Positions 1 through 64,000 of a stretch of 64,000 bases of DNA are shown here, piece by piece. Each line of letters begins with the position of its first letter. Within the stretch, counting starts at the first letter, position 1. A program made the translations under genes and the position numbers. Under the pieces are notes generated by a model. It was not told the origin of the DNA, did not search any database, and saw nothing but the letters and a program-made list of their open reading frames with translations. Origin of the DNA: Deltaproteobacteria bacterium (GTDB lineage: Bacteria > Desulfobacterota > SM23-61); contig VGSF01000010.1 in assembly GCA_016875165.1 (NCBI GenBank), positions 1 to 64,000 of the forward strand. The letters run 5' to 3'.

Positions 1-778
1 AATCAAATTCTATTGTGACTTCCTGTTTCTGATAATAAGCGTTTCCCACTTAGCCCCCTTTTATGATATTCTCTATCGTAAAGAGGGCTATTTTACTAAA
101 CAGGTCTCCTTTTTTCTACACTACTAATATTTTATTTTAATATTTTATGAAGAGGAAAGTCAATACATTTTCCAAATGACAGAAGGGCAAATCAAGAAAG
201 GCAGAAGAAAAAGCTCCAGAGGATATTTAAAATCTTCTTGGAGTCTTCATATTGGACACTTCTGGAAAATCCATTTCATAAATCCCCCAGAAGTTCGAGG
301 TCAAGCTGTTAGGTTGTTCCTTTAGGGGGTTAGGCGATGACGATGCCATAGTATCAAACGGAGTATGGGGTCGGACCAAGCCATGGTGCTGATTTTTATT
401 AGATACCTTTCCAGAAATAGGTTTTTTCGAAGCCTTAAGCTTAATTTTCGCCCCCAAAATTGCCCATATAAGCAACAAATGGCTCCCTCAATGGGACTGA
501 GAGAACATATCAATCCATTCCTTTATCCCGATGCGGATCATCATCATGGCAAAGGCAGCCAAAAAACCCCCTCTAAATCCATTTTGACTCCTCCCCTTTC
601 CTGTGTTATTTAATAAGGAAATATTCACCGCCGAGATTGCCGGGTGCGCCGGAGTAAAAATAGTATTAAATTTTCAGCGATCAGCCATTAGCTCTGGAGT
701 AAAGATAGGAAGATTATTGCTGAAAGTTAAGGGATTTTTCTCGGCAGTCTCGGTGTACTCTTTGGTTAAAGATTTTAT

Positions 779-2179
779 ATGCGCATTTTGCTCATTTCCC
801 CGAATATGGAAAAGCTTCCAGATCCTGTGGCCCCTTTGGGGCTGGCCTACCTTGCCTCCGCCCTGAAATTTAAGGGATATGAAGTGAAGTGCCTCGACCT
901 TTGCTTTGTTGAAAAGTGGGAAGAGACGATAGCAAAATCGTTTCAAAGATTTTTCCCGGAAGCTATCGGACTATCCCTGCGGAATGTCGACAACGTGTCT
1001 TACCCCGATACGGTCTCTTACCTTCCCTTCTATAAAGAGGTGGTCAGGCGCTGCCGCAAGTTTTCCTCTTCGCCATTATTTTTGGGGGGGGCGGGATTTA
1101 CGCTTATGCCTGAGGCCATTCTTAAATATTTAGAGGCCGACGGCGGCATCATCGGGGAAGGGGAAGAGGCTTTTCCAAAAGTTCTAATGGGCTTGACCAA
1201 TGGTTTTTCTTCGGCCATCGAGGGGTTTCTCAGCCGAAACCTAAAAACCCCGGCCAGACCGGCCTGTATTCAAGATCTGGATTCCCTTCCTTTGCCGGAT
1301 TGGGATAGCCTGGATTTGAAAAATTATTTCAGCCGGGGGGGAATGGGAAACTTGCAGACCAAGCGGGGATGCCCTTTTGGTTGCATTTATTGTACTTACC
1401 CCCTGATTGAAGGGAAGAAAGTCCGTCTTCGTTCTCCCGCCAAAGTAGCTAAGGATGCCGAAGACCTTATCCAGCGGGGAGTAAAGAATGCCTTTATCGT
1501 CGATAACATTTTTAACTTCCCCCAGTCTCATGCCCATGACGTATGCCGGGCCTTAGTCGAAAAAAGGATTTCTCTCCAATGGTCCTGCTATGCCCATCCA
1601 TCCTACTTCAGTCCTGCTCTGGCCGAGGAGATGAAGATGGCCGGTTGTACAGGGGTGGAATTTGGCACGGACTCCGGAGCTCCACAAGTATTGGCCAAAC
1701 TGGGCAAGAATTTCAATCCTGAAGACATCCGACAAGCAACCCGCTTGGCCCGTGAGGCCGGGCTGGAAATCTGCCACAGCCTTTCTTTGGGAGCGCCCGG
1801 GGAGACAGCGGAAACCCTTAAGGAAACTTTTAGCCTTATGGAAGAAATTTCTCCCACCGCGGTAATCGCCATGCTGGGCCTGCGCATTTTTCCAGGCACA
1901 GGTTTAGCCCATTTGGCGGCAAAAGAAGGAATGATTTCTGCTGGCCATGATTTTCTTCAGCCGACGTTTTACATTTCGCCGCAAGTCGAAGACAAGGTTG
2001 TTGAATTGGCCCGGGAAAAAGCCAAGGGAAATCCTAACTGGATCTTTCCCGGACTCGGCATCAATGTCTCTTCACGCCTGCAAACCAAATTGCGCAAGTT
2101 GGGTATCAAGGGGCCTCTCTGGGAGCACATGAAGGTCATGCGGGAGCGAAGGGCTGCCAAGAAGGAAACCCATGTCTGA
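779..2179 (+). CDS. B12-binding-domain radical SAM protein
   Basis: N-terminal MRILLISPNMEKLPDPVAPLGLAYLASAL (B12-binding-like) and CPFGCIYC radical SAM CxxxCxxC motif. Confidence 0.88.
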   Translation: MRILLISPNMEKLPDPVAPLGLAYLASALKFKGYEVKCLDLCFVEKWEETIAKSFQRFFPEAIGLSLRNVDNVSYPDTVSYLPFYKEVVRRCRKFSSSPLFLGGAGFTLMPEAILKYLEADGGIIGEGEEAFPKVLMGLTNGFSSAIEGFLSRNLKTPARPACIQDLDSLPLPDWDSLDLKNYFSRGGMGNLQTKRGCPFGCIYCTYPLIEGKKVRLRSPAKVAKDAEDLIQRGVKNAFIVDNIFNFPQSHAHDVCRALVEKRISLQWSCYAHPSYFSPALAEEMKMAGCTGVEFGTDSGAPQVLAKLGKNFNPEDIRQATRLAREAGLEICHSLSLGAPGETAETLKETFSLMEEISPTAVIAMLGLRIFPGTGLAHLAAKEGMISAGHDFLQPTFYISPQVEDKVVELAREKAKGNPNWIFPGLGINVSSRLQTKLRKLGIKGPLWEHMKVMRERRAAKKETHV

Positions 2180-3077
2180 AATCGCCTTTTTATTCCCGGG
2201 CCAGGGCTCGCAATCCATAGGGATGGCTCGTGAATTGGCGGCATATCCCGCGGCTCTGGAATTATTTAAGAAAGCGAGCAGGGACCTGGCCTTGGATCTC
2301 TTCGAACTATGCCTTAACGGACCGGAAGAAATTCTTTCCCAGGACCTTAACGCTCAGATAGCCGTGCACGTAACCAATTGCGCCTATGCCCAAGAAATCA
2401 GCCAGATGAATATTACTCCCCGAATGGCCGCAGGTTTTAGCCTGGGAATCTTCTCCACCCTGGTCGCGGCCAGATCCCTATCCTTTGAACAGGGCCTGGA
2501 AGGAGTCAGGATCGCCGCTGAGAAAATGTCCGAAGAAGGAAAATTTTATCAGGGGGCCATGGCCGCAATCATCGGCTTGCCGGAAAAGGAAGTGCAGGCT
2601 GTTTGCCAGGAAGTAGGCCGGGTTTTCGTGGCCTCCATCAATAATTACCAGCAAGTGATCATATCCGGAGAGGAAGAGGCCGCGGAAAAAGCTATTCATC
2701 TTTGCGTGCAGCGGGGAGCCCTATTGGCCAGGCGCCTGCCCATCGGCTGGGCCATCCATACCCCTCTCATGGAACGCGCTTCCCGGGCCTTCGCTCAAGA
2801 AGTAAAGGATTGGCCAATCCGCCCTCCGCGCTTCCCAGTTCTAAGCTACCTGAAGGCGGAATTTTTGCAAACTCCGGAAGAAATCAAGCGGGAATTAAGC
2901 GCTCAATTCTCTCAGCCCAATTGCTGGCACAAAGTCCTTAAGCGTATGGTTGCCGAGGGGGTCAATACGTTCATCGAAGTCGGCCCCGGGAATGTGCTGT
3001 CTCAGATGGTTCGCTGGGTAAGTCGTTCAGCCCGGACTTTTACGGCAGAAGAAATTCTGCAAAAGGGGAAACCATGA
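2172..3077 (+). CDS. FabD-like (malonyl/acyl-CoA:ACP) transacylase
   Basis: FLFPGQGSQ, nucleophile motif GFSLG, later His in IHTPLM, GPGNVL; overlaps preceding ORF end. Confidence 0.85.
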   Translation: MSEIAFLFPGQGSQSIGMARELAAYPAALELFKKASRDLALDLFELCLNGPEEILSQDLNAQIAVHVTNCAYAQEISQMNITPRMAAGFSLGIFSTLVAARSLSFEQGLEGVRIAAEKMSEEGKFYQGAMAAIIGLPEKEVQAVCQEVGRVFVASINNYQQVIISGEEEAAEKAIHLCVQRGALLARRLPIGWAIHTPLMERASRAFAQEVKDWPIRPPRFPVLSYLKAEFLQTPEEIKRELSAQFSQPNCWHKVLKRMVAEGVNTFIEVGPGNVLSQMVRWVSRSARTFTAEEILQKGKP

Positions 3078-3130
3078 TTCTGCCAAAAGGACCAATCCTC
3101 TTCTGCCGAGAAGGATATAGATGTAAGATT

Positions 3131-3259
3131 TGATGGATTCGTAAAAAGTCGGCAGAAGAGTCATTTTTATAAGCCCTTGAAAAGACGGGATTGCTTCGTC
3201 GTCCCGCATTGGCGGAACTCCTCGCAATGACGAAAACGGGACTTTTTACGAGAACATCA
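3131..3259 (+). repeat. Family B repeat, copy B1
   Basis: TGATGGATTCGTAAAAAGTC...GACTTTTTACGAGAACATCA; flanks GATT/GATT. Confidence 0.87.
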
Positions 3260-3359
3260 GATTTAGCAAGAGAAATTTTGACTTTTTAAGGGATCATCCC
3301 ATATGATTAATAAAAAACCCACAAGGACCATCTCTATGGATGGAAAGATGGAAGGAAGG

Positions 3360-4100
3360 ATGAAGTTTGAGGGACAGGTTGTTTTGATCACTGGCGGGTC
3401 CAAAGGAATCGGCAAAGCCATTGGCCGGGCCTTTGCCCAAAAAGGCGCTTCAGTGATCATCAACTACGGCCATGATGAAGGCCTGGCCAGGCAGCTTGAA
3501 GCGGAAATCCTGGAAACGGGAGGAAGGGCGGAGACTCAAAAAGCGGACATAACCTGCACCGAAGAAGTTGGGCGCATGTTCAAAACAATCCTCGAACAGT
3601 ACCAGCGGCTCGATGTGGTGGTTAACAATGCCGGGATCATTCGCGATGGGCACATGATGCTCATGTCCGACAAGGACTGGGATGAAGTCATCGACACAAA
3701 CCTGAAGGGGACTTTCCTTTGCTGCCGGGCCGCCCTCCGGCCCATGATCGGCCAGAAACGCGGGAGGATTATCAATCTGGCCTCTCCCAGCGCCATAACG
3801 GGCAGGGCAGGGCAGACCAACTATTCCGCTTCCAAAGGGGGAGTGATCAGCCTTACCAGATCACTGGCCCGGGAAGTGGCTCCCTTCGGCATTCTGGTTA
3901 ATGCCGTATGCCCCGGAGTCATCCAGACCGAACTTGTTGAGAGGCTCGATCAGAAATTCAAAAAAGAGTTTTTAAACATGATCCCCCTGAAACGTTTCGG
4001 CCAGCCAGAGGAAGTTGCCTCCCTGGTGCTCTTTCTGGCCTCCGATGAGGCATCTTACATTACCGGACAGGTCATATGCGTCGATGGAGGGATGGTTTGA
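3360..4100 (+). CDS. fabG: 3-oxoacyl-ACP reductase, SDR family (FabG-like)
   Basis: TGGSKGIGKAI, NNAG, YSASKGG, C-terminal YITGQVICVDGGMV; internal ATG at 3360 preferred over 3303. Confidence 0.88.
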   Translation: MKFEGQVVLITGGSKGIGKAIGRAFAQKGASVIINYGHDEGLARQLEAEILETGGRAETQKADITCTEEVGRMFKTILEQYQRLDVVVNNAGIIRDGHMMLMSDKDWDEVIDTNLKGTFLCCRAALRPMIGQKRGRIINLASPSAITGRAGQTNYSASKGGVISLTRSLAREVAPFGILVNAVCPGVIQTELVERLDQKFKKEFLNMIPLKRFGQPEEVASLVLFLASDEASYITGQVICVDGGMV

Positions 4101-4160
4101 TTTTTTTACCGCAGAGAGCACTGAGATCGCCGAGAATGATGAAATGACGAAAACCAATTC

Positions 4161-4310
4161 TATACAGAGCGACAAATATTTTTGCGCATATTTACAATAA
4201 CCTCATATACTCTGTCATTCCGGGCTTGACCCGGAATCCAGTCTGCTTTCCGGATTCCCGCTTTAGCGGGAATGACGATTTTTGCGCATTTATTTAGGTC
4301 GCTATGTATA
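4161..4310 (+). repeat. Family D repeat (single copy seen)
   Basis: TATACAGAGCGAC ... GTCGCTATGTATA inverted ends around a type-1 core. Confidence 0.65.
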
Positions 4311-4404
4311 AAATTTTGGCTAAAGGGATTTAATAATTCCCGGTTATCTACATTTATCCCTCGGCGTTCTTGGCGTGCTCTGCGGTTAGGAATTTTAGAA
4401 AGGA

Positions 4405-4698
4405 ATGCCCATGTCTGGCAATTTGGTTTGGGAGCTAAAGAAGTTAATCATCGAAACCCTGAAACTGGAAGAAATCTCACCGGAAGATATCGAAGATGAT
4501 GGCCGGTTATTTGGAGATGGCTTGGGGCTGGATTCCATTGACGCTTTGGAATTGGTGGTAGCCCTGGAAAAAGCTTATGGTGTAGTTATCCCCGATTCCG
4601 AGGTTGGAGAACGCGTTTTCCGTTCGGTCAACACCCTGGCCCAGTTTGTGAGGGAGCAGCGGTCAGAGGTCAGCAATCAGCGGTCAGCAAAAGAATAG
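4405..4698 (+). CDS. acyl carrier protein
   Basis: GLGLDSIDALELVVALEKAYGVVIPD phosphopantetheine attachment motif. Confidence 0.9.
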   Translation: MPMSGNLVWELKKLIIETLKLEEISPEDIEDDGRLFGDGLGLDSIDALELVVALEKAYGVVIPDSEVGERVFRSVNTLAQFVREQRSEVSNQRSAKE

Positions 4699-4752
4699 AA
4701 CAGGAATCCCCGGTCGGATGTTAGAAAAAATATTTTGTTTTTTACTTAAAAT

Positions 4753-4917
4753 TGATGAATTCGTAAAAAGTCTTGTTCCTGTCATTGCGAGGAGTTCCGC
4801 ATTGGCGGGACGACGAAGCAATCTTGTCTTTTCAGGCGCTTATAAAAACGAGATTGCTTAGTCACGCCCATGGCGTGACTCGCAATGACCCTTTCGCGAC
4901 TTTTTACGAGATCATCA
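4753..4917 (+). repeat. Family B repeat, copy B2 (type-2 core)
   Basis: TGATGAATTCGTAAAAAGTC...GACTTTTTACGAGATCATCA; flanks AAAT/AAAG (3/4). Confidence 0.85.
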
Positions 4918-4942
4918 AAAGCTGACGGCTGAGAGATGAAAC

Positions 4943-5380
4943 ATGAGATACGACGAGACAGAGATTAAAGTCCGCTTCAACGAGGTGGATTCGTGGGGGA
5001 TAGTCTGGCACGGCCATTACATCGCCTGGTTCGAAGTTGGGCGGATGGCTCTGTTAGGCAAGTTTCATCTGCTCCCCCGGGACTTCACCCAGATGGGATA
5101 TATTGCGCCGGTAGTGGATTTAAAGTGCCTTTACAAAGAACCAGCCCGTTTGGATGAAGAGATTCTCATCCGCACTTCGGTCGTTAAACCTACCAAAGCG
5201 GCGCTCACCTTTCGCTTCCAGGTCTTGCGTAAAAAGGACGGAAAACTTCTCGCTTCCGGGGAGGAAACTCAGGTGCTTTTAACCCTCGATGGCCGCATGC
5301 TCTACATTATCCCCCAAGACCTGAAGGAAAGACTAAAGCCCCTCTTTGATTACCTGGAAGAGCCCGATTCCGCTGCCTGA
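4943..5380 (+). CDS. acyl-CoA thioesterase, 4HBT/YbgC type
   Basis: FNEVDSWGIVWHGHYIAWFEVGRMALL hot-dog motif. Confidence 0.85.
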   Translation: MRYDETEIKVRFNEVDSWGIVWHGHYIAWFEVGRMALLGKFHLLPRDFTQMGYIAPVVDLKCLYKEPARLDEEILIRTSVVKPTKAALTFRFQVLRKKDGKLLASGEETQVLLTLDGRMLYIIPQDLKERLKPLFDYLEEPDSAA

Positions 5381-6312
5381 AGGAACTTCCACACTTCCCG
5401 GTTAAAACGGGCCGGCTGCTCCTGCATGGGGGAATGACCGCAGCCTTCCAGTATCTTCAGGGTGGCCTGGGGGATCTTGCTCTTGAGGAAGGAAGCATCC
5501 TTAAGCGGAGCAATCGGGTCTTTGCCTCCCCAAAGAATTAAAGTGGGCTGCTTAATAGAGGCCAGCTTGGGCCGGAGGTCAAAATCGATGATGCTGGCGG
5601 AAAGCTGGACGGACGGGGTCATGGGCAGAAAAGGCTTTCCAGTAAGCGGTGATCTGGGAATCGACTGGAAAAATTCTTTGGAAGTCTTTGGTTGTTGCCT
5701 CTTGATGAAGTTTTCGATCATTGCTTTGAATTCTTCCCGCAGGGTTCCTTCGATGGATTCAAAGCGCGATTCCGGCCCCATGATTTTTTTGGTCAGGGCA
5801 TAGCTCAAGAATTCCGCTTTATCTCCGATTCCCACGGCATCGGCCACCACTAATTTTTTTACCGGTGAATCAGGTTGGGCAGCCAAGTTTAGCGCTACCA
5901 GCGCGCCCATAGAATGGCCTACGATGTTGACCTGGGCCAAATTCCGCTCTTTTAAAAACTGCTCCACGATTTTGGTTAGCCATTCAATGGAATAATCCGC
6001 CTCCGGCTTATCCGAATTTCCGAATCCGGGGAAGTCGATAGCCATCGCCTGGTAAGAGGAAGGAAAAAAAGGAATGTTGGCTATCCAGTCTTTCCAGGAT
6101 CCTCCCAGCCCGTGAAGGAAGAGAAGGGGGTCGCCCTTGCCCGCGGCCACGAAAGCTATGTTTATACCGGCAAGCGAAACCTTTTGCGGATAGAAAGGAG
6201 ATTCGCTGAGAGGACAGCAAGTTTCTTCTCCATTTTTTTGCCCGAAGGCCAAAGGAGAAATAAAAGATAAAATCAAGAGGGGCAGGAGAAAAATAAATTT
6301 CAATAATCTCAC
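5350..6312 (-). CDS. alpha/beta fold hydrolase with N-terminal signal/anchor
   Basis: LFLHGLGGSWKDW, GHSMGALVALNLA, LILWGGKDPIAP, GCGHSPMQEQP; GTG at 6312 avoids overlap with the dehydratase gene (ORF extends to 6375). Confidence 0.85.
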   Translation of the reverse strand: MRLLKFIFLLPLLILSFISPLAFGQKNGEETCCPLSESPFYPQKVSLAGINIAFVAAGKGDPLLFLHGLGGSWKDWIANIPFFPSSYQAMAIDFPGFGNSDKPEADYSIEWLTKIVEQFLKERNLAQVNIVGHSMGALVALNLAAQPDSPVKKLVVADAVGIGDKAEFLSYALTKKIMGPESRFESIEGTLREEFKAMIENFIKRQQPKTSKEFFQSIPRSPLTGKPFLPMTPSVQLSASIIDFDLRPKLASIKQPTLILWGGKDPIAPLKDASFLKSKIPQATLKILEGCGHSPMQEQPARFNREVWKFLQAAESGSSR

Positions 6313-6322
6313 CCCTGGCGAA

Positions 6323-6769
6323 TCATTCGGCCTTCCCCGAAGGATTCTTGGTGAAGGCCAGGAGAATCTGGCCATAAGCCACCTTCTCGTCCCCGACGGA
6401 GGCTTCAGCGGCGAATCGGTATATCGAAGACAAACTTTGAGTCAGTTCGACCTTAAGGGTAATCTGTTCTCCCTGAACCGGGCAGCGATGGAATTGAAAA
6501 TCAGAAACCCCGGCAAAGAGGCCGATAAACTGAACTCCGGGGGTTTCTTCCCGGGCTTGAGCGCCCAGGACGAGGCCGCCCACCTGGGCCAATGTCTCTA
6601 ACAGTAATACGGGGGGGTAGAACTGATGCCCCTGAAAAAACCATTCACTTCCGGTTAAATTTTTTATCCCGATTCCTTTTTTCCCGGGATCCATCTGGAG
6701 GATGCGATCCACCAATAGAAAAGGATAGCGGTGGGGAAGGATTTTCTGAATCTCCCGGCTTTCCATCAT
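6323..6769 (-). CDS. FabZ-like 3-hydroxyacyl-ACP dehydratase
   Basis: ILPHRYPFLLVDRI, FFQGHQFYPPVLLLETLAQVGG. Confidence 0.82.
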   Translation of the reverse strand: MMESREIQKILPHRYPFLLVDRILQMDPGKKGIGIKNLTGSEWFFQGHQFYPPVLLLETLAQVGGLVLGAQAREETPGVQFIGLFAGVSDFQFHRCPVQGEQITLKVELTQSLSSIYRFAAEASVGDEKVAYGQILLAFTKNPSGKAE

Positions 6770-7194
6770 AAGTCGAACCCCACTTCGCGCACGGCCACCC
6801 TCAAGACCAAGTCGGCCTCAGCGGAGGTTTCATCGCCGACCTGGGCCTTCCCTTTAAACCTCCAGAGATTTTCTTCTCTGGCTGTTAGATTGACCAGGAA
6901 ATCCAGCCGGTCGCCGGGAAGGACGGCTCGTTTGAACCTTACCCGCTCGATTTTTTCGAGGGAGGCCTGCACCTTCCCACGGCTGTGCGACCCTTCCAAA
7001 AGAATTAGGGCGCTCTGTATAATTCCCTCCAGGGTTAGGACCCCCGGCATGATCGGATTGCCGGGGAAGTGGCCGGAAAGGCATGGCTCATCTGCTGATA
7101 CCCATTTGACTGTTTTGATCATTTCATACCGCTTAAGTTCGCTCACCCGGTCTAAAACAACCGTTGGAAAAGGGTAGCCGAGCCGGTGAAACAA
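6766..7194 (-). CDS. FabZ/FabA-like dehydratase family protein
   Basis: CLSGHFPGNPIMPGVLTLEGIIQSALIL; overlaps downstream dehydratase start. Confidence 0.78.
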   Translation of the reverse strand: MFHRLGYPFPTVVLDRVSELKRYEMIKTVKWVSADEPCLSGHFPGNPIMPGVLTLEGIIQSALILLEGSHSRGKVQASLEKIERVRFKRAVLPGDRLDFLVNLTAREENLWRFKGKAQVGDETSAEADLVLRVAVREVGFDL

Positions 7195-7229
7195 TTCTTC
7201 CCGTTTTTTACGTTCAACCCAGCCAGCGT

Positions 7230-7556
7230 TTTCTTCGTTTATAATGTTTAACCTCCTTAACGGTCAGGTGTTCGAACAACCTGTGGCCTTCCCATTATCT
7301 GAACGATACCCAGGCGAACGAGCTCTTCCGGATTTTAGCGATCGATACGCTGGCCGTAAAACTCAATACTCCCATCCGTTACTTTCCCAATTTCGGTATG
7401 CAATACTCCGAATATAGCCTTCAGGGTGGAAGTTTTGCCGGTGCCATTAGCTCCGAGGAGCGCCACCATCTTTCCTTCGGCTACTTCCAGGGAGACCCCT
7501 TTCAAAACCAGGATGACGTCGCTGTAAATGACCTCGATATTGTTCAAACGGAGCAT
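7230..7556 (-). pseudogene. livF: truncated, frameshifted LivF-like branched-chain amino acid ABC ATPase
   Basis: MLRLNNIEVIYSDVILVLKGVSLEVAEGKMVALLGANGTGKTSTLKAIFG (Walker A); then in-frame TAA, NPEELVRLGIVQIM, then EGHRLFEHLTVKE in the shifted frame. Confidence 0.85.
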
Positions 7557-7803
7557 TTTAATACCCCTGTTTAAATAAACATAACACAACAAATTAAATT
7601 GCAATAGCTAAATTTCCAATAACGGACAAGGAATTCAATGGGGCTCTTGTAAAAAGGCATAGGCTTATTCCGCGACCTTGAGCGTAAAAAGTGGCCTGCC
7701 TCAAGCGGACAGCCAAAATGCTTCAAATCCCCCCTAACCCTTATTTTTAAACTGAGCATGACCCATATTTTTTTTCTGAACACAGGGGGGCCAAGGTAAG
7801 TTA

Positions 7804-8305
7804 TTGAATTTTTTAGAACAAGATTACCTCATTCGCCGCCTCCAGCCCTATTTTGCCAATATCCGGAAGCGGTTGGGCAAAAGTCAAAAAAATATTCTGG
7901 AGAGATTCCGGGTTGCTTCACGCCCTTTTGGGGGTTCATCGCCTGGATGGGCTCCTGGCCCAGCCGTGGGTAGGAATGAGCTGGGAAGGCTGGGTGATTG
8001 AGCAGATTTTAACCGGCCTAAATGTCAACGGCTTCAATCATGAAGCGTTTTTCCTCCGGACGGGGGATGGCTACGAATTGGACTTAGTTTTAAAAATTCG
8101 GGGAGAAATTTGGGCTTTAGAGATAAAACTTCCTACAACCCCCAGCAACGCTGATTTAGAAAGACTGAAAAAAACAGGAAAGTTGATTAACGCCGACAAG
8201 CAAAATCTCATTACGAAAACGCGACAGGAAATCTATGGAGAAAAGACAATTTCCCCAAATTTTAGAGGATTTTTGAGATGGATAACTGAATTGAAAACTC
8301 CCTAA
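7804..8305 (+). pseudogene. C-terminal remnant of an AAA ATPase/DUF4143-type protein
   Basis: NFLEQDYLIRRLQPYFANIRKRLGKSQK in one frame, RDSGLLHALLG...SWEGWVIEQIL...ELDLVLKIRGEIWALEIKL in another; N-terminal ATPase absent. Confidence 0.75.
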
Positions 8306-8406
8306 ATCATAGAAAGTTTATTAGGGCAAGTTTGGTATCGAGGGCAGGGAAGGGGAAATCCGTCAGGACGCAAATATGATGCCCATCGAATTCCCTTGAC
8401 TTCTTG

Positions 8407-8424
8407 ATGTATCTCATGATACAT
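8407..8424. promoter_or_regulatory. palindromic operator candidate of vapBC (ATGTATC-TCAT-GATACAT)
   Basis: Perfect 7-bp inverted repeat ending 8 bp before the antitoxin ATG at 8433. Confidence 0.5.
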
Positions 8425-8432
8425 ATTTATGT

Positions 8433-8678
8433 ATGAAAACAACCGTAGAGATTCCAGATTCTATTCTCAAAGAGGCGCGTAAACTCGCATCCCGGGAAGG
8501 GACGACCGTGAAGGCCTTGGTGGTAGAGAGCCTGCAGAAGGTTATTGCTGAGAGAAAGAGCCGGGGAGAATTCAAACTCCGAAAGGCCACCTTTAAGGGT
8601 AAAGGCCTCCAACCGCATATGGCCGGCGCTCCCTGGGATCGTATCCGCGACATGGCCTACGAGGGGCGAGGAGCGTGA
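8433..8678 (+). CDS. VapB-like antitoxin
   Basis: MKTTVEIPDSILKEARKLASREGTTVKALVVESL; overlaps PIN gene. Confidence 0.8.
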   Translation: MKTTVEIPDSILKEARKLASREGTTVKALVVESLQKVIAERKSRGEFKLRKATFKGKGLQPHMAGAPWDRIRDMAYEGRGA

Positions 8679-9109
8679 TCGCAGTTGACACGAACCTCCT
8701 TGTCTATGCGCACCGTGAGGACTCAGCGTGGCACGATGCAGCTTACACCCGTATAACGGAATTGGCTGAAGGGCGTGCCCCATGGGCCATCCCCTGGCCC
8801 TGCCTTCATGAATTCCTGGCGATCGTAACCCACCCCCGGATCTTCGTTCCTCCTACCCCGCTCGATGCCGCTCTGGATCAAGTGGAAGCTTGGCTGCAGT
8901 CTCCGAGCCTATTGTTGCTATCGGAAGCTGAGGGATACTGGTCCGAACTTAGCTCCTCTCTACGCACCGGGCATATCGTGGGGCCCCACGTTCATGACGC
9001 TCGCATTGCCGCTCTCAGCCGCGTTCATGGAGTTGAAGAGTTATGGACCGCGGATAGGGATTTCGGCCGGTTGCCAGGATTGACCGTTCGTAACCCCCTT
9101 GTCGGGTGA
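8675..9109 (+). CDS. VapC-like PIN-domain toxin
   Basis: MIAVDTNLLVYAHRED..., HDARIAAL, LWTADRDF. Confidence 0.88.
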   Translation: MIAVDTNLLVYAHREDSAWHDAAYTRITELAEGRAPWAIPWPCLHEFLAIVTHPRIFVPPTPLDAALDQVEAWLQSPSLLLLSEAEGYWSELSSSLRTGHIVGPHVHDARIAALSRVHGVEELWTADRDFGRLPGLTVRNPLVG

Positions 9110-9601
9110 ATAAATCAATTAAAAATATGGCCTATTTATAGTATCTTATTGAACATGAGTCCCTAATTTGCCATTAGGGTTAGGGAATGGGCGAAAAGAG
9201 GAGGACCACGGAGCCCATTTCTGAAAGAGTTTCAGAATACCTTGTGGGTCATTTGGGGTCACATCTTCATTTGTGATTCTGCTGCAAAACCCCCCATTTT
9301 TGAGATTTGATGAAAAGGGGTTGGAAACTCTACGCTTTAAAATCACGTATAAACCATCTTTATTTTTCGCAAGGGTTTTTTTGGCCGCAGAATCCATTTG
9401 TCGCTTTCTCTCCTTATTTTGTTTTGTAGATGACCCCCAATAGCCCATAAAGTATCCCCCCTTCCTTTTAAAATGAAATCTCCTTGAATTATTTAAACAA
9501 AACTAATTCATCCCCCCAATCCAAAAAATAAAAAGCCTTGAATAAAGTTTTTTTATTTGTTAGGATGTGGCAAATTTTTCGGAAAATAAAAGAAAAAATG
9601 G

Positions 9602-9872
9602 GTATTAGTTTAAAGTTTTGAAAAAATGGCGGCAACGCCTCTGCCTCTGTTTGGGACCGGGGACCAGGCCGGAACGCGCCGGAAGCATCGGTTGGGTTTT
9701 CCCTTGTCCTCGAGGATAAAAGCCCGTTTCCTCCGGAGGAGGGGGGGTATCTTCCCCGCTCCATCCACGGAGAAATCAGCGCCTTATGATTCCAAGCGGG
9801 CCGGTCTGGCCCCCGGCCCTGGAATCCCTTGGCCTTGGTGACACACCTTTCTTCAAAGAGCTAAAGTGTTAC
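9602..9872 (+). repeat. Family A repeat, copy A1 (~270 bp, MITE-like)
   Basis: Ends GTATTAGTTTAAAG / CTAAAGTGTTAC; flanked by 8-bp direct repeat AAAAATGG; core matches copies at 17345, 21140, 55581. Confidence 0.88.
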
Positions 9873-10178
9873 AAAAATGGAAGTTTATCCTTTTCATCAT
9901 CAGAATCTTTTTTTCAACATCATAACCGACTATGATCTGACATTTAAAGAGATCCGGGGGATACTGGACTACCTCCTTTCCGTCGAGGCTTTTAAAGAAG
10001 AGGGGGAAGACTGGGGATGTGGAAAATTTTTTGATCTTCGGCTGGGGAATATCCAATACGAGATAGATGTCAATTGTTATGAAGTCGTTATTTACCAGAG
10101 GACGGAACTTACTCCATGACTGGAGGATATTGCGGATAGAGGATGCCTGTTTCATAGCCGGAACCCAAAAGTTAAATT

Positions 10179-10260
10179 AGCCACAGAGGACACAGAGATC
10201 ACCGATTTTTTTAAAACATGATTAAGAAAAAGCAAAGGATAAGTGTCAATTGTCTAAAGT
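10179..10260 (+). repeat. CCACAGAGGACACAGAG family repeat (family F)
   Basis: GCCACAGAGGACACAGAGATC...TTAAGAAAAAGCAAAGGATAA; related at 18568, 27552, 30353-30430, 30649 (inverted). Confidence 0.65.
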
Positions 10261-10583
10261 GATCCGGCTGCCGGCGGGGCTAAAGTTTAAAAAAGGAATT
10301 TCTTATACAATTAAATTCAAAAATCCGAAATCCGAATATCGATCCGCCACTATTCAAAGGGGGAAAATCTAATCTCCTCCCTTTATTAAAGGGAGGGTGG
10401 GAGGGATTTTAGAGTAACTAAACAGTTAAGATTTTTCAAATGTCTTAACCAAACGCCGTTTGGAATTTAGATTTTTTGGAATTGTTTCGTCCGCCTCGGC
10501 GGATCGTGCTTCGAATTTTGAATCAGGTTCTTTTATTGGAAATTTTGTTACCCTTTTGCGGACAATTTCATTTGTAAGCGCCT

Positions 10584-10913
10584 ATGGGTGAATATATCCA
10601 TCCGGAATTGCAAAAAAAGGTAGAGTTTTTCGGGGGCAGCTACATATTCATCGAGGAGGGGAGGTTGAATTATCGGGGGAAGGAGGTGCTCTATTTAGTC
10701 GGCTTGGCTGGCATCGAGGCCTCCTGCTGCGGAACGGGCGGATGTGCCTTTATTAAAGTACCGGGGTACGTACATTTCTGGAAGAAATCTCGGAACGAGT
10801 TCGGCCAGTCCATTTCTGAGATTGAAAGAATCGAATCCCCGGGGAGGCAGCGGGAGATCAGCAAGATATTATTGGAAAAACACCCAGGATTCGCCCAGGT
10901 CGAATTTCTTTGA
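10584..10913 (+). CDS. hypothetical protein
   Basis: 109-aa ORF just upstream of the HMGS-like gene; contains EASCCGTGGC. Confidence 0.55.
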   Translation: MGEYIHPELQKKVEFFGGSYIFIEEGRLNYRGKEVLYLVGLAGIEASCCGTGGCAFIKVPGYVHFWKKSRNEFGQSISEIERIESPGRQREISKILLEKHPGFAQVEFL

Positions 10914-10943
10914 GATTTTTTTAAAACTTTAAAGGAGGTAAAT

Positions 10944-12401
10944 ATGGCAGGAATTGTGTCCTTTGGCGCCTATGTGCCGCGCTACAGGCTTAAACGAATG
11001 ACCATTTTCCAGGCCATGGGATGGATTAACCCGACCACCATCATGCTTGCCCAGGGAGAAAAAGCGGTGGCCAATTCGGATGAGGATAGCCTCACCCTGG
11101 CGGCAGCAGCCGGCATCGATTGTTTGGCTGGGATGGACCGGTCGGCGGTCGATGGGCTTTTTTTCGCCTCGACAACCATGCCCTACTTAGAAAGGCAAAA
11201 CGCTGGAATTATTGCCCAAGCCTTAAACCTGCGAGAGAATGTGCGCTCGGCGGATTTTTCCGGCGCTCTGAAGGCGGGAACATCGGCGTTGATTTCCGCC
11301 CTGGAAGGGGTAGGATCAGGAAACGTCAAACAGATGCTGGTCTTAGCCGCAGACTCACGGCTGGGAAGGATGGGCAGTCCTCAGGAGATGATCTTTGGGG
11401 ATGCTGGGGCTGCTTTTCTTATCGGGGATAAGGAGGTGATTGCCGAATTTAAGGGTTCCTATTCCCTAACCTGCGATTTTGTCGATCACTACCGGGGATC
11501 AAAAACCACCTTCGACCGCCAATGGGAAGACCGTTGGATTAGAGATCTCGGGTTTGATGAATTCGTTCCGAAAGTGATCGCAGGTCTCCTCACGCGTTAC
11601 CAGGTAAAATTGAATGATTTTTCCAAAATCATCTTTCAATGCTCTTACGATTCCGAACGGAAGAATTTGGTCAAGATATTAAAAGTAGACCCGGCGAAAG
11701 TTCAGGACCCCTTACACGGTTCTATCGGCGAGACTGGAACCACTCACTCTCCCTTGATGCTGGCCAAGGCCTTGGAGGAGGCCAAGCCGGGAGATAAACT
11801 ACTGGTGGTGAGTTTCGGCAGCGGAGGCGACGCCCTTTATTTCGAGGTTACCGACCGGATTTCCCAAAAGAAGAGAGGGATGGGGGTGCAGGGATATCTG
11901 GCCAACCGAGCGGAACTTGCCAGTTACCCGAAATACGCTGTCTTCCGGGGGATGTTGCCGGTGGACATCGGCCTGCGCGGGGAGGCAGATTTATTAACCC
12001 GCTGGAGTTTAGTCTGGCGGAAGAGAAAGGCCGTTCTGGGCCTGGTCGGTTCGAGGTGCAAAAGATGCGGTTCGCCCCAGTTCCCGCCGCAAAGGATCTG
12101 CGCCAACCCGGATTGCGGCGCTATCGATAACATGGAAGATTATACCTTTGCGGACAAGAAAGGGCGGATCCTAAGTTACACCGGAGACATGCTGGCCGCC
12201 TCATACGATCCTCCGGAATTGTACGGCAACGTGGAATTTGCCGGGGGCGGAAGGTATATGTGCAATTTTACGGATTGCACCCTGGAAGATTTAAAAGTTG
12301 GCGCCACGGTTACTTTCAGTTTCCGTAGGAAGTATTACGATGAAAAGAGAGATATTCACGGGTATTTCTGGAAGGCAGTGCCGCAAAAGGAGGTGGCTTA
12401 A
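10944..12401 (+). CDS. HMG-CoA synthase-like protein fused to C-terminal DUF35 Zn-ribbon/OB domain
   Basis: AGIVSFGAYVPRYR, HSPLMLAKALEEAKPGDKLLVVSFGSGGDA, CKRCGSPQFPPQRICANPDCG; RBS AAAGGAGGT. Confidence 0.82.
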   Translation: MAGIVSFGAYVPRYRLKRMTIFQAMGWINPTTIMLAQGEKAVANSDEDSLTLAAAAGIDCLAGMDRSAVDGLFFASTTMPYLERQNAGIIAQALNLRENVRSADFSGALKAGTSALISALEGVGSGNVKQMLVLAADSRLGRMGSPQEMIFGDAGAAFLIGDKEVIAEFKGSYSLTCDFVDHYRGSKTTFDRQWEDRWIRDLGFDEFVPKVIAGLLTRYQVKLNDFSKIIFQCSYDSERKNLVKILKVDPAKVQDPLHGSIGETGTTHSPLMLAKALEEAKPGDKLLVVSFGSGGDALYFEVTDRISQKKRGMGVQGYLANRAELASYPKYAVFRGMLPVDIGLRGEADLLTRWSLVWRKRKAVLGLVGSRCKRCGSPQFPPQRICANPDCGAIDNMEDYTFADKKGRILSYTGDMLAASYDPPELYGNVEFAGGGRYMCNFTDCTLEDLKVGATVTFSFRRKYYDEKRDIHGYFWKAVPQKEVA

Positions 12402-13601
12402 ATGGCAACGGGAATCCGCGATAAAGTGGCCATACTGGGCATGGGCTGCACCAAATTTGGTGAACGCTGGGAGTCTTCAGCCGAAGATTTAATCATAGAA
12501 AGCTTTCAGGAAGCTCTGGCCGATGCCGGAATAGGAAAAAAGGAAATCCAGGCCGCCTGGTTCGGCACCCACATCGATGAGGTCAACGTGGGCAAGAGCG
12601 GTGTGCCTTTAGCCACCACCCTAAAATTGCCCTTCATCCCGGTAACCAGGACGGAAAACTTCTGCGCCACCGGCACAGAGGCTTTTCGGGGAGCCTGTTA
12701 TGCCGTGGCCGCCGGGGTCTATGACATTTGTCTGGCCCTGGGAGTGGAAAAATTGAAAGATACGGGTTATGGAGGATTGCCGGCCACCGCCGCCTTCGGC
12801 CAGATGCAGGCTATGATCGGCCCCAACGCCACGGCCCCGGGCCTTTTTGCCCAATTGGCCACAGGCTATTTGGCCAAGTATGGCGTTGATCCTGCCCTGG
12901 GCAAGAAAGCTCTGGCCCACATTTCGGCAAAAAGTCATGCGAATGGCGCGCTCAACCCCAAGGCCCATCTTCGCCGGCCGGTGTCCGAGGAGCAGATCAT
13001 CCATGCGCCCATGATTGCCTACCCCTTGGGTCTTTTCGATTGCTGTGGAGTAAGCGATGGGGCAGCCGCGGCTATAGTGACGACTCCGGAAATTGCCAGA
13101 TCTCTTACGAAACAAGATCCAGTCCTGGTAAAGGCTCTGGCCATTTGCGTCTCTTCCGGAGAAGAAGCCATGTTTAACAACTGGGATGGGGCCCACCTGG
13201 AAACCACCATCCGGGCAGGGCAGATGGCTTTCAAGGAGGCCGGAATCAAGAACCCGCGTGAAGAAATCAGCATGATGGAGGTGCACGATTGTTTTTCGAT
13301 TACTGAGCTTACGGTTTACGAGGACCTGCAGATCTCTCCCCGGGGCAAGGCTATCGATGACATCATGGACGGATTCTTCGATCTCAAAGGAAAAATTCCC
13401 TGCCAGCCTGACGGGGGCCTCAAGTGCTTCGGGCATCCTATCGGAGCTTCAGGATTGCGCATGCTCTATGAAATGTACAATCAACTGTTAGAGAGATGGC
13501 CGGAGGAAAGAAGGGTAAAGAACCCTCGATTCGGCCTGACCCATAATCTGGGGGGCATACCTTCCACGAACGTTTGCAGCGTGGCCATCATCGGGCGGTA
13601 A
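12402..13601 (+). CDS. thiolase family protein (SCP2/acetyl-CoA acetyltransferase-like)
   Basis: ENFCATGTEAFRGACYAVAAG (active Cys), MEVHDCFSITEL, GGLKCFGHPIGASGLRM. Confidence 0.87.
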   Translation: MATGIRDKVAILGMGCTKFGERWESSAEDLIIESFQEALADAGIGKKEIQAAWFGTHIDEVNVGKSGVPLATTLKLPFIPVTRTENFCATGTEAFRGACYAVAAGVYDICLALGVEKLKDTGYGGLPATAAFGQMQAMIGPNATAPGLFAQLATGYLAKYGVDPALGKKALAHISAKSHANGALNPKAHLRRPVSEEQIIHAPMIAYPLGLFDCCGVSDGAAAAIVTTPEIARSLTKQDPVLVKALAICVSSGEEAMFNNWDGAHLETTIRAGQMAFKEAGIKNPREEISMMEVHDCFSITELTVYEDLQISPRGKAIDDIMDGFFDLKGKIPCQPDGGLKCFGHPIGASGLRMLYEMYNQLLERWPEERRVKNPRFGLTHNLGGIPSTNVCSVAIIGR

Positions 13602-13694
13602 CAAAAGATACACCGCAGAGACCGCTGAGAACGCAGAAAAACAAAGGAGGCGGTGAGCGTATTTCGAGTTATTGGGGCGAAAAGGAGAATGACA

Positions 13695-14516
13695 ATGGAA
13701 AAGATGCTCAAAGATCGAGTGGCGATTATAACTGGCTCCGGGCGGGGCATCGGAAAGGCCGTGGCCTTGCTCTTCGCCCGGGAAGGAGCAAAAGTGGTGG
13801 TGAGCGATTTGGATGCGCAACCCGCCCAGGAAGTTGCCGATGAAATCAAGGGCAGCAGTGGAGAATGCCTATTGTACCCCGGAGACGTTACGAATCCGGC
13901 CTTTGCTGAAGGCATTGTGGGCAAGACCGTTCAAACCTGGGGTGGTTTGCACATTCTGGTAAATAACGCGGGATACACCTGGGATGCGGTTGTCCACAAA
14001 ATGACCGATGAACAGTGGGAAGCCATGCTCGCCGTGCACCTGACCGCTCCCTTCCGGCTGATCCGGGCTGCTTCTCCTTACTTCCGGGAGGCGGCCAAGC
14101 AGGAAAAGGCATCCGGGAAAGTGATCAATCGCAAGATTATCAATGTTTCTTCCATAGCAGGAACCCGCGGAAATGCCGGCCAGGCCAATTACGCATCAGC
14201 CAAAGCCGGAACCGTGGGTCTGGCCCGGGCCCTGGCCAAAGAATGGGGGCCTTTGAACGTTCAGGTTAATGCCGTCTCCTATGGTTGGATCGACACTCGC
14301 CTTACCAAAGAGAAAGAGGCAGGTCAGACCATTGAAAGGGACGGCAAACCTGTGGCCATCGGCATTCCTGCGGCCATGCGCGGGGTCATGGCCATGATCA
14401 TCCCCATGGGCAGGGCAGGGACAACGGAAGAAGCGGCAGGGCCCATTCTATTTTTCGCATCCCCTCTTTCCGACTACGTTTCGGGGCAGTGTATCGAGAT
14501 CACCGGAGGATTTTAA
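13695..14516 (+). CDS. SDR family oxidoreductase
   Basis: VAIITGSGRGIGKAVALLFAREGA, NNAG, YASAKAG, VSGQCIEITGGF. Confidence 0.87.
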   Translation: MEKMLKDRVAIITGSGRGIGKAVALLFAREGAKVVVSDLDAQPAQEVADEIKGSSGECLLYPGDVTNPAFAEGIVGKTVQTWGGLHILVNNAGYTWDAVVHKMTDEQWEAMLAVHLTAPFRLIRAASPYFREAAKQEKASGKVINRKIINVSSIAGTRGNAGQANYASAKAGTVGLARALAKEWGPLNVQVNAVSYGWIDTRLTKEKEAGQTIERDGKPVAIGIPAAMRGVMAMIIPMGRAGTTEEAAGPILFFASPLSDYVSGQCIEITGGF

Positions 14517-14561
14517 CCGCTGCTATTGTCCTTAAGGAAAAGGTCATAGCAGTGGTGAGAT

Positions 14562-15410
14562 GTGGGCGGTGGATGGAACAAAATGCGGATGTGGTTTAGG
14601 ACAGAATTAAGCTTGGAAACAGGGGCTTCCTATCTTTCCGGAAGCCCTCTTTCTTTCGCCAAAGGGGAGAACGCTGCTGTCTTCATCGGCCATTCTACTG
14701 TGCTGGTGCGTCTGGACGAGCAAAATTTTCTTACGGATCCTTTCTACTTAAAGCGCCTGTACATTCTGAAAAGACATTTTCCTCCCGGGGTTCCCCTCCA
14801 AGACCTTCCCCCTTTACATTTTATGCTTATCTCCCACGGTCATCTGGATCACATGGATCTGAAAACGCTAAGTCAATTTCCCCGAACTCTGCCGGTTATC
14901 CTGCCGCACAGGCTCGAAGGATATTTAATGGAAATGGGGTTCGAAGATGTTCGGCCCCTTTCCTGGGGGGAAAGCACGCGCATGGGATCCTTAATCGTTC
15001 GCTCCCTCCCTGTAAAGCATTTTCCGGGTCGCTCTCTTTACGAGACCCGGTCCATTCCTCAAAGCTATCTGGTTGAGGGAACGAAGACGATTTTTTTCTG
15101 TGGGGATTCTGGGTTCGCTCCGGAATTTCAAGAAATCGGCAGCCGCTATTCCATCGACCTGGCTTTACTGCCCATAGGCAATTACCGCCCGTCTTCTTTT
15201 AGCAGGTTTCACATGAGTCCGGAGGATGCCTTAAAAGCAATGGAGATGCTCCGGGCAAAACGAATGATACCCATTCATTGGGGAGCGTTCCGTTTGAGCC
15301 TGGAGCCTATGGAAGAACCCCCGCAGCGATTTGGGCAACTCCTTAAAGAGCGGAAGATCAACCCCAAAGCCGTGCTCCTGCCACCTGGGGGAAAAATTCA
15401 AATTTGGTAA
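14562..15410 (+). CDS. MBL-fold metallo-hydrolase (UlaG/NAPE-PLD-like)
   Basis: FIGHSTVLVRL, LISHGHLDHMD, FFCGDSGF, IPIHWGAF; ATG at 14583 is an alternative start. Confidence 0.85.
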   Translation: MGGGWNKMRMWFRTELSLETGASYLSGSPLSFAKGENAAVFIGHSTVLVRLDEQNFLTDPFYLKRLYILKRHFPPGVPLQDLPPLHFMLISHGHLDHMDLKTLSQFPRTLPVILPHRLEGYLMEMGFEDVRPLSWGESTRMGSLIVRSLPVKHFPGRSLYETRSIPQSYLVEGTKTIFFCGDSGFAPEFQEIGSRYSIDLALLPIGNYRPSSFSRFHMSPEDALKAMEMLRAKRMIPIHWGAFRLSLEPMEEPPQRFGQLLKERKINPKAVLLPPGGKIQIW

Positions 15411-15549
15411 CACTTTAGTTCTTTGAAGAAAGGTGTGTCACCAGGGCCAAGGGATTCCAGGGCCCGGGGGCCAGGCCGGCCCGCTTGGAATCATGTGGTG
15501 AGCTTGTCGAACCACAAAAAAATACTTTTGCAAGAGGCTCAACTGATAC
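15407..15549 (-). repeat. Family A repeat, copy A5 (internally deleted derivative)
   Basis: GTAACACTTTAG...CAACTGATAC ends, one half of the long core, perfect 8-bp flanks CAAATTTG/CAAATTTG. Confidence 0.85.
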
Positions 15550-15567
15550 CAAATTTGAAAAGGCCTT

Positions 15568-17316
15568 CTATTCTTCGCCTTTTTTCAGTTCCCTTTCCTG
15601 AATCTTGGCGGAGGATTCGGTCTGTTCTTCCAGGGGAGGAACTTCCGGCTGGGGCGGGGGAACGGCTTTGCGGATGCCCCTCCAGAGGGAAGGAGGCCAG
15701 AAAAACTTCTTCAGAAGACTTTCTTTGGTTTCTTTCTTTAATTCTTCAATGGCCAGGCGGTCTGCTTCTTCAGGCGAAACTTTTCCCTCTCGCTCAGTCG
15801 TTTTTTCTGGAGTTTTTTCCGAATGGGGCAATGATTCACCCCGGGAGAATTCCAGGTTGTATTGATGGCTGGGCAAACCGGGTTGGCCGATGATCTGAAT
15901 TTTCAGGGTGTATTGTTTTTCCAGGCGGACAAGTTCGGCCCTTTTTTGGTTGAGAAGATAGGTAGCCACTTCGTCGGGAAGCTCTACTTTCACCTTAGTG
16001 CATCCGCCTTTGGCCAGGCCGGCCTGGACCCGGCGCAGGATCGTTAGAGTGGCTGCTTCCGTCGATTTAACCAACCCGCTTCCGCTACAGTTGGCGCAGG
16101 AAATAAAACTTCTTTCGCTGACTGCCGGCCGGATACGCTGGCGAGAAAGTTCCAGCAGGCCGAAGCGGCTGATGCGGCCAGTTTCCACGCGGGCCTTATC
16201 GCGTTTCAAGGCATTGCGTAAAGAGCGTTCCACTTCCTGTTTGTGCTTCCGGTCCCACATATCGATGAAATCGATAACCACCAGTCCGCCCAGATCGCGC
16301 AGGCGAAGCTGGCGGGCAATCTCTTCGGCAGCTTCCAGATTGGTCTGGAAAGCGGTCTCTTCCATTCCTTTTCCCTGGGTGGCCCGTCCGGAATTGACGT
16401 CAACCGCCACCAGAGCCTCGGTTGGGTCGATCACGATGGAGCCGCCTGATTTCAGGGAAACCTTTCGCTCATAAACGTTCTCTAACTGCTTTTCCAGCTC
16501 GTATTTGGAGAAAAGGGGGCGCTTTTCGCCGTAAAGTTTTACTTTGTTCTGGTAGCGGGGCATGACCACCCGGAAGAAATCCCTGGCCCGGTTGAAAAAC
16601 TCTTTGTTGTCTATGAGCACCTCGTTGAGGTCCGGGGTGAAATAATCGCGAATGGAGCGGATGACCAGGTCGCGTTCCTGGTAAATGATGGAAGGGGCAG
16701 GCATTTTTTTCGACTTGGCCAGAATGGATTCCCAGAGGCGGAGGAGATAATGCATATCTTTGGCAAGTTCGCTTTTGTTTTTTTCCAGACCGGCCGTGCG
16801 CACGATGAGTCCCATTCCCGCAGGAACCTCGAGCTGTTGAACGATCTCTTTAATTTTCCGGCGTTCTTTCTCGTCCTCGATTTTGCGGGAGATCCCGCCC
16901 CCATCACTTCCGGGCATAAGCACAAGGTATCTTCCAGGAAGAGAAATGTAAGTCGTTAAGGCCGCCCCTTTGGTTCCTGTCTCCTCTTTTTCTATCTGGA
17001 CGAGAACTTCCTGGTTCCGTTTGATGGCCTCCTGAATTCGGGGGCGCGACCCCTTTTGGGCTTCCTGGGAATTGTTAGCGTAATAATCGGGGTGAATCTC
17101 GGAGAAAGGCAAAAAGCCGTGGCGGGCTTCCCCGTAATCCACAAAAACAGCCTGCAGGCTGGGTTCAATATTTACGATTTTCCCCTTGTAAATATTTCCC
17201 CGCGATAGTTCCTGCAGGGAAGTCTCGATGATCAGTTCGGCCAGCACGCCATCCTCCACAATGGCCATGCGGCTTTCCTCGGGGTCAACGGCGTTAATGA
17301 GCATTTTTTTGGTCAT
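15568..17316 (-). CDS. rng: ribonuclease E/G (Rne/Rng) family protein
   Basis: ALVAVDVNSGRATQGKGMEETAFQTNLEAAEEIARQLRLRDLGGLVVIDFIDM; S1-like N-terminus GNIYKGKIVNIEPSLQAVFVDYG. Confidence 0.93.
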   Translation of the reverse strand: MTKKMLINAVDPEESRMAIVEDGVLAELIIETSLQELSRGNIYKGKIVNIEPSLQAVFVDYGEARHGFLPFSEIHPDYYANNSQEAQKGSRPRIQEAIKRNQEVLVQIEKEETGTKGAALTTYISLPGRYLVLMPGSDGGGISRKIEDEKERRKIKEIVQQLEVPAGMGLIVRTAGLEKNKSELAKDMHYLLRLWESILAKSKKMPAPSIIYQERDLVIRSIRDYFTPDLNEVLIDNKEFFNRARDFFRVVMPRYQNKVKLYGEKRPLFSKYELEKQLENVYERKVSLKSGGSIVIDPTEALVAVDVNSGRATQGKGMEETAFQTNLEAAEEIARQLRLRDLGGLVVIDFIDMWDRKHKQEVERSLRNALKRDKARVETGRISRFGLLELSRQRIRPAVSERSFISCANCSGSGLVKSTEAATLTILRRVQAGLAKGGCTKVKVELPDEVATYLLNQKRAELVRLEKQYTLKIQIIGQPGLPSHQYNLEFSRGESLPHSEKTPEKTTEREGKVSPEEADRLAIEELKKETKESLLKKFFWPPSLWRGIRKAVPPPQPEVPPLEEQTESSAKIQERELKKGEE

Positions 17317-17344
17317 AGATAGATTCTTTAGATAAAGAAGTATC

Positions 17345-17611
17345 GCAACACTTTAGTTATTTGAAGAAAGAAGTGTTACAGGGCCAAGGGATTCCAGGTC
17401 CCGGGGGCCAGACCGGCCCGCTTGGAATCATAAGGCGCTGATTTCTCCGTGGATGGGGAGGGGAAGAAACTCCCCGCCTCCTCTGGAGGAAACGGGCTTT
17501 TATCCTCGAGGACAAGGGGAAACCCAACCGATGCTTCCGGCGCGTTCCGGCCTGGCCCCCGGGCCCAAACAGAGGCGTTGCCGCCATTATTTCAAAACTC
17601 TAAACTGATAC
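17345..17611 (-). repeat. Family A repeat, copy A2
   Basis: GCAACACTTTAG...CTAAACTGATAC; flanks GAAGTATC/AAAGTATC (7/8). Confidence 0.87.
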
Positions 17612-17628
17612 AAAGTATCTTGTTTTCA

Positions 17629-18504
17629 TTATACATGATCTGCCTGGTTAGTGCCAGGCCTATCGCTGCCGTACAGAAGATGTCCGGCATTCAAACCTTT
17701 TATCCGAGCCTGAACCCGGGCTGAAAGGCCGCTTTTTTTAAGTTCTACGAAGTAACGGGCCGGGGAGATGAGGGGATAATCGCTGCCGAAAAGGATGCGC
17801 CCGGGCCCCACAATTTTAACAGCCAGGTTATAGATTTGGGGGCGGTAAAGAAAGGGTGAAGCCGCTGTATCATAAAAGACATTGCGGGCTGCCCGGGCAA
17901 CCTCCGGCATAAGCTCATAGAAAAAAAATCCTCCTCCCCAATGAGCCAGAATAATATACACATCCGGCAGGGCCAGGAGGAATTGGTATATTGTCTGAAG
18001 ATTTTCCGGACTCTTTCCGGGATATTCGTGTCCGACTGGTTCGTTGGTATGGAGGAGGAGGGGGATTCTCCGGCCGGAAAGGGTGCGCAGAACAGATACG
18101 AGATTTTTCATATCTCGCAGATTTATCTTCCGGCGATAAAAGGCCAATTCCCCGACTCCCGGCATTCCCCGGGAAAGGCAGCGCTCCAATTCCTTTTGGG
18201 CAAGGCGGGGAGTACAGGAAGGAAGGCAGGCAAAGGGGATTAGATGGTCGGGGAAGCGGGATGAACATTCCAGGAGATATTCGTTTCCCTCCCGACAGAG
18301 TCCAGGATCTTCCCAGGGGAAACCGCAGATGACACTTTGTTGCACTCCGTCGCGGGCCATGGCCTTAAGAAGATCATCAGGGCTGGCCATGCGGGCCTTT
18401 TCATTTCCGTAAAGGAGGCGAAACCCATCATCCCGGCAGCAGAAAGACTGACGTTTGTTCCGCACCTCATCCGGAAATAAGTGAGTGTGAATATCGATGA
18501 TCAT
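17629..18504 (-). CDS. amidohydrolase family protein
   Basis: MIIDIHTHLFPDEV, LLLHTNEPVGH, IILAHWGGG, RILFGSDYPLISP. Confidence 0.88.
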   Translation of the reverse strand: MIIDIHTHLFPDEVRNKRQSFCCRDDGFRLLYGNEKARMASPDDLLKAMARDGVQQSVICGFPWEDPGLCREGNEYLLECSSRFPDHLIPFACLPSCTPRLAQKELERCLSRGMPGVGELAFYRRKINLRDMKNLVSVLRTLSGRRIPLLLHTNEPVGHEYPGKSPENLQTIYQFLLALPDVYIILAHWGGGFFFYELMPEVARAARNVFYDTAASPFLYRPQIYNLAVKIVGPGRILFGSDYPLISPARYFVELKKSGLSARVQARIKGLNAGHLLYGSDRPGTNQADHV

Positions 18505-18610
18505 GGAAATTACTTGGCCCCTGTCTATTGAAAAAAATTTAAGAATATGGTAGAAAACAATAAATTAGCCACAGAGGACACAGAGATCACAGAGTTTTTA
18601 AAGTCATAAT

Positions 18611-18764
18611 TGATGGTTTCGTAAAAAGTCCTGTTCCGGTCATTGTGAGGAGTTCCGCATTGGCGGGACGACGAAGCAATCTTGTCTTTTCGGGCACTTA
18701 TAAAAACGAGATTGCTTCGCTTTCGCTCGCAATGATCCTTTCGCGACTTTTTACGAGATCATCA
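18611..18764 (+). repeat. Family B repeat, copy B3
   Basis: TGATGGTTTCGTAAAAAGTC ... GACTTTTTACGAGATCATCA; 4-bp flanks TAAT/TAAT; inserted into a family F repeat. Confidence 0.87.
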
Positions 18765-18859
18765 TAATTAAGAAAAAGAAAAGGATGAAAACTGAAAAAA
18801 GGTATTTCCCATACAATTAAATCATTTCAACCATTCCGGCATGAAAAGGAGTTTTAGCC

Positions 18860-19105
18860 ATGAAATGTCCCCATTGTGGAAAGTCCTTGGGCGATAAAGT
18901 TTGCCCTTCTTGCGGTTCTGAAGTCCTTGAAGAGAGCTCCTTCTGCCATCGCTGCGGAGCTCCCTGGAGAGCCACGGAAACGGTTTCTCCGGAAGAAGTG
19001 AGCACTGATATTTCCCAACGGATCCTTTGCAGTGACGGCGCTTGCATCGGCGTCGTCAATGATCAAGGCATTTGCAAAGTGTGCGGCAAGCCCTATACAG
19101 GGTAG
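18860..19105 (+). CDS. small zinc-ribbon protein
   Basis: CPHCGKSLGDKVCPSCGSEV, CHRCGAPW, CKVCGKPYTG. Confidence 0.75.
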   Translation: MKCPHCGKSLGDKVCPSCGSEVLEESSFCHRCGAPWRATETVSPEEVSTDISQRILCSDGACIGVVNDQGICKVCGKPYTG

Positions 19106-19118
19106 GCGGAATAGGGCA

Positions 19119-20429
19119 TCAGTTAATTTTTACCAGGAAAAATTCTTTAAGGGCTTCCTGGGCTACAAAAGCTCCTTTGATTTTCCAGCGTCCATTGTTG
19201 ATGACCATTGCGGCAAAGGCAATTTGAGGATCTTCGGCAGGGGCGAAACCCACGAACCAATCATACAGGCCCGGGGGATTATCGCCGCTCAGCGAACCCG
19301 TTTTCCCGCAAATAGTTATCTTCTTAAGCAGGGTCTTGCCGTTACGCAGAAAGATTTTGGAAGCCGTGCCATCCTCCACCGTACGCAGCATCATGCGGCT
19401 CAAATCCTTAGCAGTTTTAGGGGTGATGGGCTTAGCCAGGATTTCAGTTTTGGCCTGGTATAATTTCTCGCCATTCTTATTGTTAACCTCTTCGATCAAA
19501 TAAGGCCGCATCATAACCCCCTGGTTGGCAATGCACCCGGCAATCATGGCGGCGTGTAAAGGGTTGAGAGTCACTTCTCCAAAACCCGCTCCACACCGGG
19601 CCAGTTCATAAGCCTCTTCGGGGATGAAAGCCCTGCTCATATCCAGGGGAAAATCAAATTGGAAGGGCTGGTTGAAGCCGAAGGCCTCGGTGTATTGCCG
19701 CAGGGTTTGGGGGCCCAAGAGCTTGGAGGCTACACGCCCAAAGACTACGTTGTTCGATTTTCCCAAAGCGTCATCGAAATTAGTTCGCCGGTCTTTACGG
19801 GAACTTTCGGAAAGCTTTTGCGGACCGAGGCGGTACAGGTTTCCCCAGAAAGAGACAGCGGAATCGTAATTGAGGATTCCTTTTTCCAGAGCCCCGGCCG
19901 CAGTTACGAGCTTGAAGACAGAGGCTGCCGGGTAAGTGGCCCGCTGCCAAATTCCCGGATAATCCGGATTCTCCCGGGCGAAGTCCGCCAGGGCAATGAT
20001 CCGCCCGGTTTTGGGGTCGATGGCCACGAAAACACCGAAAGGCGGGCGATAGTTGCGGAAGACTTCATTCACAGAGGTCTGGAGAGCCGGGTCCACCGTA
20101 TAATGGATGCGGTAGGATTCCCGCTCTTCCATATATTTACCCCCTACTATTTTATTGAAGTGGGGAAGGCCGCCGTTCATGGGGAGCTGGAAAGTTTTTT
20201 CTAACTCGGAGTTAGGTAACGTCGGGGAAGGATGGGCCGGCTGGAAATACCGGTGATTTCCTTTGGAGGCGTAAAGGAAGGAGGCGCAGACCGCGGAAAT
20301 GACCAGAAGAAAACTTAGGAGCTTAAGACCTGCCCTTAAAGCTTTTCTTCGGGCAGGAGGATTACTCAGGCTTTTTTGGAATAACCTCCAATCGGAGCCA
20401 CTCTTCCTTCTTCCTGGCCATGACCTCAT
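19119..20429 (-). CDS. penicillin-binding protein, transpeptidase domain
   Basis: PAASVFKLVTA (SxxK), KSNNVVF (SxN), CGKTGSLSGD (KTG); N-terminal TM; start at 20429 preferred to ORF start 20804. Confidence 0.87.
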   Translation of the reverse strand: MRSWPGRRKSGSDWRLFQKSLSNPPARRKALRAGLKLLSFLLVISAVCASFLYASKGNHRYFQPAHPSPTLPNSELEKTFQLPMNGGLPHFNKIVGGKYMEERESYRIHYTVDPALQTSVNEVFRNYRPPFGVFVAIDPKTGRIIALADFARENPDYPGIWQRATYPAASVFKLVTAAGALEKGILNYDSAVSFWGNLYRLGPQKLSESSRKDRRTNFDDALGKSNNVVFGRVASKLLGPQTLRQYTEAFGFNQPFQFDFPLDMSRAFIPEEAYELARCGAGFGEVTLNPLHAAMIAGCIANQGVMMRPYLIEEVNNKNGEKLYQAKTEILAKPITPKTAKDLSRMMLRTVEDGTASKIFLRNGKTLLKKITICGKTGSLSGDNPPGLYDWFVGFAPAEDPQIAFAAMVINNGRWKIKGAFVAQEALKEFFLVKIN

Positions 20430-20860
20430 GGAAAGCTCCCCCCTTCCGGAAACAATTTTAAACCCATGGCCCGGCAGGCCTTGTAAACGGCTTTGTTGGT
20501 GGTGTATAGGAAAACTTCGTGGGATATGGCCATGAAAGCAATGTAGAGGTCGCGCAGCGGGATTTTTTTCCCTTTCTGGCGAAGCTTGCTGGCTAAACGG
20601 GCGGCTTCCACCCATGTTCCGGGTTTTTCCTGGAGAATGGGAAAAATTCTGCTGAAGTCCTGGAAGACTTTTCTTTCTTCTTCCGTTTCGGCGGTATGAA
20701 TAAGTTCGGCAACAATTAAATCCAGACAAGAGACTCGCCCGGCGTCTATGAGGGCATTGACTTCCTGATAAGTGTATTCTTCTTTGCGGAAATATTCCTG
20801 CCACACTGGTGTATCAATGAGAACGGAACGGAGCAGGCGGTTTTTGTCCGGAGAATCCAT
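20426..20860 (-). CDS. PIN-domain (VapC-like) toxin
   Basis: VLIDTPVWQEYF..., LRDLYIAFMAISHEVFLYTTNKAVYKACRAMGLKLF. Confidence 0.82.
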   Translation of the reverse strand: MDSPDKNRLLRSVLIDTPVWQEYFRKEEYTYQEVNALIDAGRVSCLDLIVAELIHTAETEEERKVFQDFSRIFPILQEKPGTWVEAARLASKLRQKGKKIPLRDLYIAFMAISHEVFLYTTNKAVYKACRAMGLKLFPEGGSFP

Positions 20861-20863
20861 CGT

Positions 20864-21061
20864 TCAGGCCTTGGCCTCCCTTGGGCGTCTCCCGCGACCA
20901 GCAAGGCGTTTTAGCGCCTCCAGCTTTTTCCTCTTGATCCGCTCCTGGATGGCCTCGACGACCGCTTGTTTTTTATTTTTAGCGGGAGCGACATCCAGAA
21001 GTTCGTCCACCAATTCCTGGGGCAAGGTAACCGTTGTCCGTTTCATGCAGTTCTCCAGCAC
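20864..21061 (-). CDS. VapB-like antitoxin
   Basis: MKRTTVTLPQELVDELLDVAPAKNKKQAVVEAIQERIKRKK; start probably the internal MKRTT. Confidence 0.82.
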   Translation of the reverse strand: MLENCMKRTTVTLPQELVDELLDVAPAKNKKQAVVEAIQERIKRKKLEALKRLAGRGRRPREAKA

Positions 21062-21139
21062 AAGAATTATGCTGGTATTTTATGATTTAAAATAGCACAT
21101 GTCAAGGAAAAAATATTGTGCTAATTGAATGGAAGAGTC

Positions 21140-21407
21140 GTAACACTTTAGCCCCTTGAAAAGAGGTGGGGCGTAAGGTCAGAGGGAATCCATGGTCCGG
21201 GGGCCTGGCTGGCCCGCTTGGAATCATAAGGCGCTGATTTCTTCGCTGGTGGGGCTGGAAAAACGCCCCCCGCCTCCTCCGGCGGAAACGAGCGGGGTTC
21301 TTCGTGGCCAAGCGGAAACCCAGCCGATGCTTCCGGCGCGTTCCACCCAGACCCCCGGACCCCAACAAAGGCAGTCAAACCATTTTTTCAAACAGCTAAA
21401 CTGATAC
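21140..21407 (-). repeat. Family A repeat, copy A3
   Basis: GTAACACTTTAGCCCCTTGAAA...TCAAACAGCTAAACTGATAC; flanks GAAGAGTC/AAAGAGTC (7/8). Confidence 0.87.
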
Positions 21408-21582
21408 AAAGAGTCTCATTTCCAGGGTGCCAAGGCGATTTTACCCTTGAAATAAAGGAGGGGTTTGCATAGATTGAGTAAGGGTTATCCCAACTCAGAG
21501 GGAAAGGGGTGGAGGCTAAAAAGATAGGGTAGGGGATGGAGTGGAAAGCAAATGATTATTATTAAAGGGAGGAGATGAGGGG

Positions 21583-21810
21583 ATGAAAGCGGAAAAAGAA
21601 GATGTGGAATGGGTGAAAGGAATGAAGAAAAAAATGGAAGAGGAGATGAACAAGAAAGAGATGGAGACGGTTCTCTACTGGAAAGGGGAGATAGAAAAGA
21701 TCATGGCCAAACGACCTGAAAGTTTGGCAACCTTTCAGTTCGAAATCCAAAACTTCCTTAAGCGCATGCAAAACCGCATCAGGGTTTTGAAAATGGCCCT
21801 CCAAATCTGA
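21583..21810 (+). CDS. small charged coiled-coil-like hypothetical protein
   Basis: 75-aa ORF preceded by GGAGGAGATGAGGGG RBS-like sequence. Confidence 0.5.
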   Translation: MKAEKEDVEWVKGMKKKMEEEMNKKEMETVLYWKGEIEKIMAKRPESLATFQFEIQNFLKRMQNRIRVLKMALQI

Positions 21811-22304
21811 TCCCCCGGCGGGAGCTGAGCTTGTCCACATTTTTTCTGGTTACAAGGGGGGAGGGAAAAAAGTCTTTGATTTTAAAAACTACCCAGGCCC
21901 AGGCGGGAGGGCAACCTGCTTGCCATCTCCCCTGTGTCCAGCTATTGTTACCCCCGGTTATAAGTAAAAATCAAGGCAGGAGAGGGGATTAAACTATCAG
22001 CATTTATGACTTCAAAAAGCATGCCAGAAATATCGTTTATTGTAAAATAATTCATCTCCTGTGGATAGGCCAATCCCCGAAGGCAAATTTATCATCTATA
22101 AAATTGAAAACTCTCCACTTCTTTTTATCTTTATGAAATTATTAACTATTATTTATTGCCCCATAATTGGGCAACTTGAAAAAGAACTTGATTTTAAACC
22201 ATAATTAAAAAAACTCATCTGTTTTGTTCACAGTATTTCCACAATTTCTGTGGAAGAATTTTAGGCAGATTATTCTTCCGGAAATTTTTTGTAACCATCA
22301 ATGA

Positions 22305-22462
22305 TGATGATATCGTAAAAAGTCTGAAAATGCCCTTTTCCGTCATTCCGGCCCCGTATCAAGTACGGGGTAAACTCCAGCCGGAATCCAGTATTTTCAA
22401 ATGCTTATAGATACCCTGGACTCCGGTTTTCACCGGAGTGACGACTTTTTACGAGAACATCA
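22305..22462 (+). repeat. Family B repeat, copy B4
   Basis: TGATGATATCGTAAAAAGTC...GACTTTTTACGAGAACATCA; type-1 core (GTCATTCCGG...); flanks ATGA/ATAA (3/4). Confidence 0.82.
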
Positions 22463-22469
22463 ATAATGA

Positions 22470-22617
22470 TGATGAACTCGTAAAAATTCAGAAAAGTTGT
22501 CCCTCCTGCAAAAGCAGTCCGCCTCAGGCGGACAGAACTGCTTGAATTTAGCAGATTCCCGCTTTCGCGGGAATGACAAAAAGAAGGGAATTTTGACTTT
22601 TTACGACGTCATCATCA
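22470..22617 (+). repeat. Family B repeat, copy B5, adjacent to B4
   Basis: TGATGAACTCGTAAAAATTC...GACTTTTTACGACGTCATCATCA; type-1-like core. Confidence 0.8.
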
Positions 22618-22824
22618 ATGAATCATTGAATTTTAAAAAAATAATTTTTTTCTCAAAAGGAGTTCTGCCGAAAAGGAACCGCTAACCTCAGGGCAGATTG
22701 AGCTTGGGAAAATACCGTGAAGGAGGGCGAGGTCATCAGAAATATTGACTTTGCCCAAAACAAGGCTTACCATGATCGGTAGAAATTCCTTTTCTTGGAG
22801 ATCGCTTAAGAAAGTTTCCGGAAT

Positions 22825-23298
22825 ATGGGAAAAATAAAAATAGGAGGGATTCTTCAGAACAAACAATTGGCTCAAGTTGGGGTGATGTCTGTTCCGGATC
22901 GGCCGGGTTTGCCGGGGGAAATTCTTGGCGCCGTGGGAAAAGAAGGGATAAACATTCAATTCGTCGTGCAAACCGTCGATCAACATGGCCACGGGAATAT
23001 TATTTTTTGTATAGACTGCAAGAATTTGGAAGAAACCTTAAAAGTCCTCAATGGCCTACACCCTTCCGTAGGTCAAAAGAAAATAACTCACCACTCACCG
23101 GTTGGAATTATTTCCATCTTCGGTCCTCATTTCCGGGAGAAACCTTCCATTGCCGGGACAATGTTTACCGCCCTGGGAAATGCCCGGATCAACATCCTGG
23201 CCATCAGTACTTCCATTTCCACTCTTTCCTGCGTGATCGACGAGACCTTTCTACCGGAAGCGGTAAAAGCGATCAGCGAAGCTTTCGAGCTACCCTAA
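22825..23298 (+). CDS. stand-alone tandem ACT-domain protein (aspartokinase regulatory-domain-like)
   Basis: VGVMSVPDRPGLPGEILGAVGKEGINIQFVVQT and VGIISIFGPHFREKPSIAGTMFTALGNARINILAISTSISTLSCVID. Confidence 0.75.
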   Translation: MGKIKIGGILQNKQLAQVGVMSVPDRPGLPGEILGAVGKEGINIQFVVQTVDQHGHGNIIFCIDCKNLEETLKVLNGLHPSVGQKKITHHSPVGIISIFGPHFREKPSIAGTMFTALGNARINILAISTSISTLSCVIDETFLPEAVKAISEAFELP

Positions 23299-23300
23299 GA

Positions 23301-24224
23301 TTACCTGGTTTTTTTCTTAGAGTCTTTTTTCATTTTATCCCCATGAATATGGGAAGAGGGCCGGTTTGCAGTCTTTTTTGGTTGGGACGATGGAAGAGGA
23401 ACCGAAGTTTTCATCAGAGCTTCCCCGAGTTCCTTGGACCGCTGGGTTGCGGCAATGACCGCATTCATCAGAGCCAGACGAAATCCCCCCTCCTCCATGG
23501 CATAAAGGCCGGCCATGGTCGTTCCCCCCGGGGTGCAGACTTGATCGCGAAGAGTGGCGGGATGTTTGTCCGTGGCCTGGATTAAATAAGCCGCCCCCAG
23601 GACTGTCTGGGTCGTCAGAGTCAAAGCTATATCCTGAGCAAGCCCTTCTTTAACCCCTCCGGCAGCCAGGGCTTCAATGACTGCAAAAATATATGCCGGG
23701 CCGCTGCCGCTTAATCCAGTAACCGCGTCCATCTGCGATTCTTTGACGATTACCGTTATCCCTACGGCCCGAAAGATTGCTTCGGCAGTGGATAAGTCTT
23801 CTGGCTTGACAGCAGGGGAAGGAGCCAGGGCCGTGGCTCCCTTTTGTATGAGGGTGGGGGTGTTGGGCATAGCTCGGATCATGCGGATGGGGGCATGGCA
23901 GAAGGTTTGGATAAAATCGAGGGCGACACCGGCGCAAATGGATATAAGAAGGTGATGGGGTTTTAGGGCATGGGCAATTTCCAAGAGCACTTCAGGAACG
24001 GATTGGGGTTTAACAGCCAGGATCAACGTGGGAGCATTTTTGACTAATGCCGGGTTGCTTTCTGCAGGAGATGCGCCAAATTTATGTTGGAGGAAATTTT
24101 TTCGCTCAGGCCGGGGTTCGTAAAATAGAATATCCGCGGGGGATAGAAGCCCGGATTGAGTAATGCCGGCGATCAAAGCTTCCCCCATGTTTCCCCCTCC
24201 GATGATACCTATAGGCTTTTGCAT
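23301..24224 (-). CDS. proC: pyrroline-5-carboxylate reductase
   Basis: IGIIGGGNMGEALIAGI, AVTGLSGSGPAYIFAVIEALAAGGVKEGL, CTPGGTTMAGL. Confidence 0.93.
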   Translation of the reverse strand: MQKPIGIIGGGNMGEALIAGITQSGLLSPADILFYEPRPERKNFLQHKFGASPAESNPALVKNAPTLILAVKPQSVPEVLLEIAHALKPHHLLISICAGVALDFIQTFCHAPIRMIRAMPNTPTLIQKGATALAPSPAVKPEDLSTAEAIFRAVGITVIVKESQMDAVTGLSGSGPAYIFAVIEALAAGGVKEGLAQDIALTLTTQTVLGAAYLIQATDKHPATLRDQVCTPGGTTMAGLYAMEEGGFRLALMNAVIAATQRSKELGEALMKTSVPLPSSQPKKTANRPSSHIHGDKMKKDSKKKTR

Positions 24225-24331
24225 ATATCCCTCCTGGCATTAGGCGCTTAGCGCCTCATTAATACAAACATGTTTGTAAGAAGGAAACGTCTTGGCACCA
24301 GAAAATCCCCCCATCCCCCCTTTAAAAAAGG

Positions 24332-24410
24332 GGGGTTAGGGGGGATTTGAAGCATTTTGGCTGCCCGCTTGAGGCGGGCCACTTTTTACGCGCAATGTCG
24401 CGGAAAAAGC
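24332..24410 (+). repeat. repeat pair, second copy inverted at 7663-7742
   Basis: GGGGGGATTTGAAGCATTTTGGCTGCCCGCTTGAGGCGGGCCACTTTTTACGC shared with its reverse complement at 7663-7742. Confidence 0.7.
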
Positions 24411-24599
24411 GTAGATTTTTACATCTTTAAATCTGAGAATTTTCTTCTCAGACTTTATTACTATCCCTTAAATCTCTCCTCCCCTGGCGGGAGGGGATAA
24501 AGGGGAGGGGGATCATTTTTCTATTCACCCCCAGCCTCACCCTCATCAAAGGGGGAGGGGATCGGATGTAAATTTCAAATATCTTTGGATAGTCTTAAG

Positions 24600-24735
24600 T
24601 GATGAACTCGTAAAAAGTCTTAAAATACCCCTTTCGGTCATTCCTGGCGGAAGCCGGAATCCAGTATTTTCAAATGCTTATAACTACCCTGGACTCCGGT
24701 TTTCACCGGTGTGACGACTTTTTACGAGGCCATCA
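24600..24735 (+). repeat. Family B repeat, copy B6
   Basis: TGATGAACTCGTAAAAAGTC...GACTTTTTACGAGGCCATCA; type-1 core; no TSD visible. Confidence 0.82.
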
Positions 24736-24979
24736 ACTTTGAATCCACATTAAAATGCAGTCTACTGAATGGAAGAAGGTTAGTCAACTATAAAAACTTT
24801 ATACTTATAGGTTAGCTCTGTGTGATATAAAGTTTTGATCCATTGGCCTCAAACAGGTCTTGACTTTTAAGAGGAGACTTCCTACTATCAAATTACATGC
24901 ACTGTTATTCACCTTCCCAAAGGGGGGGTGCAGAACCCTGTAGGATTTTTAGGCCCACGAAAAGAGGAGGAATAAGGCT

Positions 24980-25471
24980 ATGAAAATCACTCCGTTAGAC
25001 ATTCAGCAGCAGCAGTTTCGTGTGCGGTTTAGAGGGTTTGATATGGTTGAGGTGGATAATTTTTTGGACCTATTGGCGAATGAGTTTGAGGAATTACTGA
25101 AGGAAAACAGCCAGCTACGCGATGAAGAGCGCCGTAAAATGGCCAGGATTAATGAACTCGAGGCAGAAGAGAAAGAATTGCGCAATGCCCTGGTATCCGT
25201 GCAACGGATCACCGAGGAGATGAAAAACAACGCCCGCAAAGAAGGGGAATTGATCATCGAAGAGGCTAAAGGAAACGCCCGCAAGATCGTTGATAGCGCC
25301 CATGCCCAGACCTTGCAGGTGGAGGCTGAAATCAATCATCTCCAACGGCAGCGAGCACAATTAGAAGCTTCTTTGAAGGCCACCCTCGAAATGCATTTGC
25401 AGTTGTTGGAAACCTTCAAAAAAGATTCTGGCGATTCCGATCCAGCATCTCCAGCCCCCCCAAGATCATAG
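24980..25471 (+). CDS. DivIVA domain-containing protein
   Basis: MKITPLDIQQQQFRVRFRGFDMVEVDNFLDLLANEFEEL + coiled coil. Confidence 0.87.
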   Translation: MKITPLDIQQQQFRVRFRGFDMVEVDNFLDLLANEFEELLKENSQLRDEERRKMARINELEAEEKELRNALVSVQRITEEMKNNARKEGELIIEEAKGNARKIVDSAHAQTLQVEAEINHLQRQRAQLEASLKATLEMHLQLLETFKKDSGDSDPASPAPPRS

Positions 25472-25579
25472 GTAAAATTTAGCGTTTTGAAAAGAACCGC
25501 TAAATTTCAATTGAAAAATGAAAATTTCAAAATGAAAAAAATACATTTCCCGGAAAGTTGCCTTTCATTTTGAAATTTT

Positions 25580-25747
25580 GTAACTCTTTAGTTTTTTGAA
25601 ACCATCCCGAACAGGGAGATTTTTAAGGGCGTCATTCCGCGAAAGCAGTCCGCCTCAGGCGGGCAGGATTTTTTCTAACGGGTTCTGGATTCCCGTTTTC
25701 ACGGTAATGACCAAACGTATACTTTTTTCAAAGGGCTAAAGTGATAC
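25580..25747 (+). repeat. Family A-ended repeat, copy A6 (type-1-like core)
   Basis: GTAACTCTTTAGTTTTTTGAAA...TTTCAAAGGGCTAAAGTGATAC; flanks GAAATTTT/GAAAAATT (6/8). Confidence 0.8.
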
Positions 25748-25799
25748 GAAAAATTCAATTTAAATTTTGCATTTTGCACTAAGGAAAAAAAAGACGGCC

Positions 25800-26411
25800 A
25801 TGAGATTAATCCTCATCCGCCATGGAGAAACTTTATGGAATGAATCCCGTAAATTTCAGGGATTTTCGGACATCGAGCTTAGCCCGAAGGGAATGTCGCA
25901 AGCAAAACATCTGGCAGAATTCCTTAAACAGGCCACACTGGCGAAGATTTACACCAGCCCATTAATCCGCGCCCGCCAGACCGCCGAACAAATAGCCCGT
26001 TACCATTGTTGTCCAATAAGCATTGTGGAAGAATTGAAGGAGTTAAATCAAGGCCGCCTGGAAGGGCTGACCGCTGAAGACCTTCGGAATAATTACCCTG
26101 ATTTTTTAAGGAAATGGATTGAGCATCCTGAATCAGCCCGACTTCCCGAAGGAGAATCTCTATGTGAGCTGCAACTCCGGGCCTGGGCTGCGGTCGAGAG
26201 AATGATTCGGGAACATCCCGAAGATACAGTGGCGGCTGTGGCCCACAGTTTTGTAAATCTAACGATTCTCTGCCGGGCACTGGGGATACCCCTCGATCAT
26301 TTCCGGCGGTTGGGTCAGGATACGGCAGCGATAAATATAATAGAATGCTCTGCGAAAATGGTTTTTCTACGTTGCCTCAATGATACCTGCCATCTGAAGG
26401 AACTGAAATAA
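25800..26411 (+). CDS. histidine phosphatase (phosphoglycerate mutase-like) family protein
   Basis: MRLILIRHGETLWNES, TSPLIRARQTAE, VAAVAHSFVN. Confidence 0.9.
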   Translation: MRLILIRHGETLWNESRKFQGFSDIELSPKGMSQAKHLAEFLKQATLAKIYTSPLIRARQTAEQIARYHCCPISIVEELKELNQGRLEGLTAEDLRNNYPDFLRKWIEHPESARLPEGESLCELQLRAWAAVERMIREHPEDTVAAVAHSFVNLTILCRALGIPLDHFRRLGQDTAAINIIECSAKMVFLRCLNDTCHLKELK

Positions 26412-26675
26412 GGCCAGGCGCTATTCAGAATATTTTCAATACCGCTGGATGCCCAGAACAAAGGAAACATTCTGCTAAAAACACCCCGTTTTTAAAAAGT
26501 TTTACGTTTCCTCATTTTTTTACCGGTAAACTATAAGGAATGGCAAAAGAAAGTTGATATGCGGGTAAAGATCAATTTTAGAGTTGTTAACCTGCATTAT
26601 TTAAGATGTTTCCAACATAAACTTTGCGGCGATGTTGCTTTCGTTAATTTATTTGTTCACCCAGAAAGTTAAGAT

Positions 26676-27176
26676 ATGAGGAAAAAAACCAAAAAGCCAG
26701 TGAGCTTGGGTGAAGTTTTAAAAAATTATTTCCGGGATAACGGTTTAAAAGGCAAGCTGGAAGAACAGAAAATTTTAGATATATGGGAAGAAGTAGTCGG
26801 GGATGCCGTGGCCACAAGAACCCAACCGATCAGAGTAAAAAACCGGGTTTTATACGTTACGGTATCTAATTCAGTGTGGATGCAACAGCTTCATTTCATG
26901 AAAGAATTGATTATTAAAAAGTTGAATGAACGAACAGGGAGTGATTTTTTACAGGATCTTCGTTTTTTCTTCGGGGAGATTGAGCATTTAAAACAGGCAG
27001 ATGAGAAAAAAGGGGAGAATACCAGCGGCGATATAGTGACTGTAAGCGAGCCCGACAGGGAACGGATTGAAAAAGAAGTGTCCCAGGTCAAAGACCCCGA
27101 GATTAAAAAAATACTTATGAAAGTCTATCTGAAGGGGCTGGCGGCAGAGGGATCCCGCAAGAAGAAGAGGACATAA
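26676..27176 (+). CDS. DUF721/DciA-like protein
   Basis: VSLGEVLKNYFRDNGLKGKLEEQKILDIWEEVVGDAVATRTQPIRVKNRVLYVTVSNSVWMQQL. Confidence 0.82.
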   Translation: MRKKTKKPVSLGEVLKNYFRDNGLKGKLEEQKILDIWEEVVGDAVATRTQPIRVKNRVLYVTVSNSVWMQQLHFMKELIIKKLNERTGSDFLQDLRFFFGEIEHLKQADEKKGENTSGDIVTVSEPDRERIEKEVSQVKDPEIKKILMKVYLKGLAAEGSRKKKRT

Positions 27177-27202
27177 TAAAAAAGCCTATCGGGGAGGAAA
27201 AG

Positions 27203-27529
27203 ATGTCTAAGAAGGCAATCGTAGTAATTTCAACAGCGAGATCAGAAAAGGAAGGAGGGAAAATTGCCCAACACCTCGTTGAGAAAAAGTTGGCGGCCTG
27301 CGTCAATGTAATCCCTCGAGTAAAATCTTTCTTTTACTGGGAAGGGAAGCTTTGTCAGGAAAAAGAGGCGATGCTTTTCATTAAGACGGTTGAGGGCAAG
27401 TTAAAAAGATTAATTAATGAAATTAAAAATATTCACAGTTATGAGGTTCCTGAAATAATTTTTTTAAAAGTGGATGGAGGAGAAAAGGCTTATTTACAGT
27501 GGATAGAAAAAGCGTTAGAAGAAAAATAA
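27203..27529 (+). CDS. cutA: divalent-cation tolerance protein CutA
   Basis: AQHLVEKKLAACVNVIPRVKSFFYWEGKLCQEKEAMLFIKT, HSYEVPEIIFL. Confidence 0.92.
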   Translation: MSKKAIVVISTARSEKEGGKIAQHLVEKKLAACVNVIPRVKSFFYWEGKLCQEKEAMLFIKTVEGKLKRLINEIKNIHSYEVPEIIFLKVDGGEKAYLQWIEKALEEK

Positions 27530-27658
27530 ATAAGCGCCCCCCGATGAATTTGCCACAGAGGGCGCCGAGATCACAGAGTTTTTAAAACCATTATAAAGAA
27601 AAAGTAAAGGATAAATGATCCATTCTTCCCCTGCATAAACAATGCTTAAACCCTCTGA

Positions 27659-29278
<1,620 letters not shown>

Positions 29279-29305
29279 GCCGGGAAAGCTGAAACTAAAC
29301 AGAGT

Positions 29306-29589
29306 TGCTGATCTCGTAAAAAGCCATCAAAGGAGGTTCTTGCAAATCTCAAAATCTGTAGCGCAATCGTCATTCCGGGCAAGCGAAGCCCTGCACCGCA
29401 TGGTGTACAGGGCGAAGCGCGACCCGGAATCCAGATTTTTCAGGCTGCCCCGGATTCCCGCTCCCTGTTTAAAGCTTGCAGGGAATAGGTTTCGGGATGA
29501 CGGTGTTTAGGACTTTTGCAAGAGCATCAAAGTATATGGGAAATTAAAAAGCTCTATCCCCTTGGCAGGGACTTTTTACGGAGTCATCC
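29306..29589 (+). repeat. Family B-ended repeat B7 enclosing a family C element (29339-29522)
   Basis: TGCTGATCTCGTAAAAAG ... GGGACTTTTTACGGAGTCATCC; inside CTTGCAAATCTC...GGACTTTTGCAAG. Confidence 0.68.
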
Positions 29590-29612
29590 AACTTGCCAAC
29601 GCAGGAGGAAAG

Positions 29613-30341
29613 ATGAAAGGTATTATCCTGGCGGGAGGGCTGGGAACAAGGCTTTACCCGCTGACCAAGATCACCAACAAGCATCTCCTTCCCGTTCACG
29701 ACAAACCCATGATTTATTACCCGCTGCAGACGCTGGTCAACGCGGGAATCCGGGATATCTTGATTGTGACCGGCGGAAACAATGCCGGGGACTTTCTCCG
29801 GCTTTTGGGGAACGGAAAAGAATTCGGCCTGCAACATATCAACTACACCTACCAGGAAGGGGAAGGTGGAATTGCGGCGGCTTTGTCCCTGGCGGAATAT
29901 TTTTCGGACCGGGAAAAAATCTGTGTTGTCCTGGGTGATAATATTATCGAGAATAATATTAGCAAAGCCGTGAATGATTTTGAAAAGCAGGAGAGCGGGG
30001 CCAAGATTTTGCTAAAGGAAGTTCCCGATCCCCAGCGCTTTGGAGTGGCGGAAATTAGGGGGGATAAAATCACCGGCATAGAAGAGAAGCCAACAATTCC
30101 CCGTTCGAAATTTGCGGTGATTGGCATTTATATGTATGACTCCGCAGTTTTCAACATAACAAAGACCCTGAAGCCATCAGCCCGCGGTGAATTGGAGATT
30201 ACGGATGTAAATAACGAATACATCCGCCGGGGCAATTTAACCTATGAAGTATTGGAAGGTTGGTGGACGGACGCCGGAACGTTTGATTCCCTCCTGCGGG
30301 CCAGCAATTTGGTAGCCCAGACCGGCGCCAATAAAATATAA
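29613..30341 (+). CDS. rfbA: glucose-1-phosphate thymidylyltransferase-like nucleotidyltransferase
   Basis: MKGIILAGGLGTRLYPLTKITNKHLLPVHDKPMIYYPL; ATG at 29613. Confidence 0.88.
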   Translation: MKGIILAGGLGTRLYPLTKITNKHLLPVHDKPMIYYPLQTLVNAGIRDILIVTGGNNAGDFLRLLGNGKEFGLQHINYTYQEGEGGIAAALSLAEYFSDREKICVVLGDNIIENNISKAVNDFEKQESGAKILLKEVPDPQRFGVAEIRGDKITGIEEKPTIPRSKFAVIGIYMYDSAVFNITKTLKPSARGELEITDVNNEYIRRGNLTYEVLEGWWTDAGTFDSLLRASNLVAQTGANKI

Positions 30342-30688
30342 TTAATAATTTTTTGCCACAGAGAACACAGGGCGGCAAAGCCGCAACTAAAAAACTTTAG
30401 CCACAGAGGGCCCAAAGATCACAGAGATATTGAAAAAGACAGTTTAGGACACAGATAAACATAGAAATTAAAAAATTCTTAATAAAATTTTCAGAAATTG
30501 AACGTTAGTAGTACAGAGGTCACCGAGAGCAATAAATCATTGTAATAATTAAATTGTATAGGAATTTCCTTTTTGGCCCCTTTTAGCATCTTCATTAATT
30601 TTGGGCGCTTAACGCGTATTCTTTATTTATCCTTAATCAGCGGTTTAAACTCTGTGATCTCTGTGCCCTCTGTGGCTAAGGGGATTCT

Positions 30689-31144
30689 ATGATTTCCGAT
30701 GTGAAAATCAAAAAACTCAAAGTGATTCCCGACGAGCGCGGGCGATTGATGGAGATGCTCCGGGCCGATGATGAAGTCTTCAAACAGTTCGGTCAGGTTT
30801 ATATGACCACCGCTTACCCCGGAGTAGTGAAGGCCTGGCATTACCACAAGAAGCAGACGGATAATTTTGTCGTCGTCAGGGGGATGATGAAAGTCGTCTT
30901 ATATGACAGCCGGGAAGGTTCTCCCACCTACAAGGAAATCAACGAATTTTTCATGGGTGAACACAATCCCATTCTTTTACAGATACCGCCGCTTGTCTTC
31001 CATGGTTTTAAATGCATTAGCGAGAACGAAGCTATCGTGATCAATTGCCCCACGGAGGTGTACAATTATCAGGACCCCGATGAATACCGGGTCCTGCCCA
31101 ATGGAGGGGAGATTCCTTACGACTGGTCCCGCAAAGATGGGTGA
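30689..31144 (+). CDS. dTDP-4-dehydrorhamnose 3,5-epimerase family protein
   Basis: DERGRLMEMLR, AYPGVVKAWHYHKKQTDNFVVVRG, IPPLVFHGFKCIS. Confidence 0.85.
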   Translation: MISDVKIKKLKVIPDERGRLMEMLRADDEVFKQFGQVYMTTAYPGVVKAWHYHKKQTDNFVVVRGMMKVVLYDSREGSPTYKEINEFFMGEHNPILLQIPPLVFHGFKCISENEAIVINCPTEVYNYQDPDEYRVLPNGGEIPYDWSRKDG

Positions 31145-31183
31145 GGGATATTCCGAAATAAAAGAAAAATTCTGATATTTTAC

Positions 31184-31553
31184 GTCATTGCGAGGAGGCC
31201 AAAGGCCGACGAAGCAATCTCAAAAGGCCAAAAGTGAATAAAAAGTACTATGTCTATATCATGACCAACAAGCGAAATACAGTCATCTATACGGGTGTAA
31301 CCAATAATCTGAAAAATAGAGTCTATGAGCACAAAGAAGAACTTGTTGATGGATTTACAAAAAAATACAACATTACCAAATTGGTTTACTATGAGGTCTT
31401 TGAATATCCTGAAAATGCTATCTTGCGAGAGAAACAAATAAAGGCTGGATCGCGACAAAAGAAAATTGAGTTAGTCAATAAAAACAATAGCGCATGGTAA
31501 GATTTATGTAAGGCAATATGAGATTGCCGCGTCGCTTCGCTCCTCGCAATGAC
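31184..31553 (+). mobile_element. candidate GIY-YIG nuclease-containing inverted-repeat element
   Basis: Left arm GTCATTGCGAGGAGGCCAAAGGCCGACGAAGCAATCTC (31184-31221); right arm GAGATTGCCGCGTCGCTTCGCTCCTCGCAATGAC (31520-31553); nuclease ORF between. Confidence 0.6.
31234..31500 (+). CDS. GIY-YIG nuclease family protein
   Basis: KKYYVYIMTNKRNTVIYTGVTNNLKNRVYEHKEELVDGFTKKYNITKLVYYEVFEYPENAILREKQIKAGSRQKKIELVNKNN; GTG start. Confidence 0.87.
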   Translation: MNKKYYVYIMTNKRNTVIYTGVTNNLKNRVYEHKEELVDGFTKKYNITKLVYYEVFEYPENAILREKQIKAGSRQKKIELVNKNNSAW

Positions 31554-31600
31554 TAATTCATTTTCTTCCGTATTCCAGCCAGTTTAGGGAAGATCGTTCA

Positions 31601-32629
31601 ATGAAAATATTAGTTACAGGCGGGGCCGGGTTCATCGGCTCCAACTTTATTCATTTCTTAATCGGCCCAGATAATACTTTCCAGGGGGATTTTGAGATTC
31701 TCAATCTGGATAAATTGACCTACGCGGGGAATCTGGAGAATCTGGCAGATCTTTCCCAAAGTAAAAATTACCATTTTGTCAAAGGAGATATATGTGACGG
31801 GAAGCTGGTGGAAAGCCTTCTGCAAAGCGGAGTAGATGCCATCATTAACTTTGCCGCCGAATCCCACGTTGACCGAAGTTTGTATGAACCGGATCTCTTC
31901 ATTCAGACGAATGTAGTGGGGGTGCAGGTTCTTCTCCAGGCTGCTTTGCGGCATAGAATCAAAAAATTTATCCAGATCTCCACAGACGAAGTCTATGGAT
32001 CGCTCCCGCCTGATGCCCCCGGATTCCGGGAAGATACCCAGCTTTCCCCCAACAGTCCCTACTCGGCCAGCAAAGCCGCAGCCGATCTCCTGGTGCGATC
32101 ATATTTCAAGACCTATGGGTTCCCGGCCATCATCACCCGCTGCTCCAATAATTATGGGCCTTTCCAATTCCCTGAAAAACTGATCCCCCTTTTTATCACC
32201 AACGCCCTTGAGGATAAGCCCTTACCCGTCTATGGGGATGGATTGAATGTCCGGGATTGGATTCACGTGGAAGATCACTGCCGGGCTATTTTAGCGGTCC
32301 TGGAAAAGGGGAAAGAAGGGGAGATCTATAACATAGGGGGAGATGGGGAAAGGACCAACCTGGAGATTACCGAGACCATCCTCGATGTTTTAGGAAAACC
32401 GAAATCCCTTATGCGTTATGTAACCGACCGCCCGGGGCACGACCGCCGGTATGCCGTGGATTTTTCAAAGATTCAAAGGGAGCTGGGGTGGTCGCCGGCT
32501 TACCCCCTAAAAGAAGGCCTTGCCCAAACAGTTCAGTGGTACCTCAGGCATGATGAATGGTGGCGGAGAATTAAGAGCGGAGCCTACCGGGATTTTTACC
32601 AGAAACATTACCAGGAACGATTGCCATGA
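31601..32629 (+). CDS. rfbB: dTDP-glucose 4,6-dehydratase
   Basis: MKILVTGGAGFIGSNFIH, STDEVYGSL, YSASKAAADLLVRSY, RCSNNYGPFQFPEKLIPLF. Confidence 0.95.
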   Translation: MKILVTGGAGFIGSNFIHFLIGPDNTFQGDFEILNLDKLTYAGNLENLADLSQSKNYHFVKGDICDGKLVESLLQSGVDAIINFAAESHVDRSLYEPDLFIQTNVVGVQVLLQAALRHRIKKFIQISTDEVYGSLPPDAPGFREDTQLSPNSPYSASKAAADLLVRSYFKTYGFPAIITRCSNNYGPFQFPEKLIPLFITNALEDKPLPVYGDGLNVRDWIHVEDHCRAILAVLEKGKEGEIYNIGGDGERTNLEITETILDVLGKPKSLMRYVTDRPGHDRRYAVDFSKIQRELGWSPAYPLKEGLAQTVQWYLRHDEWWRRIKSGAYRDFYQKHYQERLP

Positions 32630-33483
32630 AGGTTCTGGTACTCGGAGGCCGGGGGATGCTGGGAAAAGACCTCGTTCCCTTCCTCTCCGCGAAACACCAG
32701 GTCTTTGTCCGGGACATAGACGATTTTAACATTACCGATTTAGAGCGGGTACAAAATGAAATCGAAACGCTTAGCCCGCAAGTTGTAATCAATGCCGCGG
32801 CATACACCGATGTTGACGGATGCGAATCAAATCCGGGGATGGCCTTTTCCGTTAATGCTGAGGGCGCAAGAAACGTAGCCTTAGGGTGTGCGGCCAATAA
32901 GGCCAGGATGATTCATCTAAGCACTGATTATGTCTTCGATGGATCTTCTTTATCCCCCTATAGAGAAGAAGACCCTCCAAATCCTTTGAATGTTTACGGG
33001 CTTTCTAAACTTCAGGGAGAGCATTACATCCAGAAAATTATACAAAACCATTTGATCATTCGCACGCAATGGCTTTTCGGGAGGCACGGGAAAAACTTTG
33101 TCGATACCATTCTCAAGCTGGCAGAGCGCCAGGAAGAAATCCGGATCGTGAATGATCAGAAAGGATCTCCAACCTTTACTATAGACCTGAGCTGGGCCAT
33201 CGGCGGATTATTGGAAAAAGAAGCCACGGGGATTCTCCATGTAACCAATGCCGGGGCCTGCACCTGGTATGAGTTCGCCCGGCAGATTCTACAGGAGAGA
33301 AACCCCGCGAAACGGAAAGTTCAGCTCACTCCCATTTCCTCGACGGAGCTTTCCCGGCCGGCCAAACGTCCGGCGAATTCCGTGTTAGACTGCCATCGTT
33401 TCGAAAATCTCATGGGCCAGAAGATGAGGCCCTGGAAAGAATCTTTGAAAGAATACCTCGCCGGCAAAGAGGATGGAAAATAA
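32626..33483 (+). CDS. rfbD: dTDP-4-dehydrorhamnose reductase
   Basis: LVLGGRGMLGKDL, VINAAAYTDVDGCE, STDYVFDG, NVYGLSKLQGE. Confidence 0.95.
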   Translation: MKVLVLGGRGMLGKDLVPFLSAKHQVFVRDIDDFNITDLERVQNEIETLSPQVVINAAAYTDVDGCESNPGMAFSVNAEGARNVALGCAANKARMIHLSTDYVFDGSSLSPYREEDPPNPLNVYGLSKLQGEHYIQKIIQNHLIIRTQWLFGRHGKNFVDTILKLAERQEEIRIVNDQKGSPTFTIDLSWAIGGLLEKEATGILHVTNAGACTWYEFARQILQERNPAKRKVQLTPISSTELSRPAKRPANSVLDCHRFENLMGQKMRPWKESLKEYLAGKEDGK

Positions 33484-34000
33484 TCCTGCATCCTGGTATT
33501 GCCTTTATACCCGAAGCCGCCACGAAGAGGTCGTTTACCGGCGGTTAGAGGAAAAACGCATTCATACCTTCCTTCCCCTTATCGAAGTCTGGAGCAAGCG
33601 AAAAGACCGTCGGCAGAAAATAAAAAAATCTCTTTTCCCCGGTTATCTTTTTGTGTACGAAAACCTGAATTCCTGGCGGCGGCTGGAAATCTTAAAGACC
33701 CCGGGCGTGGTGAAAATATTAGGAAATCAAACCGGTCCTGTACCCATCCCTGGAATTCAGATCGAATCCATCAAACGAACCCTGGACAGCCGGATGTCCG
33801 TATGGCCATTCCCATATTTAAAAGAAGGGCAGCTTGTTCGCGTTGTAGAAGGCCCGCTAAAATACAGTGAGGGTTTTCTTTTAAAAATTAAGGAAGGGAA
33901 AGAAAGGCTGATTATCTCCCTGGACCTTCTGAAAAGATCGGTTGCAGTGGAAATCGAAGGTGCCAGCGTAGAGCCTTGTTCGTTGATAAAAACCTTGTAA
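33473..34000 (+). CDS. NusG-paralog transcription antiterminator, UpxY/RfaH-like
   Basis: WYCLYTRSRHEEVVYRRLEEKRIHTFLPLIEVWSKRKDR, LFPGYLFVY, PGVVKILG. Confidence 0.87.
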   Translation: MENNPASWYCLYTRSRHEEVVYRRLEEKRIHTFLPLIEVWSKRKDRRQKIKKSLFPGYLFVYENLNSWRRLEILKTPGVVKILGNQTGPVPIPGIQIESIKRTLDSRMSVWPFPYLKEGQLVRVVEGPLKYSEGFLLKIKEGKERLIISLDLLKRSVAVEIEGASVEPCSLIKTL

Positions 34001-34091
34001 AATTCGAAATTTAGTGATAAATATTAAGCCCATATTAATGAAAAGCTCAATGGAGCAGCAGCAATGAAAGTAACTTTCAAGAGACAAATAG

Positions 34092-34345
34092 GATGAAATC
34101 GTAAAAAATCGTCATTCCCGTTAAAACGGGAATCCAGAGAAATCTAACCACCTGAAAATACTGGATTCCTGCTTGCGCAGGAATGAAGGTTGATGATATC
34201 ATAAAAAGGTAAAATTGGGATGGCAAAGTAAAAAGCTCCATATGCAAGGCGCGCAAAACCTGAGGAATGAGGCGTACTTACAAGGTACGCCGCAACGACG
34301 AAGGTGAAGCGCAACGCCGCAGATGGACTTTTTACGAAGCCAAAA
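34092..34345 (+). repeat. Family B repeats B8 (truncated) and B9 (34191-34345)
   Basis: GATGAAATCGTAAAAAATC + type-1 core; then TGATGATATCATAAAAAGG...GACTTTTTACGAAGCCAAAA; B9 flanks AGGT/AGGT. Confidence 0.8.
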
Positions 34346-34398
34346 AGGTTGGAAAGTTGAATAGAGATTCTCATAAATCCACTTTCCCGGGTGGTCAA

Positions 34399-34551
34399 AT
34401 GGAAAAGGAAACAGGATATATTGCCTTTTTAAAAAAACGGGAAGCGCAGAAATTAATCCTGCGGGAGGCAGTCTGGAAGGAAGCCCAGAGACTTTCGACT
34501 CTCCTGAAGGATAAGGGCTTGTTACGTTTCCTGGCCTTTGGAGCCGCCTGA
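34399..34551 (+). pseudogene. possible N-terminal remnant of a MNT-type nucleotidyltransferase
   Basis: ILREAVWKEAQRLSTLLKDKGLLRFLAFGAA then stop. Confidence 0.4.
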
Positions 34552-34643
34552 AATGGCTTTACCTGGGGATAAACCAAGGAAATCCCTTGCGCCCAAAACA
34601 ATTGCCATTTTGTAGTTGCCCTGGATGAAGAGGTTATTCCCAG

Positions 34644-35087
34644 ATGATCAGAGAAAAAAGACTCCCGCCTAATATATTAGAGAAAATTCCAGGCATGGTC
34701 GAGGCGCTGCAGGCCTGTGAAGATGTCGTAGCCTTATTTTTTTTCGGAGGCCTGTCCCGGGGGGAATTAAAGCCCTTGAGCGATCTGGATTTTGCTCTTC
34801 TCCTCAAGGCCAATGGGGATCGGGGAAAAATGTTTGATCGTCACCTGGAACTTGTGGGGATCATCGCCAAAGAATTGGGTACAGATGAATTTGATTTGAT
34901 AATTCTTAATACGGCGCCGCTTCGTTTTGCGCACCAGATTTTGCGGAATGGGAAAATAATATTCGTCAAGGACCCTCAGCAATTGGGAGACTTCCAGGAA
35001 TACGTGGTAAAAAAATATTTAGACTTCCTCTATTACCGCCGGGAGTTCGATAGGGCTTTCTTAAGAGGTCTCGGTCTCCATGGATGA
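34644..35087 (+). CDS. MNT-type nucleotidyltransferase (MntA-like antitoxin)
   Basis: VVALFFFGGLSRGELKPLSDLDFALLL; paired with HepT-like ORF. Confidence 0.82.
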   Translation: MIREKRLPPNILEKIPGMVEALQACEDVVALFFFGGLSRGELKPLSDLDFALLLKANGDRGKMFDRHLELVGIIAKELGTDEFDLIILNTAPLRFAHQILRNGKIIFVKDPQQLGDFQEYVVKKYLDFLYYRREFDRAFLRGLGLHG

Positions 35088-35400
35088 AAGAATAGGGGAG
35101 CACCTAAAAATTTTGAACCAATATCTTTTATACTTACGGACACTGACCGAAGCTGATCAGAACACCTTTTGCAATGATTTTAGAATCCGGGGCAGCGCGG
35201 AAAGATATTTGCAACTCGCTATTGAGTCCTGCATCAATGTGAGCAACAGAATTCTTTCCATAATTGTCCTTAAACAAGTGGACTGGGATATTGAAAGGGA
35301 TATATGCGAAATATGTTTTTATTTGGGTTTAAAATACGATGTCGTGATTTCCCCAAATTCCCTCCCCCTGGATGGGGGAGGGTTGGGGTGGGGGTGTTAA
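35080..35400 (+). pseudogene. HepT-like HEPN toxin, apparently C-terminally degraded
   Basis: FRIRGSAERYLQLAIESCINVSNRIL matches HepT N-terminus; expected C-terminal RNxxxH motif not found. Confidence 0.62.
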
Positions 35401-35416
35401 TAACTGGAAAATTATC

Positions 35417-36187
35417 ATGATGAAACCCAAGGCTCAACATTACATTGACCTTATAATTGTATTAACCCAGAAGGAATTGAAAGTTAAGTATAAGAGTAGT
35501 TTCCTTGGTTATCTATGGTCAATCGGTCATCCTTTAGCCTTTGCCCTTGTATTTTGGGTGGCCTTCAAGGTCGTGATGCGAATTGAAGTTGAGAATTATG
35601 CTTTATTTCTTATTGCCGGGCTATTCCCCTGGCAATGGTTTAGCAATTCAATAAATGCCTCTCCCACGATATTTCTCGGAAATGCCTCCATAATAAAAAA
35701 AGTAAATTTCCCAAGAAATTTGATGCCATTTACCCAGGTTTTTCAAGATATGATACATTTTGTTTTAGCCACCCCTGTGATTGTTCTTTTTCTGTTCATT
35801 TATCATAAATCTCCATCGCTTTCCTGGTTGTATGGTATTCCTGTTTTATTAATCATTCAATTCCTGATGACCTATGGCATCTCCCTCATTGTTTCGTCAA
35901 CAAACCTTTTCTTTCGAGACCTGGAAAGACTGACAATTATATTCACAACACTTCTTTTCTATTTTACTCCAGTTATTTATCCTGAAACAATGATACCAGA
36001 AAAATATAAACAATTCATAAACCTAAATCCGCTATCTCCTTTAATGGTAAATTGGCGGAATTTGTTTTTGAGCGGGACATTGGAGTTATCCTATCTTACC
36101 ATCAGCCTCGGATATGCCCTCCTTTCATTTGCCATAGGTTATTTGGTATATCGAAAACTCTCCTGGAAGTTTGCGGAAGTTTTATGA
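35417..36187 (+). CDS. ABC-2 type polysaccharide export permease (Wzm-like)
   Basis: LTQKELKVKYKSSFLGYLWSIGHPLAFALVFWVAFKVVMR, LFPWQWFSNSI. Confidence 0.9.
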   Translation: MMKPKAQHYIDLIIVLTQKELKVKYKSSFLGYLWSIGHPLAFALVFWVAFKVVMRIEVENYALFLIAGLFPWQWFSNSINASPTIFLGNASIIKKVNFPRNLMPFTQVFQDMIHFVLATPVIVLFLFIYHKSPSLSWLYGIPVLLIIQFLMTYGISLIVSSTNLFFRDLERLTIIFTTLLFYFTPVIYPETMIPEKYKQFINLNPLSPLMVNWRNLFLSGTLELSYLTISLGYALLSFAIGYLVYRKLSWKFAEVL

Positions 36188-36921
36188 GAGAACCAATAAT
36201 CATCTTCGATAACGTTAGCAAAAGTTTTCCTCTGTATCATCCTATCACCGGAGGATATAAAAACTTCCTCTTTCATCTTCCGAAATGGATAAAATCTTTA
36301 AGAGATTCAAGGTTTGAAGCTTTGCGCGATATATCTTTCGAAGTTTATAACGGGGAAACCTTTGGCATCATAGGTAGAAATGGTGTAGGCAAGAGCACCA
36401 CATTGGGGCTTATAGCCGCCGTATTAAAACCTACTAAAGGTAGGATAATTGTAAAAGGAAGAATTTCTCCACTTCTTGAGCTGGGCGCAGGATTTCATCC
36501 AGAACTCACAGGTAGGGAAAACATTATGCTTAACGGTGTCCTCATGGGTCTTTTGAGAGCGGAAATATCAAGAAAAATTGATGAAATTATAGAGTTCTCA
36601 GAATTAGACAACTTTATAGATCAACCAATTAGGGTATACTCAAGCGGCATGCTGGCACGGCTTGGTTTTTCTGTTGTAGCGCATCTTGCCCCCGAGATTT
36701 TATTGATAGATGAGGTGTTGGCAGTAGGAGATATCCAGTTTCAAAAAAAGTGCATTGATAGAATGGTGGATTTTAAAAAAAAAGGCGTAACAATGGTCTT
36801 TGTATCACACTCGATGAGGGATGTGGAAAAGATATGCGATAGGGTCATGTGGATTGATGACCATACCGTGAAGAAGATCGGGGATGCCCAGGAAATCATA
36901 GACAATTATTCCGAAGCCTGA
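36184..36921 (+). CDS. polysaccharide ABC transporter ATP-binding protein (Wzt-like)
   Basis: FGIIGRNGVGKSTTLGLIAAVLKPTKG, YSSGMLARLGFSV, ILLIDEVLAVGD; 4-bp overlap with permease. Confidence 0.93.
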   Translation: MREPIIIFDNVSKSFPLYHPITGGYKNFLFHLPKWIKSLRDSRFEALRDISFEVYNGETFGIIGRNGVGKSTTLGLIAAVLKPTKGRIIVKGRISPLLELGAGFHPELTGRENIMLNGVLMGLLRAEISRKIDEIIEFSELDNFIDQPIRVYSSGMLARLGFSVVAHLAPEILLIDEVLAVGDIQFQKKCIDRMVDFKKKGVTMVFVSHSMRDVEKICDRVMWIDDHTVKKIGDAQEIIDNYSEA

Positions 36922-37008
36922 GAAAGGAACTTATAACGAGGCCATTAAAAGGGTTAATCATTCGGCAACAGCGGCAGCATCAGCTCTTGAGGGATAAGGC
37001 TCAGGAAA

Positions 37009-39660
37009 ATGGGACTAAAAAAACAATTTGATTCCAAAAGATACGAACCACCGGTTATCGACCTAAGCAATAAGAACAACAGCCATACTCTGCTCGTGGA
37101 GCTTACCGGTTCCAATAAAACCGTTTTAGAGGTTGGTACTTCCACGGGGTACATTAGCAAAATTCTGAAAGAACGGGGTAATCAAGTCATTGGAATAGAG
37201 ATCGATCCTGAAGCGGCCTCCATCGCCAAGAATTATTGCGACCAGGTCATCGTCGGCGACATAGAAAATCTCGATTTGGAGGGCCTCTTTGAACCGGAAT
37301 ATTTTGATGTAGTGGTGCTCGGGGATGTGTTGGAACATCTGCAGTGGCCAGATGTCTTTTTGGGAAAAATAAAGCGGCACCTGAAACCCACCGGCTATCT
37401 GCTGGTCTCTCTGCCTAACATCGCCCATGGGGACGTTATTCTGAATCTCTTAATGGGAAAATTCCAATATACTGATGCAGGGCTGCTGGATAAAACCCAT
37501 TTCCGGTTTTTCACCCTGAAAGAAATCGCTGAATTTTTCGACACCATGGATTATCAAATAGCGGATTTGCACACCACGATCTTCGAGTTAGGCAATACCG
37601 AAGTCGATGTCGATTGGGATTCTGTCCCCCCTGAGGTCCTGAGATTTGTCAAAAGCCTTCCCCATTCCAACACCTATCAGTTCGTCTTCAAGGTCTACCT
37701 GAAGGAGTATAACCTAGTAAGCAACGGCGTTTCCATAGCTAAAATGAATTGCTTTCAAGGCTGCATTCCGTTTCGGGATGCCTACCTTGTCTCACTGGAA
37801 GAGACTTTATCTCAGATATACAACTCAAATGGGTGGAAAGCATTAAGGGTTTATTATCGATTGCGCGATCGTTTTTTCCAGGAAGGAAGCCAAAGGAAAA
37901 GGATACTTAAAAAAACACTGGCTCTCCTGGGAAAGAGCTTTTTGTACCTAAAAAAAGCCATTTTTTATTGGAAGCAATTCGGGTTTTGGACTGCTCTTTC
38001 CAAGACTCTGAAAAAACTGCAGAGCCCGAAGGGAAACATTCCCTTTCACCTCCACGATGACGAATCCCGGCCAGAAAAGACAAACCGGAAGATCAAACCG
38101 GCCGTGGATATCCTCATCGTTACCTTCAATAGTGCCGAAAGTATCGGCAAATGTATAACAAGCCTTCTTCATTCGTCCTACGAAAATTTGGGCGAAATCA
38201 TTATTGCGGACAATCATTCGGTTGATCAAACGATCGAAAAAATCCAAGCGCTTGTCCCCGATGCCCGTCAATCGATCCAGATTTTAATGAACCAGAGTAA
38301 TTTGGGGTTTGGCCGGGCTGTGAATTTTGGGGCGAATCATTCCCGGAATGAATTGCTTTTACTGCTAAATCCGGATGCCATGGTCTCCCCCAATACTCTT
38401 TCAGTTTTGGTCGATACGATGGAACATTTTGGGGAGAAGTGCGCGGCCGTTGAAGCTCGCCAGATTCCCTTTGAACATCCCAAACTATATAATCCTGTAT
38501 CCCTGGATGCCGTATGGTTCTCGGGCTGCTGTGTGCTTCTTCGAAAAGCTGCCTTTCAGGAGGTCGGGGGGTTTGACGAAAACATTTTCTTATACGCGGA
38601 GGATGTCGATCTCTCCTTGAGGCTGAAAAATGCAGGGTATGCAATCAAGTACTGCCCCAAGGCAGTCGTGAGTCATGAAATCGACCCTCACCAGGCAAGA
38701 CCCCATCAGAAAATCTACGGAGCCTTATCCAATCTATACCTGCGGGCAAAGTACGGGCAAAAACTAAGTCACTGGTTGTTTTCGATGGTAGGAAAAATTT
38801 TACATCGTGATATGGTCTTCCCCAATCCTTTAAAAGTGTTCTCCTATCTTTATAAAGGATGGTCTAACAAATATCCGCAAATAAGCAATTTGAAGGGATA
38901 TTTCCCAGCGGTGGGTTTTGGCTATGAAATCTTGCGAAGAAGAGGGCATAATGTTTCCATCCTCCCCTTTCCACACGAGGCTTTAGTCTCAGTAGTTTTA
39001 CGAACCCACGACAGGCCGGAGCTTTTAGCCCGGGTTCTGAAAAATCTTGGCAATCAAACCTACGAGAAAATTGAGATTATCATAGTCGAAGATAGGACGA
39101 AAACCGGACTGCTGGTCGTTGAGAAATTCAGGAGTTTAAACCTACGCTATTTTCATTATGACGGAACAAAAGGAAGAACGGGTGCTATGAATTTTGGGTT
39201 GCTTCAGGCCCGAGGGGATTGGATCTATTGCCTTGACGACGATGACGTTATATTCGCCGACACCATTGAAACTCTCCTGTATTACGCCACCCATACGCCT
39301 TCACTTATGGCGTATGGAGGTTCCTTGGAGTTATTGACTGACGATAATTGGACCGGAATTTTAAGACCGGGCTATTTTCAAGCTTATGATCAAGAAAAAC
39401 TGAAACGGGAGAATTTTATACCGGTGGGGACATTTCTGTTTCACCGGCAAATTCTTGAAAAAACAGGAATGTTAGATGAAAGTCTTGAAATCCTTGAAGA
39501 CTGGGATTTTTTAAACCGCTTGGGCCAAAAGACTGATTTTAAATATGTCCCCAAAGACTTTCTCATTTTTCTAACCCCTTTGGATACCCAAAAAAGACTG
39601 GAACGGCAGCGGCGGTTAGATGAAGCCTATTGGCAGGTCGTTAAGAAAAATAAACGTTAG
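37009..39660 (+). CDS. methyltransferase-glycosyltransferase-glycosyltransferase fusion
   Basis: VLEVGTSTGYISKILKERGNQVIGIEID (SAM MT); AVDILIVTFNSAESIGKCITSLL (GT2); SVVLRTHDRPELLARVLKNLGNQTYEKIEIIIVED (second GT2). Confidence 0.88.
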   Translation: MGLKKQFDSKRYEPPVIDLSNKNNSHTLLVELTGSNKTVLEVGTSTGYISKILKERGNQVIGIEIDPEAASIAKNYCDQVIVGDIENLDLEGLFEPEYFDVVVLGDVLEHLQWPDVFLGKIKRHLKPTGYLLVSLPNIAHGDVILNLLMGKFQYTDAGLLDKTHFRFFTLKEIAEFFDTMDYQIADLHTTIFELGNTEVDVDWDSVPPEVLRFVKSLPHSNTYQFVFKVYLKEYNLVSNGVSIAKMNCFQGCIPFRDAYLVSLEETLSQIYNSNGWKALRVYYRLRDRFFQEGSQRKRILKKTLALLGKSFLYLKKAIFYWKQFGFWTALSKTLKKLQSPKGNIPFHLHDDESRPEKTNRKIKPAVDILIVTFNSAESIGKCITSLLHSSYENLGEIIIADNHSVDQTIEKIQALVPDARQSIQILMNQSNLGFGRAVNFGANHSRNELLLLLNPDAMVSPNTLSVLVDTMEHFGEKCAAVEARQIPFEHPKLYNPVSLDAVWFSGCCVLLRKAAFQEVGGFDENIFLYAEDVDLSLRLKNAGYAIKYCPKAVVSHEIDPHQARPHQKIYGALSNLYLRAKYGQKLSHWLFSMVGKILHRDMVFPNPLKVFSYLYKGWSNKYPQISNLKGYFPAVGFGYEILRRRGHNVSILPFPHEALVSVVLRTHDRPELLARVLKNLGNQTYEKIEIIIVEDRTKTGLLVVEKFRSLNLRYFHYDGTKGRTGAMNFGLLQARGDWIYCLDDDDVIFADTIETLLYYATHTPSLMAYGGSLELLTDDNWTGILRPGYFQAYDQEKLKRENFIPVGTFLFHRQILEKTGMLDESLEILEDWDFLNRLGQKTDFKYVPKDFLIFLTPLDTQKRLERQRRLDEAYWQVVKKNKR

Positions 39661-39693
39661 CGATGGGAAAGGGGCGGATTTTCCCCCCTCCCG

Positions 39694-40506
39694 GTGGATC
39701 CCAGAATGAACTCTTCTCCAGAGTTATCCATTATTGTAGTAAATTTTAACAGTTCGGCGTTCATTTTAAAATGTTTAGCAACGCTGAAAGAAGCCTTCGC
39801 CGGTAAGACCCACGAGGTGATAGTAATCGATAACCATTCCTGGGATGAAAGCTGCTGGTTGATTCGCGAAAAATATCCTCACCTGTTGTTGATCGAAAAT
39901 GATAAAAATTTGGGGTATGCCCGGGCGGTCAATCAGGGATTCAGGAAAGCAAAAGGGAAATATCTTTTGATTCTAAACCCGGATGTTCAGCTATTGTCCG
40001 GCTCAATCGATAAAATGACTTATTTCCTGGAAGGAAATCCTGAGGTAGGACTCCTATTACCTAAACTGATAAACCCAGATGGTTCTCTGCAGTTGTCTTG
40101 TCGCACATTCTACGATTTTTCAACATTCCTTTTTCGGAGAACTCCCTTGGGAAAAATATTTCCCAATCATACAATAATCCGTAGGCATCTCATGATGGAT
40201 TGGGACCACGGGGAAGTGCGTGAGGTCGATTGGGGTCTGGGAGCCTGCATGTTCTTGCGCCGAGAAGCACTAAAAGGAGAAAGAATATTCGACGAGCGTT
40301 TTTTCCTTTACTTTGAGGATGTGGATCTTTGTCTTCGAATGAAACAAGAGGGCTGGAAAGTGGTATATTATCCAGAAGCTGTCATGGTTCATACTCATGT
40401 ACGTCAGAGTGCAGACGGTTTATTCAATTACGCAAAATGGGAGCATTTTAAAAGTTTGATCAAGTTTTATTGCAAACATCGGGGATTTCGTCCCCGAATA
40501 TCTTAA
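39694..40506 (+). CDS. glycosyltransferase family 2 (WbbL/rhamnosyltransferase-like)
   Basis: LSIIVVNFNSSAFILKCLATLKEA, NKNLGYARAVNQGF, YFEDVDLCLRMKQEGWKVVY; ATG at 39706 possible. Confidence 0.88.
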   Translation: MDPRMNSSPELSIIVVNFNSSAFILKCLATLKEAFAGKTHEVIVIDNHSWDESCWLIREKYPHLLLIENDKNLGYARAVNQGFRKAKGKYLLILNPDVQLLSGSIDKMTYFLEGNPEVGLLLPKLINPDGSLQLSCRTFYDFSTFLFRRTPLGKIFPNHTIIRRHLMMDWDHGEVREVDWGLGACMFLRREALKGERIFDERFFLYFEDVDLCLRMKQEGWKVVYYPEAVMVHTHVRQSADGLFNYAKWEHFKSLIKFYCKHRGFRPRIS

Positions 40507-40513
40507 AGAAAAT

Positions 40514-40670
40514 GTAAGAGTTTAGCTCTTTGAAAGAACCTTTTTCTACCATCCCCGCGCAAGCGGGAATCGAGAAAGGGCTTCGGGCGAACATGGATTC
40601 CTGCTTTCGCAGGAATGACAAGCTCATTTGGCCTTATTTTCTAATATTCTTCAAACAGTCAAAGTGATAC
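40514..40670 (+). repeat. Family A-ended repeat, copy A7 (type-1 core)
   Basis: GTAAGAGTTTAGCTCTTTGAAAG...TTCAAACAGTCAAAGTGATAC; perfect 8-bp flanks AAGAAAAT/AAGAAAAT. Confidence 0.87.
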
Positions 40671-40709
40671 AAGAAAATTAGGTTTGGTAACCCGCGAAAG
40701 GATTAGGTG

Positions 40710-41687
40710 ATGAAACGCGCTTTGATAACGGGCATTACTGGCCAGGATGGAAGTTATTTATCAGAATTACTTCTGGAGAAGGGCTATGAAGTCCATGGCA
40801 TCGTGCGACGATCGGCTATTGAGGATCCGGAGCATCGCATGTCGCGAATTAAGCACATATTGCCCCAACTAAAAATCCACGCTGGATCGATTGAAAGCTT
40901 TGCCAGTATTTTTAATGTCGTCAGAGAGGTGCAACCGGATGAATGCTACCACCTCGCTGCTCAAAGTTTTGTGGCCTACTCATTCGAAGACGAATTTTCC
41001 ACTTTGATGACAAATATTAATGGAACCCACCACACCCTCGCTGCTATCAAACAAATTATACCTTTCTGCCGTTTCTATTTTGCAGCTTCCAGTGAAATGT
41101 TTGGAAACGCCAAACCACCTCAAAATGAAAATACAAATTATCAGCCAAGATCTGCGTATGGAATTTCTAAACTTACCGGCTATCACTTGGTTAGAAACTA
41201 CCGGGAAGCCTATGGAATGTTTGCTGTTAATGGTATCCTTTTCAATCATGAATCGCCACGGCGGGGATTTGAATTTGTGACTCGAAAAATATCTTCCCAT
41301 GCAGCAAGGATTAAACTCGGACTGGCTCAAGAACTTAAATTGGGAAATTTGGATGCGAAAAGAGATTGGGGCCATTCGAAAGATTACGTAAAAGCCATGT
41401 GGATGATGTTACAAGCAGATTCACCGGAAGATTATGTAATTGGGACCGGAGAGAGTCATTCAGTTCGGGAGTTTGTACAGATTGCCTTTAATTATTTGGG
41501 ATTAGATCATGAAAAATATGTAACAACAGACCTTCAATACTATCGGCCAGCGGAAATTTATGATCTCGTTGCCGATGCCTCCAAGGCCCGAAATAAACTC
41601 GGCTGGAAACCTAGTTATCAATTTATCAGTCTTATAGAAGAAATGGTTGAAAACGATCTTGAAACGATTCATCGAGGATTTACATGA
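40710..41687 (+). CDS. gmd: GDP-mannose 4,6-dehydratase
   Basis: ALITGITGQDGSYLSELLLEKGYEVHGIVRRS, AASSEMFGNA, NHESPRRGFEFVTRKI. Confidence 0.92.
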   Translation: MKRALITGITGQDGSYLSELLLEKGYEVHGIVRRSAIEDPEHRMSRIKHILPQLKIHAGSIESFASIFNVVREVQPDECYHLAAQSFVAYSFEDEFSTLMTNINGTHHTLAAIKQIIPFCRFYFAASSEMFGNAKPPQNENTNYQPRSAYGISKLTGYHLVRNYREAYGMFAVNGILFNHESPRRGFEFVTRKISSHAARIKLGLAQELKLGNLDAKRDWGHSKDYVKAMWMMLQADSPEDYVIGTGESHSVREFVQIAFNYLGLDHEKYVTTDLQYYRPAEIYDLVADASKARNKLGWKPSYQFISLIEEMVENDLETIHRGFT

Positions 41688-41926
41688 ATACTTCTTTGCA
41701 CCTTGATATTTTTTTGGGTTACGCGGGAATTCCTTTAAAGAAAAAATTTTTTAAAATCAGGGAATAAGTTTTTTAAAGAATCATCCGAAGCGTAAAACTT
41801 TTTTTTAAGTCTATCGTTTTTGATTATACTGTTTTCGAAACGTTAAAGTAGAAAATTAATAAAAGTCGGTATTACTTATAGGAATTGCCACAAAAGGTTG
41901 AGACCATCAACCCTTATCATTAGGCT

Positions 41927-43346
41927 ATGCTGAAACAGCGAACGAATTTATTTATTTTTTTTCTTTACCTGGGAGATATGGGAGCCACACTTCTTGCTTT
42001 TTATTGTGCTTATTGGTTCCGAGATGTTTTTCCACCGGAATCCTATGCAAAGCTTTTTCCTTTCTCTTGGTATGGAAATCTTCTTTGGATAATTTTTCCT
42101 ACTTGGTCGCTTTTATTTTATCTGGTCGGTCTGTACCGATTCTGGCGAGGGCAAGGATTTTGGAAAGAATTATGGAGTATATTCAAAGCCTTATTGATTT
42201 CGTCTTTATTTCTCGGAGCCGCTGTTTTTGCCTTAAAATATCAGTTTGTTAGCCGGGTCTTTTTTTTCCTTTTTGCCGTTTTCAATCTTTTTTTTATTAT
42301 TGGGGCCAGGGCATTCTTAAGAAAAACCATTCTTTTTATTTTATAAAAACGTCGAAAAATACCGAAATATTTTGATTGTCGGGACAGAGGAACGAGCCCT
42401 TGCCCTTGCTCAAAATATTGAAAGACATAAAGATTTAGGGCTGCGGATTATAGGCTTTCTTTCAATCGCCGAGGAAAATCATCCCCGGAAGTTAAATGGG
42501 TATCCGGTGCTGGGGTTGGCCACTGATTTACCGCGAATTTTAGAAAGCGAAGTAGTGGATGAAGTTATTTTTGCCATTTCTCAGGAAGAGTTGAAAACAA
42601 TGGAAGGCCTTTTTCTTTTATGTGAAGAGCGGGGAATTACCACCAGGATAGCCATAAACTTTTTCCCCCATATTATCGCTAAAACACATTTGGAGGAACT
42701 CGATGGTGTTCCTTTACTAACTTTTTCGACGACTCCTAAAAATGAATTACTGCTTTTTTTACGCCGATTTTTTGATTTAGTTGGGAGCCTCTCTTTGCTT
42801 GTAATTTTATCTCCGTTATTTTGCCTGATCACCTTATTAATCCGGCTGGACAGTCCAGGCCCTGTCATTTACCGACAAATTCGCAGCGGGGTTAACGGGC
42901 GGAAGTTCGCTTTTTATAAGTTTCGCTCTATGGTTGAGAGAGCGGAGGAAAGGCAGGAGGCCCTTGCGGCTTATAATTTAATGAATGGGCCAGTTTTTAA
43001 AATGCGCAATGACCCCCGGATAACCCGGGTGGGCCGTTTTCTTAGAAAAACAAGTCTGGATGAACTTCCCCAGTTAATCAATGTCCTCAAAGGAGATATG
43101 AGTTTCGTCGGTCCGCGGCCTCCTATTCCCGAAGAAGTAGAAAAATATGAAGGTTGGCAAAGACGCAGGCTGAGCATGAAGCCTGGAATTACCGGCTTAT
43201 GGCAAGTAAGCGGAAGAAATCAAATAGATTTTGATCAATGGATGAAACTGGATCTGGAATATATTGATAACTGGTCGCTGTGGTTGGATTTTAAGATCAT
43301 ACTAAAAACCATCCCCGTCGTTCTTATGGGAAAAGGAGCGATGTAA
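41927..43346 (+). pseudogene. polyprenyl-phosphate sugar phosphotransferase (WbaP/WcaJ-like), interrupted by a +1 frameshift near 42340
   Basis: N-terminal TM ORF 41927-42346 and C-terminal ORF 42372-43346 ([44 protein letters not shown]); continuous as ...FYKNVEKYRNILIVGTEERA after one frame change. Confidence 0.85.
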
Positions 43347-43456
43347 GGATAGTCCAATAGTCAGATAGTCGAATAGTCAAATAATGAATGGGCAATAGGC
43401 AATGGGCGATAGGCAATAACTAAAAACCGTAAAGCGTAAGGCGTGAGGAGGGAGCC

Positions 43457-44170
43457 TTAACGAAACAAGTTATATTTTATTATACAATAGACGGCCCATA
43501 AACCATCTTTCCAATTTATCTTTTTCCCCTCGGCATAAGTTCTCCCGTAGTATGAAATGCCGACTTCATAGATGCGCAGACCCATTTTGGAAATTTTAGC
43601 GGTGATCTCGGGTTCAAAGCCAAAGCGATTTTCTTCAATTTTGATCGATTGGATGATTTCCCGGCGAAAAGCTTTATAGCACGTTTCCATGTCGGTAAGG
43701 TTGATATTGGTAAGCATATTGGAAAGGGTGGTTAAAATCAAATTTCCCACCCGGTGCCAATAATAAAGCACTCGATGGGATTTTCCCCCCATGAACCTTG
43801 AACCATAGACCACATCTGCCTTTCCCTGAATAAAAGATTCCAGAAGAATCGGATACTCCTGGGGGTCATATTCCAGGTCGGCATCCTGGATAATCACTAT
43901 ATCCTTTGTGGCCGCGGCAATGCCGGAACGTAAAGCCGCCCCTTTTCCTTGATTTTTTTCGTGATAGATAACCCGGTCAACACGCGAAGAAATTTTATTC
44001 GCCAGGATTTCTTTTGTTCCGTCCGTAGAGCAATCATCGACTACGATAATTTCTTTCTCCGGAATCGGGGCTGCGCAAACTGCTCCGATTGCTTTTTCAA
44101 TGGTTAGCCGTTCATTGAAGCAAGGAATGATGATGCTAACCTTCAAGGTTTTATCTAATGATTGATTCAT
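43457..44170 (-). CDS. glycosyltransferase family 2 (dolichyl-phosphate mannosyltransferase-like)
   Basis: VSIIIPCFNERLTIEKAIGAV, IIVVDDCSTDGTKEIL, IIQDADLEYDPQEYP. Confidence 0.92.
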   Translation of the reverse strand: MNQSLDKTLKVSIIIPCFNERLTIEKAIGAVCAAPIPEKEIIVVDDCSTDGTKEILANKISSRVDRVIYHEKNQGKGAALRSGIAAATKDIVIIQDADLEYDPQEYPILLESFIQGKADVVYGSRFMGGKSHRVLYYWHRVGNLILTTLSNMLTNINLTDMETCYKAFRREIIQSIKIEENRFGFEPEITAKISKMGLRIYEVGISYYGRTYAEGKKINWKDGLWAVYCIIKYNLFR

Positions 44171-44391
44171 AAATTGCCTCCATCCCCTGACGAATCAACT
44201 GTTGGGAGATTTCCTCCCTCCGGCCAATTCCTTCAAGAGATTCTTTTGGGGATAAAATAATCGAAAAATAAAAAGAAGGGAAGGAATATTTTCAGTGAAA
44301 ATAGCAATGAAGTTGAAAAATATCTTTTCAGGCCAGGCATTTTTACATATACTAACGCTGGGGAATTTATTCTGATGAAAGAAGGAGCACA

Positions 44392-44763
44392 GTGAAAGCA
44401 GATTCTAAAATCGAGCGCGTGGAAAAACCCTGGGGATATGAACTAATATGGGCGAAGACGGAAAAGTACGCCGCAAAAATATTGCACATTGAGAAAGGCA
44501 GGCGCTTAAGCTACCAATACCATCAAAAAAAAGATGAAGCCATGTTTGTAATCTCGGGGAAACTTCTGGTCGAGCTGGAAAGGGAGGGGGGAGAAAAAAC
44601 ATTATCTCACCTGAATTCCGGGGAGTGCCTTCATCTCCCGGCCTTAACCCGCCACCGCCTTACAGCCCTGGAGACTTCTGATATCTTTGAAGTCTCCACT
44701 CCGGAATTGGACGATGTTGTGCGCCTGGAAGACGATCACGGAAGAATTGGAAAAAAAATCTGA
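44392..44763 (+). CDS. cupin-domain protein (mannose-6-phosphate isomerase type II-like)
   Basis: VEKPWGYELIWAKTEKYAAKILHIEKGRRLSYQYH...GECLHLPALTRHR. Confidence 0.82.
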   Translation: MKADSKIERVEKPWGYELIWAKTEKYAAKILHIEKGRRLSYQYHQKKDEAMFVISGKLLVELEREGGEKTLSHLNSGECLHLPALTRHRLTALETSDIFEVSTPELDDVVRLEDDHGRIGKKI

Positions 44764-44775
44764 ATTAGTGAAGCT

Positions 44776-44932
44776 TCTTGCAAAAATCACTTACTCCGTC
44801 ATTCCGGCGAACCCCGGATCGGGGTCCGGGGCAGGCGCCGGAATCCAGAATTGCTCGAAAATCCTGGATTCCGGGTCGCGCTTTGCTTGCCCGGAATGAC
44901 GACTTCCTCTTACTTTCAAAAGTTTTGCAAGA
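44776..44932 (+). repeat. Family C repeat, copy C3
   Basis: TTCTTGCAAAA...TTTTGCAAGAA inverted ends around a type-1 core. Confidence 0.72.
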
Positions 44933-44946
44933 AACTCAGTGTTCAA

Positions 44947-46653
44947 ATGGGAAAAATCAAAACGTTACCTCCAGAAGTCATCTGCAAAATCGCCGCCGGC
45001 GAAGTTGTCGAACGACCGGCATCGGTTGTGAAAGAATTAATGGAGAACTCTCTGGACGCTCAAGGCAGAGAGGTCAAAATTGAGGTTCAGTCCGGGGGGA
45101 AAAAACTGATTCGGGTAATTGATGACGGCGAAGGGATGACCCCGGAAGATGCTCGATCCGCTATCCAACGACATTCCACCAGTAAGATTGAGAGCGCCGA
45201 AGATTTATTTGCCATCCATTTTTTTGGTTTTCGTGGAGAAGCCCTTTCCGCGATTGCCTCCGTCTCCAGGATGAAAATCATTACGAGAAATGACAGTACA
45301 TTAGCCGGGGTGGAAATAAACATTGAGGGCGGTGAAATCAAAGAGGCTAAAGAGGTCGGTTGCCCCCTTGGAACCTCGGTAGAGGCCCGCGATTTATTCT
45401 TCAACATACCTGCCCGTCTAAAATTCTTGAAATCCCAGGGCGCCGAACTGAGTCGTATAGGAGAATTAGTGGCCAAAGTCGCCCTAGCCAACCCGCAAAC
45501 CCACTTTCAATTTACCCATGACGGGAAACTTCTGGCCAACTATCCAATCCGGGAAAATTTAACTTCCCGCTTGGCCGAAGCTCTGGGCCGGGAAACCGCG
45601 GGGAAATTATTTTTTTTCCAGTTTAAGAGCGGAGGAGTGGAAATCCAGGGGTATGCTGGGGAGCCGGGCTTGACTCGTCCCAATGCCCGGGGAATTTACC
45701 TGTATGTCAACCGGCGGCCTGTGTTGGATCGATTGCTTGCCCATGCTGTTATCGAAGCCTACCGGCACCTTATTCCCAAAGATCGCTATCCCGTAACCGT
45801 CCTTTTTGTTCAGGTTCCCCCATCCGCAGTTGACGTCAATGTTCACCCGAGCAAATGGGAGGTCAAATTCGCCGATTCCGAAACAATCCACCGCAGCGTC
45901 CTTCTGAGTTTGCGGGGATTATTGGAAAAGACCCCCTGGCTGAAGGAACGGAGAGAGGGAGGGAATGAGTTTAGAGAGACTCCCGGAGTTTATACTCATT
46001 TTAATGGAAAATCTTCATTTGATCCGGCAACCCAGGAAAATTTCAAATTAGAATCCTTTGGACCAAATGAACTCAGGCCCCCGGCTCCTTTCCTGGGGCA
46101 GATCAATCGAACTTATCTCGTCTTTGAGTCATCCGACGGCTTAACCCTCCTGGACCAGCATGCTGCCCATGAACGGATACTCCTGGAAAGAATCCTGCAG
46201 GAATTTTCTCGGGGGTTGATTCGTACTCAGTCCCTCCTATTCCCTGAAGTCATCGAGCTTTCTATCGCTGAAGCCAATGCCGCTCATGAACACCTGGCCG
46301 AGTTGGAAAAAATGGGCTTTGTATTAGAACCATCTGGGGGGAGAACTTTCTGGGTGAAAACCGTGCCGGAAATATTGGCAACCCAAGAACCCCTCCAGAC
46401 TCTCAAGGATATGATCCGGGAAATTTCTTCCTGGGGGAAAAATGCGGATTTGCCTAATTCCTTTGATTCCCTGATTAAAATGATGGCCTGCCGGGGCGCC
46501 ATACCAGCATCCCGGACTGTGAGTGAACAGGAAGCCTCTGCCATTCTGGCCGACCTGGAAAGATGCGCTTCTCCTTCGCGTTGCCCCCATGGAAGACCCA
46601 CCATGTTAAAAATCACCATTGCCGATTTGGAGAAGATGTTCGGCAGAAGATGA
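44947..46653 (+). CDS. mutL: DNA mismatch repair protein MutL
   Basis: VICKIAAGEVVERPASVVKELMENSLDA, GFRGEALSAIASVSR, QHAAHERIL; ATG at 44947. Confidence 0.95.
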   Translation: MGKIKTLPPEVICKIAAGEVVERPASVVKELMENSLDAQGREVKIEVQSGGKKLIRVIDDGEGMTPEDARSAIQRHSTSKIESAEDLFAIHFFGFRGEALSAIASVSRMKIITRNDSTLAGVEINIEGGEIKEAKEVGCPLGTSVEARDLFFNIPARLKFLKSQGAELSRIGELVAKVALANPQTHFQFTHDGKLLANYPIRENLTSRLAEALGRETAGKLFFFQFKSGGVEIQGYAGEPGLTRPNARGIYLYVNRRPVLDRLLAHAVIEAYRHLIPKDRYPVTVLFVQVPPSAVDVNVHPSKWEVKFADSETIHRSVLLSLRGLLEKTPWLKERREGGNEFRETPGVYTHFNGKSSFDPATQENFKLESFGPNELRPPAPFLGQINRTYLVFESSDGLTLLDQHAAHERILLERILQEFSRGLIRTQSLLFPEVIELSIAEANAAHEHLAELEKMGFVLEPSGGRTFWVKTVPEILATQEPLQTLKDMIREISSWGKNADLPNSFDSLIKMMACRGAIPASRTVSEQEASAILADLERCASPSRCPHGRPTMLKITIADLEKMFGRR

Positions 46654-46972
46654 AAATTATTTCACCGCAGAGATCGCCGAGGGCGCAGAGAAATAATTAA
46701 AAAAAGAAAATATTTATTGGACGCAGATGGACGCAGATTTTCAGGATATTAAATGCAAAAAAATACATAAAATGGTTATCTGCGTTTATCTTTACTACTA
46801 ATGTTCAAACTCTTTAAATTTTCTTAAGCAATTCCCCCCCACCCCATCCCTCCCCCTCGAGGGGGGAGGGCAGGGAGGGGGTGATTTCTTTTGGTTGCGG
46901 CTCTGCCGCGCTGTGGAAATCTGTATCCAAAATAATTTAATCTCTGCGTTCATTGCAGTAAATCCTAAAATA

Positions 46973-47920
46973 ATGGAACACCCCAGAATCATTGCCATCG
47001 TAGGACCCACTGGCTCAGGAAAATCATCATTGGCTTTAAAACTGGCCAAGAATTTTCAAGGTGAAATCATCAGCGCAGATTCTGTCCAGGTTTACCAGGG
47101 CCTGGACATCGGGACGGCCAAGCCTTCCCTGGAGGAACGGCGCTTGATTCCCCATCATCTGATAGATATTCTTGAACCGGATCAGGATTACAGCGCCGCC
47201 TTGTTTCGTAAGCAAGCCGATGAAATTATCAGCGGGCTGCATAAACGGCAGACCCCTGTTATTATAGCCGGAGGAACCGGCCTTTACCTGAAAGCCTTGA
47301 CCCGCGGCCTTTTTCGCGGGCCGGCCTCCAATTCGAAGCTGCGTACAATCCTTAATAAACAGGCTGAGACAGAAGGAAGCGAATACCTGCACTGCCAGCT
47401 TAAAAATATTGACCCCCAGGCAGCTTCACGAATCCATCCCCGCGATACTTTGCGCCTAATCCGGGCTATCGAGGTTTATTCTCAGGGCAACCAGCCTATT
47501 TCTTCGCTTCAGCGGAACCACGGGTTTCAGGAAAACCCATATGAAGTGTTAAAGATCGGGTTTACTCTTGAAAAAAATGAATTATACAGGCGTATCGAAG
47601 TGCGCACTGAGGAAATGGTCAAAAAGGGATGGGTGGAAGAAGTGAGAACTCTGCTCCACAAAGGCTATGATCCGCGATTAAAATCGCTGCAATCCATCGG
47701 ATATAAACAAATCGTCTCCTATCTTTTAGGGGAAGTTAATTTTTTAGAAGCCATTTCTTTGATTAAAAGGGATACGCGGCGTTACGCCAAACGCCAGCTT
47801 ACCTGGTTCAAAGCCGACCCGGAAATTATCTGGTTAAAAGCAAGTCCGGAAAGTTTACATCTGATAGAAAAAAGGGTTGAGGAGTTCCTGGAAAAAGCGC
47901 TAAACGCCAAGCGTCTTTAA
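46973..47920 (+). CDS. miaA: tRNA dimethylallyltransferase
   Basis: IIAIVGPTGSGKSSLALKLA, IISADSVQVYQGLDIGTAKPS, RYAKRQLTWFK; ATG at 46973. Confidence 0.95.
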   Translation: MEHPRIIAIVGPTGSGKSSLALKLAKNFQGEIISADSVQVYQGLDIGTAKPSLEERRLIPHHLIDILEPDQDYSAALFRKQADEIISGLHKRQTPVIIAGGTGLYLKALTRGLFRGPASNSKLRTILNKQAETEGSEYLHCQLKNIDPQAASRIHPRDTLRLIRAIEVYSQGNQPISSLQRNHGFQENPYEVLKIGFTLEKNELYRRIEVRTEEMVKKGWVEEVRTLLHKGYDPRLKSLQSIGYKQIVSYLLGEVNFLEAISLIKRDTRRYAKRQLTWFKADPEIIWLKASPESLHLIEKRVEEFLEKALNAKRL

Positions 47921-48047
47921 ATATCATCCGATGTTGCCTCGCAGAGCCGGGACTCATCGCCCCGAACCCCGGGCCACTAAGAGGCGCATTTTCTGACCGT
48001 CGATCACTTTATTCTTAAGATCATGCGGAAAATCTCATCCATGCCCA

Positions 48048-48163
48048 GGCTCAGGCGAGAGGGTGCTCGGCTCAGGAAAATGAGGCGCTGGCTTTTTCAT
48101 CGGTTCAGGCGGGGAGATGCTTCCTCCATTTTTTCTTTCGTCGATCCCCCTCCCGCCTGAGCC
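48048..48163 (+). other. long inverted repeat / potential structured RNA
   Basis: GGCTCAGGCGAGAGGG (48048-48063) pairs with CCCTCCCGCCTGAGCC (48148-48163), 15/16. Confidence 0.45.
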
Positions 48164-48308
48164 ACAATAAAGGTTGAAGAATAAAAGTGATAGACGTTCA
48201 GGCACATTTTACCTTGACAAACAGGATAAGTTGTTTAAAACTATTAATAATTAAAATTAAAAAATTTATGGATGCTGATGGCATTGCCCATAACTTGCAG
48301 AACAAAAA

Positions 48309-48466
48309 TGATGGTTTCGTAAAAAGTCGTCACTCCGGCCTGCCTGTGCCTGGCAGACAGGTGAAAACCGGAGTCCAGAGTATTTATAACCCTTTGAAAA
48401 GACTGGATTCCGGCTTTCGCCGGAATGACGAAAATAGGGCAAAAAAGACTTTTTACGAGATCATCA
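48309..48466 (+). repeat. Family B repeat, copy B10
   Basis: TGATGGTTTCGTAAAAAGTC...GACTTTTTACGAGATCATCA; flanks AAAA/AAAA; type-1 core. Confidence 0.82.
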
Positions 48467-48516
48467 AAAATGACCTTACTGTGATTCCTGATAATTTTAA
48501 TGTTAAGGAGGCCAAT

Positions 48517-49341
48517 ATGAGAAATAATCGCGGGTTGATGCAAGTTTTGTTTGCGGTATTTTTTCTGACCTTATGCACGAATTTTGCCTGGTCTCAGCAG
48601 TCGCTGATCCAGACCATTGGGAACGGGGAAATTAATTGGGCAGACCAGGCCATCAGGGCCACGGGTAGCGGCGCTCCCAATCCCGACGCGCCCAACATTG
48701 CCGCGGCAAGACTCGGGGCCGAACGAGCTGCCAAGGCAGATGCTCTCAGGAATATCCTGGAGACAGTCAAGGGGGTCCGGATTGATTCCCAGACGCTGGT
48801 GGTCAATGCCATGACCCAAAGCGATGTCATCCGCACCCAGGTTCAGGGAATTGTCCGGGGAGCGCGAACGGTAAATACCAGGTACCTCTCCGACGGCGCT
48901 GTAGAGGTTACTGTGGAAATATCCATGGCTGGCCAGCTAACCCAGACCGTTTTACCGCCAGGTTCTTTCGGGACTCAACCCGTTCCCAAGGCGGGATCGC
49001 CGGTGTATACTGGAGTCGTTTTCGATTCTCGAGGGCTGGATATTCGTCCGGCCATGTCCCCAAAAATTCTTGACGAAGAAGGCAGGGAAGTCTATGGGTC
49101 GGCATTTGTTTCCCAGGAGTGGGCCACGAAATATGGAATCGTAGGCTACGTAAAAGACCTGGATGCGGCCAAAAAGAATGACCGGGTGGCCGCCAATCCT
49201 TACGTGGTAAAAGCGGTGAAGGTTAGCGGACCAGGAAGCAGCGATCTGGTTATCAGCAACGCCGACGCCCAAGGGCTGAAAGATATGTCGAAAAATCTAA
49301 GTTTCTTAGAGCAATGCCGCGTGCTCGTGGTGGTCGATTAA
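48517..49341 (+). CDS. exported LPP20/FlgT-like protein
   Basis: Signal peptide MRNNRGLMQVLFAVFFLTLCTNFAWSQQ; GAERAAKADALRNILETVKGVRID; RBS AAGGAGG. Confidence 0.68.
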   Translation: MRNNRGLMQVLFAVFFLTLCTNFAWSQQSLIQTIGNGEINWADQAIRATGSGAPNPDAPNIAAARLGAERAAKADALRNILETVKGVRIDSQTLVVNAMTQSDVIRTQVQGIVRGARTVNTRYLSDGAVEVTVEISMAGQLTQTVLPPGSFGTQPVPKAGSPVYTGVVFDSRGLDIRPAMSPKILDEEGREVYGSAFVSQEWATKYGIVGYVKDLDAAKKNDRVAANPYVVKAVKVSGPGSSDLVISNADAQGLKDMSKNLSFLEQCRVLVVVD

Positions 49342-49458
49342 TTTTAAAAAATTTTTGGACGCAGATGAACACGGATTTTCAAGATTTTAAATGCAAAAAA
49401 AAGTTTTCTGTGGAAATCTGCGAAAATCTGTGTCCTGATTAATTTCAAGGAGGTTTCT

Positions 49459-50631
49459 ATGAACTGGCGAAGCTGCTTTTCCATTTTCATGGTGATTTTC
49501 GTCGTGTTGGCTTTCGGGGTAATGATGACTTCTTGCGCCAAACCTCCCCGCAAGCCGGAAGCGGCTCTGGATACGCCAGAGCATCATGTATTCACCGGGA
49601 ACAGATTGCTGGATAAAGGGGACTATGCGGGAGCGCAACGCTCATTTGAGCTGGCCCTCCAGCTTGACCGAAAGTATTCGCCGGCCTATGTGGGCCTGGG
49701 CCTCGTTTTCGCTAACCAGAAGAATTTTGAAAAAGCTTTCGAGAACATGAAAAAGGCCAAGGGGCTGGCTGAAAAACCAGATGATAAAGTCAACGCCCAT
49801 GTGGGCATGATCCGGCTGTATTCCCTGGAGAGAAAAGAGAAATGGATCGAAAAAGCCATAGATGAGTTTGAGGATGCGATCAAAATAAACCCGAAGTCTT
49901 CCGCCGCCTATTTCTTCATGGGGAGAGCACAAAAATTCGCTTTTAACTTTGACAAAGCCGGGGAGATGTTTAAAAAGGTATTGGACCTGAACGACAAATA
50001 CCTGATCGAAGCGGACAGTGAATGGAAAGTTGTGCAAAAAATCCAAAGAGCGGCCCCGGGTTCTTTGATCGGTAAGAAGATTGCCCTCATCGAGGAAATT
50101 ACCCGGGCGGACGTAGCCGCCCTATTCATCCAGGAGTTGCTTTTGGAGAAACTCTATGAAAAACGAACCCCCAAAAGATTCGATACGGCCTACCAGGCTC
50201 CCGGGAAAAAATTCGAAGCCGACCGGATCGTCAAAGCTGAAGCGGCTACGGACATCCAGAACCACGTCCTGCGCGCGGATATTGATACCGTATTGCGCCT
50301 GGGAGTAAGGGGCCTTGAGCCTTCTCCCGACCACAAATTTTTCCCCAGCGCAAAGATTAACCGCGCGGCTTACGCCATGATGATCGAAGATATCCTGATC
50401 AAAGTGAGCGGCGATGAAAAGCTGGCTACAAAATTTGTCGGATCCAAATCGCCGTTCCCGGACCTGCGCAACGATCTTCCCTATTTTAACGCCGTGATGG
50501 TGATGACTACCCGGGGAGTCATGGAAGCGAAAGACCTGTCCACCGGAGAATTCGCCCCCATGGGGCCAGTTTCGGGGGCGGATGCCCTTTTAATAATCCG
50601 TAAGCTAAAAGACGAGTTGCGGTTTTTCTGA
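49459..50631 (+). CDS. TPR-repeat lipoprotein
   Basis: Lipobox-like MMTSCAK; HHVFTGNRLLDKGDYAGAQRSFELALQLDRKYSPAYVGLGLVFANQKNFEKAFENM. Confidence 0.78.
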   Translation: MNWRSCFSIFMVIFVVLAFGVMMTSCAKPPRKPEAALDTPEHHVFTGNRLLDKGDYAGAQRSFELALQLDRKYSPAYVGLGLVFANQKNFEKAFENMKKAKGLAEKPDDKVNAHVGMIRLYSLERKEKWIEKAIDEFEDAIKINPKSSAAYFFMGRAQKFAFNFDKAGEMFKKVLDLNDKYLIEADSEWKVVQKIQRAAPGSLIGKKIALIEEITRADVAALFIQELLLEKLYEKRTPKRFDTAYQAPGKKFEADRIVKAEAATDIQNHVLRADIDTVLRLGVRGLEPSPDHKFFPSAKINRAAYAMMIEDILIKVSGDEKLATKFVGSKSPFPDLRNDLPYFNAVMVMTTRGVMEAKDLSTGEFAPMGPVSGADALLIIRKLKDELRFF

Positions 50632-50648
50632 GAAAGGAGTGAACCTCT

Positions 50649-51836
50649 TTGAAAAAAATTACTTTGACGGGATCATTGATAGTGCTCTTTTTTCTGGCCT
50701 GGAATTTTGGGGCCAGCGGCCAGGAAGTCCAGACCATTACAACCAAGGGAGAGGGATGGTTTGAAGGAAGCGACACCCTGATCGGGAAAGATCGTGCGAT
50801 TAAAGATGCCCTGGTAAAAGCGGTAGAGCAGGCCGTGGGAATAATGGTTTCGTCCGAGACCCGGGTGCAAAATTTTCAACTTTTGAACGATGAAATTTAC
50901 ACCAAGACCGAGGGGTATGTCCAGAACTACAAAATTATCGGTGAAAATCAGGGGAAAAACGTTTATGAGGTGACTATTCAGGCCGCTGTGGCCACCGGTT
51001 CCATAAAGGACAAATTGGATGCCCTGGGCCTCTTTCTGAAACAGGTGGGCAAGCCGAGAATCATGATTTTGATTGCCGAGCAGAATATTGGCAAGACCCA
51101 TTATTATTACTGGTGGGGTCTGCATCGGGGAGAGCAAGCGGATCTGACCATCACTGAAAATACCATCATGGACCGCTTTCGGGAGAAAGGGTTTGATTTA
51201 GTGGACCACCAAGCTCAATCAAAGAATATCACAGTTACCACGGCCTTCCGGGTCGCTGAATTGAACGACCGCGCCGCCATTACTCTGGGCAAACAAGCCG
51301 ATGCCGAGGTGGTCATCGTGGGGAAGGCTTTAGCCAGATCGCTGGGACCCATCGCCGGAACTTCCATGAAATCCACGCAGGCCAATGTTTCTTTGCGGGC
51401 CATTCAAACCGATGATGGAAGAGTGCTCTCTTCCGGTTCTGAACATGCTGCCGCCGTTCATATCGACGAAGTAACCGGTGGCGTGGAAGCTTTGAAAAAG
51501 GCCAGCGCCAAGATTTCTGAAAAAATGATGGATGACATCATCAATAATTTCCAGAAGCGGGTCGGGGCCACAACCCTGGTCCAGGTCATTGTGAATGGAC
51601 TCTCCGGCCATGAGGAGCTTCGGAAATTCAAAAACATGCTCCAGGGGCAGGTGCGCGGCGTGGAGGGGATTTACGAGCGCAGTTTTTCGGGGAATGTGGC
51701 TAAGATTGAATTGGACATCAAGGGCAGCGCCCAGTCCCTTTCTGAAGAAATCAGCCGAAAAAGTTTTAAGGAGTTTGCCGTCAAGGTCGTCGGCACCACC
51801 TGGAATACAATTGAAATTGTCGTGACTCCCAGATGA
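50649..51836 (+). CDS. exported FlgT-like protein
   Basis: Signal peptide, GKDRAIKDALVKAVEQAVGIMVSSETRVQNFQLLNDEIYTKTEGYVQNYKIIGE; TTG start after AGAAAGGAG. Confidence 0.72.
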   Translation: MKKITLTGSLIVLFFLAWNFGASGQEVQTITTKGEGWFEGSDTLIGKDRAIKDALVKAVEQAVGIMVSSETRVQNFQLLNDEIYTKTEGYVQNYKIIGENQGKNVYEVTIQAAVATGSIKDKLDALGLFLKQVGKPRIMILIAEQNIGKTHYYYWWGLHRGEQADLTITENTIMDRFREKGFDLVDHQAQSKNITVTTAFRVAELNDRAAITLGKQADAEVVIVGKALARSLGPIAGTSMKSTQANVSLRAIQTDDGRVLSSGSEHAAAVHIDEVTGGVEALKKASAKISEKMMDDIINNFQKRVGATTLVQVIVNGLSGHEELRKFKNMLQGQVRGVEGIYERSFSGNVAKIELDIKGSAQSLSEEISRKSFKEFAVKVVGTTWNTIEIVVTPR

Positions 51837-51872
51837 ATACTTCTTCGCTGATAAAAAAGGAAAGATGAATCT

Positions 51873-52523
51873 ATGAAACAGTTTAAAAAAGCGTGTCTAC
51901 TTTTTATTTTGGGGATGGTTGCCCTATTGGCCGGATGTGCCGGGGGTGTCCAACATTCACTGGTTCCTGATTATAAATCAAGGCTTCCCCGATCGATTGC
52001 CGTTCTACCCGTATTGAACGAAACCGTCAATTTGAAAGCCCCGGAAGCCTTTCGACCCCTCATTCACCACAAAGTGTCGATCAAGGGTTACGAGACAACT
52101 GGCACATCCATAACTGACAAAAGGCTCTTTGAAAAAGGAATTCACGAAGCAGGTCAGGTAAATTCCCTGACCCCTCAGGAATTGGGGAAACTTTTAGGCG
52201 TGGACGCTCTCCTTTATACCACGGTCACGGAATTCAGCACTACTTACCTTGTAGCCTACGCCTCCATAACCGTGGGAGCAAGGTTTGAGCTGAAGGACGC
52301 GAAAACCGGGGAGAAACTTTGGGATTCTGACCATCGGGTCAAAGAGAGCAAACTTGGATTAGACCAGAAATCCATGGAAGATGCCTTGAAATTCGCGGTC
52401 CTGCAATCTTACGCGCCTTATTGCGAAAAGGTTATGAATGCCAGCTTTGCTACCCTGCCCAACGGGCCTTTATACACTGCTCCGCCTCAGGCAGGGTGCC
52501 TCATGCCGGGGGGCGGGAAATAA
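51873..52523 (+). CDS. GNA1162/DUF799-like lipoprotein
   Basis: Lipobox LLAGCAGG; RSIAVLPVLNETVNLKAPEAFRPLI; LGVDALLYTTVTEF. Confidence 0.78.
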   Translation: MKQFKKACLLFILGMVALLAGCAGGVQHSLVPDYKSRLPRSIAVLPVLNETVNLKAPEAFRPLIHHKVSIKGYETTGTSITDKRLFEKGIHEAGQVNSLTPQELGKLLGVDALLYTTVTEFSTTYLVAYASITVGARFELKDAKTGEKLWDSDHRVKESKLGLDQKSMEDALKFAVLQSYAPYCEKVMNASFATLPNGPLYTAPPQAGCLMPGGGK

Positions 52524-52542
52524 ATCGTTGGCAACTCATGAA

Positions 52543-52697
52543 AGATCATCTCGTAAAAAGTCAAAATTGGGATGGCAAAGTAAAAAGCTCCATATGCAAG
52601 GCGCGCAAATCCTGAGGGATGAGGAGTGCTTAGAGGTACGCCGCAACGACGAAGGATGCAGCGCAACGCCGCAGATGGACTTTTTACGAAGCCATTA
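52543..52697 (+). repeat. Family B repeat, copy B11 (type-3 core)
   Basis: AGATCATCTCGTAAAAAGTC...GACTTTTTACGAAGCCATTA; flanks TGAA/TGAA; core shared with B9. Confidence 0.82.
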
Positions 52698-52715
52698 TGA
52701 AAGGAGGTTAAGAAC

Positions 52716-53681
52716 ATGTTCACAAGAATGATCGTTGTTTTTTTTCTTATAATTTCCCTGGGGGCGCTATGGGGATGCGCCGGGATTCCGGTGGCGGGCG
52801 GACCTGCGGCCAGGGAAACCCAGGTTGCCCAAACGCCAACCGCTCCCCAGCCAGCGGCCCAGGTTCCGCGCATCACCCATAAGGGCCCGAAGCTGCGCGT
52901 GGGCATTGTGGATTTCGTGAATAAGACTACTTACGGCGCGGGCCGGCTGGGGACGTCAGCCTCGGACATCCTGACCACCGAACTATTTAAAACAGGCGCA
53001 TTTATTCTTGTTGAGCGCGCCCAGATAAAGCAGGTTCTCGGGGAACAGGCCCTGGGTCAGACAGGAGCGGTCAATCCCGAAACTGCGGCCCAGGCCGGCA
53101 GAGTCCTTGGCTTGAATGCCCTGGTAACCGGTTCCATCTCGCAATTTGGCGTAAGTACCGGGGGAGCAGATTACGGAGTCTATAGGCAAAAAGTCCAGAC
53201 GGCCAAATGTGTTGTCGATGTTCGGGTGGTCGAGGCTTCTACAGGACAACTTCTCTTTGCCGACTCAGGAAAAGGAGAGTTTGAGCGCAAAGCTCAGGAA
53301 GTTTTAGGCTTGGGAACCAGAGCGGGCTATGACGAAACCTTAGGGCAGGAGGCTTTGCGTTCGGCCATCACCAAGTTCATGGATAACCTCGTCCAGCAAT
53401 TGCAGAACGTGGAGTGGTCGGGAAGGATCGCTTCGATCAGCGGCCCGGATATTTACATCAACGTGGGGCGCGATGTGGGTTTGAAAATGGGGGATACCCT
53501 GACCGTTCAGACCCTGGGAAAGGAAATCTATGATCCCCAGACCAAGATCCTTTTAGGGAGGGAGGAAGGAGCGGTTAAAGGGGAATTGACGGTCACCGGC
53601 TATGTAGGGGACAAGCTGACCAAAGCCCGGGCGCGCGCCGGGACGGGGTTCCTGGTGAACGACATTGTGAAAGTGAAATAA
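52716..53681 (+). CDS. CsgG family lipoprotein
   Basis: Lipobox GALWGCAG; LRVGIVDFVNKTTYGAGRLGTSASDILTTELFKTGAFILVERAQIKQVLGEQ; RBS AAAGGAGG. Confidence 0.88.
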   Translation: MFTRMIVVFFLIISLGALWGCAGIPVAGGPAARETQVAQTPTAPQPAAQVPRITHKGPKLRVGIVDFVNKTTYGAGRLGTSASDILTTELFKTGAFILVERAQIKQVLGEQALGQTGAVNPETAAQAGRVLGLNALVTGSISQFGVSTGGADYGVYRQKVQTAKCVVDVRVVEASTGQLLFADSGKGEFERKAQEVLGLGTRAGYDETLGQEALRSAITKFMDNLVQQLQNVEWSGRIASISGPDIYINVGRDVGLKMGDTLTVQTLGKEIYDPQTKILLGREEGAVKGELTVTGYVGDKLTKARARAGTGFLVNDIVKVK

Positions 53682-53691
53682 CGAGGTGTTT

Positions 53692-54003
53692 ATGCGGAAA
53701 TTCTTCTTTTTCGGTTTGATACTGCTTTTCGTTATGGGATGCGGTATTCCCCAGGAAACCCGCCGGGGAGTCGGCAGTGAAGGTTTTCTCATTATCCAGG
53801 CCAATCCGGACGACGCCGAGGTTTATGTCAACGGCGAGAAAGTGGGTTTGGCCAGCCAGTTTGAAAAAAAACCCCTTGAGCTGAGAAGCGGCCCCCATAA
53901 GATTGAATTCCGCAAGGCCGGGTTTATTGCCGAAATTCGCGAGGTTTATGTGGGAAATCAATCCCGGCACACCTTGAAGGTAAGTTTGAGAAAAATTCCA
54001 TGA
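53692..54003 (+). CDS. PEGA-domain lipoprotein
   Basis: Lipobox FVMGCGIP; GFLIIQANPDDAEVYVNGEKVGLAS...GPHKIEFRKAGF. Confidence 0.83.
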   Translation: MRKFFFFGLILLFVMGCGIPQETRRGVGSEGFLIIQANPDDAEVYVNGEKVGLASQFEKKPLELRSGPHKIEFRKAGFIAEIREVYVGNQSRHTLKVSLRKIP

Positions 54004-54013
54004 GTTAGAGGCT

Positions 54014-54141
54014 GTTGCAAAAGTCCTAAACACTGTCATTCCCGCGAAAGCGGGAATCCAGGGTAGCCTGAAAAATCTGGATTCCGGGTCGCGCTTCGCT
54101 TGCCCGGAATGACGATTGAGCATCAGATTTTGAGATTTGCA
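54014..54141 (+). repeat. Family C repeat, copy C2
   Basis: TTGCAAAAGTCCTAAACACTGTCATTCCCGC...CAGATTTTGAGATTTGCA; same ends as C1 (29339-29522) inverted. Confidence 0.75.
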
Positions 54142-54992
54142 TGAACCTCGTTAGGAATAAAATTTTTCTTCAAGGGAGACAGAGAGGAGGAGCCATTTGG
54201 CCGGGCAGGAGAAAGAGTTTATTCTTTCTCTCCTTTTTAGTGATGGCCATTTGTTTTTGGCCGGCGCAGGCAAAGTCAGAAGGTTCCAGCGGGAAAGGAA
54301 TCGGGGCTGAGCAGGCGAAAGTCACTTTTCTCCAGGGAAAGGCGGAAATCCTGCCGCAGGGGGAAACTTCCTGGAAGTCCTTAAAGGCGGGCAGCTTCCT
54401 TTCGCGTGAGGACGAAGTCCGCACCGGCGAAAAGTCCCGGCTGGAAATTCAGCTTGCGGATCGCTCCATCCTGCGCTTTGAACAGAAAACGACCTTTAAG
54501 ATGAAGACCGTTTTTGTGGATGTTAGCGCCAATTCCCGGGAAGTAAAGGTTGAAGTGCCAGTGGGAAAAACCTGGGCCAATGTACGCAAGGTTTTTGGCC
54601 CTAAAAAAACCTTTGAGATTGCTTCCGCCAATGCCGTGGCTGGCGTGCGGGATACCATTTGGCGCATGAGCGTCAATCCGGACGCATCAACCCTCATTCG
54701 GGTCTATGCAGGAACGGTGGAGGTTTACAATCCGTTTGTCAAACCGGATTATAAACCGGAAGAAGGAGGTTTTCGAATTCCCCGAGAGGTCAGAGGACCC
54801 CAGGAGATTCCCCGCCCTTACGAAGAAGTAAGCAAGGAACAGTGGGAAGAGATTGTCCTCACGCAAATGATGCAGGTGACTGTTCCGGCCGTGGGCCGGC
54901 CTGAAAAACCCTCGGCCTTTAAAGCGGAAGACGATCAAAAGGAAGAGTGGGTCCGCTGGAATCAAAGAAGGGATAAAGAAATAAAACCCTAA
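54141..54992 (+). CDS. FecR-domain exported protein
   Basis: VTFLQGKAEILPQGETSWKSLKAGSFLSREDEVRTGEKSRLEIQLADRSILRFEQKT; start uncertain. Confidence 0.82.
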   Translation: MNLVRNKIFLQGRQRGGAIWPGRRKSLFFLSFLVMAICFWPAQAKSEGSSGKGIGAEQAKVTFLQGKAEILPQGETSWKSLKAGSFLSREDEVRTGEKSRLEIQLADRSILRFEQKTTFKMKTVFVDVSANSREVKVEVPVGKTWANVRKVFGPKKTFEIASANAVAGVRDTIWRMSVNPDASTLIRVYAGTVEVYNPFVKPDYKPEEGGFRIPREVRGPQEIPRPYEEVSKEQWEEIVLTQMMQVTVPAVGRPEKPSAFKAEDDQKEEWVRWNQRRDKEIKP

Positions 54993-55008
54993 GAAATTAT
55001 TATCATCG

Positions 55009-55542
55009 ATGCTGAATATTCCAAATCTTCTCAGTGTTTCCCGGATCATCTCCATTCCCCTCTTTATCATACTATTAATCTATCAGTTTTACGGATGGGC
55101 CCTATTAATCTTCATTGCCGCAGCAGTCAGCGATTCCCTGGATGGATTATTGGCCCGCCTTCTTCATCAACGCACGAATCTGGGAGCATATCTCGACCCG
55201 GCCGCAGACAAACTTCTTCTGGTTTCTTCTTACATCACTCTGGCCATCCTGAACATCCTGCCCTGGTGGCTCTCGGTGATTGTTATCAGCCGGGATGTAA
55301 TCATCTGTCTGGGTATTTTAATCCTTTTCTTGACTTCTCACCCCCTTAAGATTCAACCATCAGTGGCCAGCAAATTAAACACGGGTTTCCAAACCGTAAC
55401 GGTTGGTTTTGCCCTTTTAGGCAAATATGCTTTTCCTCTGCCTATCTTTATGGACTTTTTAATCTGGAGCACGGCTTTCCTGACAATCCTTTCCGGAGGG
55501 CAATATATTTGGAGAGGAATAAAAATATTCAGTCTGGAATAA
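55009..55542 (+). CDS. pgsA: CDP-alcohol phosphatidyltransferase (PgsA-like)
   Basis: MLNIPNLLSVSRIISIPLF; DSLDGLLARLLHQRTNLGAYLDPAADKLL signature. Confidence 0.9.
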   Translation: MLNIPNLLSVSRIISIPLFIILLIYQFYGWALLIFIAAAVSDSLDGLLARLLHQRTNLGAYLDPAADKLLLVSSYITLAILNILPWWLSVIVISRDVIICLGILILFLTSHPLKIQPSVASKLNTGFQTVTVGFALLGKYAFPLPIFMDFLIWSTAFLTILSGGQYIWRGIKIFSLE

Positions 55543-55580
55543 TCCCGGATTGGAGCAGGCCGGTGGCGCTAAAAAAATTG

Positions 55581-55848
55581 GTATCGATTTAGCGGTTTGA
55601 AAAAGTGGTTTTACCACCTTTGTTGAGGTCCGGGGGTCTGGGTGGAACGCGCCGGAAGCATCGGCTGGGTTTCTGTTTGGCTACGAAGAACCCCGCTTGT
55701 TTCCGCCGGAGGAGGCGGGGGGCATTTTCCCCGCCCCACCCGCGAAGAAATCAGCGCCTTATGATTCCAAGCGGGCCGCCCAGGCCCCCGGACCATGGAA
55801 TCCCTTGGCTCTTACAACACATCTTTTTTCAAAGAGCTAAAGTGTTAC
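55581..55848 (+). repeat. Family A repeat, copy A4
   Basis: GTATCGATTTAGCGGTTTGAAA...TTTCAAAGAGCTAAAGTGTTAC; perfect 8-bp flanks AAAAATTG/AAAAATTG. Confidence 0.88.
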
Positions 55849-56009
55849 AAAAATTGATACATGGGTTTCCTTAAAGAATGTGCCGAATCTGGAAAAGGAA
55901 AATCATTGATTTTTCATAAAACACCTTAGAAATAGGCATTAAGCCTAATATTTTACTTGACAATTTATCCCCTTATCAGTAACAATGAATTAAATTTTGC
56001 ATAAGTTGT

Positions 56010-56084
56010 AGGCACGTAGCTCAGGGGGAGAGCGCTACCTTGACGCGGTAGAAGTCAGGGGTTCAAATCCCCTCGTGCCTACCA
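56010..56084 (+). tRNA. tRNA-Val (anticodon GAC), CCA encoded
   Basis: Acceptor AGGCACG/CGTGCCT, D-arm GCTC..GAGC, anticodon arm CTACC-TTGACGC-GGTAG, T-arm AGGGG-TTCAAAT-CCCCT. Confidence 0.95.
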
Positions 56085-56121
56085 TAATCCCATTCTGAGG
56101 CATCCGGCAATTTAACCCACC

Positions 56122-56168
56122 AATAAGAAAAGGCATCATGTATATCCCCGATGATGCCTTTTCTTATT
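56122..56168 (+). terminator. strong intrinsic terminator downstream of tRNA-Val
   Basis: AATAAGAAAAGGCATCAT gtatatccccg ATGATGCCTTTTCTTATT, 18-bp perfect stem, T-rich 3' side. Confidence 0.85.
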
Positions 56169-56183
56169 TTGCGGGGGAAATAG

Positions 56184-56338
56184 TGATGAAATCGTAAAAA
56201 GTCCCGTTTTCGTCATTGCGGGGAGTTCCGCCAATGCGGGACGACGAAGCAACCCCGTATTTTCAAGGACTTATAAAAACGAGATTGCTTCGCTTTCGCT
56301 CGCAATGACTCTTCTGACGACTTTTTACGAAGCCATCA
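56184..56338 (+). repeat. Family B repeat, copy B12 (type-2 core)
   Basis: TGATGAAATCGTAAAAAGTC...GACTTTTTACGAAGCCATCA; flanks ATAG/ATAG. Confidence 0.88.
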
Positions 56339-56356
56339 ATAGTAACTGATCGAAAT

Positions 56357-58285
56357 ATGGACAATATTGAAGTTCGTCTCCCGGACGGAAACACCAAAAC
56401 CTACCCCAAAGGAGTTCTACTCCAGGACCTCTTAGGGGATTCACCCGCGCCTGTGCAGGCCAATGAGATTGTATCCGCGAAAATAAACGGAATTCTCGTA
56501 GATCTACACGCCCCCCTGGAGCAGGGAGGAGAGCTGGAGTGGGTGAGTTTATCTTCCGCCCAGGGAACGGAAATTTTAAGACATAGCGCCGCCCACATCA
56601 TGGCCCAGGCAGTGCAGAGCCTTTTCCCCGGAACGAAGATTACTATTGGTCCGGCCATTAAAGATGGGTTTTATTACGACTTTGACTACGAGGGCAGTTT
56701 CTCCCCGGAAGATTTTCCCCGGATTGAAGCAAAGATGAAGGAGATAATCGACCGGAATCTGCCCATCGTACGCCGGGAAGTTTCCCAGGAGGAAGCTTTG
56801 GGTCTTTTTCAGGAGCGGGGAGAATCTTATAAAGTTGAATTAATCAATGAAATTGCCGACAGCAAAATGACCCTTTATCAGCAAGGGGAGTTTGTCGATC
56901 TTTGCCGGGGGCCTCATCTCGTTTCCACGGGCATGGTCAAGGCTTTCAAACTCACCAGCGTAGCCGGCGCCTACTGGCATGGGGACGAACGCAATCAGAT
57001 GCTCCAGAGGATCTACGGCACTGCTTTCCCTTCCGGAGAAACCCTGGAAAAGCACCTCCTGCGCCTGGAGGAGGCAAGGCGAAGGGACCATCGCAAATTA
57101 GGGCGTGAACTTGACCTTTTTTCCATTCACGATGAGGCCGGAGCCGGGCTGGTGATTTACCACCCCAAAGGAGCGCTCCTGCGGATGCTTTTAGAAGACT
57201 TCGAAAAACGGGAACACCTGAAACGGGGCTACCAGCTGGTCGTCGGGCCGCAAATCCTCAAGCTTGATTTATGGAAACGTTCAGGCCACTACGATCATTA
57301 CCGGGATAAAATGTACTTTACTGAAATAGAGGGGCAATCCTACGGAATTAAACCGATGAATTGCCTTGCGCACATGCTCATTTACAAATCCAGGATTCGC
57401 AGTTACCGGGATCTGCCCCTGAGATACTTTGAATTAGGAACGGTCCACCGCCACGAAAAATCAGGAGAACTCCACGGGCTCCTGCGCGTTAGGGGATTTA
57501 CCCAGGATGATGCCCATATACTCTGCACTCCCGATCAGTTGAACGGAGAAATCCGGGATATATTGAATTTCGTCCGGGACGTGATGAATATCTTTGATTT
57601 CCCCTATGAGCTGGAGATCAGCACCCGTCCGGACCAGGGGACCATCGGGACGGACGAAGATTGGGAAAAGGCCACGCAGGCGTTGCGTTCCGCCCTGGAT
57701 GGAGCTTCCCTCCCTTATCAAGTAAACAAAGGGGAGGGGGCTTTTTACGGGCCGAAGATCGACGTGAAATTAAGGGATGCTCTGGAACGGGAGTGGCAGT
57801 GCGCGACCATCCAGTGCGATTTCGCCATGCCCGAGCGTTTTGACCTTGCTTACATCGCTAAGGACGGAGAAAAACACCGGCCCGTTATGGTTCACCGGGT
57901 CATCCTGGGAGCGATGGAACGGTTCATCGGCGTGCTTGTGGAGCATTACGCCGGAGCTTTTCCGACCTGGCTGGCTCCTGTGCAGGCAATCCTGCTAACA
58001 GTGACAGATCCACAGATCCCTTACGCCGAGACCGTTTACCGGAGTTTAACGGAGGCGGGAATCCGGGTAGAGAAAGATATGCGGAATGAAAAATTGGGGT
58101 TGAAGATCAGGGAAGCCCAGCTTCAGAAAATCCCATACATGCTGGTTCTGGGGGAAAGGGAAGTCAAAGAAAACCTGGTGGCCCCCCGGGCTCGAAGCGG
58201 GAAGACCTTAAAACCCATGAAAGTTGAAGAATTCATTCATCTTATAAAAATGGAAAGCCAGGTAGGAGGTGAAGCGTATAGCTAA
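56357..58285 (+). CDS. thrS: threonyl-tRNA synthetase
   Basis: [74 protein letters not shown]. Confidence 0.97.
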
Positions 58286-58787
58286 GGAAGTTAACATCAA
58301 TTGGGGTATCAGAGTTCCAGAGGTCAGGGTCATTGATTCTGAAGGCAAACAGGTCGGTATCCTGCCGCTGAAAGAAGCCATGAAAATTGCTGAGGAGCAG
58401 GGCTTAGACCTGGTGGAAGTCGCTCCGAATTCCCAACCTCCGGTATGCCGGATCATGAATTACGGGAAGTACAAATACCAGCAGAGCAAACGGATCCAGG
58501 AGGCGCGGAAGCACCAGACCATCATTCAGGTCAAAGAGGTCAAAGTAAGGCCTCGAACCGAGGAGCATGATTTCCAGTTCAAGCTCCGCCACGTCAAACG
58601 TTTTCTCAGCGAAGGCAACAAGGTTAAAATATCCATGCTTTTTCGGGGCAGGGAGATTGCCCATCCGGAGTTTGGCCGGGAACTGCTCAACCGTTTCCTG
58701 GAAGAAGTTAAAGATTTGATCGTTCTCGAGCAAGCGCCCCGGCTGGAAGGGCGCAATATGGTCATGATCCTTGCTCCCAAGCCCTGA
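58269..58787 (+). CDS. infC: translation initiation factor IF-3
   Basis: [62 protein letters not shown]; start may be ATA at 58278. Confidence 0.95.
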
Positions 58788-59016
58788 ACCTCTCTTAGGA
58801 CGTATAAATTTAATTTTCGCTGCAGACTTCACCGAGGAAACGGGAGATTTAGAGCTTATCCTTAAATAAGTCGTGATTTTAAATCCCCCTTTGAAAAAGG
58901 GGGACATGGGGAATTTGATTTGGGATTTCCGAGGAAAAATCCCCCCTCGCCCCCCTTTGCAAAGGGGGGAATTCTATTTACGGACAAGTTCTTATTACAG
59001 ACGCATTAAATAACCT

Positions 59017-59091
59017 GTCATTGCGAGGAGTGGAACGACGAAGCAATCCCATGAAGAATGAGATTGCCGCGCCCCTTGGGCTCGCAATGAC
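59017..59091 (+). repeat. solo type-2 core repeat
   Basis: GTCATTGCGAGGAGTGGAACGACGAAGCAATCCCATGAAGAATGAGATTGCCGCGCCCCTTGGGCTCGCAATGAC. Confidence 0.75.
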
Positions 59092-59120
59092 TTGTAAAGA
59101 TATTTATTCCGCTCGTATTA

Positions 59121-59285
59121 GTAACGCTTTAGCCCTTTGAAAAAAGTCTAGGTTTTGTCATTCCCGTGAAAACGGGAATCCAGAACCCGTTAGAAAAAAT
59201 CCTGCCCGCCTGAGGCGGACTGCTTTCGATGACGCTCTTTAAAATTACCCTGTTCGGGATGGTTTTCAAACAGCTAAAGTGATAC
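59121..59285 (+). repeat. Family A-ended repeat, copy A8
   Basis: GTAACGCTTTAGCCCTTTGAAA...TTTTCAAACAGCTAAAGTGATAC; core is the inverse of A6; no TSD visible. Confidence 0.78.
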
Positions 59286-59356
59286 GAGATATATTTCGTG
59301 CTCATCTCTGAGCGCAAAGAAAGGGTTAGGTTTTATTTTTTTGAGGAGATTGAAAC

Positions 59357-59554
59357 ATGCCAAAAATGAAAAGTAACCGAGGAGCCGCCAAACGCTTTAA
59401 AGCGACGGGCAGTGGAAAAATTAAACGGGAAAAGGCGTTTGCCAGTCACCTTTTAACCGGCAAGACCACCAAACGCAAACGAAACCTGCGCAAATCCGTG
59501 CTGGTGGATAAAAATGATTTTAAGAACATCAAAAAGATGCTTCCCTATCTCTAA
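59357..59554 (+). CDS. rpmI: 50S ribosomal protein L35
   Basis: [46 protein letters not shown]. Confidence 0.97.
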
Positions 59555-59619
59555 ATTATGAGGAAAGAAGGGAGCTGAAAGCTTACCGCAAGCAGCCCCG
59601 CAAGAAGGAGTAATTGGAA

Positions 59620-59976
59620 ATGCCCAGAGTAAAGAAAAGCGTTAAAACGAGAAGACGAAGAAAAAGAGTTTTAGAAGAGGCCAAAGGATTTCGGGGATCG
59701 CGCAGTCGCCTTTATCGCATCGCCACGGAAGCGGTGGACCGGGCCCATAAATTTGCCTACCGCGACCGCAAAGCAAAAAAAAGAACTTTCCGCTCCCTGT
59801 GGATAACCCGGATCAATGCTGCGGCCCGAGTCCATGCCTTGACCTACAATCAGCTGATTTTTGGGCTGAATAAGGCTAAGGTGGAAATTGACCGAAAGGC
59901 CCTGGCCGAGATTGCCTTCACTGATCCCTTGGGATTTTCCAAAATCGTGGAAATTGCTAAAGGGCAACTCTCGTGA
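59620..59976 (+). CDS. rplT: 50S ribosomal protein L20
   Basis: [51 protein letters not shown]. Confidence 0.97.
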
Positions 59977-61007
59977 ATGAAATAGGCAGGACGCGGGAAA
60001 GACTCAAACGCTTGGAAGAAGAAGCAAGGGCTGAATTATGCGCTGCCCAGGGGGAAACTCACCTTCAGGCCGTGCGCGCGAAATACATCGGCCGGAAAGG
60101 ACTGCTGACTAATTTCCTCAGGGAAATTAGGAATTTGCCTGCGGAGGAACGGCCGGCATTGGGCCAACTGGCCAATCAGTTAAAGACGGCCTTGGAAGAG
60201 GCCGCAGAGCAGGCCCTCACGGAAGAACGGGAGCGGCAGAAAGCCAAACAATTGCTCCGCGAAGGAGTGGACATAAGTCTTCCGGGGCGGAAACCTTCGC
60301 TGGGAAAAGCGCATCTTATCACTCAGGTGACCCAAGAGATAGTGGCCATTTTCGAACGCTTGGGTTTTGAGGTTTCCGAAGGCCCGGAAGTAGAGCTGGA
60401 TTATTATAATTTTGAAGCCCTGAATTTTCCCCAGGATCACCCGGCCCGGGACATGCAGGATACTTTTTACTTCTCTCCCAATGTGGTCCTGCGCACCCAC
60501 ACCTCCCCGGTGCAGGTGCGCACCATGGAAAAGCGAAAGCCTCCCCTCAGGGTCATTGCTCCCGGCCGGGTTTACCGGCATGATTCTGACCCCACTCATA
60601 GTCCGATGTTCCACCAGGTGGAAGGCTTTGTCGTAGATCACGGGGTCACTTTCGCCGATCTGAAAGGGACTCTGACTTTTTTTGTCCATCAATTATTCGG
60701 GCCCGGCGTTAAGATGCGCTTTCGACCCAGCTTCTTCCCCTTTACCGAACCGAGCGCCGAAGTGGACATCCAGTGCGTGATCTGCCAGGGGCAGGGCTGT
60801 CCGGTCTGCAAAAAAAGCGGCTGGCTGGAAATCCTGGGTTCGGGAATGATTGACCCAGAGGTTTTCCGTTTTGTGGGGTACGATGCGGAGGAATTTACCG
60901 GTTTTGCCTTTGGCCTGGGGGTGGAACGTATTGCCATGCTCCAGGTAAGGCTGAATGACATTCGCCTTTTCTATGAGAACAATCTGCAATTCCTGAAGCA
61001 GTTTTAA
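59973..61007 (+). CDS. pheS: phenylalanyl-tRNA synthetase alpha subunit
   Basis: [52 protein letters not shown] start overlapping rplT stop. Confidence 0.97.
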
Positions 61008-61042
61008 GACCCTGTTTCTTCGGGTGTTAAAAAAGGGATGAA

Positions 61043-63448
61043 ATGAAGATCAGCTGGCAGTGGCTTAAAGATTATGTAGAAATTTTTCTTTCTCCGCCTG
61101 AATTGGCGGAAATCCTGACCCATGCCGGTTTGGAGGTGGAAAACCTAAACGAGCGGCGGCCGGCGTTTCAGCGAGTGATCGTGGCTGAGCTGGTTTCTTT
61201 CCATGCCCATCCCGGGAGCGATCACCTTTCTATCTGCACAGTCAGCGATGGGGAAAAAGATTATTCAATCGTCTGCGGCGCCCCTAACCTGAAAGTTGGG
61301 GAGCGGGTGGCCCTGGCCCAAGAAGGGGCCACTCTTTCCACAGGGGAAACGATCGGGAGGACCTATTTTAAGGATGTTCTCTCCGAAGGAATGCTCTGTT
61401 CGGAGAAAGAATTGGGGCTGAGTGAAGAGGCCGCCGGGATCATGGTTCTCCCTGTTAATCTTCCTTTGGGCGCATCCCTTAAAAGCGCTTTAGGCTTGGC
61501 CGACTGGATATTCGAGATAAACATAACTCCTAACCGTTCCGATTGCCTGTGCCTTCTGGGCGTGGCCAGGGAAGTTTCGGCGCTGACCGGCCAGCCTCTT
61601 CATATCCCCCCCGCTAAAAAAGTTGCTGGAAGGATGCTCGATGGTTCTTACACTACCGTAACTATCGAGCGTCCGGACCTTTGCCCGCGTTATGTCGCTC
61701 AATTGATTTTTGGGGTAAAAATCGCCCCCTCGCCTTTTTGGCTGCGCTGGCGCCTGGAAGCCGTGGGAGTTCGACCCATCAATAATATCGTGGATGTAAC
61801 CAATTATGTAATGTTAGAAATGGGCCAGCCGCTCCATGCTTTCGACCTTGAACGTCTGGAGGAGAAACGCATCGTCGTCCGCACAGCAGCTTCAGGGGGA
61901 AGTTTCACTACCCTTGATGGCCTGGACCGAAAAATGCCTGAAGAAGCGTTGATGATTTGCGATGGCCGAAAACCAGTCGCCCTGGCCGGGATCATGGGGG
62001 GACTAAACTCCGAAGTTCATCCCCAGAGCCAGAATATCCTTCTGGAGAGCGCTTACTTCGATCCCATGGGCATCCGGCGCACATCCAAGCGGATCGGATT
62101 GGCTACGGAGGCTTCGCTGCGTTTCGAGCGGGGCATAGACCCGAACGGCGCCCTCCGAGCAGCGGAAAGAGCCGGAGCCATGATGGTGGAATTGGCCGGC
62201 GGAACCATGGCCAGGGAGCCGGTAGATAACTATCCCCGAAAAATCGAACCCCAAAAAATTATTTTGCGGAGCACCCGGGCAAACAAAATTCTGGGAACAG
62301 CCATCCAACCAAGGGAGATGCAAAACTACCTGCAAAACCTTAAACTGGGGATCGAACCAATGGGGCCGAATAATTTTCAGGCGACCATCCCTACTTATCG
62401 GGTCGATCTGCAAAGAGAGATAGACCTTATTGAAGAGGTTGCCCGTCTCCATGGCTTTCAACGGATTCCGGTAACACTCCCTGCCGGCAGAGTATCCCCA
62501 GAGAAAAAGACAAAACTACAAGGCACGGCGGAGCGGGCCAGGAACCTTTTAACAGGGTGCGGCTTTTGGGAAGTTATTAATTACAGTTTTATATCACCCA
62601 GAGCGTTGCAAGATTTAAGATTGCTTACTGCGGACAAACGCTTAAGGGCCTTGCGTATTCACAACCCGCTAAGCGAAGAACAGTCCATTATGCGTACCAC
62701 CTTGATTCCTGGTCTTCTGCAGGTGGCTCGCACCAATTTTTATCGGCAGAATCTTGACCTGAAAATTTTCGAGATGGGCCGGGTATTTTTTGTGCGGGAT
62801 GAACAGGAGTTACCAGAAGAAGTGGAAATCCTTTCTGGCTTAATCACGGGTTTTAGCGAAGAGGAATCCTGGGCCAAACTTAAACAGGAATGCGATTTTT
62901 TTGACCTTAAAGGAACTCTGGAGACAATATTGGGCGGCCTGGGCATCTGTGACGTGCGCTTCCTTCCCCTGACCGATGAACCCTATTTGCACCCCGGCAA
63001 GGCCTGCCGGCTGGAAATGCCCGGAAACATATTGGGCGAAATGGGCGAATTGCACCAGGGCGTTTGCCATAATTTTGATCTTGACCAAAAAATTTTCGTT
63101 TTTGAACTAAACTTTCAGAACTTAACGGATAAGGCCGAGGAACGGCAGATTTTTAAACCCCTGCCCCGCTATCCAGCCGTTACCCGGGACCTGGCTCTGG
63201 TAGTAAATGAAGAAATCGCCGCTGCTGACCTTTTAAAGACTCTCTGGGAGGCGAACAATGGGTTTATTGCTGAAATTAAACTTTTCGACCTGTACCGGGG
63301 AAAGCCGGTTCCTGCGGGGAAGAAGAGTTTAGCTTTTCGCTTAAAATACCGGCAAGAGGACCGTACGCTAACCGACCGCGAGGTTAACGAGATTCACCAG
63401 AAGTTGACTGACCTTCTGGTCGAACGTTTCGGAGGGATCCTCCGCTAA
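61043..63448 (+). CDS. pheT: phenylalanyl-tRNA synthetase beta subunit
   Basis: MKISWQWLKDYVEIFLSPPELAEILTHAGLEVE, NITPNRSDCLCLLGVAREVSALTG, NNIVDVTNYVMLEMGQPLHAFD. Confidence 0.97.
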   Translation: MKISWQWLKDYVEIFLSPPELAEILTHAGLEVENLNERRPAFQRVIVAELVSFHAHPGSDHLSICTVSDGEKDYSIVCGAPNLKVGERVALAQEGATLSTGETIGRTYFKDVLSEGMLCSEKELGLSEEAAGIMVLPVNLPLGASLKSALGLADWIFEINITPNRSDCLCLLGVAREVSALTGQPLHIPPAKKVAGRMLDGSYTTVTIERPDLCPRYVAQLIFGVKIAPSPFWLRWRLEAVGVRPINNIVDVTNYVMLEMGQPLHAFDLERLEEKRIVVRTAASGGSFTTLDGLDRKMPEEALMICDGRKPVALAGIMGGLNSEVHPQSQNILLESAYFDPMGIRRTSKRIGLATEASLRFERGIDPNGALRAAERAGAMMVELAGGTMAREPVDNYPRKIEPQKIILRSTRANKILGTAIQPREMQNYLQNLKLGIEPMGPNNFQATIPTYRVDLQREIDLIEEVARLHGFQRIPVTLPAGRVSPEKKTKLQGTAERARNLLTGCGFWEVINYSFISPRALQDLRLLTADKRLRALRIHNPLSEEQSIMRTTLIPGLLQVARTNFYRQNLDLKIFEMGRVFFVRDEQELPEEVEILSGLITGFSEEESWAKLKQECDFFDLKGTLETILGGLGICDVRFLPLTDEPYLHPGKACRLEMPGNILGEMGELHQGVCHNFDLDQKIFVFELNFQNLTDKAEERQIFKPLPRYPAVTRDLALVVNEEIAAADLLKTLWEANNGFIAEIKLFDLYRGKPVPAGKKSLAFRLKYRQEDRTLTDREVNEIHQKLTDLLVERFGGILR

Positions 63449-63531
63449 ATTTAAATGGTCAATGGTCAATTATCAATGTTCAATGATCATTGATAACTGC
63501 TAATTTAAACTTTGAAAGGAGGGGTTAGATT

Positions 63532-63807
63532 ATGACGAAAGCGGATATCGTCGAAACCATTTACGAGAAAGTAGGTTTTTCCAGGAAAGAATCTGCCGAA
63601 ATTGTCGACTTTGTTTTTGACCTGATGAAAGAGACCCTGGAGAGCGGTGAAAAGATCAAGATATCCGGGTTCGGAAACTTCTTGGTGCGGGAAAAACGCT
63701 CGCGTAAGGGAAGGAATCCCCAGACCGGCAAAGAAATCCAGATCTCTGCCCGCCGGGTCTTGACTTTCAAGCCCAGCCAGGTCTTACGAAAAGGATTAAA
63801 TACATAG
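63532..63807 (+). CDS. ihfA: integration host factor alpha subunit
   Basis: MTKADIVETIYEKVGFSRKESAEIVDFVFDLMKETLESGEKIKISGFGNFLVREKRSRKGRNPQTGKEI; position after pheT. Confidence 0.93.
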   Translation: MTKADIVETIYEKVGFSRKESAEIVDFVFDLMKETLESGEKIKISGFGNFLVREKRSRKGRNPQTGKEIQISARRVLTFKPSQVLRKGLNT

Positions 63808-63867
63808 TAACTTTCATCATGAATGTGACGGCTCTGGATCTGCGGACTTCCGGGGTGATCGAAGGCC

Positions 63868-64000
63868 ATGGGGAAAAAAATAGAATTTTCGATCCCCGAG
63901 AAACTATATTATAAAATTGGTGAGGTCAGCCAAATCACCGGCGTTGAACCCTACGTTCTGCGTTACTGGGAATCCGAATTTAAAATTATTACTCCCGGCC
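63868..64000 (+). CDS. MerR-family regulator (partial at window end)
   Basis: KLYYKIGEVSQITGVEPYVLRYWESEFKIITPG. Confidence 0.88.
   Translation, partial: MGKKIEFSIPEKLYYKIGEVSQITGVEPYVLRYWESEFKIITPG

Follow-up and report, generated by a model that had tools for sequence, protein, structure and literature searches.

A fairly recently active family of probably IS66-derived MITEs and its newly identified autonomous partner with DruA and a single transposase

Short elements in the window and their target sites

The window analyzed in this work (the whole 64,000-nt stretch) contains eight short elements with inverted ends, numbered here in coordinate order and given with their flanking target-site duplications (TSDs):

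Copy 1, 9602..9872, minus strand: MITE of 271 bp, class-1 core, TSD AAAAATGG/AAAAATGG (8/8)
Copy 2, 15407..15549, plus strand: MITE of 143 bp, truncated class-1 core, TSD CAAATTTG/CAAATTTG (8/8)
Copy 3, 17345..17611, plus strand: MITE of 267 bp, class-1 core, TSD GAAGTATC/AAAGTATC (7/8)
Copy 4, 21140..21407, plus strand: MITE of 268 bp, class-1 core, TSD GAAGAGTC/AAAGAGTC (7/8)
Copy 5, 25580..25747, plus strand: MITE of 168 bp, REP-like GTCATTCC hairpin core, TSD GAAATTTT/GAAAAATT (6/8)
Copy 6, 40514..40670, plus strand: MITE of 157 bp, REP-like hairpin core, TSD AAGAAAAT (8/8)
Copy 7, 55581..55848, minus strand: MITE of 268 bp, class-1 core, TSD AAAAATTG (8/8)
Copy 8, 59121..59285, plus strand: MITE of 165 bp, REP-like hairpin core, flanks TCGTATTA/GAGATATA (3/8), no recognizable TSD

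All eight intervals were exact elements with the predicted inverted ends on direct reading, and an independent end scan of the window returned the same eight well-matched inverted pairs, which confirms the original prediction of eight copies sharing these ends. Its TSD totals were also correct (four perfect, two at 7/8, one at 6/8, and one, now read as 3/8, with none); its assignment of duplications to copies was wrong for three, and CAAATTTG, AAGAAAAT, and AAAAATTG, which had been attached to A5, A7, and A4, belong to copies 2, 6, and 7, respectively. The ends of the window elements are asymmetric, with GTAAC at the left and GTATC at the right. The copies at 9602 and 55581 are oriented opposite to the others, so that copy 1 has its right-type end at 9602 and its left-type end (GTAACACTTTAGCTCTTTGAA) at 9872. 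The window copies measure 143–271 bp within a family range of 66–438 bp, and no transposase gene lies inside them. All eight are intergenic. Copy 2 lies in the stop codon of a gene for a metallo-beta-lactamase-fold protein (14562-15410, Pfam PF12706), where the TGA of the empty site has become TGG-TAA at window positions 15405-15410 and the new stop is the TAA of the element's own GTAA end. Copy 6 adjoins the 3' end of a glycosyltransferase gene (39694-40506).

The host genome (5.33 Mb, 234 contigs, 99% complete) was scanned with the end pattern GTAWCASTTTAGCNNTTTGAA, which covers 21 positions and was allowed at most one mismatch. There were 248 forward and 258 reverse matches, and the reversed pattern used as a control gave 0 + 0. 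Because 506 ends were counted, the host genome carries about 250 copies by this pattern count. A TSD of at least 7/8 flanked 28 of 41 sampled own-genome pairs (68%) and a perfect one 19 of the 41, compared with 1.5% and 0% after random re-pairing of the flanks, which is far above the chance level against which the original prediction had proposed to judge the TSD frequency. Of 76 pairs in other genomes, 71% had a TSD of 7/8 or better (0.5% for randomly re-paired flanks), and about half of the pairs at these loci had perfect ones. The TSDs are rich in A+T and weakly and symmetrically favor A at position 2 and T at position 7.

Exchangeable cores and fairly recent movement

Only the ends are constant in these elements, and at least four unrelated hairpin cores lie between them. 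The main class in the own genome (class 1) is ~266–275 bp long with a GC-rich hairpin core, and 26 sampled copies have a median pairwise identity of 80%. The class-1 core is nearly confined to these ends, as one or both of them accompany 32 of 33 full-length matches. The other cores include the REP-like GTCATTCC hairpins of copies 5, 6, and 8, CCCTCCC/GGGAGG hairpins, and a CACAGGCC hairpin; parts of these non-class-1 cores also occur elsewhere in the genome, away from the ends. In an Rfam search of the window, tRNA alone was matched, and the MITE cores match no known RNA family. The 66-bp elements of one MAG (QMMV01 and a neighboring locus) consist of little beyond the two ends, and their TSDs are still perfect, which suggests that two ends suffice for an element to move. 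Their relatives of 142–144 bp are the same element plus one hairpin. Comparison of the two size groups (L112, L148, and L183 versus L120 and L151) places this hairpin, present or absent, at the same point and suggests that its gain or loss is precise. Beginning at 66 bp, such elements offer an IS66-type transposase a natural series of minimal substrates.

Segments of the window were aligned with G002, which belongs to the same genus and is mostly 93–97% identical over these segments. Empty sites were present in G002 for copies 2 (15407), 7 (55581), and 4 (21140), as the original prediction had expected of a close relative. The joined flanks of copies 2 and 7, each with one 8-bp target, aligned to G002 without gaps over 400 bp at 96.8 and 97.5%, respectively. 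At the copy 2 junction, the target occurs once and unchanged (an exact empty site); at the copy 7 junction it occurs once with one substitution, and the target of the copy 4 empty site likewise has one substitution. Since a same-genus relative has empty sites for these three copies, the window elements have really moved, and fairly recently. In one or both of the more distant genomes G001 and G003, the sites of copies 1 to 4 seem unoccupied, at an identity of 71–77% and in an approximate comparison; in G001 the flanks of copy 1 are continuous with no insert (77% identical, approximate junction). The copy 5 site is occupied in G002 too, and this is therefore an older insertion. The G002 matches at copies 6 and 8 do not span the site.

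Some further repeats were observed in the window. The 13-bp palindrome CCGCCTNAGGCGG occurs at positions 22519, 25650, and 59206 (three occurrences versus 0.01 expected), and two of these lie inside MITE cores. A similar palindrome forms a short insert in class-1 cores at six loci (L021, L025, L026, L027, L028, and L029), as if such a tiny palindrome were itself spreading. Dispersed repeats starting GCCACAGAGGACACAGAGATCACAGAG lie at 10173, 18561, 27545, and 30393. Hairpin repeats of a second family have TGATG..TCGTAAAAAGTC / GACTTTTTACGA..CATCA ends and REP-like cores:

Second hairpin family, window copies: 4738-4859, 18568-18818, 22379-22463, 24652-24736, and 56184-56341

The last of these copies is absent from G002, and the second family is thus probably mobile; the flanks of that copy (ATAG/ATAG) suggest a 4-bp duplication.

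An autonomous element with DruA and one IS66 transposase

Most unpaired ends in relatives had a degenerate partner, and 30 remained as candidate long elements. A transposon-type gene stood beside only one of these 30, L126 (Syntrophobacterales GWC2_56_13), in which a DruA-family gene (PF14236) begins just inside the end and runs off the contig. The L126 DruA protein was searched in 396 genomes of the phylum, which led to the single-contig genome G163 and its locus L217; the L217 transposase was searched in turn and reached L318 and the copies in genome G143. Two of the elements are complete:

L217:2891-5251, in G163, same phylum as the host: autonomous element of 2361 bp, DruA homologue and one IS66 transposase
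L318:1471-3882, in a Planctomycetota MAG: autonomous element of 2412 bp, DruA and IS66 transposase

The L217 element has GTATGAGTTTAGCTCTTTGAAAAT ends and a perfect 8-bp TSD, TTCACTGA, on both sides; both terminal inverted repeats (TIRs) of L318 are GTAACACTTTAGTTCTTTGAAAAATT, with the perfect 8-bp TSD GACTCTTT. Only DruA and the transposase lie between the TIRs, and neither element has TnpA or TnpB. The L217 DruA matches PF14236 with E=3e-36, and its transposase matches PF03050 with E=1.5e-35 and the NCBIfam IS66 equivalog NF033517 at 242.9 bits (cut-off 180). The L318 DruA is 61% identical to the L126 protein, and the L318 transposase is 63% identical to that of L217. The Planctomycetota genome of L318 also carries a MITE (L140:4478-4618, TSD TATAATTT), and Candidatus Brocadia pituitae has a decayed copy of the autonomous element (L321). 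In G163, the autonomous element is nested in another IS66-like element (L217:2851-6936), which has ends GTAACTATTCAGCG and its own IS66 transposase.

In G143 (with the contigs of G396, and taken from identical contigs to be the genome behind L087, Deltaproteobacteria CROMO_BS_46_3), the autonomous element is multi-copy and breaks the assembly. There are at least a dozen broken copies in G143/G396, with 13 transposase 3' ends listed in all. Six fetched contig ends of G143 carry the left end GTAACACTTTAGCTCTTTGAAAAAAG with the start of DruA, four carry the right end GTATCACTTTAGCTCTTTGAAAAAAG with the transposase C-terminus, and one left and one right flank share the 8-bp TSD GAATTTAT. With GTAAC at the left and GTATC at the right, these ends share the asymmetry seen in the window copies, and the 26 bp at the left are identical to the class-1 MITE consensus of the window genome at 26/26 positions. 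The autonomous TIRs are ~26 bp long and start with GTAAC at the G143 left ends and in L318 and with GTATC or GTATG elsewhere. As the window copies have TIRs and TSDs, are short, non-coding, and numerous in their genome, and share their ends with an autonomous transposon, they have the features of MITEs.

No IS66 transposase of this subgroup was found in the 99% complete own genome or in its closest relative, G002; the nearest ones lie in different genomes, within the phylum or outside it. The own-genome IS66 match on contig C231 (the only PF03050 match there) is a degenerate fragment that lacks these TIRs. The twenty shortest contigs of the own genome, the kind of contig on which collapsed IS copies are often found, showed no good TIR. 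We infer that the source transposon was lost from, or is missing from, the assembly of the window's genome. The original prediction that the elements are non-autonomous and owe their movement to an IS66-like transposase outside the window, to be checked by a search for such a transposase flanked by these TIRs, is thus supported by the complete elements in L217 and L318. It is amended in two respects, as the source was undetected in the own genome assembly and the autonomous element is of a two-gene type, DruA plus transposase, without TnpA/TnpB.

DruA-family genes are frequent neighbors of transposases. Among 19 DruA loci fetched from the phylum, the ORF that follows downstream is, in the majority of the readable ones, an IS66-type transposase (whole or in part), and three loci have an IS1182/IS5-like transposase in that position; DruA-family proteins of this phylum are therefore often insertion-sequence genes. 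Such PF14236 genes were seen in or beside IS66 and IS1182/IS5-like elements at L186/L285 (G001:C10), L185/L235 (G007:C315), and L217–L232, and G001 has a tnpA-tnpB-DruA-tnpC array. The DruA loci L185, L186, and L218–L232 were rejected as partners, being IS66- or IS1182/IS5-like of other groups and mostly without the family ends. The L217 DruA homologue matches PADLOC DruA1 weakly (E=1.2e-4) and is accompanied inside the TIRs by the transposase alone, which does not make up a Druantia system. When such proteins are labeled automatically as parts of the antiphage Druantia system, the name may mislead. DruA would either help transposition or be cargo. It is a tentative and rather doubtful proposal that DruA takes the place of TnpA/TnpB as a functional accessory factor in this IS66 lineage and lets the transposase act on any two 26-bp ends, whatever DNA separates them. 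If true, this role would explain the exchangeable hairpin cores, the 66-bp minimal elements, and the spread over two phyla, and would suggest that the Druantia defense protein DruA was recruited from a transposon.

Probable movement in trans and comparison with known systems

We hypothesize, with high confidence, that the MITEs are moved in trans by the IS66 transposase of an element with the same ends, of the DruA plus single-transposase type. An autonomous element in which a DruA-family gene is followed by a single IS66 transposase would supply the enzyme in trans. This IS66-family DDE transposase would recognize both ends and insert the MITE at staggered cuts in A+T-rich intergenic DNA, and the repair of these cuts would leave the 8-bp duplication. 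The cut-and-repair biochemistry is that generally known for IS66/DDE transposases. Judged by end identity, end asymmetry, and TSD length, a transposase of the L217/L318 type probably acts on the window MITEs, and the source is regarded as identified because the GTAAC/GTATC asymmetry, the left 26 bp, and the TSD length of the window copies match the G143 autonomous element. It speaks against this that a transposase of the subgroup was found neither in the own genome nor in G002 and that, in their right ends, the window MITEs deviate from known IS elements at one position or more.

The similarity of the ends could also reflect shared ancestry only, with a different co-resident transposase mobilizing the MITEs, for example a classical IS66 of the tnpA-tnpB-DruA-tnpC kind. 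The array in G001 fits this idea, as does the fragment on contig C231, since classical IS66 is the only IS66 type in the own genome. However, the family TIR was not found at L009, L186, or L285. The single-transposase element, in contrast, does have the ends of the MITEs, with identical left/right asymmetry and a left end that agrees at 26/26 positions, so we consider a different enzyme quite improbable. Still smaller is the probability that the elements of the window are relics unable to move, retained for a role as bidirectional terminators or as structured RNA. Their intergenic position in 8/8 cases, the strong predicted hairpin of copy 4 (21140-21407, z = -2.86), and the modest class-1 identity would agree with relics, but the insertion differences between relatives 95–97% identical and the many perfect TSDs of the sampled pairs speak against them. 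Terminator activity could be a side effect. The hairpin cores, some of which resemble REP-like sequences elsewhere in the genome, recall REP/BIME-like palindromes whose spread would be due to recombination or a RAYT (IS200/Y1-type) enzyme rather than to DDE transposition. Y1 enzymes are not known to make TSDs, and the 8-bp TSDs of most copies together with the empty sites holding one target contradict this origin, to which we give almost no credence. The interpretation as an IS66-derived MITE family, fairly recently active and with a newly identified autonomous partner of the DruA plus single-transposase type, holds.

Within the host's family, the ends are present in 8/8 available genomes. Across 85,462 species genomes scanned, the matches listed include numerous deltaproteobacterial MAGs as well as Planctomycetota, Candidatus Brocadia among them, and the same ends thus span two phyla. 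A large repeat family of environmental Desulfobacterota-type bacteria and Planctomycetota without a visible source is thereby tied to a specific transposase, and DruA-family proteins, known as antiphage components, are placed inside insertion sequences. In the literature searched, the MITE kind itself is known; nothing was found there on this family, on how widely it occurs, on its exchangeable cores, or on the link to DruA, nor was there a paper joining IS66 with DruA/DUF4338.

Chunjie, a bacterial MITE of Geobacter uraniireducens (reviewed in PMC10969869), is similar, by its description in the review, in being short, of variable size, and mostly intergenic, with TIRs and direct repeats in a deltaproteobacterial host. 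Compared with that description, the present family differs in ends that span two phyla, cores that are unrelated hairpins, and a size down to 66 bp. The upstream protein of the autonomous element shares PF14236 (DUF4338) with Druantia DruA, but no further Druantia gene lies inside the TIRs and DruA stands next to a transposase. The tIS66 elements, which are IS66 elements with passenger genes (PMC12888890), likewise combine an IS66 transposase with a non-transposase gene inside the TIRs; in the present element, however, the extra gene is of the DruA family and precedes the transposase, and TnpA/TnpB are absent. According to PMC11946415, the IRs of IS66 elements are 20–30 bp long and start with GTAAGCG, and the DRs have 8 bp; the present ends start with GTAAC, GTATC, or GTATG followed by CTTTAGC-type sequence, and none with GTAAGCG. 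Unlike the classical three-gene IS66, L217 lacks the TnpA/TnpB accessory ORFs, and because only DruA and the transposase lie between its TIRs it is filed under the single-transposase type. ISBst12-type elements are likewise not known to carry TnpA/TnpB. The present element resembles the ISBst12-like members of IS66 in its single IS66 transposase (NCBIfam equivalog, Pfam PF03050/PF13005), its 8-bp TSD, and TIRs of 20–30 bp beginning GTA(A), and differs from them in the DruA-family gene upstream of the transposase.
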